Assembly (NCBI GenBank): GCA_021234155.1
Contig: JAJEKV010000058.1
Span: 7,314,992 to 7,378,991, forward strand
Direction of reading: 5' to 3'
DNA: 64,000 nucleotides
Source of the DNA: Isoetes taiwanensis
Lineage: Eukaryota > Streptophyta > Lycopodiopsida > Isoetales > Isoetaceae
Below are positions 1 to 64,000 of the stretch, piece after piece. The stretch's first letter is position 1. Every line of letters starts with the position of its first letter. The notes beneath the pieces are model-generated. The model had not been told where the DNA came from. It searched no databases and worked only from the letters and a program-made list of their open reading frames with translations. Position numbers and translations under genes: made by a program.

Positions 1-1850
1 CACATGGGAAATCTGAGCTTAAACTTTCAAGGCTGATGATGCTGAATATTGGCAGTAGCATCCTGCATGACAGAAGTGAGATATAAGATAATCATGAACA
101 GATTGCAAGTTCCCAAGTTGTTAGCAGACACAACAGGAACCTCAGGAAACACAATCAAGCATAGCATATTCACTGCCCTGTGTCAGCTTCTCAAGGGTCA
201 GTTAGACACATAGATACAGTGCAAGAATTTCAACATTTCAATATATTTGTCTATTGAAGTGTAAGGTCATACCCCTAATATTGCGCAATGCTGGAAACTG
301 CATAAGGATAGGTGGTGGTCTTGCCGGCAAAGAAAAAAAAACTTAAGCAGATGATTACTCTTCTGAAAGATGGCAACCTCAGGATAAACAGCTTGGCCTG
401 CAAATAGTTTATAAAGCCACTGTCTTCATCTCCAAATGAAGAAATGAACGGAAAATATAATTGTTTGTAAAACCCCTGAAATTATCATGGAAGCTCAGGT
501 ATATTCTTAGCATGACGTGAATAGGAGAGGATATGAGTCTTTTTTCAAGGCCAGATGAAAGATAGCTGAAGCAGTAGCTAATATCATATTGATGCTGCAT
601 ATCCCCTTGCTTATGGATTGTCATTGAACTAATGAAAGAGATTTCCAGGAATAATTCAAATAGAACAAAAATATGACCAAGGTTGAATGGAAATTTTCTT
701 TCAGTTCTAATTGTAAAGAACTGTGACTTTATTTTGCCTAGAAACATTAGAGACATTTTGCAAACAATGAGGAGCCAAAGTGCAGAAGGGGACTGCTCAA
801 GTTTTAAGATAACAGAAAAATTACAAGATGGACATATACCAGGCCGTAAAGCTCAGATGGTTCTACATCCTAGATTGAATTTTATTGTTCGAAGGATTCT
901 TGGTTTTTATGGCTCCAGCCCACGGCTGTGTTTCATCATATTGTCATTCTGAAAAGCAGCAAAACCATGCTTCCTAATAAACAAGATAATGGAACTAACT
1001 AGCCATAGACTCTTGTCAAGAGAGAAGTACCTGTTCCAGTTAAATAAATCTTGTATGACACCACAGTATTTCTGGATCTTTCTAACTTAAAAGATTAATT
1101 GAAGACTGGTTGTAGTAACATCCTGAGCAAGAAAGATAACAGCAAGAAATCCTCCTGCTCACTAGGAGATGGCTAGAAATAATAGAGAGAGGAGCAAGAA
1201 TAATACTGCTGCATAAAAGCGTCCCCAGGAACTAACCAGGATTTAAAAACAAAAACACAACAGTTTATAAGAAACACGCTAGTTAAAAACAGAAACACAA
1301 CAGTTTATAAAGAGTACGCTGAATTGTAATTAGTCTTATAGCATGGCTAGAAATATTTTTATGTGTGAATTTCAGATACATAAAAAGCAAAGAAAAAGCC
1401 ACATCATAAAGGGCAAGCTGAATTGCATTAGCATCCTGATACCTTGCCCTTATAGCATGGTTCAGATATCCTTTCTCTAGTTACAAAAAGATTTGCTACA
1501 AAATGTAAACCAACAAGCAATATTCCTTAGGACCAAATTCTAACAAATTGAAACAAAGACCAAACATAACACTGATGACGAGGAAATATATACCCTAAGC
1601 ACTTGAATCTTAACAATTATGAAACTCTGCAAAGTTTGGCATGCTCATTTCTAAGTTCCAGTTACACAAAAGCTCTTACATATACAAATTTAAAACTAAT
1701 GAAATGATGGATGAACCTGCAAATAATGGAGAGAATTGGTGAATACTAATGGAAAGCCATATGCCTACAGAAATTTACCGTTTGAAGCTCCATTCTGTAA
1801 ATACTCCATTCTCTAAAGAAGCAAAAGACGACTTATAATTCCACAATGAT
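1..1850. other. Non-coding stretch 3' of the coiled-coil gene
   Basis: I see no convincing gene here. The short open frames lack codon-like composition or recognisable domains. The one clear structure is a two-copy tandem repeat near 1243-1320 (unit about 42 bp, containing ACACAACAGTTTATAA in both copies), followed by two looser copies of a GCTGAATTG...TTATAGCATGG segment near 1318 and 1419. This may be 3' untranslated or intergenic sequence of the minus-strand gene next to it. Confidence 0.5.
1243..1320. repeat. Two-copy tandem repeat, unit about 42 bp
   Basis: The two units share AAAACA(A/G)AAACACAACAG and then TTTATAA with a GCT end, and differ at only a few bases. Nothing suggests a function; it looks like a recent local duplication. 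Confidence 0.7.
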
Positions 1851-1854
1851 AAGA

Positions 1855-2193
1855 TTAATGCTGTGACTCCCAAGGTAGGTACGGATTCTTATCAAGTCCT
1901 TCTAAAACAAGAAGCCGATCCAAGAGAGCAGATTTTTCCTTCTCTAGATCCCTAATTTCGGCATCAATACCCTCCAGTTCTTCTGCTAGGATAAAGCTCT
2001 CTTGTTCCAGCAAGCGATGCTTTGTCTTCAAAGCTTTGTAAGAAACACGCAAATCTTGTTTTTTGTTGCTGGAATTGCCCTTCGATGCCGAATTTGCGCC
2101 TGCGCTCTTTCGCTTATAGACTATGTCGGTTCGAATTCTGGGCTTGTTGGGCACTTTTACAACATCTCTGCTCGAGCTTGTCATACTAGACAT
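1855..2193 (-). CDS. Small basic/coiled-coil protein, 112 aa, function unknown
   Basis: An uninterrupted ATG-to-TAA frame of 112 codons. Residues 1-50 are basic and rich in Ser, Lys and Arg (for example NKPRIRTDIVYKRKSAG), as in nuclear proteins. Residues about 51-100 form a probable coiled coil with regularly spaced Leu and alternating charges (KALKTKHRLLEQE, then EELEGIDAEIRDLEKEK). It ends in a proline/tryptophan segment, NPYLPWE. A second in-frame Met lies three codons after the first, so the exact start is uncertain by four residues. No intron is needed. I do not recognise the family; a small nuclear adaptor or a subunit of a larger complex would fit the composition, but that is inference. 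Its balanced codons and lack of breaks set it apart from the decayed elements around it. It could also be the last exon of a longer gene. Confidence 0.6.
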   Translation of the reverse strand: MSSMTSSSRDVVKVPNKPRIRTDIVYKRKSAGANSASKGNSSNKKQDLRVSYKALKTKHRLLEQESFILAEELEGIDAEIRDLEKEKSALLDRLLVLEGLDKNPYLPWESQH

Positions 2194-2329
2194 ACGAACC
2201 CTAAAATTCTACGAAATGCAATGGCCAACGCTATCCGTTAACCGGTTCGAAAAGGATCTTTCAATGGTTTTTTACAGCTTTAAAAAAGGTATGAATATTT
2301 TGGAAAGTTTTAATTTATAGGGTGCAATG

Positions 2330-3790
2330 GTTTGTTTCTTCCAGGCAAGCACATTGGGCATTTGAAAGAGAGTTGTTCCTAGAGATGGTTGCATGCAACA
2401 ACTTGGAGATAGATAGAAGCCACCTGATGACTCGGAACACAATGGTTTTGGCAGTAATTTGTATCGATATGCATCATATTTCTTTTTCTCAGCTTAAGGT
2501 TACGATGGTAGGGCTTGCTGCTTGTGCTTTGATGTTGAGAAATTCGGTTTGGATTCAAAAGTTCAGGGGATATGTGAGAGCCAAGAATCAATTGCATATG
2601 AAATCAGGACGAAGCATTTATACTTTTGTTTAGTAGTTGCAGGTTTGTAATTTCTAGCTTAGTTCCTGAATTTCTATATTTTGAGGTGTGCTTGTGAAGA
2701 TATTACATTCATGCACCGATGTTCAACTCTTTGGGCAGTGTGTCTTTTATAGTTGCAGTAGCCAATGACTATGAGCAGCTGTGTTTTTACGTGTATTTGC
2801 ATACATAACACTTTGAATGGTTGATATCCTTGTATGTATTTGACAATATCCAATGGGTAAAAAAAGAGATTTTTTTTTTTTTTTGGGGGAGGGGGGCGGG
2901 GCAAAAGGAAGCACTTACACATGTCTCTCACAGACCGAACATTGCATGTTTTTGCTTTTGTAGTTACTATGACCAAGATATTGCCACATTCCTAGATTCG
3001 AGTACAATCAAAATAATTTGACGTAAAAATAGAGTAATTCGATGTAAAAATAGGATAAAGCAATTTAATTGCGTCCGCCATCACGCCATGTGTCACTCTT
3101 TTTTTCTTTGTAGGAATGTTAGAAAAAATTAAAGTCATGGATTGTGTTTTTTTTCCTTCAGTTGGAATCTTGAGCTTGATATTCTAAGGCATTTTATCTA
3201 ATGTTCTAGGGCATTTTACACCATTGAATCATTGTTTCCCTGAGTTTCACGTTGCAATAAACACCCTGGGACTTAAATTTTGGGGTGTCCATGGCATCGG
3301 CATTGCTTTGACCCTGGGATTTATGCCTTGGGGTGCTAACAGACCCCAACATACAATCTGGGTCGTAGGAACGACGAAGCCGACGACTGTGGTAGTCCAG
3401 GGGTGTTCCTTGTGCAGCTTATTTTTATAAATTTGCATGCATTGCATTGGTAAACATACACATTTCAAGAATGTGATTGTACATGACAAAGCAGACCACT
3501 AGAGAGCCTAATCCATCCAAGACGGAAATCAACCCCTTTATTCTGCTCGATAGATAAATCACTCTAGTTCAACTCCATAATTAAGATTGTTCAGACTGCT
3601 TCCTTTCTGATTCTTTCTCGATCGAGTTCCGTCAGACCACGACCTTTCTGATTCTTTAATCGCCAGTTCCTCGAGGATTTTAGATCTTAGCCGTTAGATT
3701 GAGATTGTTTATTAACCATAACCTGCTGGATAAAAGGCTTCTGACTGGTTATCACAATAAACAGGTCGCTAACTGGTTATCGGGCTGTTC
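2330..3790. other. No gene seen; low-complexity tracts
   Basis: Contains a T-run followed by a G-rich run near 2870-2900 and several AT-rich stretches. Open frames here are short and look like chance. I support no gene. Confidence 0.45.
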
Positions 3791-3792
3791 AT

Positions 3793-3838
3793 CTGGTTAT
3801 CACTCTTTCTCTGGTTATCACTCTTTCTCTAGTTATCC
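3793..3838. repeat. Tandem repeat, 18-bp unit
   Basis: CTGGTTATCACTCTTTCT occurs twice head to tail, followed by a partial third copy. Looser CTGGTTATC copies occur about 60 and 25 bp upstream (near 3744 and 3774). It resembles the internally repetitive edge of an old LTR, but no LTR ends were found. Confidence 0.7.
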
Positions 3839-3915
3839 GGCAACATTCCATGTCTTTCTGTCTTCCTGTCCTTCTTGTTGGGGTCTCAAAAATCCTCTTG
3901 GAACAGTCAATTGAA

Positions 3916-4021
3916 GGGGTTCATCTCCCCTTCTCAGGCATTACGGACAAGTAAAATGGGCCCTCCCCTCCAGGCTCGCCCATTTACCAGCCATAATGTC
4001 CTTACAGGGGAGGTGAATCCC
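3916..4021. mobile_element. Foldback (hairpin) element, MITE-like
   Basis: Two arms of about 45 bp (3916-3961 and 3977-4021) are inverted copies with roughly 85% identity by eye, around a GC-rich loop of about 15 bp. The left arm starts GGGGTTCATCTCCCCT and the right arm ends AGGGGAGGTGAATCCC. No flanking duplication was found, so it may be a structural part of a larger repeat and not a free MITE. Confidence 0.5.
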
Positions 4022-4570
4022 TTCTTCTCGATCTTGTTCCCTCTGTTTGCAACTACTTCAGTATATATGCATAGGTGGTTTTAGGGTTTACAGGGTTAAA
4101 GTATTTCTGTTATTCTTTAATTCCTTGTGGGTCTGCCTTTCTGCTTGTTTCCGCTTGTCAACAATTCTTTAGTGTTGTACCATCCTTGCCCCATTTGCTA
4201 TTGGATACTGACTTGTACTTCGTAAGTTTCTTCGCCATATTTTGGTGTAATTAATTTGTCCATGATAGTGAGTTTTTTTCACGAGCGATGGTAGGCCTTA
4301 GCAATTCTATCTTGAGCATCCTGGAGAACAGCAGCAATCCAAGCCCTTAAAAATACATAATCTTCTGTGTTTCCAGAAAGACCACATCAACCATCCTGAC
4401 GCTAAGTGAAAGGCTTGGCTTCGCAGCCTATTCCAAGTATCCGGACAAATAGCCAAGAGCACTTGGTTGTGAATGTCACATGAAAAAAGAGAAAGCAGCT
4501 AAGACCAAACCGACTAGAGATGATCAAACAAAAAGAAACAGTGCTCAATTGCTTGCACAGTGGGCGGAAT
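4022..4570. other. No gene seen
   Basis: AT-rich sequence with a TATA-like stretch near 4065 (GTATATATGCATAGG) and a TTTAGGGTTTACAGGG segment. It could be part of a decayed LTR, but no borders can be drawn. Confidence 0.35.
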
Positions 4571-4578
4571 GTTGACAC

Positions 4579-4971
4579 TCAATGATCAAATCTATGGACA
4601 AGTGCACTGACACAAGGGCATCTATGAAGAATCTGCCACCAAAGCACAACCACTTTACCTAGAATGAAGTAGTTTATCCCAAGCCCAAGTCCACATACGT
4701 CTCCAACTAGGAGGCCGGAGTTGAAGGAACCACTTAGTGGATGGCGGAAGGATATCATCATTGATAAGCAGCCTATACATTGAGTTCACAAGCCTATGCT
4801 CATGAACACTGTAGTGAGAAATTCACATGCACCCTTCAATAGGCTCTGGAGCAACAAATGGGAGAGTACCGCAACCCTGTGCCAAATAGGCCTGTCCCAG
4901 CGAGTCAACAAGAATTTGGTTTGAAAGACCTCCCAGGTCACTAACTGGCCAGAGTCATACCATGCCGCAAT
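4579..4971 (-). pseudogene. LINE ORF2 fragment (zinc-binding C-terminal region)
   Basis: The translated segment has the pattern of the region after the RT in plant L1-type LINEs. It reads WYDSGQLVTWEVFQTKF, then RWDRPIWHRV, and further on LWWQILHRC. The same order occurs in the LINE fragments at 6331-7336 and 32958-33480 (WYKGVQLASWAEFQVRF; WYEASCLLSWPEFQ). It is broken by stops and frameshifts and has no RT core or endonuclease. It is joined directly, in frame, to a gypsy polymerase fragment at about 4971, so this is a junction between two dead elements. Confidence 0.6.
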
Positions 4972-5640
4972 TGTCAAGAAGGCGTGGCTGGCAGTTGGAC
5001 TATTGTTCGTATCATATAGGATTAACTTTTTCATACCTGATGATTCGGGGCATACATAGTTTGTCCTTGAAGTATATTAAGTAGCCTTCCTTCTTATGAT
5101 GTTTGAAGGTTTTCCTTTCTTTGTCTGTTCTTGCTTTCTTGCAGAGTCTTGTCCATGCTTCTTCAAAATCTTTATCTGCTGGCAAGGCTCTATCATTTTC
5201 TTCCCGAACTCACTAGCAAGCTTTAACACTGCGTTGCAAGGAACTTGTGTTGTCAATTGACGACGAGACAAAGTACTTACCATATTAAACTTACCCATTT
5301 TGTATGTTATCTCAAGATTGTTCTCTTCTAGGAATTCCATCTACCTTCGTTGCCTCAAGTTGAGGCGTGGTTGGTTGAATACATATTGGAAACATTGATG
5401 ATCAATATCCAATTGAAATATTCTTTCTAGCAAATGGTGTCTCCATATTTTTTAAATCTTAACTACCACTGGGAGCTTTTGAGCATGAGTGGGGTAGCAT
5501 GTTTCGACGACGTTCATCTTTCGAGAGTTGTATGCAACTATTGTCTCCTCTTGCATGAGAACTGCGTTGATTGTATCCGTTTCAAGATCTGGGAGAGTAA
5601 GGACTGATACCATCGTCAAGGCTTACTTGGCTTGAAGCCA
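4971..5640 (-). pseudogene. Ty3/gypsy pol remnant (RNase H to integrase zinc finger)
   Basis: Translated on the minus strand it parallels the chromovirus polymerase at 11275-13608. WMEFLEE(Y/N)-type RNase H sequence appears as MEFLEENNLEITYKMGKFN, followed by a SRRQLTTQ-type linker. The start of the integrase zinc finger appears as KLILYDTNNSP against [11 protein letters not shown] in the complete copy. DNA similarity to the RNase H part of the complete copy can be followed upstream to about 5620, with frameshifts. It is an old, diverged member of the same clade, cut by the LINE fragment on its 3' side. Confidence 0.7.
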
Positions 5641-6182
5641 TAGCATCCTCATCTTGATAGCCGCCATAGCCTGCTGTGGAACTCTCGTACCAAATAGGAT
5701 GAAACCCTCGTGCTGAATAGGAAGCCACCCTAACCTGTTGTGTGTGTTGGATCTCACCCTGATTTGGACCCAAAAATGACGTGGCATCATCCTTCCCATT
5801 GGATTGATCAAATCCTCACCATCCAAAGTAGGGCAGGATTATATCCAGCATTTGCATTATAGTTTTAAATATAAAGTGGCATATGAACATGTTATTGAAG
5901 AGGTAAACGGACATTGCTTAGGATGCATTCATCTTGTATTTATTAAGTGGGGTGGTAATGTTTCCGTTGAATTTAGCAAGAAAGTAATACTAGTATACAG
6001 GTAAGACATAATAAAACATAGTAGATGTCATAATTTAGATCATATATTTTCATCTATGAATCTAGTGGTTGATTGTACTTCAGATGCCCATATTTCCAAA
6101 TCTCTGGTAGAAATACTAGAACTCATAAAGTTTGAGAGTCTTGAATGGTGTTAATAATAAGCTTACAATTTATTGTGAATGC
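5641..6182. other. No gene seen
   Basis: Open frames here (for example 5623-5826, minus) have no recognisable domains. The segment may be flanking host DNA or further diverged retroelement sequence. Confidence 0.35.
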
Positions 6183-7345
6183 TTTTTTTTTTTTTTTTTT
6201 GAGGGATAAAGAATTGACTTTATTTACTTTAAAGGAATGGTACAAAGCCACATGGCAGGGGTGTATCCAACTGCAAATCTGAGATGGAGATAGCTACATG
6301 GCTCCTTCTTGCACTATTCCCTTGTTCGTCCTAGTGTAATCTTAGGTAGGTGCCCCAAATTTCAACCTTTACTTCTTCTTCACTCTCGAAGACTAGCCTG
6401 AATTTTTTCAGCCTTTCATGTACTATATGTAGAAGCTGATATGGTGATATGTCTGCTTGATTCTCATCAAAGACCACGGCATTTCTCCTTTTCCATATTG
6501 ACCAGATTGTCCAGGCCCTAGCTATATGAAAGGCCACCTTCTTCATGGTGCACCATTCTAGGGGGAGGATACCCAACAACAGTTCCTTGGTACCTAGCGG
6601 GTATTCAAAGCTATCCAGACTCCATGCCCATACTACTTGCAGCTTCTCACACTCCACCAGACAATGTTCTATGGATTCTGCTCGCCTCGCACAAGGGACA
6701 TGGGGCTGACGTTGTTGTCCCATTTTCGCGACTAGTTGATTGACCCTTGGGACCCCCGTGTATCACTTGCCAGAGGAAAACATTTATCCGTGGGGGAAGA
6801 TATTTCTGCCACGCATCTCTCCATATGTTTATAAGGTTTTCCTCCGTGACTACTATATCCCATTTGGTAGGTATTGGAAGTAAACCCTGAGTCCTCAGGC
6901 TTCTGTAACTTGATTTCACAAACTTATTTGGCAAAATCGCGGGGTGCAAAACCCATGGATTTTGATCTCCTGTAGTTATAGTGTTTGGGAGTACTGTGGC
7001 CACACATTCCCATATTATTCTGTCTGCGTCCTTTAAGGCAAAGCGTACCTGAAATTCTGCCCAACTGGCTAACTGTACTCCCTTGTACCATTGAGCACAA
7101 GAATCTATTCCACAATTTTTCCACCTTTTTACGATCCTTGCATCAGCCACCATACCTAAGGGGCCTTGTTTATTGTGCAGTACCACTGGTACCCACCATG
7201 GAGGGGAAGTCTCTGCTTCGAATTTTTTGACGTCAAGCGTAAATAGCTTTTTTATGATTTGCCACGCCGAAATTAATCCCTTTCTACTCTTTATGGACTT
7301 TGCTTCTTCGAGGGCATGCTTTTGACAGTAGCACATTATATGGAT
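6183..7345 (-). mobile_element. 5'-truncated LINE with poly-A tail
   Basis: On the minus strand this is the 3' end of a plant L1-type non-LTR retrotransposon. Two overlapping frames (7336-6647 and 6723-6331) encode the C-terminal part of ORF2. It includes a zinc-binding RT-associated domain (INVFLWQVIHGG, PCPLCEAS, then after a one-base frame break ESIEHCLVECEKLQVVWAW) and a tail with AWTIWSIWKRRNAVVF. The element ends in an 18-base T-run on the plus strand (6183-6200), which is its poly-A tail. The RT catalytic domain and endonuclease are absent, as expected for 5' truncation. I could not find a target-site duplication. Confidence 0.75.
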
Positions 7346-7713
7346 GCCTACGCCCTATGGGCAAAATGTAAGATTTGGTGGTGTCATCATCAAATATGAA
7401 ACAACCAAACTCCACAACACTATAACGCACATGGCATTATATATGCTCACCTAACAAAATGCACAATAGTTTTGGGGCAATCATCTAGGTGTCACCACTT
7501 TGTCTGTATGGAAGTCAGAGTTTTTGTACATAAGTCTTATTCCAATTTCTTTTGTTTCAAATTTGTATCTAACTTGCACAACTATATAGAGAGATTCAAG
7601 TAAACACGTTTCAACATATAAAAGGCATGAAACTTAATGAAGGGATTGAATCAAGTCATTTACAAGTACAACAAATTGTGCAAAAAACAATTGCAAGAGT
7701 ATTTCATGTGTAA
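7346..7713. other. No gene seen
   Basis: AT-rich, no coding signal. It leads into the repeat unit that served as the target of the nested LTR elements. Confidence 0.35.
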
Positions 7714-7778
7714 CAATAGATGATGTTGTTTTCATTAAATGGTTTAACAAGTTGATATAATTCTTATTAGTTCTCCTA
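7714..7778 (+). repeat. Left half of an interrupted repeat unit (target of the solo LTR)
   Basis: About 65 bp (with GTTTTCATTAAATGGTTTAA) match 23014-23082. The unit is cut at TCCTA, and its right half resumes at 22540. The intact relative at about 23.0-23.15 kb runs straight across the break, so this is the pre-insertion site. Confidence 0.8.
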
Positions 7779-7937
7779 TGTGACGTTCCAGGGAAATATA
7801 CGCCATAAATACGTATATTTCCAGGTCCGTCATTATACAAGTCTATCTTCATAGCCTTGTATACCATAGATTGTGGCACTAGGGGGCATGACTAAGTTAT
7901 TCATATAACTTAGCCAACCTTAGGTTAAGACCATTTT

Positions 7938-8026
7938 CCACGTGGCCTTAACCTATTGGGCATCTGCCACACGGACTTACCCTATTGGAGCCACGTGGCA
8001 TAACATGTGAACCCTAACCTATAAAG
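7938..8026 (+). promoter_or_regulatory. Candidate U3 promoter of the solo LTR
   Basis: Two perfect palindromic G-boxes, CCACGTGG, lie at 7938-7945 and 7991-7998. Two inverted CCAAT boxes (CCTATTGG) lie close by, and a TATA box, TATAAAG, follows at 8020-8026. Shortly after comes a telo-box-like AAACCCTAACCCTA stretch. G-box plus TATA spacing is typical of plant polymerase II promoters. Whether it is active is unknown. Confidence 0.55.
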
Positions 8027-8282
8027 GCCTAAACCCTAACCCTAGGCCTCTTTTCTGGCTCCAGCAGTCTGGGAACCTTATTCGCGCTCGAAACTCCATT
8101 TCGAGAACCGTTTGTTGTGGCATAGCCTAGCACAACAGCCCCCAGAGCGTGAGCGCATCAGCAGGAGTGGGAGCTACCTCGAACACTTCGAATACCATGG
8201 AGACGCCAGGATTGGGAGGGAGTGCTTCTGGAGCAGGTATGTAGAGTAGTGCTCGTGGTAGATCATCTGGAAGTTAGCACTC

Positions 8283-9908
8283 TGTGATGCTCCCCCAATA
8301 TAATATATCGACCCGGCCATATACACGGGGACTTTCCCCCCTTCCCCCGCCCGTGACAATCCATCTTGCCATGGGCAGGGCCCTCCGTCTGACCCGGGCC
8401 ATCTACGTAGAGATGCTCCAGTGAAGGACACGGAGGTGTCATTCGGCCACGCCCCGATGGCGCCCTACGCCGTGGAAGCATGAATACAAGGGTTAGCCCA
8501 CAAAGATAAATCATATATAAATAACCACCACGAAGGGTGGCGATCCATCCAAATACCAACGGCGGAGAATATGCATCTAAACTAGGAAAACACCCCAAAC
8601 CTCGGGTTTTACCCGGCTCGGACTCTAGTGAGGATCGACACGAATTTGGGCCTCAAGAGATCAGCCAGACCGAAGTCTTGGCATGGCGTTATCGGCATAG
8701 AACATCGGCTAGGGTTGTCCCTCCATCCGCCCCTCCACATTGCACACTTTGCGGATGGGTCGATTCACGCTATATGGCGCTATAGCCTTGGGAGAGACGC
8801 AAACTCTAACGAGATATCACCCGTTTGAGTCTACTCCGGGGTTCATGACGCCTGGTCCAATGAGGCGGGTGAGGAAAGCGTCCCCTTCCGGGATCACAAA
8901 GTGGTTCCATGGGTGAGCTAGAGAATACGTGCCGCATCAGCGACCCCCGCATCCGTACCCAACTTAGTCACCCTAATTCTACTCAAAGTGCAAGATGCTC
9001 CATACGGATCACACCTCTACATCCAGGGAGTGTCAGACCCATACCCGGCCCTCTACGTGACCGGCTATCAGGCCTAGCCCACTGTAGGAGTCTCAGGAGC
9101 CTTTTATGTTCGTGCAAGACCCCACCCCCACTTCACCACTGTGTCCTTTATCTGGTGCTAAGCCAGACCATAGCATCTACGACCCGGTGGTCTCTTGTAC
9201 ACAGGCCGCATCTAATGGGGATATTACAGGGCTCTATCTAGGAGCATACTACCATATATGAGCTCAGAGGTCTCTACCCCCCTTTAAACCCCTGTTTTAT
9301 GGAAGCTACCCAAATACTTCATAGATACATCAATCATCCTTAACAAAGTACCATTCATAATTGAATTGTAATCCTACTTACCACAGAAGGGTTAATTCCC
9401 ACAAAGGCAACCAAAGAAAGAGAGTACTACAAAGACTATCTTACAAAACACAAGCTAAACTACTACTAACCCGTGTTTTTTGGAAACCGATTATCGTGAG
9501 GGGCTTCCGTAGTGCCGCAACCGGGGTGGCAAAGGTGTCGACCTAATGATTGTTCGATGATTTGGTGAAGTCGACCTTGAGTTCTTGGGTGCTCAAATTG
9601 CTCCTTGGGCCGGTAGAGTCGATTAAGGTTGATATGGGGGTGGTGATCCACCTAATTGAATCCAATTAGCATTTACCATGCTGGCCAATCGAGTTTGGCC
9701 AGGTGGTGCCTTCTCAAACCATAATTAGCTTAATTATTATTAATTTCCTTAATCATAGGTTATTATCCCTAATGTTTTAATTAACATAGCTAATTAAATC
9801 CCTTTTAGGTCAACCCCCTAGGTTACCATACCACATGGTGGCATATCTATACTGGGTGACGTGTCAATGTATTTATACATGTACCGTATAAATACTTGGA
9901 ACGTTACA
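8283..9908 (-). repeat. 3' LTR of the chromovirus
   Basis: 1626 bp, bounded by TGTGATGCTCC and CGTTACA on the plus strand. It pairs with 19814-21422 over its full length, with point changes and small indels. In the element's sense it begins TGTAACGTTCC. A perfect 10-bp inverted repeat (9869-9878 and 9886-9895, loop 7) sits 13 bases inside the outer U3 end. Confidence 0.95.
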
Positions 9909-9921
9909 TTCTCCCCTCCTT
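9909..9921 (-). other. Polypurine tract of the chromovirus
   Basis: Read on the minus strand this is AAGGAGGGGAGAA, immediately followed by the TG of the 3' LTR. This is the position and composition required for second-strand priming. Confidence 0.9.
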
Positions 9922-10512
9922 AGAAGTAATGCTGTCCTCAGCATTGGGGTTAGGTACATTTATGGGATATGACATTATGAAGGAAGGTAATCCCTTATTT
10001 CCAAAGGTAATATATATAATGAAAACTTTAAAGTTGAAAACGGTTTAAGCACCGAGGTGCATTTCACATGATCATCATAGTCAAATAGTTCAAGGACCGA
10101 AGTCCAACATCAAAGTTAGAGTAACAACAAAATAAGACGTGTAGACAAAAGAAAACTGCAGAGTTCGGGCCATCAGCAACCCTCTAACATGGGCAGGTGT
10201 CGTACTGCTTACTGGCCTGCACATGTCAGTATATCAGTATATATAATTAGATTGTGGTTGAAGGGACCACCCCCTTAAATTAAATAAAAGAAAAGTCTAT
10301 CTACCGGGGAACCTATCATGTCTATGGTTTGCAATTCATTGCAGCATAAGGAATGGTCAAGTTCCCATTATAGCTGAGATGAACGCGACCTATTACTATA
10401 TGCTCTCCAAGCAAGTCGTGGTCAGGTCAACATTGACAGTACACCACGTCCTAGAGAACACAAGGTGATCCCATCATCGGCAACTATTATTATTTACGAT
10501 GCATCTACCCCT

Positions 10513-11124
10513 CTAAAGGCTACTCTTGGCAATCAAGCTCCCAAGCTTACCGCCGGCTACGGGTTTGATAGCATCGTTGATGGTGTGTCCTTGAGATTCC
10601 CGCATGAAGTCCGGATAATGCTTGTCAAGGTCTATCTTCATCACCCAAGTAGCATCCTCAACTGGTAAGTGCTTCCACTTAACCAAATATTGCAACATTT
10701 GAGTCCTTCTGGTTTGTTTATAAGCTCGATCAAGAAGAGCTTCAGGTACTATTTCCAGCTGCTCCTCTGTCATTTCGAGGAGAGTTGGAATGTCCAAAAC
10801 TTCCTCTGGATCAGGGGTGTGTTGTTTCAGAAGACTCACAAAGACCTTGTGGATCTTCAAGCGGGGCGGCAAATCCAAGCGATATGCCTGCTCTCCAACA
10901 CGCTCAATAATTTTGAACGGTCCAGCCCATCTGGGTGCCAACTTCTTGCAATTGCCAATCTTAAGCTTGGCTTGCTTTACCTTAATTTTAAGCCAAACGG
11001 ATTCACCCACCTGGAAAGCGCGTGGGGTTCTGTGCTTATCGGCTACACTCTTCTGACGACTGCATGCAGCTAATAAGTAGCCACGAACTTCTTCGACCAG
11101 AGCTTGCATCTCCAAGAGGAGTTA
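10513..11124 (-). CDS. Integrase C-terminus with chromodomain (end of pol)
   Basis: Same reading frame as the main pol segment, reached through a TAA at 11122-11124. The frame holds the GPY/F-type module of gypsy integrases (RWAGPFKIIERVGEQAYRLDLP). A chromodomain follows near the C-terminus, with the core YLVKWKHLPVEDATWV and the aromatic residues expected of the methyl-lysine cage. Chromodomains of chromoviruses are known to direct integration toward chromatin carrying particular histone marks. The protein ends about 25 residues after a HYPDFM motif. Confidence 0.85.
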
Positions 11125-11274
11125 CTGTGAAACCTCCACTTTAGAAACGGGGTTATGCCATGTGTCTGGAGTAAGACATTGATAACCATAATTTATCATG
11201 AAGGGAGACATTCTGGAAGACTCCTGTTTCATGCTGTTATAGGCGAACTCGACTAGATAAATGTAGTCTGCCCA

Positions 11275-13640
11275 TTATGATTGCTTACTCCATACATAAC
11301 TTCGCAGCATATCCTCTATAATGCGATTGGTACGTTCTGTCTGACCATCTGTTTGAGGATGATAGGCCGTACTAATAGCAAGCTTGGTTTGGATGGTGGC
11401 AAAGAAATCCTTCAAGAATGCACTTACAAATTTGGGATCCCTGTCGGATATAATAACTCGTGGCATTCCGTGCAATCTGAAGATCTCCTTGGCAAATAGC
11501 AGAGCAGTATCAAAGGTTGTATCTGTGGTACGACATGGCAAGAAATGAGCCATTTTTGACAATTTGTCGACCACTACCATTAAGGCATCATATCCACGGA
11601 GAGTTCGTGGAAGGCCCACAATGAAATCCATGGTTATTACTTCCCATTTGGCGTTGGGCACATCCAGGGGTTGCAACTCGCCCGGAATCCTTAACTGCTC
11701 AGCTTTGGTTTGCTGACACACCTGACACTGCTTAATGTACCTGGCAATGTCCTTTTTCATAGAAGGCCAGAAATAGCTGGAGCGAATCTTAAAGTAGGTT
11801 TTCATAAACCTCGCATGTCCAGCTATAGGGCTGTTGTGTGTGTCGTGGAGGATTAGCTTATGCACTCCCGAAGTCTCAGGTACACACAACTTATCCTTGT
11901 GATATAATAAGTTGCCCTCTTTCTTATACGCACGAAAGGCTTCGCGTTCCTTATCGGTGCGAGCTTCCTTAGCCAAACTATCCCAAACATCACGGAACTC
12001 CGGATCCGTGGCCAAGGTCTGCTCTATCTGTTTCCCAAACTCATTGGTGAGTGTAGAAATGGCATTACAATGGGTTCGGGTCACCAAGGGATGGCGTGAC
12101 AATGCATCCGCAACCACATTGTGCTTGCCAGGCTTGTACATAATCTCGAAGTCATACTCCTCCAAGAATTCCATCCATCTCCGCTGACGGAGGTTGAGAT
12201 TCGGCTGGGTGGATAAATAACGGAGACTTTGATGATCCGTGTCCAACTGGAATCTCCTGTCGAGAAGGTAATGTCTCCATATCCACAGGGCTCGGACAAC
12301 GGCTAACAATTCTTGATCATGGGTAGGGTATCGCTGCTCCATCTCGTTCATTTTCTTTGAATCATAGGCAATAACCCTCCCCTCCTGTATTAGGACTCCA
12401 CCGGTGGCAATCTTACTGGCATCCGTTGCCATTAGTTTATCCTTCTCAGGATCAGGCAATGTGAGAACTGGTGCTGACGTTAAGGCATCCTTAAGCTGCT
12501 GGAAACTTTCCTGAACCTCTGCCTTCCAGTGCTCCATCCAATCTTTCACCTTCTCATGCTTTGTAAGGTTTGTAAGAGGTGCTGCAATCTTTGAAAAATC
12601 CTTTACAAATTTCCGATAATATCCTGCTAATCCCAAGAAACTTCGGACCTCGAAAACATTTCCTGGAATAGGCCATTCCCTTACGGCCTCTATCTTTACT
12701 GGATCTGTAGCAATTCCCTCTGCCGAAATGATATGGCCTAAATAATCGACCCTCGGAGTGGCAAACTTGCACTTCGAGAACTTGGCATAGAGCTGATGAC
12801 GCCTTAGCTTTTGTAGGGCCAATCTAAGATGATTCTCATGTTCCTCTAGGGTTTTACTATAGATGAAAATGTCGTCAAAGAAAATAACAACAAAATCATC
12901 CAAGTATTGTCGGAAAACATCATTCATCAATCGCATGAAAGTTGCAGGGGCATTAGTTAATCCAAAAGGCATGACGGTAAACACATAGTGCCCATATCTA
13001 GTGCGAAAAGCAGATTTATGGATATCCTCCTCTTTAATCCTTATCTCATGGTACCCGGAGCGTAGATCAATCATTGAGAAGTATTTGGCCCCTTGCAACT
13101 GGTCCATTAGATCATCCGCTCTAGGCAAGGCATAGCGATTCTTGATGGTATGCTTGTTGAGTTGCCGATAATCAATACACATCCTCAACGAGCCGTCCTT
13201 TTTCTTAACAAAAAGAATAGGAGCGCCAAAAGGCGAAACACTAGGTCGAATAAAACCTAGGTTTAGTAACTCCTGAAGTTGCTTCTTAAGTTCTGCCAAT
13301 TCTGGAGGACTCATACGGTACGGGGCCTTGCTGGTAGGCTTGGTACCTGGATCTAAAGCTATTTCACATTCCACCCCTCTAAAAGGAGGAAGCTTCTGGA
13401 TTTCATCTGGAAAAAGATCACCAAATTCTCGGAGAAGGTGAGCAATCCCCTCTGGCAGGGTATCGACTACTTGCTTCTGTTTACCATCTGACTCAATGGA
13501 GGCAAGCCTAATGACGCAGAGGAGCTTTTCCTTGCGTATAGCTTTATCTAACTGCCGGATGGACATAGACTGCATGATAGGGTTGAATGGTTCACCTTTT
13601 ATAGTCACGCGGGCTCCATTAGCTGCGTTGAAGGTAACTT
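11275..13640 (-). CDS. pol: Pol: reverse transcriptase, RNase H, integrase core
   Basis: An open frame of about 777 codons. RT motifs in order are [35 protein letters not shown], and the catalytic loop as FFDDIFIYS, with Phe where YxDD is usual and both Asp kept. RNase H follows ([24 protein letters not shown]). The integrase has an HHCC zinc finger ([11 protein letters not shown]...CQVCQQTK) and a DDE triad ([28 protein letters not shown]). The first recognised start is a GTG; the frame is open a little further upstream toward the protease. It is reached from the protease frame through a probable one-base deletion near 13640. A TAA at 11275-11277 interrupts it, and the same frame continues beyond to the chromodomain. 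It is otherwise well preserved, which suggests relatively recent activity. Confidence 0.95.
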
Positions 13641-14165
13641 CCGTTTCTCATGATCTATGTTGGCTTTTGCAGATGCCAAGAATTCCATACCAACAATGAG
13701 ATCGTATTTGCCAATGTCCATCAACTCGGCACCCAAAGCAACTGGTGCACCTGGCAACTGCATCTTAAGATTGATGCGGCGGCCATGAGTATGTCTGACC
13801 CTACCACTGGCTAGAGTGACAGGCCTCGGTCGGGACCTTAATGTTTCAAGCTGTAAGACTTGAGCCATTCTAGGAGAAGCAAAATTATGTGTACTTCCCG
13901 TATCCATAAGAATTACAAAAGGCTTACTGTCTACTTGACCTATAGTGGAAATGACAGCAGGCTGACTTTCAGCATTGCCGGTTTCTATAGCTGCAAGGAT
14001 ATGAGACGCACCGTGAATGTACTCGGGAGCCTCCTCCTCGAGAGGTAGAGTCGACTCAAAATCGTCCCAATCGAGGTCGGCCATGGCCAGCTGAGATCTC
14101 TGCGTGACATAAGGACAATTGTGCATAAAGTGCCCGGGCCGCATACACCTGTAGCATGCCTTATC
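13605..14165 (-). CDS. Gag zinc knuckle and aspartic protease
   Basis: The segment opens with a CCHC zinc knuckle, [14 protein letters not shown] (spacing CX2CX4HX4C), at the C-terminal end of Gag. The protease follows, with the active-site motif [11 protein letters not shown] and a later IVGMEFL segment. It ends at a TGA at 13605, just past the point where the pol frame takes over. The zinc knuckle lies in frame upstream of the first Met, so the listed span starts before it. Function in the family: RNA packaging and polyprotein processing. Confidence 0.9.
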
Positions 14166-15284
14166 TCGGCGGAGCTGTTCTCGGACCTCTTTAGGAATAG
14201 ACTGTAAGAGGTTCCGAACTTCCTTACCGACATTGTTACGTTTATCGGCCCGTCTTTGAAAGGTGACTTTCTTTTTCTGGCGGCCATAAGAGTGCTTCTT
14301 GAGAGGGCCCGGACTTGGCGGCCGGGGTTTGTAAGGTGTGGGCCCGTGGCTGCAGTAAGGAGGCGGGGCCTTGGATCTTGGTTCTTTGGTATGTCCTCCT
14401 CGAGGCTCAATGCTTTAGCCTCAGCCTTCTCAACTGATTTCGGGTCTATGGCCTTAACCATCCGTTTGATTGATGGGGCCAACCCTTCAATATAACCCTC
14501 CACTGCTCTCTTTTCATTCATACCTAGTACATATAGCCTCAGGCGCATAAATTCATCAGTGTAGGCCTGAACTGACATACCCTTCTGCTCTAACCTATAG
14601 AAGGTCTGAATTTGTTGGCATTTGTGCGCACGAGGCACATAATGCGACTTAAAAGCTTTTGCAAACTTTTTAAACTTGCACCTGCTTCTGTCCAGATGCT
14701 TGGCTCTTGCATAGCCCTCCACCAAATATGGGCAGCTTCTGTAAGATTGGTGGTGGCAACCTTTCCTGTATCCTTTTCTGTCATGCCATAGGATTTCCCA
14801 AACTCCTTCATTTCGTCCAACCAGGACTCTGCATTCAAACCGCCTCTAGACTTCCTATCAAACTAGGCCAGTTTCCTATTTTTCCATATACTAGTTATGG
14901 CTGTATCAACCGTCTTGCGGTACTCCTTATCCCACAAGCCCCATGGTCACGGTGATCACAGGCGACTCAGGGGACACGGAAGTGGCTGATTGTGATGAGG
15001 TGGTACTTGTCCTAGAGGAACTCGGCGGCGTTTAGAATGAGGTCCCTCGTGCGAGTACGAGGGTGGTTTGGTGGAAATGGCTGCTGTGTAGGTGGACTTG
15101 GCGGTGGCGGAGGTAACTCCGGTCCGTCTTCTTGTATATGCTGGGGTGGATTGGCATGCAACACATACGCTTGCAACTCGCCTAATTGCCTCTTCATTAG
15201 CATAAGTTCCTGTTCAGGTGTTAGTCTACTGGCATTTGAGGGCGTCTGCCAAGCGGCGTTGCGGGCACCGTCTATATCCAGCAT
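13985..15284 (-). pseudogene. gag: Gag capsid region, broken by frameshifts
   Basis: Three overlapping frames (15284-15012, 14838-14590, 14725-13985) together cover a retrotransposon Gag. The N-terminus is proline-rich, with a 'TPEQELMLMKRQLGELQAY' segment before PPPPPSPP. The capsid domain follows (AAHIWWRAM; HYVPRAHKCQQIQTFYRLEQ; YTDEFMRL; VEGYIEGL). At least two frame breaks separate them. The zinc knuckle lies in the next frame. The spacing WW(R)...F...YxxEF...L(R)xxF is the classic Gag pattern of plant gypsy elements. Confidence 0.85.
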
Positions 15285-15545
15285 ACAAAAGGTGTAAGCC
15301 GACTTATGGTGACATAAGGTCTCACAACAATGCTATTTTGGATCAGTTAGAGAAAGAATACAAGAAAAAGTACAATGGCAAAAATCCTTATTACAGGTGG
15401 AAACAGTCATTCTATTATAGTTCAGTACATTGATAGTAACACAAGTTGATACAAAGATTAAGTACAAGGACAAACATTATACATTGGAGATTTAAAGTTC
15501 AACTCACCTATAACCTCATAAAATACAAAACAAAAGAGACTGAGC

Positions 15546-16011
15546 CTAGGGGTTCGCAAATGGGTACAGGATTGAATAGCGAACACTTTCACGTACGGCC
15601 CTAACGAGCTTGTATCGTGCCCAGGCCTGAACTATTACAGCTTGGTAATCTAGCGTTGGGCTAATAATAAGGAGATTGAAAAGCCTCCTTAATGCGTAGA
15701 AGATTTGCCACAGGTGGTCATTGGCGTCCTCGAAAGCTTCGTGCCTGGACATGTCCCAATAGTCCCATGTGCGGCGAAGAGTTTGCTTTAGGTCCTCATA
15801 GGCTCGTTCCCTGAGAATGTTAACTATCTCCATCCCTTTGGCTGGATCATAGGGCTCCCCTGGTGGCGCGGGTTCCATCTTGTAACCTTCGTCCCATTCC
15901 GGGTACTCCCCATACCTTTGACCATAGTCCTGGTCAGGCGGCCCTGGATCATCCCTCCTTATCAGATCGGTGATTCTCTCTTCATATTCTTCAAGTGTCT
16001 CTTCTGTAAGA
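15546..16011 (-). CDS. Accessory ORF C of the chromovirus, about 155 codons, unknown
   Basis: An open frame upstream of gag and on the same strand. It begins just after a splice-acceptor-like site (TCTATTGTCTTACAG, ending about 16012), so its start may come from a spliced transcript. The product is acidic and then helical: EETLEEYEERITDLIRRDD, a Pro/Gly/Tyr-rich middle, then RAYEDLKQTLRRTWDYW and ALRRLFNLLI. No known domain is recognised. It has the same reading phase as ORF B, from which it is separated by about 200 AT-rich bases that could be an intron. A role as an extra Gag-like or regulatory protein is a guess. Confidence 0.5.
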
Positions 16012-16226
16012 CAATAGAAATGAATATAGAACATTGAACCATTTCATTATACTCTAAATTCCAATAGATAGAAGAACGCATCATGGAGGAGACAATTTCA
16101 ATTGTATTCATGGAGACCATAGTCACAATTGACAAAAGGATGGTATATCATAACTATAGAATGGCTAGAAATTGCCAAACCAAAATTATATATGTATATG
16201 CAATACAATATGCGTGATACAATTAA

Positions 16227-17627
16227 TTAAGAGCTAGGTCCTCCCTCTTCATTTGTAGACCGAGGAGGTGGTGGCGGCGGTCGGTGTCGTAGCAAAGTCA
16301 CCCCTGGGTCTACTGTGGCAGCCGCAATGGAAACAACCTCTGGCGGATAGGCAACAACCAATGGGGCTGCCGTAAGGAGCTTCATGCTCATCCAGGGTGC
16401 AATATCTTGCCCCAAGGCTGTCAGGGCAAGATCCCGTCGTACGAGTACGTAGGTGAACGTACGATAGGGAAGCTTTTTGTGCCCGGCCAATGTGGAGAGG
16501 GCACGGAGGGTCCACCATGATGCTTCAGCCTCCAGCCCTAAATCTCGGGCTATAAAAAGAACTTGCCCCTGTCGAAAAGCTGAAAGGAAGAAACGAGTAA
16601 GGTGGTTTCCCAATACTTTCCCTTGCGGGGTCTCTGACGTGGCCACCTCCTTATCTAAGTCCATAGGGACTTCTTCCTCCTTAAGTTCCTGCTGCTCTTC
16701 CTTCAAATGAGCAGGATTATGGTATAGATCCTCTCCCTCCTCATCCGAGTCGGAGGGAACCTCGACCATATTAATGTTGGGAACATGAGGTCCCATAGTT
16801 GTAAAGGCATCCGGTGAGGGTTGAGAGGCCGGTTCCTGCATCACCAGTTCCCGTAGCCGTAGCAAAGTCTCAGCCGGCTCTATGGTCTCCTGGCGGAACT
16901 GGAGTAGCTGCTACACCTCCGGGGGAAGCTCAATGGGAGCGAAGTCGATGAAATCATCCATGCAATACTCCGCTAACTCATAAAGCACATGGTCCTTACG
17001 CCGGCGCTTAAATCCGGCCACCATGTGATAAGTCCAGATGATATCATCCAAGAGAAGATATTCTTGCCCTTAGTGATAAATAACTGGAAGGGCATCTAGC
17101 CCTGACAAGCGTGCAGCTTGTTCCCGGCGTGGTGGCATCTCCTCTGCTAATTGCTTCCAACGGGCGAAGTCGCCCATGCCTATATGCTCATCATCTCCCT
17201 CCTCAGGAGATTCACGGAGTTTGCCTTTCTCTACAGGCAAAGTTTCATCCTCAACGTATTGATCCATGAGGATGGCTAGGGCGAAGGCAACCTCAAGATA
17301 TTGTCGCCCCTGATGCTGCACAACAGGCAGGTGTTTGCCCCATCTGAGCTTTCCTTTAAGCACATTATACGCATGGGTATCACCCCCTAACATATCCCGG
17401 GCTACCTCCCGCTCTAAATACAATTGGGGAGGATCCCCAAGGGTGACACACAAAGGAAGCATCTCCTCCATGTAGAAGTCTAAGAACCCAGCATAATCTG
17501 GGTGCCGCTGCATATTAGTGATGAGGTCTAGGCGCTGGCATAGCAAGGGCCGCAACAGATCAAAGGGCACTTGCGGATCCCAATGCTCTCCATCTTGATA
17601 CCATGCGAGAAGGTCGGTGGCTGCCAT
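16227..17627 (-). CDS. Accessory ORF B of the chromovirus, about 467 codons with two stops, unknown
   Basis: A long frame starting at an ATG (MAATDLLAWYQDGEHWDPQV). It continues in a single phase to 16227, interrupted by a TAA at 17070-17072 and a TAG about 170 bases later. Between and after the stops the sequence still reads as protein (WTYHMVAGFKRRRKDHVLYE; LLRLRELVMQEPASQPSPDA), so this was probably one protein of about 466 residues. It contains an acidic stretch (VPSDSDEEGED) and a Pro-rich end (RHRPPPPPPRS). I recognise no domain. It may be a captured host gene or a family-specific gene. The codon pattern is preserved much better than in the surrounding decayed elements. Confidence 0.55.
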
Positions 17628-17824
17628 GGCGCTAGAAGGGAGGAGGAAGCAAGAAAAACAGATAAAACATTTGAAATGAACTTTGGAAATCCTTTTTAAC
17701 CCCTTTTTATTATGCTGATGTCAGCAATTTCGTATTTATCACAAAATAAAAGGTTCTTAATACAAAACAAAAAGTTTTTATTAAATCTCAGAAAAATATA
17801 TTTACAATACGGAAACTCAGCAGA

Positions 17825-18335
17825 ATATGCTAAGGACGCTCCTCAATGAATCCTGCGGGCGAGGGCTAAATCCTTAGGCATGATAGTGACCCTCTTTGCG
17901 TGGATCGCGCAAAGATTTGTGTCACCAAAAAGTGCCACTAAATAAGCCTCATGACCTCTTGGAGTGCCAAAATGGCAAAAGTGCAGGCGGAGATCGGTCT
18001 TGAACTCACGGGCAATCTCGGGACCAACCTCTGGAAGGGGGGAGCTTAGTATCGGAAGTTGGGTTGACTTACGAAACTTACGGATCTCCGTAAGGCAATG
18101 ATGATGTGTCGGTACGGTGGGGCTTCCCTGTGGAAGGCGGGGTTTGGAGGCGGCCCCCTTGATCGAGACCTGATCTTGGCCCCAACAGCTGGTGGGGCGC
18201 ATCCACCCAATCACGCCTCGGTGGGGCTCGCATTCTTGCCAAAAGCGCCGGCGGTCTTTAGTTTTTCCTTGTATTATTTGCGGATTTACGGGCCCGCGGC
18301 CTTCCTCGGTGCTTAGCGGTCGTGTGCTTTCGGTG
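17825..18335 (-). pseudogene. Histone H3-type gene (possibly CENH3-like) inside the chromovirus
   Basis: The C-terminal half reads as an H3 histone fold. [13 protein letters not shown] (alpha-N), then [11 protein letters not shown] (alpha-1), then [12 protein letters not shown] and [15 protein letters not shown], then LALARRI just before the stop. These match conserved H3 residues closely. Upstream, in another phase, lie KPHR, which in H3 immediately precedes the RPGTVALREIR segment, and about 70 residues earlier [18 protein letters not shown]. That tail is longer than in canonical H3 and has a KH where H3 has KQ, as in plant CENH3 (which begins ARTKH). At least three small indels and one TAA break the frame, so no intact histone is made. 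It lies in the sense of the element, between ORF A and ORF B. The histone identity is firm; the CENH3 assignment is inference. Confidence 0.85.
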
Positions 18336-18339
18336 GGGA

Positions 18340-19080
18340 TTAGGCCCTTCCCACTCCCGTGCCCCTTCCCTTGCGGGCTCGGCGGAATCTGCAGAGCCTT
18401 CTCCTCCTTCTCCGTTCGATCCTCTCACGCTCTTCCGGAACTCCGGGCTCTCCTAAGATCTTCTTCAACTTTGGCGAAATGTTGTCTTTGCGCTTCTGGC
18501 CGAAGAAGTTGACATAATGCCGTCCGGGTCTACGGGCCATGTCAATGCGGATTGTTATTAAATAATCAATGCTGATATCAGGGATCTGCCCCCATATGAA
18601 GCTGCGGGAGTCTTCATCCCATCGGTATGGGGGAATCTCAATCGCCCTACCATCTATGACGGCGACTCCATCCCCGAGGTACCGGTACTCCCTGCCCCGA
18701 GCCGCCATATCGGCTCGTTCTATTTCTTGGCGGTCATCCTCTCTGGCCAAGTTTCGGATGCGATCGGCCTCCCCTCTTATGTCCTCCTCCTCTGTATGTC
18801 CTTCACATTCGGGAGGGTAGAACTTAATCAGCATCATGACCAAGTCAGGTTGCTCGGCCATGGTGTAAGGGAGCTGACGGAGGTTCAGCCGGATCAAGAA
18901 TGGCTCCGAGAAGTGGTAGATGGGATAGGGGATCCTATCATTGTTCTCAAACCTGTTTACTAGCTCGTCTAGAAGTATGTCAATCAAAGCAGGGTCGGTA
19001 GCCATATTCCGAGCGATCAAAGCATAGATCTGGGCGATAGTAAGGTTAGTGGGGTCCGGAGCACTCTTGGTGTTGGCCAT
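18340..19080 (-). CDS. Accessory ORF A of the chromovirus, 246 aa, unknown
   Basis: The first open frame after the PBS, with an ATG start ([20 protein letters not shown]) and 246 codons without a break. The N-terminal 120 residues look helical ([29 protein letters not shown]), followed by an acidic/basic stretch ([21 protein letters not shown]). The C-terminus is strongly basic ([12 protein letters not shown]), a possible nucleic-acid or nuclear-localisation segment. The stop lies just where the histone-like sequence begins, and the +2 phase continues open into it, so A and the histone could once have been one fused protein. No family recognised. The unbroken frame inside an otherwise mutated element is notable. 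Confidence 0.6.
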
Positions 19081-19800
19081 GGCTTATGGCACTAAGGTCT
19101 GGAAGAACAGGCAATGGGGCGCTTGTAGCTAGGGAAGCGGGAGTGAAGGCGCTAGGGTTAGCGAGGAACAAGGGCGAAAAAACAGAGTCAGATCTGGCGG
19201 CGATGGCGGGCGTCGGTTCCGGCGGGCGAAGGCGCTTGAAGGCAAGGCGGAATAAAAAAAACTTCAACGGCCAGTTAACATAAAATAATTATACGGCAGA
19301 AATACACGGAAACATACGGTCGGGCGCCGACGGCATTATACGCGCTCCCACCGCGACTGGGGGTCGACTAAAAGCAAGCGGCGCCCGGGTTGACTTTCGG
19401 GCCCGCATTGACCAGCGGCCTGAAAGGTCGGTCGGTAAATTTGCATTTACGGGTCTCCCACCTCAAAGGCGACAAAAATCAAGCGGCGCCCGAGTTGACT
19501 TTCGGGCCTTCCCTTGACCATTTTTCCGCCAGCGACGACCGTCCTAGGGTATTTGGGGTACGCCCGATCCAATGGAACCACTTCTTCCTTCATTTAAACT
19601 ACCTACAAAAATTTATAATTCTTCCAAACCTGGGCCTCCAGTCACCCTAACTTCTTTAAACCTACAATTTCTTACTTTAACCTAACACAAAACCAAACAT
19701 CAAAGAGGACTAACAACACACTAACTTGGCCTCTTCCTAACTACCGAACTAACGAGTTAGTATTTGGTCAGTGCTATGATTTCGAGCAACCGAAATCACG
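19081..19800 (-). other. Leader between PBS and the first accessory ORF
   Basis: About 720 bp. GC-rich with two imperfect copies of GCGGCGCCCG(G/A)GTTGACTTTCG-type sequence (near 19379 and 19483 on the plus strand). No convincing coding capacity. This is where packaging and untranslated signals would be expected. Confidence 0.5.
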
Positions 19801-19812
19801 GCTCTGATACCA
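19801..19812 (-). other. Primer-binding site, initiator tRNA-Met type
   Basis: On the minus strand it reads TGGTATCAGAGC, complementary to the 3' end of plant initiator tRNA-Met. It starts one base after the 5' LTR. This is the usual primer of plant gypsy and copia elements. Confidence 0.95.
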
Positions 19813-19813
19813 C

Positions 19814-21422
19814 TGTGACGCTCCTTATATATATACGACCCCCGGCCGTATACATACGGGGACTTTCCCCCCCGTGACAATCCATATTGCCATGGGCAGG
19901 GCCCTCCGTCTGACCCGGGCCATCTACGTAGAGATGCTCGAGTGAAGGACACGGAGGTGTCATTCGGCCCACGCCTTCGATGGGCGCCTACGTTGCAGAA
20001 GCATGAATACAAGGGTTAGCCCACAGCATAAATCATATATAAATAACCACCACGAAGGGTGGCGCATCCATCCAAATACCAACGGCAGAGAATATGCATC
20101 TAAACTAGGAAAACACCCCAAACCTCAGGTTTTACCCCGGCTCAGACTCTAGTGAGGATCGATTGACGGCTGGGCCTCAAGAGATCAGCAGACCGAGTCT
20201 TGGCATGGCGTTGGCTGGCATAGAACATTGGCTAGGGTTGTCCACTCCATCCGCCCCTCCTGTGCACACTTTGCAGATGGGTCGATTCACGCTATGGCTT
20301 CGCTATAGCCTTCCGGAGACGCAAACTCTAACAGATATCACCCGTTTGAGTCTACTCCAGGGTTCATGACGCCCCGGTCCGATGAGGCAGGTCAGGGAAG
20401 CGTCCCCTTCCAGGATCACAGTGGTTCCATGGGTGAGCTAGAGAATACGTGCGCATCGCTGACCCCGCATCCGTACCCAACTTACTCACCCTAATTCTAC
20501 TCAAAGTGCAAGATGCTCCATACGGATCACACCTCTACACCCAGGGAGTGTCGGACCCATACCCGCCCTCACGTGACCCGGCCATCAGGCCTAGCCCTTT
20601 GTAGGGAGTCTCGGGGAGCCTTTTATGTTCGTGCAAGACCCCACCCCCACTTCACCACTGTGTCCTTTATCTGGTGCTAAGCCAGACCATAGCATCTACG
20701 ACCCGGTGGTCTCTTGTACACAGGCCGCATCTAATGGGGATATTACAGGGCTCTATCTAGGAGCATACTACCATATATGAGCTCAGAGGTCTCTACCCCC
20801 CTTAAACCCCCTGTTTTATGGAAGCTACCCAAATACTTCATAGATACATCAATCATCCTTAACAAAGTGCCATTCATAATTGAATTGTAATCCTACTTAC
20901 CACAGAAGGGTTAATTCCCACAAAGGCAACCAGCAAAGAGAGTACTACAGTACTATCTTACAAAACACAAGCTAAACTACTACTAACCCGTGTTTCGGCT
21001 GGAACCGTTATCGTGAGGGGCTTCCATAGTGCTGCAACTGGGGTGGCAGCGTCAGCTAATGATTGTTCAGTGATTTGGTGAAGTCAGCAACAGTTCTTGG
21101 GCGCTCAACTGCTCCTTGGGCGCTCAGCCGTGCCGATTAAGGTTGATATGGGGGTGGTGATCCACCTAATTGGATCCAATTAGCATTTACCATGCTGGCC
21201 AATCGAGTTTGGCCAGGTGGTGCCTTCTCAAACCATAATTAGCTTAATTATTATTAATTTCCTTAATCATAGGTTATTATCCCTAATGTTTTAATTAACA
21301 TAGCTAATTAAATCCCTTTTAGGTCAACCCCCTAGGTTACCATACCCCATGGTGGCGTATCTATACTGGGTGACGCGTCAATGTATTTATACATGTACCG
21401 TATAAATACTTGGAACGTTACA
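19814..21422 (-). repeat. 5' LTR of the chromovirus
   Basis: 1609 bp, the partner of 8283-9908. It starts TGTGACGCTCC and ends CGTTACA on the plus strand. Many differences from the other LTR are CG in one copy against CA or TG in the other, the signature of methyl-cytosine decay. The same 13-base offset hairpin is present (21383-21392 with 21400-21409). Confidence 0.95.
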
Positions 21423-22539
21423 CACTCCAGATGGGTTAGTATTTCGTAGCTAGAGTAGAGCCATCCTAGAACCCTTATTCAACATCTTGAACCCTAATCA
21501 AGGAACCCTAACTGTAAGTTAGATATGTATGATTAGGTTAAGATGTTCTTATTATGATTATCATGATATGATGTTATGTGATGTTGGCTGGGGGTAGAGA
21601 CCTAGAGCCATATGTAGTAGGCTCCTAGTTTAGATCCCTTAGTTCCTATTAGATGCGGCCTGTGCATAGGAACCTACCGGGCTATGGAGGCTATGATGTG
21701 ACTCAGCACTACACAATGGGGCTAGAGGCAATACGAAGGGAGGATCCCTGCCGAGCGGGGGCTACGGGGGATCCCATAGTGGGCTAGGCTTATGGTCGGT
21801 CACTTCGGGTGGGCCGAGCATGGGTCCGACACCTCTTGGGGCAATGGTGTCGCCCTACCTCTCAAGAGTTGCAAGTGTCGGCTTGGCTCTTGTTTTGGGG
21901 GGTTCAGTCGGGTACGAATCGTGTGTCGCCACGATTCTCTAGCCGCCCGTGGAACCTCTAGACCCCGGGAAAGGGAGATGCAAGCCTTCCTGCCTCGACG
22001 GGCCAGGGAGATGCAACCTGGAGTAGTCCCGATGGGTGGTGCCATGGGATTGTGTACCCGGAAGGCTAGAGTCACGCCAGAGCTTGATCTAGCCCATCTG
22101 CAAAGTATGCACAGGAGGGGCGGATGGAGTGGTCAATGCTAGCCATTGTCTATAGCCAGCTTCGCCATTGTTATGACTCAGTCTGCTCTATTTTGAGGCC
22201 TATCCAGTCAGTCTACCTCCTTATGAGTCGGAGCCACGGGTAGGAGCTCTCATGTTTTATGGCATATGATTATGTTCTTTCCAGCTATGGATATGTGGAT
22301 GAGCTACCCTTCGAGGTAGTATGATGTATTGTTATTGCTAGTTCTGACGATGTTTATGCTTCCGCTGTGATAGGAGCCCATAGGGGAAGGGCGCGCAAGA
22401 CACCTTCGTGTCCCCTTCCCGCACTATGGTGGTCCCAGAGTGCGGGATAGACGGAGGGCCCGTGCGGTCGGAGGACCGGATGGGGGATTTCCTACGGAGT
22501 GTACGGCTGGGAGCCATATATTTAGTAGGGAGCGTCACA

Positions 22540-22620
22540 TCCTACTTAGAACTATTATTGCCACAAAAACCGCTATAATAACAAAGTGCAAAAGCACTAT
22601 GGATTGCCCCAATGCAGGGA
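22540..22620 (+). repeat. Right half of the interrupted repeat unit
   Basis: After TCCTA the sequence continues CTTAGAACTATTATTGCCAC and then a segment shared with 23085-23150 (CTATAATAACAAAGTGCAAA and GCACTATGGATTGCCCCAAT). It is the partner of 7714-7778. Confidence 0.8.
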
Positions 22621-23004
22621 CATGGTTTCCAGTGGCAGATCTTTTATTGTCCAAATGCCAGACAAATCTTTATTTTACTCTGTATTTCTTGGCAATTATT
22701 CTACTCCATTTTGTTCTGTCCCAATCACCGGACCTGTTAGATGTAGAGAAAAATTGGTCAAATCTGCAAAAAAGCACGAAAAAAAATTGCAGGTTCTTGT
22801 GTAGGAGCTTGAACTGTAAAACTGGGAGATTGAGCTATAAATTCGTGTTAATCTCTGTATTATTGGCAGTAAGCTAGTAAGCTGTAAACTTTTGTTGCTA
22901 CAGAATTGTCATGCCCCTTTCCATTTCGCATTGTAGGGACATGGCATGTGGCAGCACATAATGAAGCCTCCGTTAAAAATCGCGACCCCATTTCCATGTT
23001 GTGG

Positions 23005-23150
23005 AACAATAGACGACATTGTTTTCATTAAATGGTTTAACAAGTTGGTATAATTATTTTACAGTTAGTTCTCCTATTTAGAACTTCCATTGCTACAAAA
23101 ACAGCTATAATAACAAAGTGCAAAAGCACTATGGATTGCCCCAATGCCAT
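23005..23150 (+). repeat. Uninterrupted copy of the target repeat (empty site)
   Basis: Runs continuously from the left-half sequence to the right-half sequence, with TCCTA once in the middle. It shows what the locus at 7714/22620 looked like before the LTR insertions. Confidence 0.8.
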
Positions 23151-23159
23151 GGGCAATAG

Positions 23160-26100
23160 TGTATGTTTAGCACGACAAGGTGCCAAAACATGGACAAGTT
23201 TATGTTCCATGTGTTCATGCTCCTAGGTAGGTTATATAATTTAGAACGAACAAATAAGGCATTATAATATTAGCTCGTCAACATATGTTAGCTGAAATCG
23301 TTCTAGGAGACGATAAGAAAATACAAAAGCCAATGAATGTTGTGGTACATAAAGAACCATAATGTGGAAAGGAAAAAAATTGGAACAACAAGAAGGCACA
23401 CCAGAAGACTTTGGCAAGCTCTTGTTTGTTTAGAGTCAAGATTTGCTAGAAAAAGTTAAAGAGATGCTAATATGGTCATTGTTGTCTTCAAATTAAATGA
23501 TTGAGGAGCTGATAAGAGTATGGATCAAGTACTAGTTGAGAAACACATAAATTATTAAAGAGGTCACGGCTCACCACACACTTCACTAAGATGAACATTT
23601 CCTATGGTGATCTATACTTGTTGCATCTTATAAAAATGTGCAAATGTGCCTTGTAAGTTAATTTTTAGCTTGTAATATGCCATCATGTGTTGTCGCTTTG
23701 GTCTATGAATATATAAAGAAAATGATTATTCACATTGAACATTATTGTTCTTGTTGTCACAAAAAGTTTTATAGTATATTGCATTTGCATATCATGGCAC
23801 ATCTCTTTATTCTAATAATAAAACCACAATTTTGTTTATTAAGAAGATTCTATACTATAACAAACAACCATACATGACCGACAAAGTTCAATATCATAGA
23901 TCTTTGAAATAGATCCAAGAACCAAAGCAAAATTGGAAATTTCCACACCTCTAAAGCAACCTGAAATATAGATGATTACTAAGGGTCCAATTTTAATAAA
24001 AGAGTTTGTATCAATGTTATATGCTGTCAAGAGTCAAAGTTTTATCACCTTCATTAAAATCCCACCTTTTTGAGTTTTTGAGGAAAATCATTGAAATAAA
24101 AAATTGAATAGTGAAGAAACATATACGTCAGTAATTAATCATCCAAAGCATTATGAGTGCACGAGAAAAGCGAATAGCAAAAGCTTCAAAGCTCCAATGT
24201 TAATAGCTTCAATGCTCCGAAAAATGACACGATAGGGTAGACCTTCACCCGGAACCAATCTAAGTTCACATTAAAATAGCAGCTTCAAAGCAGCAATATT
24301 AATAGATCCAAACTGCTAGAAAATAACACGATGTGATAAAACTTGAGCACACGACAAAGAGAAAATAGAAAACCCAATTAGAGTCATTGGACTTTCGACC
24401 ATCATCGGTAAAGATAATGAATACGTTAGAAGTCCAAAAAGTATTGCAAAATAAGGCATCTACCTAGCCCGAAAGCACATCGGCACATTAGAGGGGGAAA
24501 AGAAAAAATCACCAATCATCCGTGACCAAGCATTGCAGGGAGGAACATCCGTCTAGCCAGGAAAGATGTAGCTTATAACCTAGCTTTCACCTCCATTTTA
24601 ACTCTACCACTATAGCTTTTAACTTTAACTTTGGCAAGCTTAGTCGTTTAAATCTGCTTCCTCCATCTAAGACCATTGACAAGTGCATGTCTAACCTTCC
24701 ATTTGGATGGCACTTAAGACCATTGCCAAGTGCATGTCTAACCCTCCATTTGGATGGCACATCACTAGGGAAATTGTCATAAAATGACCTAAAAACTATT
24801 AGTTGCATTGAACCAAATACACATATTTCCCATGCACTCGAGATGAATATACACAACAATAAAACTTTAATGTAGCGTTTACTCGGTGATAGATTCATCA
24901 CAAATCTAAGCACTCTGCTTGAACACTATGTGGTACCATTTGAATTTTAAGGAGGCAACTTATTTATAACCATACATCCTTCTACTAGAACAACACTTTG
25001 ATGTATCAACATCTTGTTTCTTTGGGGAAAGGGGAAAAATAGTCTGGCTATTATTAGAAGAAAGTGGCATCCTTATAGTTATGTTTGGCAATTTATTTCA
25101 TGTTGTTAAGAAATCCCTCTTGATAAAGTTAGCCACAAATTTTTCCTACACCCCTAACCATTTGGCTAGCAAATAATTTTTTCCATGCATCCGAATTGAA
25201 TCATAGCTGCTTCAATAATTGTTTCATTATTACTAAACGGTTATTATTCTTCGTGGAAATTGCTCCAAGAAACTAGGATCATTATTGTAAAACAAATTAA
25301 ATAAAATGAAGGGAACCCAGGCCCTACGACCACCAAAGATTTACACAATTCTATAAGGTAGGCGGGTGAGATCCAAGAAACTAGGAGCATCATTATTAGA
25401 ATTAAACAATGAGTGGTACCCAAACAATGGGATTACCAAGATTTGGTGTCAAATCTACAGAAACAAAGCAGATTATAGGAGCCTATTAGGAAATCGTTGG
25501 CGTTAATTTCTATAGCAAATAGAAGGTTTAGCGTTTGACTACAAAAAATTTGGCTAGCGCCATAGAATCGACTATCAGTATCAACAAATTCTGTTAGCGC
25601 CATAAAATCGGCTGACAGTATCGGCGCCCACCAGTTGTCAATGTCAATTACAATGGTCACGTCCATTACTTGTGTCAACTGCTATCAGTTGTCAATATCA
25701 TAAATAATAACTAATTATTTCAATTGGGATTACAAGATTTGGTCAAAGCCCGCAACGAAATTTGGTCAAAATCCACAACCAAATCCAATGGACCAAACTC
25801 TACAGTGGTAGTTGGCACCAAGATAATATTTTTACGTCATGCACTAATTAAGGTGGAGTTGATTGATTAATTAAGGTGGAAAGTACAGGACGTGGTAAAC
25901 TAGGTATGAGCACAAATTCAAACCATTTATCAAAATATCTTCAATTAAAAGCTTGTAAGTTCACATACACATGAATAAACTTGCTGTTAGATGGAAATGA
26001 ACTTCAATTTGAAAGATATATACAAAAGGTGAAGCCTATGTTACAACCATTACAGTATCGTGTTAGCCAACGATGGTAATATGATTGATTATGAAGTAAA

Positions 26101-26180
26101 AGGCCATTTAAGGTTCTTAAACTGTTAGGCCATTTCCACTATATGATACTTTAGCAAGCCATTGCCAAGTAGATAAAGTT
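23160..26180. other. No gene seen; AT-rich with a small tandem repeat
   Basis: No coding signal I would defend. A 47-bp unit is repeated twice at about 24666-24757 (shared TTTGGATGGCAC and AAGTGCATGTCTAAC). Other open frames are short and lack domains. Confidence 0.5.
24666..24757. repeat. Two-copy tandem repeat, 47-bp unit
   Basis: The two units differ at only about three positions; both contain CATTTGGATGGCAC. Local duplication with no evident function. Confidence 0.8.
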
Positions 26181-26184
26181 GAAT

Positions 26185-27797
26185 CTAATCCTGAACTGGA
26201 ACAGCTGCATCTGCTCCTTCAGCAACATCTGGGATGATGCGAGGCGGAAGTGAAAGAGCACCATATGTAGAACTGCCTTTAGACAAGTCTTGAATGGTAC
26301 GAAGTGCTGCAAGAATACTTCTGTGGATGCTATCTAAATTCTCCTTGGGGTCATCTTCAGCAACCGCTATCTCGCTATTTCCAGATGTAGATGGAAATAT
26401 GCTCCTGAGATTCTGTTCACATTCTCGGACAAGTTTAGATAGAAGCTCTGTGGTGAAAAACGGTTGATGGAGAACACTCTCTATAAAATTCAAACGCAAT
26501 GACGATCCCATGCGTTTATCATGCTTCTTCAATATCTTGACCAAACCTGTAAAGGATGGGAGAGTTATGAAAAATCTGGACTAATATGCATAGGTAACTG
26601 TTCGGTTATTACCAGTATAATTCAAGGAGCTATAGTTTTCCAACAAAACCATTTCCCCGTATAAAGTGACAACTGCCTTCCATATATTTATCAACTCCTG
26701 ACCACTGTTCTCATCATTAGCATTCCGCCGCTCTTTTATCTTCTCTGTTCTATCCTTCAGCTCCTGCAAATAATACCAAGAACTATTACATAAACGACTT
26801 AGCGGAAACTTTCACAACAATATAATGCATGTAAAGCATCTGTGCCAAATATGCTACAGACAATAGTAACATGAAGTGCTGTGCTGCAGTTGTTCTTTCA
26901 TCATGTAAATGCCAAACATTGCATGTGAAACATCAACTTGCTGATCATTTTGTTGAGAAGACAATCTAAATTGATCAGATCAAGAATGTCCTGATTTAAC
27001 AAAAGTAAACACAACATTGTTCAATATGAGTACCACCAATGAGCATGTATTTGAAACTGTTATAGCCAAATAAAATCCGTGAAAATAAGACGGACATATC
27101 AGCGCCGTCTCATATTAGGATGAAGAAAATAGAGTACATCCAAGCATATGCATCCAAACATAAGAGTGAGGATTGTTACCTGTAGTCTAATCACATACTC
27201 CTCTTCTTTTTCCATGAAGAAATCATTGAACTTCTCGAGCTCCACATCTAACAGCTGAGTAAACTCAAACTCTCCTACTTTTCCTTCTATGTCCACATAT
27301 ATTCTTCTTCGTGGCAGATCACCATCCTCTGCTATGCTTTCAGAACTCCTGCATGTTGTTTTGTTCTCAGCATTTTCTACCTTGCTTTCTGTAACCTTGC
27401 ATGTTGTTTCCTGATCCCTTGTTTCTAACTCTTCCTTATGAAGTACCTGGTCTTTAAAAACACCCTCTAATAACTCCTCATCTCCAGCAAATTTTTCCCA
27501 CAAGCCTTGCAAATCTCCAGCCACTTTTGGTTTTGCATCTTCTGTGATGGCTTCTGGTTTGCCACTTTTCTTCCTAAGTTCTTCAACTGCCACATCCACA
27601 GCAGAGGAGACTTCTTCTTCAGAGCTTGCCCTGGAGGGACTGGTGCCTCCAAAAGCTGCTGCTACAAAACAGTCTGGTGCAGAAATGAGTTTCAACCTCT
27701 TCTTCAGACGCTTATAACTCAAAAACTTATCTTTCCAATCCGGCATCATCTCATCAATTTGACTTTGCAAGCGCTTTCCAAATTTCATCTTGCTCAA
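26185..27797 (-). CDS. SPX-domain protein (phosphate sensing), 376 aa, three exons
   Basis: Exons at 27180-27797, 26613-26763 and 26185-26546 join in phase at consensus splice sites (CAG|GTAAC; TTTGCAG|GAG; CTG|GTAAT; TACAG|GTTTG). The total is 1131 nt including the TAG stop. The protein opens MSKMKFGKRLQSQIDEMMPD and KDKFLSYKRLKKRLKL, the first SPX helix pair. The central segment is FEFTQLLDVELEKFNDFFMEKE. The basic helix LVKILKKHDKRMG supplies the lysines known to bind inositol pyrophosphates. An acidic, Lys/Glu-rich insert (residues about 50-170) is longer than in Arabidopsis SPX1-4. No EXS, RING or transporter domain follows, so it belongs to the stand-alone SPX class, which in plants binds PHR transcription factors when phosphate is ample. 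The promoter carries several PHR-type sites. Two ATGs open the frame; the second is three codons in and is the more usual start. Confidence 0.93.
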
Positions 27798-28111
27798 GAT
27801 TCAATCTTCAAGAGCAAAAAACAAACCAATCCACAAGCAAAAGAAAACACCCTCTTTAAAGATCCAAAAGCAAACAAAAGGAATAATTCCAGATTCCCAC
27901 AAAGCCGCTAACAAAGCCGAAACAAAAGCTCAACAATTACCCGAATCACCAAAGGGACAATTTCGCAGGGCATGTACAAGTGCGCAAGGCAATGCAGGCA
28001 AGATTCCAAGAAGCAAGGGCCATAGCCGACTTTTGGGTCCAAAGCAAAAACATACAACGGAAATAATACAGAGACCAGGAAAGGCGAGAAGCATCAGGAA
28101 ATACCTCTAAA

Positions 28112-28412
28112 GCATATCCTTGAAGTGGGGACAGACAGAGCATATACTGCCGGATCTGGGTTACAAAAAATATGGATATGCTCTTTTCGGATATACCCAT
28201 CTTCATCAAATTCAAAGCCCGCTACAATAGATCGGTTCTTCCGGCTTATACGTGTTCGTCCTAATCTCAGTGGCCAGGATGCATTTTAATGCCTCTGGCC
28301 CATCGTATTCGCAAAAGTCTTTTGTTGTTTATTTCCAGGTTCTTGGAGTATTCCAAGCATATTCTTAATTCTGATGGTATTTGAATTTGTAAAATTCTCT
28401 TATCGGATATCC
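28112..28412. promoter_or_regulatory. Cluster of six P1BS-like PHR sites upstream of the SPX gene
   Basis: Matches to GNATATNC lie at 28112-28119 (GCATATCC), 28140-28147 (GCATATAC), 28174-28181 (GGATATGC), 28189-28196 (GGATATAC), 28357-28364 (GCATATTC) and 28405-28412 (GGATATCC). The motif is expected about once in 4 kb by chance. They lie 315-615 bp upstream of the SPX start. P1BS is the known binding site of PHR1-type factors, which SPX proteins inhibit, so this looks like the familiar negative-feedback loop. Another copy, GCATATGC, is in the first intron (27144-27151). Confidence 0.8.
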
Positions 28413-28419
28413 CTCTGTC

Positions 28420-30470
28420 TCTCTGCCTGAGCCATTATAATATTTGTATTTATTATTATTCTGTAGTTCCACATCATGTTTAGGGTTTGTATTGGATTAG
28501 GTAAGCAACTGGAAGAAACCAGAGATACATGGGCAATCCCTAGTGCTTTGCACCTTGTCTTTTGTGTTTCCTTAACGGGACCATGTTGAACTTATGTTGG
28601 CAACTTGGCAACAACTTACCATTTCCCCTAGTGCTACTCTCCGTATTGCTAAAACAATACACTTATAGAGGGTGGCCATAAACTGCACACTTAAGGAAAC
28701 AGAGGCTCTCAATTTTTGTTACAGCTATCAAAATGGCAGAAAGTTAGCATCATTTGGCGGCTTGTGTTCTAAGCTATACCTTGATTTTGAAGAAATCCAA
28801 CTTGTGTACAAGTTTATGGATGCTCAAAATAGGGCAGGTTGTTTGTCCAAAGACAACGCATCCATTGCGCTTCCTTCGTACACCTTGTGCTCATAGTTCA
28901 AATTGTACCATGTAAGGAATAGGGATAGGCGACAGAAGAATAGGGATGGGCGAACGGGGCTAAAAAAGTAGACGGTAGAAGGAATTTGAATGGGTTGAAG
29001 AAGGATTTTTGGGTGTAGGAAGGGCACCCTTCCCTAATATGCATCAATACTTAATCATGAGACATGCCATTATACGCAATGAATGTTACAGAAGCTCAAT
29101 GCCCCTCTGCTCAGACCATTGCACATGCTAAAAAAGAACTTGGCAATCACTTATTAAGGCCAGAAAAAGACGTGCTCTTACTTTAATTCCTCACTAGCCC
29201 TTCCTATTTTGGACACTTAAAAGGAAAGCAAAGTAGACCACATATATATTCAAAAGTAAAAGCAAGTCAATCAATTATAAAAAATGTTGAGGAGTGAGTA
29301 ATAAAGGTCAGGTAGGGACCTTGCCCTTTATATATGCTCTTGGAATGTTCTACATGCCAATGATAAGGGATTTGTTTATCATTTATTGAGTTCGTGTCTA
29401 ATAATAATCTTAGTGTCGGTTATTATCCACTAGTTTTGCAAACTCGAATCGTATGTTATGATGAGGTTGTGAAAAAGATGTCCAAACTAACATTCGGCCT
29501 ATCCATGAAACTTAAAATTCAAGTTTAGTCTTTCTTTGCAATCAACGTAAGAAAATAATACGTCTCATCTACACAAAAAGGAGTGGACCATGTAAGTTAA
29601 TACTACTTAATAGTATTTAAATATCTATAAACCAATTGCTCTTAGAGCTATATTCCTCAAAATATTAGTACTTGGACATATAAATATTAGATGTATATAA
29701 AAAGGACAAGCACTTATTTAGCCGAAGATTATTTTGTACTATCTTGGATGGCAAGGCCCTGTTAATGAAGCTGCAATTGGACCTACGTTCTGCTTTGTGC
29801 TAAATTTACAGCCGGCATTGATTTCATTGTTATTACCCCATGATCTACATGGTTTATGGGACCCTATAAGAAAATGGAGGGACGCCATTACAAGGGCCCT
29901 TCGTGAAAACTAAAAGTCACTTAATGTTAATCATATTCATGAGATAGGTTGCAATCACTAAGTAACGCGTTGCTTTGCATGTATGTTCATGCACCACTAC
30001 TAATATGATGCAATAGAACAAGACAATGGTAACTATCTCTACATGCCTTGCCCAAATATCAAGCATTTTCTAATATGATATGCACATCCTCCAAAGTGCA
30101 TAGTCGATCATGATGTGCATACTCAACTATCATGGGACTCCCATATCCCATCATTGAGATGCTCATGAACATATGTTGACACTTCCCAACTACATCTAGG
30201 AAGAAAGAGAGATTTCCAAGGTAATGGCATCCCAAAGTTTTTGTCTTGAAGCAAGATTTACATCTGGGCATAGGCATGCTTGGATGTATGGCATAATTTG
30301 ATGACACCTATAAGACCAACCCATCGAGACCTAAGACAGTGATAGAGGAGCTCACACAATCATAATATTCGCACATAATACATATAATAAATGCGCATCA
30401 ATACTTGGACATCAGAATGTGCAAAACCATGTATATCCGCTAGAAAAATTATAAATAGCATTAAGAAACA
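28420..30470. other. No gene seen
   Basis: AT-rich intergenic sequence. Short open frames (for example 28672-28896) have no domains or splice context that I can support. Confidence 0.45.
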
Positions 30471-30479
30471 TCTAAACCA

Positions 30480-32250
30480 ACCTACGTCAATCAGTTAATC
30501 CAAAGGTATTTAAATCTTGAGTTTACAAATGAGATGTGCTTTGTTAGAAGCAACAATTCTAATTTTGACAGGAGAAAGGCGATTCTAACATCCATTTGTT
30601 GGATTTCAAAGTCTTATTGGGCTGCCAGAGCAAGGATGAGTCTAGTAGAAGTGATTTTAGTAATACAAAAAGGTCTCATGGTAGCCAATCCCAGGCTATT
30701 GGCAATAGCTTTTAGCCAAGCCTTGCTCTAAAGTGGACTATGGAATTATCTTCATGTGTTTTGAGCTACACCCAATGATAACTTATTGGTTTTCTTCTTG
30801 AGGATGTTCAGTGTGATCCCAACTCTTAGTGGCTTTTATGGAGGCCATTTCTTATATATAGCTTGTAGCCATTCTTGGGCATGAGGACCAAGAGTAGATT
30901 GAACAGCTGGTTCAGATGGAAAATAAGTATGGTCGTACATTTCTTCAAAAGTACGAGACCACCAATAAGGAAAGAGACTTTGTAATGTAGATTTGCTGAC
31001 GAGGGCTTCAGCAAAATTTGAAGAAAGTACACTATTGGTATGGCAAAATTTGATCAATAGATTTAGAAATATGCATGAATTGTCTTAGAATGGAAGATGG
31101 ATTTCGGACAAGGAAAAGGAGGGAAGGAAGGCAGAGAAAGTGGTGGAGGAAGGTGTGAAGGAGGAAGACAATCGTATATGAGTTGAAGCTAAGAAAGACA
31201 AAGGCACATCTAATTCCAAACAAACCACAAAGTCCTCCAATTTTTGTAAAACGCATGTATTTGCATGATGCTGAAATAAGTCAGTTGTCGTCCTTCTAAA
31301 TTTATCGAAGGTGACACTGCAATTCTGAATGAGGCATTCTTTGGTAGAGTCTGCTCTTGCCTTGACGTTGCACAAGATTAAGCACAAATGCTTTATAATC
31401 TCCTTCCACTCTTTTTCAAGCATTTCTTCCAGTGCTTATGTTCCTAAATGCTTCACAGTAGTAGCTTGGCTTGCCACGTAGAAAATATTTTTTGAAATTT
31501 AATGTATGTCCTTGTGGTGTTAATCAATTGAGGTCCTTTGTTGTTGACATGTCGAGGAGATTTGGAGCAAAAATCTGAGCAGATGTATACATAGGATGGA
31601 CATCCAAGATATTGAGGTGGCTCACATCAGGTTTGAAACCATTTCAAGCTTCCTTAGATAGCTTGCCAATGACATCAATAGTGGGAGCATAATTTTGAAG
31701 GTAGATGGAAGACATAAGGGCTTCTCTTCATAATTAATCTACAAGTCCAACAAAATGAGCCATGCTCTGAGTAAATCTTTTCAAGGTTCTGATCTTGCGT
31801 TCAGCTACATCATTCTGATGGCGCTCATATGGCAAATAGAGTTGAATGTTTCTCCATCATATTGCAAGAAGTCAATGGAAGCTGCAGACATGTACTGTGG
31901 ATAGAAGCCATTATCACAGTGGATAGAAGCCAAGTGCAAATTGATATGTCCTTCAACTACTTTCTTCCAAATCTCAAAAAAGTGAAAAACTTCAGACTTG
32001 CACTGCATCAGGTATAAAGTGGTCTTTCAAGTGAAATCATATCTAGCGTCATAAAGTAGATTTCTCCTCTAAGAGAATGAAAGTGTGCTAAGCCATTGAT
32101 ACCAGAATGAGCCAAACCAACTTTCTGGTAGCACGAGTCCCTGTTTCTACATCAAAGGAGATGACGTTGTTTAGTCAGTATGCAGCTGCCTCTGATCTGC
32201 TGGGTAAAAGCAAATTGAATTTACTGGTGCACATTGTAAACATGTATAAC
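30480..32250 (-). pseudogene. Ty1/copia pol remnant (integrase to reverse transcriptase)
   Basis: Read on the minus strand through frameshifts, the end of a copia integrase appears first: ERHQNDVAERKIRTLKRFTQ and MSSIYLQNYAPTIDVIGKL, then FKPDVSHLNILD, where intact copies have the NGVAERKNRTL and PxVSHLRVFG motifs. An upstream piece reads CKSEVFHFFEIWKKVVEGH. The RT start follows about 1 kb later as TSTRLILALAAQ and DFEIQQMDVRIAF. Stops are frequent and no LTRs were found. The order integrase before RT identifies Ty1/copia. Confidence 0.75.
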
Positions 32251-32949
32251 TGATTTAGCCATCTCTGATATGCCCAAACAATTTATGCCAAAAATGAAGC
32301 ATGTTATCAATTTATCCTGCTAAAACAGCGATATACTATAGTAAAATGTGTAAAGCTAGATATATTATTTCCACTAATTCTTTGGTTTATCCAGACCTAC
32401 CAGCCAGTTTCCACATTCTTTATCATGTGTAAAACTTCTGTTGGCTATCGTATGAGTCGTTATTGCTTTCATTTTAAAGATACGTTTTTGTCACTTATGT
32501 GCATTCTATTCTATTTACAAATTAGAAGTTGGGCTGATCTTTTTGTCTGGTGTGTATTTTGGTGACATGCCACGTAGCATTCTTCTACATCGCAAATGGA
32601 AGTTGGCCCATCGATTCTGCTTACCAGTTAAGAATAGAGTAAGAACAGATAAAAACAAAAGTATAGAATCGGTTTAATAGGTAAGTACTAAGCTCTTCGA
32701 ACTCATCTGCTTTTGCCATCACTTCTTCCTCTGATTTTACAGGGCTTTGCATTTGCCATCATTTCTTCCTCGTTTTTGCAGGGTTTAGCTCTATTTTTGC
32801 TGTGTTTTTATAGCCATGGATAATGCTCTAGAGTACCCAATATTAATTTGCATTTCTTTCTATTTTTGCTCTTTTTTTGCAAATCAGTTTAGTGCAATGA
32901 GACAGAGCTCTTTCTCGACTGGTCAAGTACTAGGGAAGGTGTTGTGATT

Positions 32950-33490
32950 AAGGTGGGTTGGTCGCATTGCAGGTGTTGTCTCTATTCAAGCATGGTATGA
33001 AGCCAGTTGCCTATTGTCTTGGCCTGAATTTCAGGCAAAGTTCCTGCTCTCCCGTTGGGATGTGTCTGTATAGAAGGTGGTCACAGAAAATTATTTGCCT
33101 CTTATGGTGCAGGTTGGTGTTACCAAAAGGATGTCTTGAGACTGTCATGAAAATATTCACAAAGGCAAGCACTTTGTCAAATCAGTATATTGCCTTCTCT
33201 TAGCATCACAACTCTTCCCGTATGGGTGGCGCCTACAGGCTCTACAACCCATTCTATGTCATACATGGCGATGGCTTTGAGATAAGTTGCTCCGCTCTAG
33301 TTTCTGTACTTTGGTGGCAGATTATCCACAGGTGTTTGCATGTGATGCCTTCACATCGTTATGATCCTCGCATATCTGCAACATACCCGCTTTGCCTTTC
33401 AGACGTTGAGACTCTTGAGCACTGTCTTTTTTATTGTCCAGAGGTTCAGCCGGCATGGTCCTGGCTATAAGGTTTGTTTGATAGTGCACT
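32950..33490 (+). pseudogene. LINE ORF2 fragment (zinc-binding region)
   Basis: In one frame the segment reads WYEASCLLSWPEFQAKFLLSRW. A later frame gives LWWQIIHRC and then CLSDVETLEHCLFYCPEVQPAWSW, the zinc-binding C-terminal domain of plant L1-type LINEs. It is the same family as the fragment at 4579-4971 and is broken by indels. A region with weaker similarity continues to about 33730. Confidence 0.6.
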
Positions 33491-33749
33491 GGACTGTCGG
33501 TGCATCCTCTTAACATCCTATCCCAAAGCATGACCTCCAGCTAAACATAGGCATTCCATCTTGGTTCTGATTGGCTTATGTGGTCGATATGAGAACGTCG
33601 CAGATGCCACATTTTTCAGGGCATTTATTCATCTGCACATGGTGTTATTACGGTGGCCCAGAAAAAGATACTGACGGCTTACGAGTGTTTTCCCCTTGAG
33701 TCAGAAATGATTGAACGTACTTAGATTCAGATCCATGTTGTCATTACAT

Positions 33750-34430
33750 GCCCTGTGTCAAAATGTTCTCATGATTATGAAAAGCTAGTATGCAAAGGCA
33801 TACAAAGATCCCAAATTGAATTGACTTGAATTGAACATTAACATCCATGAGGACTAACAAGTTTATTAGACCCAATTAGCCTCCATGGTAGAAAAGTCGT
33901 CCATCCATCGCCAGGTGTTCACCTGAAACCTGGCATTTAGATCAATCTCAATGGATTCTACTTGATTAGAACCTCCAGGTTGCTTAAGGCAATCAATCTT
34001 TGTGCAAAATTTGCAAAATGTCATCAATTACATTAGGATCCCTAAATCAAAATAAGGTAGTTACACTCAGATCTAAATATCTCAAGCTGTGCTGATCTTT
34101 TTTAAATGATTTTTAGAGAAGCAATTGGAGAAAGGTTGTGGTGAGATGTGGGAAGAAAATTGGCTCAATGCACTTCCTTGAGACAAAACAAGGTCTGCAT
34201 ACTCAAATCATGATATCTCGAGTTTACTCAACATTTTTGGATTACTTTTGAAATGTCTATCAGAGAAAATTTGTAAGAACATGTGGAAAAAAAACTTGGC
34301 CTGATTTGGATTGGAACTGGGGTGATGGAGAAAAATGAGTTCAAAGTGAATCAAAAATTCTGTCAGTGAATTGTCATAGAAAAAATATATAATGTTATTT
34401 TATTCTATGCTTGAAATGTTGTTTTCAAGA
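33750..34430. other. No gene seen
   Basis: AT-rich; two loosely similar segments describe AT-rich filler (near 34080 and 34200), possibly old duplications. No coding signal. Confidence 0.35.
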
Positions 34431-34436
34431 ATATGC

Positions 34437-34690
34437 CACCTAGGCTCCAACAAGCCACCCTGGCTCAAACATGCCATGTAGGCTCCAACATGCCACCTAG
34501 GCTCAAACATGCCACCCAAGGTGGCTCAAACATGCCATATGGGCTCTAACATGCCACATGGGCTCCAACATGCCAAGGTGGCTCAAACATGCCAAGGTGG
34601 CTCAAATATGACACGTGGGCTCCAATATGCCAAGATGGCTTAAACACGCCACCTAGGCTCCAACATGCCAAGGTGGCTCCAACATTTCAA
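34437..34690 (+). repeat. Minisatellite, unit about 20 bp (left block)
   Basis: About a dozen degenerate units on the theme CAACATGCCACCTAGGCTC, alternating with an AAACATGCCAAGGTGGCTC form. The same array resumes at 38765-38885. Confidence 0.85.
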
Positions 34691-34919
34691 TTCAATTTTG
34701 GTGAGAGGCTCGTCTGGAGGGGGAAAACCGATAGATAGGCAGTTCTTTCATCACAGCAGTGTACACACATTTAAAAATATCTAAAGGGCTAGACGACCAC
34801 ACCAATTTGGTCTGACTACCCACTAATAATAATAAAGGGGACCTGCCATAGGAACAACCCAAGCCCCTTTAAGATGGCGTAAAATAAGAAAGGCAAAAAG
34901 GAGGCAACGTACGAAAGTT

Positions 34920-34970
34920 TATCACTGGGATGAAAAACCCCGCCCTTTCGGGTTTTCGAGGAAAACCCTA
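34920..34970 (+). repeat. Hairpin sequence shared with 45065 and 58496
   Basis: GGGTTTTCGAGGAAAACCC forms a 7-bp stem with a 5-base loop. Closely similar hairpins occur at 58496-58512 and, inverted, at 45065-45089. It is probably a shared structural part of dispersed elements. Confidence 0.5.
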
Positions 34971-35339
34971 ATGATAAACCTTCGTCCGATGGCTCCAAAG
35001 GAAAAGCCCGGGCCATCAAAGTGGAGATCATTGATGAAAAAGTCGAGGAAGCACAAGATGGAGGTCGCAAATAAGACGATTCCTCTCGAACCCAACACGA
35101 GAGCCATAAGAAAGAAACCAATGGCCATGATCACCTGAAAAACTTAAGGTAAAAGAAAACGAACAAAATGCATTAGACATTAGAATAGAATAGGAGGGAA
35201 GTAACTCAAAAAATCTGGGTTCCCCACAATTTGATGAGATGGCCTGAAAAAAAAAACCAACGTAAAAAGAAGCACGTAACTCAAAAATATAAGCCATCAC
35301 GCTGGCTCGGCGAAACCCCCCATGGAGGCTGGTCCATAA

Positions 35340-35595
35340 CAAATCACAATCCTTCAATAATGGAAGGGGTTGGTCACGCGAGCCACACGATATAACATCA
35401 TACAGCAAAACCACATAACCTTTCAAACACAGAGGGGCTATACACACGTGCCACACGAGAAATGACAAATACTTCAAGAATAAAAAAGGGCTGGTCACGC
35501 GACATAACATCATATCTTAAAACAACATAACCGCTCAAATACAGAGGGGCTGGTCACGCGAGCCACGCGATATAGAATCACAAATCAAAATGAAA
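35340..35595 (+). repeat. Tandem repeat, unit about 60-70 bp, with GGCTGGTCACGCGAGCC
   Basis: Four or more degenerate units, each starting with a form of GGGGCTGGTCACGCGAGCCAC followed by CGATATAACATCA and an ACATAACC segment. The start of each unit is itself a short inverted repeat (GGCT...AGCC). Confidence 0.7.
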
Positions 35596-35633
35596 AAACA
35601 TGAATGTAAATAACTTCAGGTGGGAAGGGAGGG

Positions 35634-35742
35634 AACTGAGACCAAAAAACTGCTATGAGAAGACGCCGATAATGGAGAAAGAGCCCTACAACGTATTCTC
35701 TCCCCAAAATGGCAATCCGACGGTGTCGAATCGCATGATCAA
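35634..35742 (+). repeat. Direct repeat, left copy (partner at 37198-37313)
   Basis: About 110 bp, including GAAGACGCCGATAATGGAGA and GGTGTCGAATCGCATG, nearly identical to the copy upstream of the LINE. This copy lacks about 14 bp that carry a TATA box in the other copy. Immediately downstream a 21-bp segment (AAAAGAGAACTTCCATTTCG) is repeated twice. Confidence 0.85.
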
Positions 35743-36276
35743 AAGAGAACTTCCATTTCGATCAAAAGAGAACTTCCATTTCGAAGTCCATGATCAATAT
35801 TGGAACACAAGAAAGAGGGCTTATGATAATAGACAAGGTGGAGATATATTGGGAGAAAAAAAAATTGAGCAGAAATGCAAGCAAGACTAAGTTGGACGTG
35901 TTAAAAGGAAATAAAAAACTTAACAAGCAGTCAAATAACACAGACGAGAGACAAAATCCTGAATGCACTTATAACAAAAACACCAACACTCAACAAAAAC
36001 AATATGTTTGGAAAGTCTCATTGCTAGAGAACAATCAGGCATAAAAATGGTATGATAGAGGAATTGAGGGGCATAAGCAACAAGGGCAAAAACAATTTTC
36101 AAATGTGCTATCACGGATATTGACCAAAAGATAAAAGATATCAAGGTGTGACAAAAGACAAGACGGGAGTGAAAAGGAGACAATATACGATGACAAAATA
36201 ATGGAAAGCCTAACCATAATTTAAAAGCCGCACACCCAAGAAGGGAATATACGTTATTAAATGGGAAAAACAAAAT

Positions 36277-36353
36277 ATGCCAACGCGAGGATTCGAACTC
36301 TTAACCACAAGTTTAAAAGCCCCACATCCTAGCCAGTAGGCCAACATCCACAA
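36277..36353 (-). ncRNA. tRNA-like sequence (SINE head or tRNA pseudogene)
   Basis: On the minus strand there is a good A box (TGGCCTACTGG, at 36333-36343) and a good B box (GAGTTCGAATCC, at 36289-36300), correctly spaced. The anticodon-loop position reads CTTTTAA, as in tRNA-Lys. The acceptor and anticodon stems do not pair well, so it cannot be a functional tRNA. A tRNA-derived SINE head is the likeliest reading. Confidence 0.55.
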
Positions 36354-36359
36354 AGTAAA

Positions 36360-37190
36360 TTAATAAAGTTCTCTATTGAAACTACTATTAGTGTTGCAGA
36401 ATGCAGAAACTACAGACCATAACCTGCACAAGCGAAAATAGAAAGGGAAGGACGCCGTTAGACACTACGGCATGCCGTTTGATGATGGCAGAGGGATCAG
36501 AGGTGAACAAATATGGCTTGAAGAAGGAGCCACCAGTCCAGAAAGTAGAAGGCAAAGGGCAAACCTATAGTCATAAGACAACAGAAAAACAGACGGATCA
36601 AGCCAAGTGACATGAAGAAGAGTAGACCCACAGATATGTAAAAGCTATAGGAAACAAAGGAGATTTGAAGGGATGATTTGACCAAACGATCTGATAGGGA
36701 AAATTCGGATTGGGATCAGATTTACAGTAATACAAAAGAACATAGTAGCTGCAAATCCACAGCAAACCATGCCCTATTGATGCTATCGAAAATATATGAA
36801 AAGTCTATGCTTAGGCAAAAAAAGAATCGTTGTAGATCAAGAAGCAATCGATGCTTGGCACAATTGACAGAAAATCGATGCATCATAAGAGGAAGCCATC
36901 CATGCTTGCTATGCTCTGCTATGCTAGGCCAAAACCGATATACATCCGTGCTAAACGACATGAAAATCGAAAATGCACAAATCCAAATCAAAGAAAAACC
37001 AGTACAAGGTAATTGACACTGTAGAAAAAAGAATATGAAGATCACAAAACCGTTGCCGAAAGCCAAATATCAACAATTCAAAATTTATCTATCTGCCAGA
37101 TAAGAATAAGCGCTACCGCTAGCACCATGAAGAGACATAGCAGCAAGAAGAGACAAGAACGTTGATGAAGATAGTGAATTGACAAGACAA
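36360..37190. other. No gene seen
   Basis: AT-rich with short frames only; probably the inside of an element bounded by the direct repeats. No domain found. Confidence 0.35.
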
Positions 37191-37197
37191 AACTAAG

Positions 37198-37313
37198 ACG
37201 AACTGAGACCAAAAAATTGTTGTGAGAAGACGCCGATAATGGAGAAAGAGCCCTACAACGTATATATAGCCTCGTCTCTCCCCAAAATGGCGATCCGACG
37301 GTGTCGAATCGCA
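37198..37313 (+). repeat. Direct repeat, right copy, with TATA box
   Basis: Partner of 35634-35742. This copy contains GTATATATAGCC about 30 bp before an ATG (37287) that runs in frame into the LINE fragment. Confidence 0.8.
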
Positions 37314-37316
37314 TGC

Positions 37317-38730
37317 AATATTAATGGCCTAAAAATGCCATTTCTAATGAAATATTTATTAATGGTCTTCTGTGAAAGGACAGGGTTGACAGTAAACCTT
37401 ACAAAAACCAAAATAGTCATCTTCGGTTACAGGAACAGACACAGACCTTTCAGGTATATGGGGACAGAACTAGAGGAATCAACAGAGTACAGGTACCTGG
37501 GGTATGACTGACGCACATAGCACAGGGAAGTGGGCAAAAGGCGCAGATGCGAGATTTCAATCATCCATTGGGAGTTATTTCAATATGAAAAACTTCTGCA
37601 ATAAAAGCAGAATAATCGACTGGGAGATCAAGTGTTACTTGTTCAGTGCAGTGGTCGCGACAACGCAATTATATGGGGCTGAAGCTTGGGGATCGGGCTT
37701 AACAGACAAGAAGTGGGAAAAACAGGAAGGGATCCTCAGACAGTGGCATAAACAGGAATTTAAGGTGCGAACAAACACACCACTAACAGCCATGATATAC
37801 GAGACAGGGCAAAAACCAATGGAGGTGAGAGCTTACTATCAGATACCTAATGAAGGACAATACAGGAGGGAACTCAGGGAAACTGTCAAGCATCGTAATC
37901 AGCGAGTCAGCAAAGTCACACATACTTACAGGCAGTGGATGGTTTAAGGATGTGGCGATGTGGACCAGAGAAATGGGAATGAATCTGAGTGATCTGGTAA
38001 ATGAGGGGAAATGGAATGAGGACTGGGCAGACAAGGCAACACGATCATGGCTGCAAAAGCACACAGGACCCAAGACACTCTGGCTTATGACAGTCTTCAA
38101 TCCAGAACAGCAGATAGGACAACATATGTACCGAGACAACCTGCTAGGAAAGGCCAGAAGGGACACTCTGGCGAGATTTAGGATGGGGAGTCACGATCTA
38201 AGAATTGAAAAGGACAGATGGCAGAAAATAGAAGATGACCGGATATGTAGAATCTGTGACACTGGGAAAGTGGAGGATGAGAACCACCTGCTCAATGAAT
38301 GTCCAGTATACGGAGACATCAGAAACAAATACAGAAACATAAGGTGGGGACAGCCAATGCACACCCTGATGACAAGGGTAGAAACAATGAGAGATTTGGC
38401 AGATGAAATCCAGGAGATGATGACCAAACATCGGGAAATACACAAAGAAAAAGGGATTTTAATTTGAACTGCCCAAGAGGCGGGTCATAAACGCCCACAA
38501 AATGCTCAGCTAAAAGCTGATTGATAACGACACACCACTGCACGGCCATGAAGCCGATTCAAAGCGGGGTGCCGGTACTAATAGAAACCAAGTAAGCCTT
38601 CAGAAAAGGCTACAATAAACCAGCGTGATGTGCTACTAGCGCCTGTTAGGGAGCTTGCCCATGCTACACAAGTCCAGGGGCCTTAGGGCACAAGGGACAA
38701 TAATTTCTATTCTATTCTATTCTATATATT
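37317..38730 (+). mobile_element. 5'-truncated LINE with (TTCTA)n tail
   Basis: Encodes the thumb and C-terminal part of a non-LTR reverse transcriptase in three phases. First FCERTGLTVNLTKTKIVIFG and STEYRYLGY; then IDWEIKCYLFSAVVATTQLYGAEAW; then ARRDTLARFRMGSHDLRIEK followed by a zinc motif CRICDTGKVEDENHLLNEC. The RT catalytic motif itself is missing, as is the endonuclease. After the stop at about 38465, a 3' UTR of some 235 bp ends in a run of TTCTA units (about 38703-38726). The C-terminal motif is unlike the L1-type LINE fragments elsewhere in this window, so it is a second LINE lineage. Confidence 0.85.
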
Positions 38731-38764
38731 ATTGTTTTATGGTTCAAATGTTGTGCCCTTAGAA

Positions 38765-38885
38765 TTGACCATGCCACCTAGTTGGTTCCAACATGTCAAG
38801 ATGGCTCAAACATGCCATGTGGGCTCCAACATGCCAAGATGGCTCAAACACGCCATCTAGGCTCCAACATGCCAAGGCGACTCCA
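38765..38885 (+). repeat. Minisatellite, unit about 20 bp (right block)
   Basis: Same CAACATGCCA(A/C)...GGCTC units as 34437-34690. Together they suggest a single array into which about 4 kb was later inserted. Confidence 0.8.
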
Positions 38886-38899
38886 ATTCAAATATTAAT

Positions 38900-39660
38900 G
38901 GCCTAAAACGCAAATCCCCTCACAAACACAACCATGCGGCCGGAAAAAAATATCTTTGTATGATTTTCTTACAGGTACAAGGACACCGGGATGCCCATAT
39001 TGTCCTAGAGGCATGTCAGTCATCATAGCCGGAGATCTTTATCAACTGAAATCAATGTTCACAAGTGGAATTTCTGCGACCCAGACACTGACGAGACTGA
39101 ACGGCTAGGCACTGTGCAGTTCTTAGACTTGTATCATCATGGAAGTCAAAACTTCGGGTACTTCAAGCTCACTGAGATCCTCAGATAAGGAGACGGCTCC
39201 CCTTTGCACTCGGCCTATCCCACATGAGAAAATCAGAGCAAATGCTAGGCAACCTGCATCTCATTAACGCCACCTGCATCTAGCCAGCACCCAATGACCC
39301 ACGCCTCCCACACATCTTCCACAAGCTCAAAGGCAAGGACAAGTATAACACTATTGCAAATTAAACGGGAGTGTTGCATCACCAAGATTTCCTTTAGAAA
39401 AACACCATGCTTTAAAAAATCGATCCTTATTTAAAGAAGTTGGGAATTTCAAAAGGATCAGATTATTTTATCCTGTATTTTGGGTTCTTTTGAAGTGATG
39501 ATCTTGCATTTGTAAAGAAGAGCACTTGAAAATGGCAAAATATCTACTTTAATATACAATCTTTGTAACTAGGAATTTGAAGACATGTAGAAAGAATACT
39601 AATTATTTCATTAAATTTTTTTAGTACATCAAATTTGGCAATAATTTATAGTCATTAATA
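38900..39660. other. No clear gene; possible decayed coding segment
   Basis: At about 39010-39180 two phases read VIIAGDL and then WNFCDPDTDETERLGTVQFL, which looks protein-derived and recalls LINE endonuclease sequence, but I cannot identify it firmly. The rest is AT-rich. Confidence 0.3.
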
Positions 39661-39689
39661 AATAATCTAGCAGAAGACAAGTCAGAGGT

Positions 39690-40590
39690 CCAAATGATAG
39701 TCGTCCTCATTTTGTTTGCTTGTCTCAGATTGGTCCTCCTCTGCAGTTTGCTAGAGCTAGCTACTTCTTTAAGCTCTGCAAAAGTAGCTTCATCTTCCAG
39801 AGAGCTTGTAAACGTAGGCTATATCTCTGAAGATGTCATCTTCGCAAAATCAGATGAAGATTTGGCGTCTAACTCTTAATTCTCATCTGGTAGACTTTGT
39901 AAGGCAGATAATCTCATCTTGATAAAGTTTACAACCTCCTTGTCAATGTCAATGGCAACACAATTGCGGCCCTTTTTAAGTGCACATGCTATTGTTGTAC
40001 CAGAGCTAGAGAAAGCGTCAAGCACCTAATCTTCTGGACGTGAGAACATATCAAGAAGATGGTTAATCAGCTTCTATGGATTCTGGTAATGATTGACTAT
40101 CCTACCTTGTGCACTAGGGTCTTGCAGCATCTGTAACACCGCTGGAAACTCTAAGACATTCGAAAAAATTTGGCAGGCTGCCGTGTTGAAATGCTTCATA
40201 GTGCGCTTTTCGTCGAAACTCCAGTAAGCGACATGGAGATATTCCACCTTGCTCAGCAGCCTTGTCCTCCACCATGGTAATTAATATTTGTTTTGTACCT
40301 GCAGGAAAAAAAGTACACAGAATATGGATCCAATGAGGTCTCTAGATTCAAATTCAAAGTATTTCATAATAGAAAATAAGAAGAAGCAGATTAACATGCA
40401 AACAATTACAACGATGAATCGAAACTTGAACGGAAGAAAGAAACAATTGTATTCGAGAATAAGAACCTTACCAGACCATATTTTCATAACCAACTTGTAC
40501 AGGGGAGCCGAAGTGGTTCTTAAAGTAAATTCCACGAGTTTTGCTTGCATGCGTGAGTGAAACACAACAAGCCGCCAATCCAATGTCCTG
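39690..40590 (-). pseudogene. DNA methyltransferase (N4/N6 type) pseudogene
   Basis: The reading frame gives QGRIVNHYQNP, KLINHLLDMFSRPED and then the SAM-binding motif VLDAFSSSGTTIACALKKGR followed by CVAIDIDKE. This corresponds to motif I (DPFxGSGTT) and motif II of N4-cytosine/N6-adenine DNA methyltransferases, typical of bacteria. TAG stops lie at 40026-40028 and 40074-40076, in frame and 48 bases apart, and further frame breaks lie upstream. An upstream exon (ending at 40472, donor CTG|GTAAGG) may join to an acceptor near 40305 (TTCCTGCAG|GTAC). It reads GIYFKNHFGSPVQVGYENMVW. An intron means it passed through a eukaryotic gene. I saw no catalytic (S/D/N)PPY motif. Homologues in bryophyte and fern-type genomes are known to me from the 4mC literature; the link is inference. 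Confidence 0.7.
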
Positions 40591-40861
40591 CCATATGAAA
40601 CAAAATTTAGAAAACAAGAACTAACGTAGCGAAGGAATGACAGCGCGAATGGATAGGCTGCAATTCATTGCTGGCGTACAACATTTTTTTTGGAACATGC
40701 AAAAAGCTAATCTCTGATTTTTAGCTAGATTTTAATGGGTTGATTAGGCAGGTCGTATACGTCTGGCACGTGTCAGAAAATATGGCATTCGAAATATCAC
40801 CCGAAAAATTTAATGTTCATGGCTGAGTTTTGCTTTCTCTTATAAAATTAAAAAGTTAAAT

Positions 40862-41419
40862 GAAGTCTAACCTAAATAAAAAATGAGATGGAAAAGGATG
40901 AATCTCCACACGAATGCCTTATGGCTTACTCAGTTTGGGGTCGAGGTACCTAATGAGCACGGAGAGGATTGTCAACGCAATTGCGCCTGCACCACCTACT
41001 TTGATGAGAAAAGATATATACTATGCACTGCAAAAGACAGATTCAACCCCGGAAAGGCCCACCTATGCAAATGCCCGTACTGCTTGTTCATTGTAGCTAA
41101 CAAGGGAATGGGAAGGAAGGATCACTCTCGAAGGGAGCCGAAGAAAAGAAGATTTTCGGATGAATAAACACCTCCTGATCATCATGTGAATCTTGAAATT
41201 AGATACTTTGTTATCTTGAGCTATCAGGAGCTCTCTATGTTCTATTTTTTATTTTGGTAGTTGGTTCTAATCAGGGTTCTTAACCTACCCTATCCTAAAG
41301 GTTAAAGGTTTTTTCTCAAAAAAGCTCGAAAAGCTTTACATGTAACTTTTTACGATGCGGATTTTAATATATCGTAGCCTTCAATTAAAAAAAGGAAGTC
41401 TAACCTAAATAAAAAAATG
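40862..41419 (+). mobile_element. Short retroposon with 24-bp target duplication and A-run
   Basis: A 24-bp sequence beginning GAAGTCTAACCTAAATAAAA is present at 40862-40885 and again at 41395-41419 (one A longer). Between them lie about 510 bp ending in CAATTAAAAAAAGG. This is the structure of LINE-driven retroposition. A 94-codon frame starts at the ATG that ends the left duplication (40883) and runs to 41167. It is Cys-rich (CQRNCACTTYF; CKCPYC) and ends in a basic tail. I do not recognise it. The duplicated ATG may simply have given the insert a start codon. Confidence 0.65.
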
Positions 41420-41980
41420 CTAATCATCAATTCTGCATGTTCTAGGGTATCAAAAAATTTACCTCATTAAAAAATAAAAGTTTCCATAATGATTGAAAAA
41501 ATTAAGCTGTATATGGATTTTGTGCATTTCTCACCTCAAATTACATTTTTTTAATATGTTTACTTGGTTTATAGTTTTCATAAATTATTGCTAAGATTGA
41601 CCTATTTATTAATATTTTAATTTCTTGGAATTAAAACTCTAAAACTTACAGCACCTTTTTACCCGAAAGGCTCTTTTGTGGTGCGACGTAAAAATATACT
41701 TCCTTCCTTCCTTCCTTCCTTAAGGTTATTGACATATTTTAGCTTTTGTTTTTAATTAAAGAAAAAGCAATTTGGTCTAATACTAATAACTAAATATATA
41801 TCACCTTTATATTCCAAGTGAATTAGCATGGGAAAGTTGGTGATGTTGGCAATGCCAATGATCCCAAGGTAGGGCATGTACTGTGGAAATTGTAAAATTG
41901 ATTCTAGATACTTACCTGTATATATTTATATGATTCAGATCAACTAACCTGGGAAAGTAGATGATGCTGGAAATGCTGGT
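41420..41980. other. No gene seen; CTTC microsatellite
   Basis: AT-rich. A short (CTTC)n run lies near 41702-41720. No coding signal. Confidence 0.4.
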
Positions 41981-41989
41981 GATCCTAAG

Positions 41990-44860
41990 AAAGTTGAAAA
42001 AAAGTCAATTGTTCTCTACAATAGGGTGAATTGGAAAAACAAGAAGGTAGAGGTCCTATACCAATGCAATAAGGAGCTAGTGGGGGAAAGGAATTATTGT
42101 TCTAGCTGATCCTATTCAAGCTGTGAATGACGAAAGGCTCAGGGAAGATAGAATAGGGGTGGCAAAAACAAGTTAGTGGACCATTGGAAGGAGAAAAGAA
42201 CATGTGATAAGCAATGTATTGCTTGTACAAGAACATTGGAGGTTCTAACTTTGGTGGCATTGCCTATATATTGCACTGAATTTATAGACAACTATCTCTT
42301 CTCAAATTCGGAAGTTGTTGCGGACAATCAAGATGTCGATGCAACTCCTTTGGCATACAGGAGCATAGGGCCAAACAAGAAGGCAAACTCGGTCACACAT
42401 TATCCTACCAAAAGGTGCAAGGCAGATGGTGATTGCTCACGTGAGTCTATGATGAAGGTTAGAGGAATGGACAAAGTGTTTTGGAGGAAACAAATGCACT
42501 TCTTTGTGAGCTTAAAGTGTATTCTACTTTGCAACCAAGCTTCAGTAGGCTTTAAGCATGTCACTATAGATACTTCAAATAGCTTTGTAAGTGTAACTTG
42601 TGTGATAAATTGAAGGAGACTTTGGATAAGACAAAGCAATCAAGTCTAAGGGCTACTAGTAAACGTGTGCCCGGCGTTGACGGGCTAATGTTGTGGCTTG
42701 TATTCTTACTTGGCATTTAATGTCTAGTTGTGCAACTTCCAATAACACTACAAGTTGATGCTTGCAAGAATGGATATGGTTCATCACTTGCATATTTATA
42801 ATGACTCCAACATGATTCTATATATAAGTGTATTTCAAGGAAGTAAAAATCTCCTTCCAAAACAACAATGAGTCCCCCAAATAATCTGCACATGACATCA
42901 TGTCACAAAGTGCTCTATCAACAATCATAAAATCACCTGTTAAAATCTGTAAGCAATTTGAGTTACATAATATAAAGGTTTCTCCATTACCTCTATCTTA
43001 CCTCTATCTCTATTGAGATATCACTCTAGGTATACTTCATGCTCATCAAAATGCCATTATCCAAAATGTCCCTAAGACAGTTGTCGAGAAAAGGTCACCC
43101 TCTCTTTGTACTAAAAAAAAAAGTGTTTTGGAGGATGTAAACGCACTTCTTTGTGAGCTTAAAGTGTATTCTACTTTGGAACCAAGTTTCAGTAGGCTTT
43201 AAGCATGTCACTATAGATACTTCAAATAGCTTTGTAAGTGTAACTTGTGTGATAAATTGAAGGAGACTTTGGATAAGACAAAGCAATCAAGTCTAAGAGC
43301 TATAATAAAGGAGCAAATGAAGGATCATATAGCTGACCAACATTCATGTAGATCCACTTATTAGATGTGGAGGATATTGTGTGCATTAGAACCAGAAAAC
43401 TATCTTTGCATTATACATGATAAGATGGACCAGCAGAAGACATGTCTTCCAAAATATAGTTATGTACCAAAAATGTGTGGATGAGCTTACCCTCTGCAAC
43501 TATCCATGACAGGGACAATTTTGCAAGGGCAGGCTCCAGCTTACTGTGGCCATTTTAGTCTAGAGTTGTGGAGTGATGGTCTAGACTTTCATATTGGTAA
43601 TGTGATGAGATGTTTGAAAAACTTTGAGAATGGTTATATTGGAGACCTCCTCAAGCCAGGAGCAATTCAGCCATTGTTTGGTGCTTTGTTGGATGGGCAT
43701 CCTAATAATGTTGAGAAGGTCAATAACGCAAGGTTTAGAAGAACACATGATAGTGAACATGTTGAAGCTTCAGGTTCACGTCCTAAACCTCGAGAGTTAC
43801 TTTGAAGATTTTTCTTGCAGTTTGATCACTGTGCTAATCAAAATAAGAATAGATGGATTTTTCATTTTCATGATACTTGATAGTTGTGGGTACCCTTGAG
43901 AGAGTCAACTTGGGTTTCTTAATGCCTGGACATATGCATGACGATGTGGACGCATTGTTTGAGAAATATAGTCACGTATTGAAACAATAGAATGTGACAA
44001 ATCTACCGAGGTTAATAAAACTTTTTGCTCAATGCACTTCTCCACCTCCTACAGGGTTGCTCACATAAGAAGTGTTTGATTGAGAAGGCCTTTCTAGTGA
44101 ATTATGCATTACATCTTGAGGTCATTCTACACCTCTACAATTCACATTCTATGTCGAGGAAGGGATTCCAAAATTCCAATGGAAGACGAGACCTTCACAT
44201 GATTGTTGGAGACCTCTTGGAGGATAGGAAATTTGGAAAAGAGATGAGAATGAACCCAAGTTACCAAAGATACCCAGGGGTCAACCAAAAGCCCTAAAGC
44301 CTTACTCTGAAGTGGAGCATTTGAAGAGGACAAGGAAGGGTATCAATGATTATGTTATGCATTGGAATAGTAGACCTGATGACACAAATAGTGTATTGAT
44401 AGATTATTGGAGAAACGTGCATCAGTTGCTGCAGGAAGTGGATATGTCTTGTGATGAACTTAAAGGTGGTTAGCTACCTAAAGATAGGTGGAAGAGCTTG
44501 GTTAAAGCAAATGTTGTTGATGATGATATTACTCCCCTACTTATAAACATTATGTTGGTCCAAGGAAAGATAGACCTAAATATCTTGGCATACAAAGTTA
44601 TGACCCAAACAGATTTAACTTGTTATCAAATTCGTCCTTGTAAAACCAGAGGATATGGAGACCTTTCTTGTGTTGATGGGATACACCATCTCAGATATTT
44701 GGACAGAAGCTGGTGACCGTAATTTGAATAAAGTGGAGTGGTGGTGTCACGTACACCAGTTGGCCAATGTGCAGGAAAAAGAAAGATATACAGATGGTTG
44801 GACAAAGAAGTGGAGAAGGATCTGCATAAGTAAATCCTTCTAAGCTTTTCAAGGTTACAA
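41990..44860 (+). mobile_element. Transposase-like element with DxC..QNKN motif, copy 1 (decayed)
   Basis: Frame-broken coding sequence matching copy 2 at 49175-51960 along its length. Early block: WKEKRTCDKQCIACTRTLEV and later HYPTKRCKA. Middle block: CALEPENYLCIIHDKMDQQK. Catalytic-like block: LQFDHCANQNKNRW, where copy 2 has LQLDNCVGQNKN. Late block: HIGPKKDRPKYLG and WSGGV-type sequence. A 180-bp internal duplication interrupts it. No terminal inverted repeats were found. The RNase H-like DNC..GQNKN block recalls proteins annotated as DUF7869; the transposase role is inference. Confidence 0.65.
42477..43307 (+). repeat. Internal direct duplication with 460-bp spacer
   Basis: 42477-42660 and 43124-43307 are nearly identical (both include CACTATAGATACTTCAAATA). 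The spacer has its own sequence and ends in a 10-base A-run right before the second copy, so a retroposed insert plus a duplication, or recombination of two element copies, could explain it. Confidence 0.8.
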
Positions 44861-44949
44861 GTGCAACAAAAAGAAATATTCTTCATGTCTGTTCTTGCAT
44901 AAAGCATTAAATTTCTTTTGGAATCGTGTTCGTTTGGTCCACCAATGTT

Positions 44950-45212
44950 CAACTAGATGGTACATGACTTGGCATTATACATACTTGAGGTTCTAGATAA
45001 ACATCAGCAATTACTGAGCCCTCAGTAGTCATTATCTCCGCTTGTCTAGTATCATCATTACTGCAAAGGTTTTTCCCTTGAAAACCTTTCGAGGCAGGGG
45101 TTTTTTAATCCTAGTAGTAATGATTGTACTAGCCCATTGTATGGGTCCCATGACCTATTGGTCTCCGTGGACGTTAAAAAAACTATTCTATTCTATTCTA
45201 TTCTATTCTTAT
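44950..45212 (+). mobile_element. Possible SINE-like insert with (ATTCT)n tail
   Basis: The segment ends in GGACGTTAAAAAAACTATTCT followed by about five ATTCT units (45183-45210), the same tail type as the LINE at 37317-38730. A 9-bp hairpin stem (45065-45073 with 45081-45089) lies inside. The upstream boundary is not clear. Confidence 0.4.
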
Positions 45213-45849
45213 GCTGCTAGTTTTGGAACTGCATGGCTGAGATACCGTGGTAGTTAATTAGGAATAACGATAACTTTTATCCGACCGTAGGGGAGCTTTA
45301 TCAGTGCACTTAGGATTGACAGAATCGACAATCTGTTTAGTAGATCTGCCATTTGAGGCATTATGAAGAGAAAGAGGGCATCTACAGAGTCATCCAAATG
45401 GGCTGACCCATATACGAACATCAATTTGGATCTCTGACAGAAAAATTTTGGAGGCTTTGGTGAACTACAGGATTGATATAAATGAAGCCCAAAACTGGGC
45501 CTTGGCATCTGCATTGATCAATTTAAGTGCGAGGGCACCTTGTTTTGGGTTTTTCAAATAGAGAGTAGGATGGGTGTAGCGAGTAGGATAGGATGGAAAA
45601 AAATGATAAGGTTCTAGTAAGATATGGTTGATACATAATAAAAACATCATCTAGTGTATTAAAAGAATGAGGTATTGCATCTGCATGAGCAAAAGAAAGC
45701 GTTTGGCTCTACTTGTAACATATAGTATAGTAAGCAACACTCAACATTGTGATTTTCCAAAATCTACTAGAGCCTTTACTGTAAATTTCCAAAACCTAAT
45801 ATGACAAATCTACCCACCAAGATACCTAGACCGTGACATATGTTATGAC

Positions 45850-46150
45850 AATATCTATTCCATCAAGATAATGCGCTTTTCGACCCTTTCAAGAATAAAC
45901 AGTTCAAACCTACTCTTTAATCTTCAATTTAGTTTAAATACATGTTAACATCAAACATTGATGATCAAAATAAGACCGAAGGCAAGACCTAGACAATATC
46001 TAAAATAAGACCGAAGGCAAGACCTAGACAATATCTATTAGAGCACAAGATAATGCATTTTTCAACCCTTTCAATAAGTAAACAGTTAAGCCTACTCCTT
46101 GATCTTCAATTCGTTCCCTCAAACATAAAATAAGATTGAAGGCTAAGGAA
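45850..46150. repeat. Tandem duplications, about 180-bp and 35-bp units
   Basis: A segment with GATAATGC(G/A)(C/T)TTTTC(G/A)ACC recurs about 180 bp later with changes. Inside it a 35-bp unit with AAGACCGAAGGCAAGACC is repeated twice at 45971-46037. No function visible. Confidence 0.65.
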
Positions 46151-46531
46151 CTTCTCAAGGAAGACCACATTCTCTATGCTGAGTTTACCTACGTTTAAAC
46201 TTTAAAGGCTTGTGCTTGAGAACCAAACTTATTACTAGCTTAAGTAGACAGAGAATTATAGCAATTTATTCATCGACCTAAATACGTCTCTGAATTACCT
46301 ACATTAAAGGGAATTTTGATAATCTTGTGCTTAACTCCCCTGCATAAAAACGTAAATATATCCTAGAACTTACTGCTGGGAATTAACCTAAGCAACTTGT
46401 CCAGCTACTGCAAACTTGTAAGTATTTAACTAGCTGTACAAAATTTCAGCTACTTCAATTGCTGTCACGAAGCTAAGCCAATGGTTACCATAAAAAGAAA
46501 TGTGAAACTAATGATCAATACCATGTTGAGC

Positions 46532-47906
46532 TCACTTTTTCTTTTTGACAACCCTTTTGATAGGTTTATATGCGCCAGCCTTGCTTTTCCTCCTCACTGT
46601 CTGCGTGACCCCTTCTTTAAATAATAAACCCATTAATGTCAAGAGCTTCTGCCCTTCCTTATCTGTTTTTGCTGTTGTTATGATAGAGACATCCATTCCT
46701 CTTTCTTTGTCCATGTTTTCAAACTTAATTTCTGGAAATACACTAAGTTCTGGAAAGCCAAGTGTATAATTCCCTTTTCCATCAAAGGAATAAGGGTTCA
46801 CCCCCTGAAAATCACGAGTTCTTGGTAGAGCAAGATTGGCCAACCTGTCCAGAAAAGAGTACATGACCTATAAAGGATAAAAAACGCAATATAAGTATTC
46901 ATTAGTTTTACATGCATCCAACAAACAGAAAATAAGGAGTCACATGTACTAAACCATGTACCTCTCCCCTTAATGTAACTGCAACACCAACAGGAACACC
47001 TTCCCGTAGCTTGAAGCCTGCAATAGCTTTCTTTGAACGTGTAACTACAGGCCTTTGACCTGTAACAAGTGAAATGTCTTTTTGTACTGATTCAAGCACT
47101 TTAGCATTCTGAGCAGCTTCACCAGACCCACAATTGACTACAATCTTCTCCACTTTGGGAACCTGAGGCAAGCAGAGCAGGCTAAGTCAAACAGCAATGC
47201 CTTCAATAATCACTCCACTAATCAGTTTGAAAGAACATGTGATGCTGAAAACAACTCTATTCCATAACTGGAATGTTTCCTGCATGAGTATTCTGTGTAG
47301 TAGCAGATATTCATCGAGGGAATAAAACCCTATTTACTATCCTCAGAACTACAATAATCGCATTTTCCAAATTCGAAGTTCTACATCCATACAAGTTTCC
47401 TCCCTCTGTGATTTGTATTCGGGAGCTGAAATCCAGATTATGAAATAGATACTCATAGGACATGCAAATACTCAAAATTGTCTCTCTAGGATTCCACTAA
47501 GTCTGCATCATGAAAACGTTTTTTTTGAAATTCATGATATGCGAATAGGAAGAACTATATTCATAAGACTAACATGTAAGCCAGAAATGCATGTATGCTT
47601 GGCATCCTCAATTCTCTCTTAAACACCAGATTTAGTTTGGTGGCTCACCTGGAATATGTTGGTATATTTAAACTCTTCTTTCATAGCCGGAACAACCTTG
47701 TCAAAGTAAAGGGCCTTGAGGCGGGGCGATGCCTTCTCAGAAGAAGTCTGAATGTCGAGGGCACTGGCCGCTACTGGCCCCAAGGCTTTGCGCGATCTGG
47801 TGAAGGAAAGTGGAGTTATTTGCAATGGTGAGGCGAAGAAAGAGTGATCCCATTGACACGAACTGGAACTGGGCAGCCGAGAAATCGAGGACAGCGCCAT
47901 AGCCAT
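46532..47906 (-). CDS. RPL5: 50S ribosomal protein L5, chloroplastic (uL5c), 264 aa, three exons
   Basis: Exons 47649-47906, 46962-47162 and 46532-46867 are 86, 67 and 111 codons plus stop, all joined in phase 0 at consensus sites (CCAG|GTGAGC; CCTCAG|GTT; GAG|GTACAT; TATAG|GTC). The first about 45 residues are rich in Ser, Ala and hydroxylated residues with few acids ([16 protein letters not shown]), a plastid transit peptide. The mature part has the uL5 signatures: [45 protein letters not shown], then [20 protein letters not shown] and [12 protein letters not shown]. It ends in a lysine run. uL5 binds 5S rRNA in the large subunit of the plastid ribosome. The length matches the plant protein (about 260 aa). 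No breaks are present. A TGACGTGG-type ACGT element lies at 47977-47984, about 75 bp upstream of the ATG. Confidence 0.96.
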
Positions 47907-48124
47907 AGCCAGCAAGATAGGAAAGCTGGGCCTGCAATTTAAACGATTGCCACTTACTTGGACCTGTAGATCCTAGCCACGTCAGCTATTGAGTGTAGCC
48001 TATCGAAAAGGAAAGTCCTCCACTTTGCTAGGTGCAATTTACATGTAAATTATGATATTTTACGTAAAATGTTAGTTGTAAGATCCTCTAGTCAATGTAA
48101 TTGCACCCCAACTATGCGTTACGC

Positions 48125-48401
48125 TTGGTTTGGGTGCATATTCACACGGGGGTGACTCCGGGCAACAAGAGCTGTTGGATAGGCATATTCACCCCTTATT
48201 CCTTAATGTACACCGTACGTAAAGTTCCTCGTTTGTGGGGTATGCAAGTACAAAATTTGCTATACCGTATAACAAGATTTGCAAAATACTATAAGATTTC
48301 AAGCAGAATACTATATGGTGTTGATTTTGTACATGCAAAATACAATTATGAGGGCTCTCGTGCCCTACGTCGCCTCCGTGTGAATATGCACCCAAACCAA
48401 A
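48125..48401. mobile_element. MITE-like element with 25-bp terminal inverted repeats
   Basis: TTGGTTTGGGTGCATATTCA at 48125 continues to 48149 (ending CACGG) and returns in perfect inverted form at 48377-48401. The 277-bp element has no coding capacity. No target duplication could be recognised, so the superfamily (PIF/Harbinger, hAT or other) is open. It lies just upstream of the plastid L5 gene. Confidence 0.75.
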
Positions 48402-48454
48402 GGGGGTTTAAGGGGGATTTTAATTTAAATGTGTTGGACCCAATGGCTGTGTTA

Positions 48455-48602
48455 ATTAATGTCAATGGTAGTTATGTGTTGGTTGTTAATGTCAATGGTT
48501 GTTATGTGTTGGTTGTTATGTGTTGGGGGATTTAATTTTTATATGTTGGATGTTAATGGCTTGTGTTGCAAAAAAAAAAAAAAATTGGCCCCTTCGGGGC
48601 CT
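48455..48602 (+). repeat. Short tandem repeats, A-run and GC hairpin
   Basis: Two to three units of a 27-bp repeat (TGTCAATGGT(A/T)GTTATGTG) are followed by an A-run (near 48570) and the perfect hairpin GGCCCCTTCGGGGCC (48588-48602). It might be the 3' end of a small retroposon. Confidence 0.6.
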
Positions 48603-48619
48603 TATTTGAGGCTTTCATC

Positions 48620-49170
48620 ACCTGTAGCTTTTGAATTTCATCACAATAAAACAAATAGAACATAAGTAAAAGTTACCATAAAGATAGAGCGGATTGATCC
48701 CATTATTCTGAAAGTCACAAAGTTTGCAACACCCATACACAAACATTTTTCAACTGGAATTTAACAGCAGCCTTTGCCTCCATGGATTCTTGTGGTGAGA
48801 AACCAAAGTGGGAAACTTTTCTGCTTGTTAGCACAAGGATGTAGAAGCCTTGGAATTTGCTTAGTAACTGCCTGAAAATCTAAAAATGCATGGTAATTTT
48901 TTGCAACCGTCATTCGGAATGAGCCATAAAACAATATCCAATAGCGCAATCCTGTATTAATCAGATGGTAGGATAACCATCATTCAATTAAATTGGGTTT
49001 ATGTCTTAATTTTGGGACAAATTTCATATTGCATGTTTTTAGTAGCATATTCAAATTCACACATTTCACCTCAAAATTATGAAAACGTAATATCATGTTA
49101 TTTACAAAATAGTCAATATTTCACAATATAGCACCATATCATAAAAACGTGATAACAAAAATTTACATAG
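48620..49170. other. No gene seen
   Basis: AT-rich 3' flank of element copy 2; no coding signal. Confidence 0.4.
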
Positions 49171-49174
49171 TTAT

Positions 49175-51960
49175 TCAACTTTCTTCAAGCACCCCCAATG
49201 ATATCATAGCCTTCTTCCTGACATCCTGAGGTATTGTAATTCTCGCATTTCTAGCTGGAATAGTGTTTGGAGTCCATGAGTACAAAACACTTTCATAGTC
49301 TAGCCAAAGATCAGGATCACTCGGATTTCTCCTCCATCTCTTTGTCCAACAATCTGGGTACATTTCTTTATCCGATACGTTGGTCAACGATGCTTGGACA
49401 CCACCATTCCACCCAGACATGGTTGAAGTTAATATTACCTTCTTCTTTGCAAATATCGGAGATAGTGAACCCCAACCACCTTTGGATATGTATCTAAATC
49501 TGATGGCTTTACTACCACAAATTGGTGGCATTCCAAGTCGATTGGAAGGTTCATAAGCATCCATGCCTAGAAACTTTGGCCTATTGTTCTTAGGACCAAC
49601 ATAGTGTTTGTCGAAGGAGGAGGAGCATATTGCTTGCGAATGCTACTTTACAGTGTCATCAAAATCCTCAAGACTGCTAAGGTCTTCCACCTAGTCTTAG
49701 GCAACCACCCTTCTTTCAATTCATCCGAGGATATGTTCTATCTCCCCCAACGGGTTAATCACCTTCTTCCAAGTAAGCCACCAAGGCACGGTTGGTGTCA
49801 TCTCGGATTGGTTTGCCAATGCTTTATATAGTCTTGGATTCCTTCCTTAGTCAATCCCAATTGCTTCACTTCTTGAGTGGGTTTTAAAGCTTTTGGTTGA
49901 CCTAGAGGTATCATAGGCTTGCCATTCTCATCTCTACGCCATATTTCCCCCCCTCCTCTCCACTCATCCTTCGAAGGTCTCATCTTCCATTGGAAGATTG
50001 GAATCCCATCTCTCACCCAAAAGTGAATCTGCAGAGGCACGGAATGACCTTCAAGATCCAATGTATAACCATCCACAAAGCTCTTCCAATCGGGCACTTC
50101 TTCTATGAGAGAAGCTATAGGGTTTGGAGTAGTGCATTCATGCAAGATTTCCATTAGCCTAGGAAAGTTGGTCAGCTTGTTCTTTTCAAGATTATACAAC
50201 TATATTTGCCAAATAATGCATCCACATCCTCATGGGTATGCCCGGCATAAGAAACCCTAAATTAACTCTTTCAAATATCCCCACAAATTAAGTAGGATAG
50301 GAAAGAAAACATCCACTGTTCTTATTTTGGCCAACACAATTATCAAGTTGCAAGAGAAACCTTTTGGGTAGATCTTGAGGTTTAGCACGTGAAGTTGAAG
50401 CTCCAACATGTTCATTAGACCCATGCTTCCTAAACCTTGCCTTGCTGAACTTTTCAATATTGTTAGGGTTTCCATCTAACAATGCTCTATGTAGTGCCCG
50501 GCTAGTCAGAAGGTCCCGGAGGTGACCATTGTATCCATTTTCATAGTTTCTCAAACACCTCATGATACTCCCAATATGAAAATCACGGACCATCACTCCA
50601 CAACTCCAAACTAAAATGGCCATAGTAGGTTTGATTCGCCCATGCAAGATTGCCCCAGTCATTGAGAGATCGTAAAGGGTATGATCTTCCACATGACTTT
50701 GGTATGTACTTGAATTGTGGAAGACAAGTCTTTTGCTGGTCCATCTTGTCATGTATAATACATAAATAGTTATTGGGTTCCAATGCAGATAAAGTCCTCC
50801 ACATCCAATAACATGATCTACATGATAGTTGGTCAGTCATATGGTCCTTCATATGCTCCCTTATCCTAGCCCTTTGACTAGGTTGCACAGTCTTATCAAG
50901 AGTCTCCTTCAACTTAGCACATAAATTGCACTTTGCAAAGTTGTTTGAAGTTGCTATGGTGACATGATTGAAATGCTTCTTCCATAACCTACTAAAGCTA
51001 GGTTGGGATATTGGAAGAATTCCCAATTCTCGAAGTAGGGAATTCACTTCTTCCAAAATACTCTTTTGAGTACAATGTGATGGCAACCTTTTCTCAACAA
51101 CTGCTCTTCCCTTTTCATCCCTTCTGCTTTTGTGTGGCATAGACTCTGCATTGAAATCAATATATTTTTCAAATATCTCCCTGGCAGCCAGGGTCCTAGC
51201 TGTTGGTCTCAACAAACCATTATTTCCATGTAAAGCAATCCTGTTCCCCTCTGCCTGTTTTTTTTGCCAATTATGCCATGAAGAAGTTGGAATTGCATGG
51301 ATACTCTGCCATGCTTTTGCACATATCCATTTGCCTAGCAAAGGGTATCTTTTTCTGTTTGGGTTTCTTTCATCTTGAAGTGCATGCTCGAAGATTGTGT
51401 ACATGTAGGTCCTCCTCTCATCAACAGTGTACTCTTGAAAAGTGGCTCTTGCTTCCACCAATTGTTCTATTGTGAAGAATTGCATACAATCACTCCAACA
51501 ACAATCTGAGCCCCTAACCTTCACCATTGTCTCACGTTTGGTGTCACTAATCAACTTGGCTCTTTTGCTAGGATAATGTCGGCAACCGATACTTCTCCCC
51601 TTTTGCCTAGGTTTAGAGTTCAACCGCCAATGGATCAATATCAAGACAATCATTGTCCCCAACAACCTCGGGGCTCGAAAAATATAATCCTCCACAAATT
51701 GAACACTACTTATAGGCCATGCCATGATGCAAGGAACCTCCAATTGCTTGACACAACCAAAACATTCCTTGTCACCCAAACCTTTACCTTTCGGTTGTCT
51801 TCCAACATCGAAATTGCAATACCAATATTGTCTTCCCTAGCCTTTCATCATTACTTGGCTTTGACCAGGGATCGCTAGCACAATGACTCCTTGGCCTACT
51901 ATTTCCTTGTTGCACTTGTGCATGATTCTCACCTTCTTGTTCCTCCATTGCACCCTACTA
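49175..51960 (-). mobile_element. Transposase-like element with LDNC-x-GQNKN motif, copy 2 (better preserved)
   Basis: A 399-codon frame (51779-50583) is followed by frames 50752-50288, 50199-49798 and 49564-49175, which read on in order after small frame breaks. N-terminal part: CFGCVKQLEVPC (possible zinc site), HYPSKRAKLI, TVDERRTYMYTIFEHALQDE and KWICAKAWQSIHAIP. A Cx2C pair follows (KCNLCAKLK). Centre: CIIHDKMDQQK. Then LQLDNCVGQNKN, an Asp-containing block like the second strand of an RNase H fold. C-terminal part: HYVGPKNNRPKFLGMDAYEP and CWTKRWRRNPSDPDLW. The last piece of the protein is not typical of hAT, MULE, CACTA or PIF transposases. Likely a relative of plant and invertebrate DUF7869 proteins. 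Inverted relative to copy 1. Confidence 0.7.
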
Positions 51961-51969
51961 TAGAGGACT

Positions 51970-52420
51970 AATTGTTTTCTTCAACATTCTTGCTAGGAGT
52001 TGGTTTTTCATTGATATTGCTCTTTTCACCATCTTGAGTTGGAGGGGCACCATTGACCTAGGCAAATTGCACCCTTTTTAGTCAATGAGTAAGAAAAATT
52101 ATTACACCATAAGATAAAAAAGTACGCACATTTATGGAATATGTAGAGGTAAATCAAATTTTGTTAAAAGCAAGAAATTCCTTGGAAATAGGTTTAATAT
52201 AATAATAACAATGGGCGAAACGAAATCATTTAAAACAAGAATTTTCATGGCAACAACAAAAGGAAATGACATTTATATAAATATATCCAAATTTTAATTA
52301 TCGAAAAATTTGGATATATGATTCTGAAAAGACATATAACTAATATGAGAATTTATTATCCATAATAATATACCTAGACTAGATAATATAGTCAAGGGGA
52401 ATTTAAATGCGCTGGCGTGT
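51970..52420. other. No gene seen
   Basis: AT-rich; contains the 5' flank of element copy 2. No coding signal. Confidence 0.4.
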
Positions 52421-52424
52421 TATT

Positions 52425-52500
52425 TGAGGCAATAAATTATTCACGCTTAAGAGCTAATTAACCCTATATAAATCCGGGTTCACGCTCTCAAGACCTCCAT
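52425..52500 (+). promoter_or_regulatory. Promoter-like segment with TATA box (copy 1)
   Basis: TATATAAAT lies at 52465-52473 inside a segment that recurs at 53612-53690: shared ATTATTCACGCTTAA, then the TATA box, then TTACGCTCTCAA-type sequence. See the partner entry. Confidence 0.55.
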
Positions 52501-53130
52501 TACGTCCCAATTTTTTTTACGCCTCAGCCATGAAGCGTTCTCACCTCATTTCGACCTTCATGAAGAACCCGAGGTCTCCTCAAAGAGACGTCGGGTTGAA
52601 GAACTCAATTCCCCATTGATTTTCTTTCCCAATTCTCCTCGATTAGATTGAGGATGATTCGATTCGTTATGGAAGAGGAGGGAGTTGAGCTCCTCTCGAT
52701 TCCTCCGATTCAAGAGGAGGAAGAGGAGGAGTTGGAGGAAGAGGAGGAGATGTCCTCCCAAGAGCACATGACCGCTCTGTGAGGTTGGCTTGACCAAAAG
52801 CGAGAATGAAATCGAGGAGGAGGAGGAGGAGGAGGGGGAGGAGGAGGGGAGGGAGGGGGTCGACAGTCGCCCGGTTTTGGAGTGGTTAAGAGATGAACCA
52901 GGTTTGCATATGTGATTTCTTTTTGTTTTTCTTTTCTTTTCTAACACCTTTCTTTCTTCTTTGTTGCAGCGTGGAAGAAGAGTGATGCGAGATCCCGGCG
53001 CCCATTTTTGTTTCCATTCTTGCGGGAAGTTTTGGACCGCCTCAGGGCATTTTTTTCTGTAAATTGTGTGAAAAGCCGAAAAATGCTTCCAAGCCTTAGG
53101 GCATCTGTACATACAAGCTGTTTTTAATGA
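52500..53130 (+). pseudogene. Gene-like transcript region with one short intron
   Basis: Downstream of the TATA box the plus strand shows several coding-like pieces in different phases. HEEPEVSSKRRRVEEL comes first, then an acidic block QEEEEEELEEEEEMSS. The last piece, VLEWLRDEP, splices across a 68-bp intron (52902-52969; CCAG|GTTTGC and a pyrimidine-rich TTGTTGCAG|CG). It continues WKKSDARSRRPFLFPFL and ends at a TAA near 53127. Frame breaks and a TGA occur in the first exon, so it appears degenerate. The protein family is not recognised. The GGA-rich stretch makes the opposite strand look serine-rich by chance. Confidence 0.35.
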
Positions 53131-53149
53131 AATCAAAGCAGTTTTTCTT

Positions 53150-53600
53150 CATAAACTTTGTCTTCAAGCAGTTTTCTTCAAACAAGCTTTTTTACAGTAC
53201 ATAAATTTTTTGGATAAAATCAAATGTATTCTCAATTATTTTGGCTCCAAGCTTGTTTTCTCTAAAATTTTTGTCTCTCTAGAATTTTGTATCGCCAAAT
53301 TTTGTCTCAACAAAGTCTAGGGAACACTATAAATCAACCACATGAGAAATCTCGATTCGTCCACGGTAACCATAGGAAATTTTCCTATCGACCTAAAAAC
53401 AATTCCCCAACCTTACAAGTCATTTTTTTAGCCTTCATAATTTTGCCTTTAAAATCATTTTTAATGTAGCCTATATAAAATTTCTAAATTCTATTTTTGA
53501 ATGCAATAAATGGAATAAAATGTCGTGAGAATTTATTGCATGAAATGCAATATTCTCCATATATACCATATACATGTCATGTCCGGCGGGAAGACCAGTC
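53150..53600. other. No gene seen
   Basis: AT-rich with repeated short CAAGCAGTTTTCTTC-like stretches; no coding signal. Confidence 0.35.
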
Positions 53601-53611
53601 GCATGGTGATG

Positions 53612-53990
53612 TTAATTCAAGCAATCAATTATTCACGCTTAACTTTTTTTTCTAATTGTGCCTATATAAATCCATTTTACGCTCTCAAAGTTCCTACATT
53701 TTCTTCCTTCCTTCATACGACGGTTGCGGCTAACCTGCGTGTTTGGATCCGCCGAATCCCAAATCTTGGTGAGCAGATTTATATTCATCAATGTTAGATG
53801 TTTGGTTTGGCAATTCCTAACTTACTAAAAGACTCCGCCTTTTGTTTCAGAGCATCCAGAGCGAGAGGAAATCGAGGAGACTGGAATTAAAACCAAAAGC
53901 AGAGGACTAAGGTGCGAATCGAAAAGCCTCGAATTAAAACCACAAGCATAGTCCTCAGTTCTTGAATCCTTCCCACCTCAAGAACTCAAG
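53612..53990 (+). other. Second promoter-like copy and possible 5' exons
   Basis: TATATAAAT at 53663-53671 is embedded as in copy 1. Downstream a donor (CTTG|GTGAGC, about 53769), an acceptor (TTTTGTTTCAG|AGC, about 53850) and a second donor (CTCAAG|GTTAGT, about 53991) have good consensus. The exon pieces contain no convincing ATG, so they could be spliced untranslated leader. Confidence 0.4.
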
Positions 53991-54562
53991 GTTAGTTTTC
54001 ATTTTAGTTTTAAGTTGCATCTCAATGGGGGTTTAATCCAAGAAGACAAGCTTTTGCATTTGCTCCGGTGAGGAAGCGGATGATGTTTATGAAACCCGAA
54101 TAGTTTTTATAAACTTCATCGCTTCTTTATTCAGTAAATTCTTGAGTTTCTCTTCACGAATTAATCATGCTATTGCATGCAAGTTTCTATTATGAATAAG
54201 TGTAGTAGAAAGCATTAGAAAAAATCTGAAAGATAATATTTGAAACACGCTAAAGCGTGTTTAGGGTAACCTTAGCCTTCAACATGAATACTGCGCTCGG
54301 CGTGCATTGTGAGGAGGGAGAAAAAAAAAAAACCGTCTGGATAGATAAGTAAATAGATAAAGGCGAGGCAATTATTTACCGCGGCCGCTGAATGCACTTG
54401 AGCGTGTATAGTTTTTTCCTATATAGCGGTTTACTGGCGTGCAAACAGTGTATCCCTACTTTCAACTTTACGCTAAACACGCTGTGTCTCTTAATTTCTA
54501 AGTTTATAAATAAAAGAAATATAACCGCCCGGTGAATCGCGATACTCGCTCACTTCCTATTG

Positions 54563-55200
54563 ATAGATGTCGGGTTACATTAATCACCCGGTTGGTGACG
54601 AAGATGGATTGGAATTACATTTGGGCCAGCAATCCTGCGGCCCAGACTCGGTTCGGCTCAATCTCGGTCGGTTGAAGCAGCGGTAGAGCACCGGTTCGGG
54701 CTGGAGCACCGATCTTGCAACCCCGGAGTACTTGGATCAAGTAATGATGATGGCGGGTAGAGGGCAATGATAGATCGGGGCTGGGGCCCTTCAATCGCCG
54801 CGGGCTCGCCCTCTTATCTAATCGCCGAGAATGCGGTACATGCATTGATCGAGAGTGAATCTCGCATCCCGTCGGCTCGAGATTCAAAATGAGGAGCTAG
54901 CGTTTCTTAGTGGTTAGCCTCTATGCCCGGATGCCCCAACACGAACCACTACCACGTGAGTATCACGATGCAATGGAGATGGCTCAACCAATGGAACCAC
55001 TCACAGGGCGCTATAATGATGCATTGGAGGTTCAACCAATGGAGCAGGAGGTGGAAGGCGGAGGAGGAGAGGAGGTGGAGGTGGGAGCAAAGGGGGTGGT
55101 GGAGCTAGAGCACGGTGTTTTTGCCGGGGTTTTACGAAGAATTCACTATGCCCTGCAATGGAAATGGGAGATCGATAGCCCGCCTACCGATTGACGGGCT
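54563..55200 (+). pseudogene. Gene-like sequence with dense frame breaks
   Basis: From an ATG at 54568 the frame reads MSGYINHPVGDEDGLELHLG and ends at a TAG 39 codons on. Other coding-like pieces follow in other phases: STDLATPEYLDQVMMMAGRG, ALIESESRIPSARDSK, RRLEIQNEELAFLS and HDAMEMAQPMEPLTGRYNDA. The pieces look like one protein chopped by small indels. No family recognised. Sequencing or assembly errors could contribute. Confidence 0.3.
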
Positions 55201-55209
55201 TGAAACCGA

Positions 55210-55980
55210 TAGGTCCAGGGATTTTATGCGGTTTATCGGTTTATCGGATTATATACAATTGTAATCTTTTTCCAATGAATACAACAAATTTTGTCTACTT
55301 CTATATTTCTACAATGTAATACATGTTACATACCTTTTAAGCGGTTTCTTGGCCATGCAACAAATGTTCCAACACTTTCTCCAACCGTATCCCCACCTGG
55401 GTGTCTATGAGGTAAAGCTTCATCCATAGCAGCGTGATTAATGTAGAATTTCGGACATACTTATCCCCGAAAGGAATTCCATGGCGGTTCACGATCGGAT
55501 CGATGGAGTCGATCTTGCATAATCCTACTTTCCTTTTCTCGATTTGTAGTTAACATGAAACATTCATCTTCGACACTGCGAGAAAATTGCTATTCGAGAC
55601 ACCTACTATTGGAAATTAATGTTCAAGCTATTGGAATGAGATGAGTACGAGAATGCTTGTGAGCCATTCTTGAGAAGCTGATTTGAGTCTCAAGCCTGAT
55701 TTGAGAAGGCTGAGGCTATGGAAACTTTCGCGATCGGAAAAATTCGAATTAGAAGAAAGATTAGGTTAACTACGTTTAGGCGGGATAAACCCCATGGATT
55801 TTAAAACTTAATGAAAGAAATTAAATGACGGGTCTTCGTCATTATTATTTGTATGTGTCAAGAATATTTCAAAGCGATTTTGTGTTTTCTTGAAATTCAA
55901 ATTTCTCTATTTTCGTCTAGGGTAGAAAAGCTATTTCTTCGAAAGCTCTGAAAGGGCCAAGATCGGCGACCACCTCTCGT
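55210..55980. other. No gene seen
   Basis: AT-rich between two gene-like stretches; no coding signal beyond short frames. Confidence 0.35.
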
Positions 55981-55986
55981 TACTAA

Positions 55987-56652
55987 ATGACTCGTGAGAT
56001 GTCTTCTAAAGCGAATCGAGGTCGAGGCGGACGGGGCAGAGGAAGCGGTGGAAGAGGAATCTCTAAACCTGCTCTTCTCAAGTTTCAGGAGGACGTTGAT
56101 CAATATACAGAATACCAGAACCCTATTCAAGGTATTTAATTTGCCCTGAGAATACACCGTAGTGGAGAGTATTATGCTTGCATGAATTTGAGATATTTCC
56201 TTGCCTTGTGATAATATGCTTTTGCATGAGTTTGAGTTATTATGCTTTGCATGAATTTTAAGTATTAACATCGGTTAATCGCTCGATTGTCCGATTCTGT
56301 AGAACATAATTTTGCTCTCGTTATATATATAGAATATAGCGGTGTTAGACAGTTGGAGATAGCAATGTTCAATGAGGTTAAATAGTGTGAAATATGGATT
56401 CATGAAGGGTATGTAGCTTAAAATGTGGATGCAAAATAATTTAGTTTCAAATTAACGATAGCATGGTCAATAATAGGAGATACCAACACGCCAAGCGTGA
56501 TTTGTACTAATTTAGGTTTTAAATGCACGCCAAGCGTGATCTCTTTGTACGAAAAGTACTCTAAAAAGTGCTCATCTTCATTTGCAGTGCTCAAGAGGAA
56601 GAAAACCCCTACTAATTCGGGTTCTAATCCGCCAAGAAAGCAAGGGCGGTGA
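55987..56652 (+). CDS. Small spliced RGG-type protein, 69 aa (tentative)
   Basis: Exon 1 (55987-56131) and exon 2 (56588-56652) join in phase (CAAG|GTATTT; TTTGCAG|TGC) and give 69 codons plus TGA. Residues 11-24 are RGRGGRGRGSGGRG, typical of RNA-binding or nucleolar proteins. Then ISKPALLKFQEDVDQY, and a basic tail VLKRKKTPTNSG ending KQGR. The 456-bp intron is within the usual plant range. It could be the first two exons of a longer, now broken gene, because coding-like but frame-shifted sequence follows. No family recognised. Confidence 0.4.
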
Positions 56653-56659
56653 CCCGGAT

Positions 56660-57560
56660 GCAAGTACCATATGATCTCAACTGTAGATGATGAAGGGCCG
56701 ATTCTATAGCAACCACCACGCACTCGCCGCGAAAGAGGAAATGGACGAGGGTGCCGAGTGGTAGCACGTTGACCTTGCCAAGACAAATGGCAAGCTCGAT
56801 TTAACTCTCTCTTCGAGGAAAAGGAAGGCAACAAGATGGCCAAACAAGGATCCTAATCTCTTGTGAGGGGAAGAGGATGACACCCACCAAATTGCTCTTG
56901 GAGATTACACGTAGCGTAAGAAAGATGCGCTTTCGGACTTACTCCTTTGTAAGAATGCGCATACAAGGACACGTTCATGAAGACGGTGTGAACGGTGAGA
57001 CATGTTTTAAGTATGGTTGGCCAACCAATGCAGCGATTACGCCAATATCTATTTGCCAAGGGTTAAGTATGCGTAGAGGCATGTTCACTAAACCGACACT
57101 GTCACTATTGCACAGTTAGGGAATTAGTCGACTTGAGTTTTAAAAAGGGTCTCTAGATCTAGGGAAGAATGTTCAACCCGGCAGCTTGTCGGCGTATGGA
57201 GGCTTCGCTCAACTAACCCCTGCCCACTCTACGATGCATGAGTGTAAAACAATCGGTAATAACCGCCAAAGAAGGTAATATACTTCATTCACAACAAGAG
57301 AATTCATAATGGATATACAACTTGCCACATGCTAAACTCCAAATTGACAATGCTTGTTAAGAGGAATTGCAACTCGTAAAACCATCACCAATGAGCATCA
57401 TATTTCATTTTGTCTTTATAACATTGATAACATTGAATCTTCAAAAATAATAGCAATATAACAAGGCATGATTCAAAGGAAATCAGCAATAAGACAATGA
57501 TAAAGCAACTGGTCCATATGATTCTTCATAATAGTAAGGAACAATGCCCTTCAAATACAT
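56660..57560. other. No clear gene
   Basis: Coding-like fragments follow the RGG exons for about 200 bp (for example LTLSSRKRKATRWP in one phase), then AT-rich sequence. Nothing complete. Confidence 0.3.
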
Positions 57561-57571
57561 CCATTTCATCT

Positions 57572-57781
57572 CTAACTTAATGAAATTCCAGAAAAACAAC
57601 AATTTAAAATACCTACTTGATCAATGCAAATTGTGTTGTCCTCTAAATCGAAATTTGCTGCTGAACACATGCTTCCACTTGTTATTGAAGACAAGGACGA
57701 ATTTATAGTGCTCCATACTCGGGATTTATGGTCTGCTAATGATGACCCACAGGCTGAATTTGCATAGAATGTGCTGCCCAA
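57572..57781 (-). other. Possible isolated coding segment, unknown
   Basis: About 70 open codons on the minus strand with protein-like composition (SLADHKSRVWSTINSS; SGSMCSAANFDLEDN). The frame opens at a TTG without an ATG and a TAA lies just upstream. It could be an internal exon, but no matching partner exon is found. Confidence 0.25.
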
Positions 57782-57984
57782 TTGGAATTAGGTCTGATAT
57801 ACATGTAAAATCTGCCATAAGAATGCTTCACATTGCTGTAATTTTTTGCCATAAGCTGATAGATCCAAATGAACTTACTTCCTTGCTTCTGGTGCTCTCC
57901 TTCCATGCCCCCGATGTCTTCCTTTCATGTAATCGCAGCCCTTGTTCCAAAACGACCTGCCCGCTCCCATCTCCTTAACTCTTA

Positions 57985-58856
57985 CGTTAGGTTTTTTTTT
58001 CCTCCTTTCATCCACATCAGCTCCTAGTCATCAATTTTCTTCAAATACATTTAATTTCCTTTCATATTCCATGACTTGTATCCCTTAGATAGACGGTATG
58101 CGACCTTGATTGTAATCGCCCGCGACTTCTCCCCTTGTTTGTATTTGTTTCCCATTATTCATGTCTGTCCGTCTTTTTGTAACATCATCCAATCCTTGGT
58201 GTAATGCCTTCCTCATCTTCATCTTCACACCTCATTAGTCTTTGCTTAGAACACTCTTTTTGTGATCTTTCAATTTAATCCCTATTTGTTTGCTTCATAA
58301 ACATGTCATATCTTCCCAAATCATCTGATCTAATTCCACACCCTTAGTTTGTGAATTGAATACATGATCTTTGTTTTCCTCAACTTTGTGCCATGGTATC
58401 TCGTCACACATTTTGTATCAAACATATCTCACTAATATAACTCGAAATGCATAGTAATGGTATTATAGCTAGGACTAAAAACTCGCTTCACGAGGGGTTT
58501 TCGAGGAAAACCTCCACCATAATACCGCCACTAATACATTCCAAGACCTTCAAATGCAACTACACTCGATTTTTGTGATCTTACGCTTCTTCATACCTGG
58601 CCCCTTGCATAATCCCATATCTCGCCATAGGTGTCCCTTTGAGTCTTGATCCTATTCGTTGCCGCCGCTTCTTATCGTGGTCTTCATACTTCAAACATAA
58701 TAGCCGCATACGGTTGCCTCTCGCTTTATCGGTCTTCTCACAAAAATACCAATTTCCCTAAAAACATATAAATTATCTCAGAATATGTAAGAAAATGGTT
58801 AGAATCTTCAAAAAATACAATACTCCATCATTCCGTGATACCAAATCCCCACTACA
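57985..58856 (-). repeat. Likely 3' LTR (partial) of the second gypsy element
   Basis: On the minus strand, a polypurine tract (AGGAGGGAGGATAA, about 58857-58871) is followed by TGTAGTGGGG at 58856, the expected start of a 3' LTR. The hairpin GGTTTTCGAGGAAAACC lies inside. The far end of the LTR cannot be placed, since no partner LTR is in the window. Confidence 0.55.
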
Positions 58857-61800
58857 TTATCCTCCCTCCTATTGTTCTTTTTCCCCAAGAACACTATGCA
58901 TCAGGCCGGGTGTATTCTTGCTTGTACATAAGATAGGTCGATCTTCCTCTTGCTGCAAATATAGCTTTAAACGTGCTCCATTAACTCTCCAGAGAGGCAA
59001 ATCTTGCCCTTGCAAACTGTCAAGGTTACAGAGCCATTCATGAAGACTTCTCTCACAATATATGGGCCTATCCATCGCGATCCCGAAGCTTTCCGGCCGC
59101 CTGTTTACTATCATACATTAAAACCGTGGTCGCCAATAGTAAACTCCTTTTTTCACATGTCTATCGCACTACGCCTTTCTTTGTTGCCGCAACACCTCAC
59201 GTGCTTTTGAATGCATGTAGGCGAAGTCTCATCTAACTTTTCAAGCTCTTGTAAGTTTGATTTAATGCCGCCATCCCAATCCAACTTGTTTTGAACAGCC
59301 TACCCTCAATGAGGGAATCTCTAATTCAATTGAACTATCGCTCTCCTGACCATAAACAAGTTGAAACGGAGTAGCTCTAGTTGTCACCTTGTAGGCAATC
59401 CGCAGATTTCCATAACGCATCAAGAAGACGCTTATCCCAATCACTCCTACTTGCATTGCAAATCTTTGCTATAATATTACATAAGGTTCTGTTTCGGCCT
59501 TCCTCCTGCCCATTTGCCCGTGGATGATATGGCGGGGTCTTTCGATGCTTCACATTATATAACTCTAAGGCTGCTATGACTTGATTAAGGAAGTGTTTAC
59601 CTCTGCCGCCACCAATTCAATAGGACAACCGAATCGAATGATAATATTTTCATATAAGAATGATGCAACAAAGCAGCAAAGATTATCCTCTCTAAGAGCT
59701 TTCGCTTCCACCCACTTTGTAACATAGTCGGGGCTAACAAGAATGTACCTGTTCCGGTCCCGCTTTAGTGTGGATTAATAGGTCCCATAAAGTCAATGCC
59801 CCACTTTTCAAATGGCAACACAGAACAATAGGATGCAAGAACATCGATCCCTTCTTGTGGGTCTTCCAAGACGCTGGCAAGGATCACATTTTTGACATAA
59901 TCAAGAACATCCTTATGCATGGAATGCCACCAATAACCCGCTTGTAAAATCTTCTCAGACCGTTGTATTTGTTGCAAAGTGGCCTTCTTTGGGCCATGAC
60001 ATGCAATTATAATTTTTTCCACCTCATGTGGTAAGACACACCGCCTAAGAATATCATCTCACCAATGCGATAAAGGGTTCCGTAATTAAAGTGTAGGGAC
60101 GGGATTGAATAATCAATCTTCTTCGCTCCGATAAGTCAAATGCTCGTGCAATTTTCCCTGATAAATATTCAGCCGATATTAAAGAGCCACTCCGGACTGA
60201 TTCCACATGGAAAAGGTTTGCATCCGGTAGATCATCTTCAACACCGTAACCTTCTTGAGATGCTATTACCCCAGACAAGTGGTCCGGCCAGAACATGTGA
60301 CTTTCCCCGCTTAATAACAATTTTAAACCGAAATTCCTCGCAACAAAAGGAGCCAACGAAGTTATCCTTCCCGCATTTACATGGTTTAAGGATCAAGTAC
60401 TTGAGCTTGGTGGTCCACATAAAATACAAATTCCTTGCCCAAGAGATAATGTCGGAACTTCGAATTGAATAGATCATACCCGTGCCTTCACGCCCGAGTG
60501 CAATAATTTCTTTCGGCACTAGAGAGTTGCCTATCGGGCATAATATATGGATGATCCCATCCGCTATCATCCTGGTTGTGCTAGAATACTTCCAATGGCA
60601 TAATTTGATGCATCAATATGCACATGAAAAACTTTATCCCAAAGATGGCATTTTCAAAATAGGAGCGTAAACTAGTGCTTGTTTTAAAGCCTCAAATGCA
60701 TCTTGACATTCACTACTCCATGTGAATTCAGCCCCTTTCTTCAATAAATTGGTCAATGGCAAAGCCTTATCAAGATAATGGCTTAATGAACCTTCTATGG
60801 TAACCCACGCGGACCGGAGAAAAGCCTCGCAATTTTTGATCGCCATGGGAGGCCTTAAACTGATATGATCTTGACTTTTCCAGTGGTCTACCGCCAGCCC
60901 ATCTTGAGAGACACCTGCCTAGAAGAATACCATGTGTGACAGCAAAGAAAAGAACATTTAAATGGGTTGAGAGAGATACCATATTCCCCGTGATCGAAGG
61001 AAACAAGCTCTTAATTTCTTCAAGTGGTCATTGTAAGAGCTAAAACACCAAGTCATCCAAAAAATCTCGATGAAATCTCGCAAATAATCCTTTGAATGCT
61101 GCTATCATAATATCGAAAGGTTGCCGAGCATTGCATAAACCGAAAAGGCATGACTTTATATCGAAAACAGCCCCATTCGGTGACAAAGGCAGTTTTTTTG
61201 TTCTATCTTCCGGGTGCGATTTGAACTTGATTATAACCGCTATAGCCATCGAGAAAAGAATAACACTCGGACCGCTTAATCGCGATCCAATACAGAGTCC
61301 GTGAACGCAAAGGGAATCCATCTTTAATAAAGGACATGATTAAGTTTATGAAAAATCCACGATACCGAATTTTCAGATTCTTTTAGGAACAACAACTATA
61401 GGAGATAGCCATTCACCGGTTTCAATTGGTTCAATAAACTCCGTGATCTAAAAGATTATCAATTTCCTCCTTTACAAAGACGAGAATAACTAGGATTCAT
61501 TCTATAAGGACGCTATTACGTGAATAGCCGCCTCTTACCAATGGAATACGATGAACACAAAGTTGAGGATTAATGCCAACCATTTCCGCGGTAACTCCAT
61601 GCAAAGATATCTCTAACTCTTCAAAAGAAGTTGATATCGCCTCGCTTCCTCAATATTAAGGTCTCCACCGAAGTTTGATAATCCTAGGTTCCGCCGTTCC
61701 TAAATTCAGATCTTGCAATGCTGGAGGCTCGATAAACTTCTTTTATAAGGTTGCCTGGTTTCTGTGCAACAGGACCTCCCTCGGCCAATTCCGCCACTTC

Positions 61801-64000
61801 ATAATTAGTGAAATGCTCCGGATACCGCCTCGCCTTCCTCTTCAATTGGTTCTAATGGAAACCATATTACAACTTATTGTATCATTTAGCCATTCTTGAA
61901 GATCAACACTTGATGTGTCGGGCCTTGATAAGGTGGAGCTCGCAACTTCATATAATCCTCCCTTTCCACATATATCGCAAAGAAAGATCAATATCCTCGC
62001 CTAAGACTCAGGTCTTCACTTGAATCATCGAACTTGTATCACTATCGCTATCCTCGTTGTTTTTGTGGGCATCAATGTATTAGGATGAAAGTGAACTTGC
62101 ACTGAACCACATTGTTGCCATCTCCAATTTGGTGTGAGTCCAAGAGACCAATCATGCTTTAGCAGATGCTTGCAATAACCAAGGACGCCCAAGCAAGATC
62201 GGATAGGTGAAATTTCCATGGGCCATAATGCAAGATTACATAATCAACATAGAATACAATACAAAGAATAAGAGTTTGCACACTGTGAATCATCCCCAAG
62301 GGCTTCACTGCCGCTGATCCGCCATTCTTACCATGAAATACACAGGGCAATTCCTTTAAAGCTCCAATTTCTTCATGACATCCTCCTCGCATAATGTTGA
62401 CACCGAACCTCCATCTATAGTGCACTCAATTAATCAATTGGCCATTTATCTCCACGCCAATACATGGTGAACTCATATCGGCAATGACAGCCAAGCCAAT
62501 TCACAACGACCTCCTTTGTGACCCTTGAGAGCCGATGTAAGAGCCTTCCTACACGGTGCAACTTGTAATAATTGGCCAAAAGTCAAAGTGGGATGTTGAT
62601 TCTCTAAATCCTTCAAAAATATCATACGCTTGCACTTGATTCCATCTTCAAAACCCTTTTATACTCTATGCTTTTCTTTTGTGTGGATTCCTTCAATACA
62701 TGAGGGGCTTAATTCAAAGATCAATAATATTCTTTACATTCCCTGTGAGCAGTGGATGTCTTGTTGGTCAAATATAAAAGCTTGGTCTTCTACATCATCT
62801 TCAGGTCCTGAAAACAATCGCGGGCAATCCTGAACATCGTTCTTGAAAATTACGCCTCGAATATGGCTGATAGCAGCAGCAGCCTCTTTGTTCTCGCCTC
62901 TTTGATACTTGATGTCTTGTCTCCACCGTGATATGTCGGTATGGTTGAATTCCTTGGTATATCCACAAAGATTGCCCTTTAATCCACTACATGTGCTCCT
63001 TAAATTTGATATTCTTCTTGACCTCCAATTTGAAAGTGACAATTCTCCCGAGAGTGCAACCCTTGTGTTTGGCATATGCCACAAATAGGCTGAAATTCCA
63101 TGCACTTCCTTGGGTTAGGACAATGGGGAGAAATATGGCCCATCTCACCAAGATCGATAACATTGTGGAATACGCCCGGCCACGCCTCTCTCGGCCGGTT
63201 GTTGCACTTGGGCTGCTGCAAAAACAGTATAGAAGCTCCATACATAGGTTGCACTTGATAGGTTGATTGAGTCCGTTGCATAGGGCTGCACTCTATTCTT
63301 CAAATAGAAACAATCTTCGGGCCTTTATGATTCCGTCCTCACAATTTTGACAAGAGACTATAGCTTGGAGACCACCGGAGTTGCACATTCGGATGGGAGA
63401 TGGCCATATCCTTTACACTTTACACACCGGGTGATGTTAGTGCGCCCGCTTTGGGCCGAGGGGAAGCAGCCCATACCGAACCCAATTCAATTGCAGATCA
63501 GCCATTTGTTTTGTCAATGCCTCAACTAAATCCTCTTTCACCTTGACAAGCTCACTCTTAGATACGCTGTGATTCCTTACCTAAGCTTCCACCCAATTGC
63601 TTTTACTATAATCCATTACCCGTGAATCAATGTGTTTGTCGCAGAAAACCGAACGGCATAGGGGGAAAAAGAAGGAGGCTCCATAGGACTTGATGCCATA
63701 CCCACTGTGATGGAAACATTGCCGCACTCCCTCCAAGAACCGATGGCATCACTACTCCAGTTGGTAATAACGAGCCATGTTGAGCTTAGCTTGCTCCCAA
63801 ACCGAAGCAATCTTTATGGCATCCTCTAATTTAGAAGGAGTTTGCCCTTTGTATAAAACCAATATCGTGGAAGTCCGCCAGAAATACCCCACCGGGTCTT
63901 CATCGATGGTTTGGGATCTTTCTTTGCCACCAACCTTCAAATCTGATAATATAACCCCGGCAAACTCGCTAGGCAAAGAACTTGATATATGACAATTCAT
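58857..64000 (-). mobile_element. Second Ty3/gypsy element, decayed, runs off the window
   Basis: Read on the minus strand from the right edge. Gag (DPVGYFWRTSTILVLYKG) and a zinc-knuckle remnant (GEMGHISPHCPNPRKC) come first. A protease-linker region near 62-62.4 kb follows. RT pieces come next (SHPEDRTKKLPLSPNGAVFD; FGLCNARQPFDIMIAAFKGL with FLDDLVF), then RNase H pieces (FTWSSECQDAFEALKQAL). The integrase zinc finger and core follow (AGYWWHSMHKDVLDYVKN; KWGIDFMGP; VTTRATPFQLVYGQE). A C-terminal module ends the protein (RPIYCERSLHEWLCNLDSLQ). It has no chromodomain and differs strongly from the first element. It resembles the Tat/Athila side of gypsy. Frame breaks are dense. Confidence 0.85.

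Follow-up and report, generated by a model that had tools for sequence, protein, structure and literature searches.

A chromovirus family of Isoetes taiwanensis carries a gene for a histone H3 fold that appears to be maintained by purifying selection

In Dothideomycete fungi, a hAT DNA transposon carries histone H3; the abstract of this study describes all H3 copies but the original as RIP-inactivated in Pseudocercospora fijiensis and many copies as potentially active in Pyrenophora (PMC6710886). Single histones are also encoded by viruses, namely a bracovirus H4 with an extended tail and a giant-virus H3, which are described in the available text as likely to enter host nucleosomes (PMC9145170). 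Among chromoviruses, a survey of Tcn1-like elements in non-seed plants has one entry for Isoetes histrix in its accessible portion (PMC2864245). Gypsy elements make up 10.7% of the Isoetes taiwanensis assembly, and the word histone is absent from the available main text of the Isoetes genome literature examined, including the paper with this figure (PMC8566536); it is equally absent from the accessible text of a paper on plant gene capture (PMC13317346). No retroelement-encoded histone was found in the PMC literature searched, and an earlier description elsewhere is possible.

The DNA analysed here (hereafter the window) is a stretch of 64,000 nucleotides of I. taiwanensis (GCA_021234155.1, contig JAJEKV010000058.1). 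A minus-strand LTR retrotransposon was delimited within the window (Table 1). LTRs, a target-site duplication, a primer binding site (PBS) and a polypurine tract (PPT) were all present, as were a Ty3-type gag, the PR-RT-RH-INT order (by Pfam, with the rve core of this copy below its curated cut-off) and a chromodomain (PF00385) at the integrase C-terminus. The element is a chromovirus (i.e. a chromodomain Ty3/gypsy LTR retrotransposon), and its PBS is one that we take to be of the initiator-Met tRNA type. Aligned by BLAST over 1657 columns, the LTR pair showed 80 mismatches and 65 gap positions; a MAFFT alignment with fewer gaps gave 140 differences over 1596 sites (K2P 0.094), indicating that the insertion is not very young. 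In sister copies, described below, the LTR pair of L016 showed 36 mismatches and 21 gap positions over 1647 columns and that of L017 showed 79 mismatches and 60 gaps over 1656 columns; by these differences, L016 is younger than the window copy and L017 is of approximately the same age. The LTRs of L024 had six mismatches over the 240 bases covered (piece L061), and no LTR match was found in the fetched 3' piece of L027 (L062). Rfam and tRNA scans of the 64-kb window gave no matches. Elsewhere in the window, judged by eye, a minus-strand frame (27099-27797) resembles a plant SPX-domain protein, and two further frames (6647-7336 and 37850-38467) look like the C-terminal zinc-finger regions found in LINE reverse transcriptases.

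Table 1. Features of the histone-carrying chromovirus, in positions of the window.
Feature	Position	Strand	Basis or comment
LTR retrotransposon, whole element	8283-21422	minus	13.1 kb; Isoetes taiwanensis window
Target-site duplication CACTC, element 5' side	21423..21427		sequence inspection
5' LTR, minus-strand TGTAACG...GTCACA	19814..21422	-	BLAST LTR pair; edges from sequence
Primer binding site (PBS) TGGTATCAGAGC	19800..19813	-	sequence
ORF1 region: orphan N-terminal domain, linker, tail and H3 fold; frame-broken here	17830..19080	-	one open frame in sister copies
ORF1 orphan N-terminal domain, open here	18517..19080	-	alignment; no Pfam family, no homologue
ORF1 linker and basic tail, frame-broken here	18127..18516	-	alignment with sister copies
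ORF1 histone H3 fold, frame lesions here	17830..18126	-	Pfam, solved H3 chains
ORF2, orphan, ~480 aa in sister copies; split into 17070-17627 and 16227-16865 here	16227..17627	-	alignment
ORF3, orphan, ~150 aa after conserved 3' splice-site-like sequence at ~16000	15546..16034	-	alignment
gag (Ty3_capsid, Retrotrans_gag), frame-broken in window copy	13985..15284	-	Pfam
Aspartic protease	13605..14144	-	PF08284
Reverse transcriptase, RNase H, integrase	11275..13608	-	Pfam; rve below its curated cut-off
Integrase C-terminus (SH3_Tf2-1) and chromodomain	10513..11115	-	PF24626; PF00385 E 1.9e-08
Polypurine tract (PPT) AAGGAGGGGAGAA	9909..9921	-	sequence
3' LTR	8283..9908	-	BLAST LTR pair; edges from sequence
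Target-site duplication CACTC, element 3' side	8278..8282		sequence inspection

An initial sequence-only reading of the window had placed an H3-type gene inside a chromovirus, in the element's own sense and between the PBS and gag. Pfam and solved H3 chains agree with this placement: the minus-strand frame at 17843-18214 matched the Pfam Histone family (PF00125, E 6.4e-15) and, over the fold, solved H3 chains (best E 2.7e-24). The fold of the window copy is interrupted by frame lesions, and a stop at ~17830 aligns with the H3 stop of the family. Two upstream pieces assigned to the same protein do belong to it, as KPHR lies at ~18126 and the tail stretch aligns with the tails of sister copies (EHTTIKHRKKVVARKSG in L024, EHTTVKHRRKAVARKSG in L027). 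The long, unusual tail was also borne out, the usual H3 tail not being recognisable. The histone had further been described as lying between two other accessory frames. The frame at 18340-19080 is the N-terminal half of ORF1 and not a gene of its own; it looks separate because a frame lesion splits ORF1 in the window copy. The H3 segment of the window is one decayed copy of a larger family gene.

The extent of this family was examined using a Histone profile search of the genome (1,658,258,908 bp, 1110 contigs), in which the best 150 of 8705 candidates were scored, all at >144 bits. The first 15 rows were full-length H3 matches, and the eight of these that were fetched (L001-L008) were all canonical H3. 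These host H3 genes have an intronless coding region and mix H3.1- and H3.3-type residues (A31, Y41, S or T87, L90). From the other 135 scored rows, 20 loci (L009-L028) were fetched with a preference for long frames. Every one of them contained ORF1 with the H3 fold, which comes first among the coding regions behind the 5' LTR and is followed, in the same orientation, by one or more other genes of the element. In tblastn comparisons over 4.5-4.9 kb per locus, ORF2 was found downstream of ORF1 in 19 loci, gag in 17, and ORF3 and protease-RT in 16 each, with ORF2 being the sole gene found downstream in L021. Matches to the window LTR lay upstream of ORF1 in 18 of the 20 loci, the exceptions being L023 and L028. 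Locus L012 is without ORF2 and ORF3, has gag 266 bases after ORF1 and retains an open ORF1 with the H3 fold. A tally of the search table gave open frames of at least 400 aa for 36 of the best 150 Histone matches.

Copy numbers were approached with a degenerate coding pattern for ten residues, which had 1,263 exact matches in the genome (660 + 603), a count that includes host H3 genes and a pattern whose arginine codon also admits serine (AGY); the reversed control had none. Thirty sites were examined (the first ten listed and 20 from between the 13th and 71st entries), and 29 were best matched by the family ORF1, L042 by the fold alone. The whole fold was open in seven and broken in 23 of these 30 sites, which had been sampled without regard to fold score. 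Most family copies are decayed, as is usual for transposons. The remaining site, L031 (G000:C1:1019132), was best matched by host H3; it lies outside the element family, with a short H3-like frame and divergent flanks, and may be an exon or a pseudogene belonging to a further host H3. An octapeptide pattern for ORF2, which does not fit subfamily C (see below), had 421 genome matches. The decapeptide sites are listed completely as far as contig C445. Of the 25 ORF2 sites within this range, 13 had the decapeptide 422-464 bp upstream, in the same orientation, and 12 had no exact decapeptide upstream. Other copies of the histone-carrying element therefore exist, some with an intact frame, and a one-off capture is ruled out by the 20 sister loci together with the 1,263 decapeptide matches. 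Insertion of a processed pseudogene by a non-LTR route is likewise ruled out, as the N-terminal domain and the fold share one frame in 20/20 copies; in L010, just the later part of the N-terminal domain lies in the frame of the fold.

ORF1 encodes 400-459 aa from Met in 19/20 copies, L010 being without a start. An orphan N-terminal domain of ~200 aa is followed by a charged linker, either Q-rich or E/R-rich, a basic tail and the H3 fold. The fold could be aligned without gaps, has 98 residues to the stop in 19/20 copies (L014 reads past the usual stop) and is complete and of canonical length (PF00125 E 2.7e-42). Three subfamilies were distinguished by their N-termini: A (M[PS]RFKLT; 11 copies including the start-less frame of L010), B (ME..K[QG]V; seven copies) and C (MANTKSAP; two copies), to which the window copy also belongs. 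Mean identities of the N-terminal domain were 76-83% within and 29-34% between subfamilies, with the folds being nearly the same. An additional sampled copy, L036 (G000:C13:154140), has a divergent ORF1 with TARKSG in its tail and is perhaps a fourth subfamily. Relatives of the N-terminal domain were sought in Pfam, the PDB and large protein databases, with none found; neither the N-terminal part of the window ORF1 nor residues 1-330 of a full-length ORF1 had protein homologues. Scans of IMG/VR with the H3 ORF, pol, the ORF2 homologue and the ORF1 alignment detected no relatives, and neither did a PLSDB search. Single-sequence AlphaFold models were of low confidence (pLDDT 47.6 and 56.4) and gave no usable structure.

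ORF2 and ORF3 are conserved orphans between ORF1 and gag (15546-17627 in the window; loci L009-L028). ORF2 had no Pfam match above the cut-off and no PDB match, and profile searches of the PDB with ORF2 and ORF3 gave nothing convincing. A homologue of ORF2 (P0002), a 471-aa protein with 42% identity over 95%, was encoded on a 2953-bp ENA contig (best 7999 candidates scored). Directly before ORF3, TTGCAG occurs in 12 of 14 located sequences (not in L019 or the window, whose site is at ~15995-16005), and this acceptor-like sequence suggests spliced expression of the accessory ORFs. No ATG precedes ORF3 in the aligned A and B frames; the frames of subfamily C and the window do have an ATG, shortly before the acceptor-like sequence. 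Ahead of ORF2, subfamily A copies repeatedly show TATAAA-like and TTAGGGTTT motifs, so that separate expression of ORF1 is possible. TATAAA and TTAGGGTTTCAT were seen repeatedly in the ORF1-ORF2 interval of L009-L011, L016 and L017, all of subfamily A. An AATAAA follows the H3 stop in L027 (subfamily C) and in the window (17640-17830). Such signals would fit ORF1 and ORF2 being distinct transcription units.

The tail preceding the fold was compared with the H3 tail using two segments from each of eight copies. None of these 16 segments clearly exceeded shuffled sequences, at least 93 of 2000 shuffles scoring as high in each case; a canonical N-terminal tail was thus not found, and we do not treat tail positions as homologous, since the similarity is not significant. 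The idea that proline stands in for K9, before T/A-G-G-K, was considered and dropped for the same reason. A VARKSG/TARKSG sequence, like the context of H3K9, is kept in subfamily C and L036, and the ARKS context is absent from subfamily A (VKSG, VKGG, RGG) and most of B. A motif, [KR]-[SG]-G-x-x-Y-[KR]-x-x-L, is kept in 19/20 tail rows (not in L021). Judged by these motifs, the tail is not uniformly 'unmodifiable' across the family, subfamily C having ARKSG.

The captured gene had been considered nearer to the centromeric variant, CENH3, than to canonical H3. Several features are shared with centromeric histones: the tail is long and non-canonical, A107 also occurs in the CENP-A portion of a chimera of solved structure, and E102 and P60 of subfamily A match a rice CENH3 reference sequence that is doubtful. 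The fold itself points to canonical H3. Representatives of A, B and C were 85, 86 and 89% identical to host H3, as compared to 60, 60 and 64% for human CENP-A and 54-59% for Arabidopsis CENH3 (both provisional reference sequences). Loop 1 has the canonical FKTDLRFQ without the insertion that lengthens this loop in CENH3. In a maximum-likelihood (ML) tree of the fold with H3 and CENH3, both plant CENH3 sequences separated from the rest at 99/97 support, the references being provisional (the rice one doubtful); human CENP-A sat on a long branch whose placement was not resolved. A genome scan with the provisional Arabidopsis CENH3 fold, in which the best 150 of 7028 candidates were scored, gave 101.6-103 bits for the 15 full-length canonical H3 rows and 93.4-100.5 bits for the other 135, so that the element folds scored below canonical H3 against a CENH3 query. 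No host CENH3 gene was recognised among these best 150 candidates. Loop 1, the identities, the tree with its provisional CENH3 references and the CENH3-query scores all speak against a centromeric origin, and capture of a CENH3 is highly improbable.

A second suggestion had been that the histone is simply a transduplicated passenger, i.e. a transduced host H3 coding sequence hitch-hiking as in many plant gene captures. The broken frames of the window copy and of 23/30 sampled sites are what such a passenger would show. Nei-Gojobori counts on the 20 copies gave, for the fold, within-subfamily pN/pS ratios of 0.068 for A (55 pairs), 0.031 for B (21 pairs) and 0.011 for C (one pair), values that are biased low as copies were taken from the best Histone scores with long frames preferred. 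Between subfamilies, the ratio was 0.103-0.159 at a pS of 0.77-0.87 (at or near saturation), and against host H3 it was 0.11-0.15 at a saturated pS of 0.88-0.90. Preservation of the fold at such between-subfamily synonymous divergence is not explained by the sampling bias. The N-terminal domain had ratios of 0.18-0.22 within and 0.57-0.67 between subfamilies; in seven copies each, ORF2 had 0.14-0.26 within and 0.48-0.51 between, and ORF3 had 0.14-0.25. The H3 fold is the most conserved measured part of the 5' region of the element. One host H3 and all 20 copies are identical at 65/98 fold positions, which a neutral passenger could not have kept across near-saturated synonymous divergence, and the 36 open frames of at least 400 aa among the best 150 matches are also at odds with hitch-hiking. 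These patterns of substitution indicate an element-encoded H3 variant that is maintained by purifying selection and is not a passenger, with most copies being dead. A passenger origin is accordingly contradicted for the family as a whole, for which it has very little probability, and is true of the dead copies. Shared derived residues (A107 and S/G105 in 20/20 copies, I89 in 19/20 and L124 in 18/20) suggest one capture, and a single origin of the family H3 fold is likely; the combination of A107 with G or S at 105 did not occur in the host H3 genes read. In the ML protein tree the element folds did not form one clade; a forced clade had a 3.2 lower lnL and was not rejected (p-AU 0.28).

Marks on the H3 tail largely carry the silencing of plant transposons. 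Residues of the fold were compared at positions that we take to be contacts of nucleosomal H3, and 16/21 DNA-contact and 13/14 H3-H3' bundle positions were invariant in the host and all copies. On this conservation, the family probably encodes, as a gene of its own, a nucleosomal H3 variant. We propose that a chromovirus ancestral to the family acquired its H3 coding sequence from the host and that the ORF1 product would pair with host H4, forming H3-H4 tetramers, and enter nucleosomes via the conserved H3-H3' and DNA surfaces. The N-terminal domain and the non-H3 tail would thereby be brought into chromatin. Variant nucleosomes, whether on the DNA of the element itself or at its target sites, could form chromatin without the K9 and K27 silencing substrates of the H3 tail and/or chromatin that is recognised by element proteins, with the outcome that the element would escape silencing or mark its insertion sites. 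This full picture, of a long-standing chimeric H3 (orphan effector domain, non-H3 tail and canonical fold) in host nucleosomes that would be unmarkable by silencing enzymes in the usual way or read by a chromodomain, is plausible at somewhat below even confidence. Anti-silencing use of the variant, taken on its own, is put forward a little more tentatively; this use of chromatin is favoured because it best fits the biology of plant transposon silencing.

Two other roles for the protein were considered. The H3 protein could be deposited in, or mimic, host chromatin and be recognised by the chromodomain of the integrase, thus steering integration. An integrase-linked chromodomain is indeed present, VARKSG/TARKSG in subfamily C and L036 could serve as a target and a tail motif recurs in 19/20 copies, but the ARKS context has not been kept in A or in most of B, and such targeting is rather unlikely. 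Alternatively, ORF1 may contribute to the virion or pre-integration complex. In such a role, the fold would serve nuclear import by binding the element's cDNA or host histones/chaperones, and Gag would be bound by the N-terminal domain. ORF1 lies in the same element and the same sense as gag and pol, and the E105 to S/G and T107 to A changes in 20/20 copies affect positions that we take to be near a surface used by chaperones. Retention of the H3-H3' four-helix bundle and of most DNA-contact residues goes beyond the needs of mere DNA binding, making a particle component more doubtful still. We therefore prefer incorporation into host nucleosomes, by which these elements may alter the chromatin that normally silences them. 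If true, an element equipped with its own H3, one that differs in its tail and has an additional domain, would represent a direct counter-move against silencing and a natural tool for probing what the H3 tail contributes to silencing. As the family is numerous and partly intact and the plant genome is public, the question is testable now.

Histone capture, so far a matter of DNA viruses and DNA transposons, would be extended to retroelements by this family. Like the fungal hAT element, the Isoetes chromovirus appears to have taken up an H3 coding sequence from its host and multiplied it; the former is a DNA transposon, whereas the latter is an LTR retrotransposon whose H3 fold forms one protein with an orphan domain and appears to be under purifying selection (PMC6710886). 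With the viral histones it shares a parasite-encoded single core histone close to that of the host, but those are encoded by DNA viruses or virus-derived particles and not by a retroelement, and an N-terminal domain of ~200 aa is unmentioned in the accessible text (PMC9145170). Bs1 and other gene-capturing plant LTR retrotransposons have similarly transduced host coding sequence; the Bs1 segments are not full-length according to the portion available, whereas the Isoetes domain persists across three anciently diverged subfamilies (PMC13317346). The gag-PR-RT-INT-chromodomain order is that of plant chromoviruses, from which the element differs in size and content: SM-Tcn1, as described in the part of the survey available, measures 5.7 kb and has no genes other than gag and pol, and the Isoetes element, at 13.1 kb, has three additional sense-strand ORFs ahead of gag (PMC2864245).
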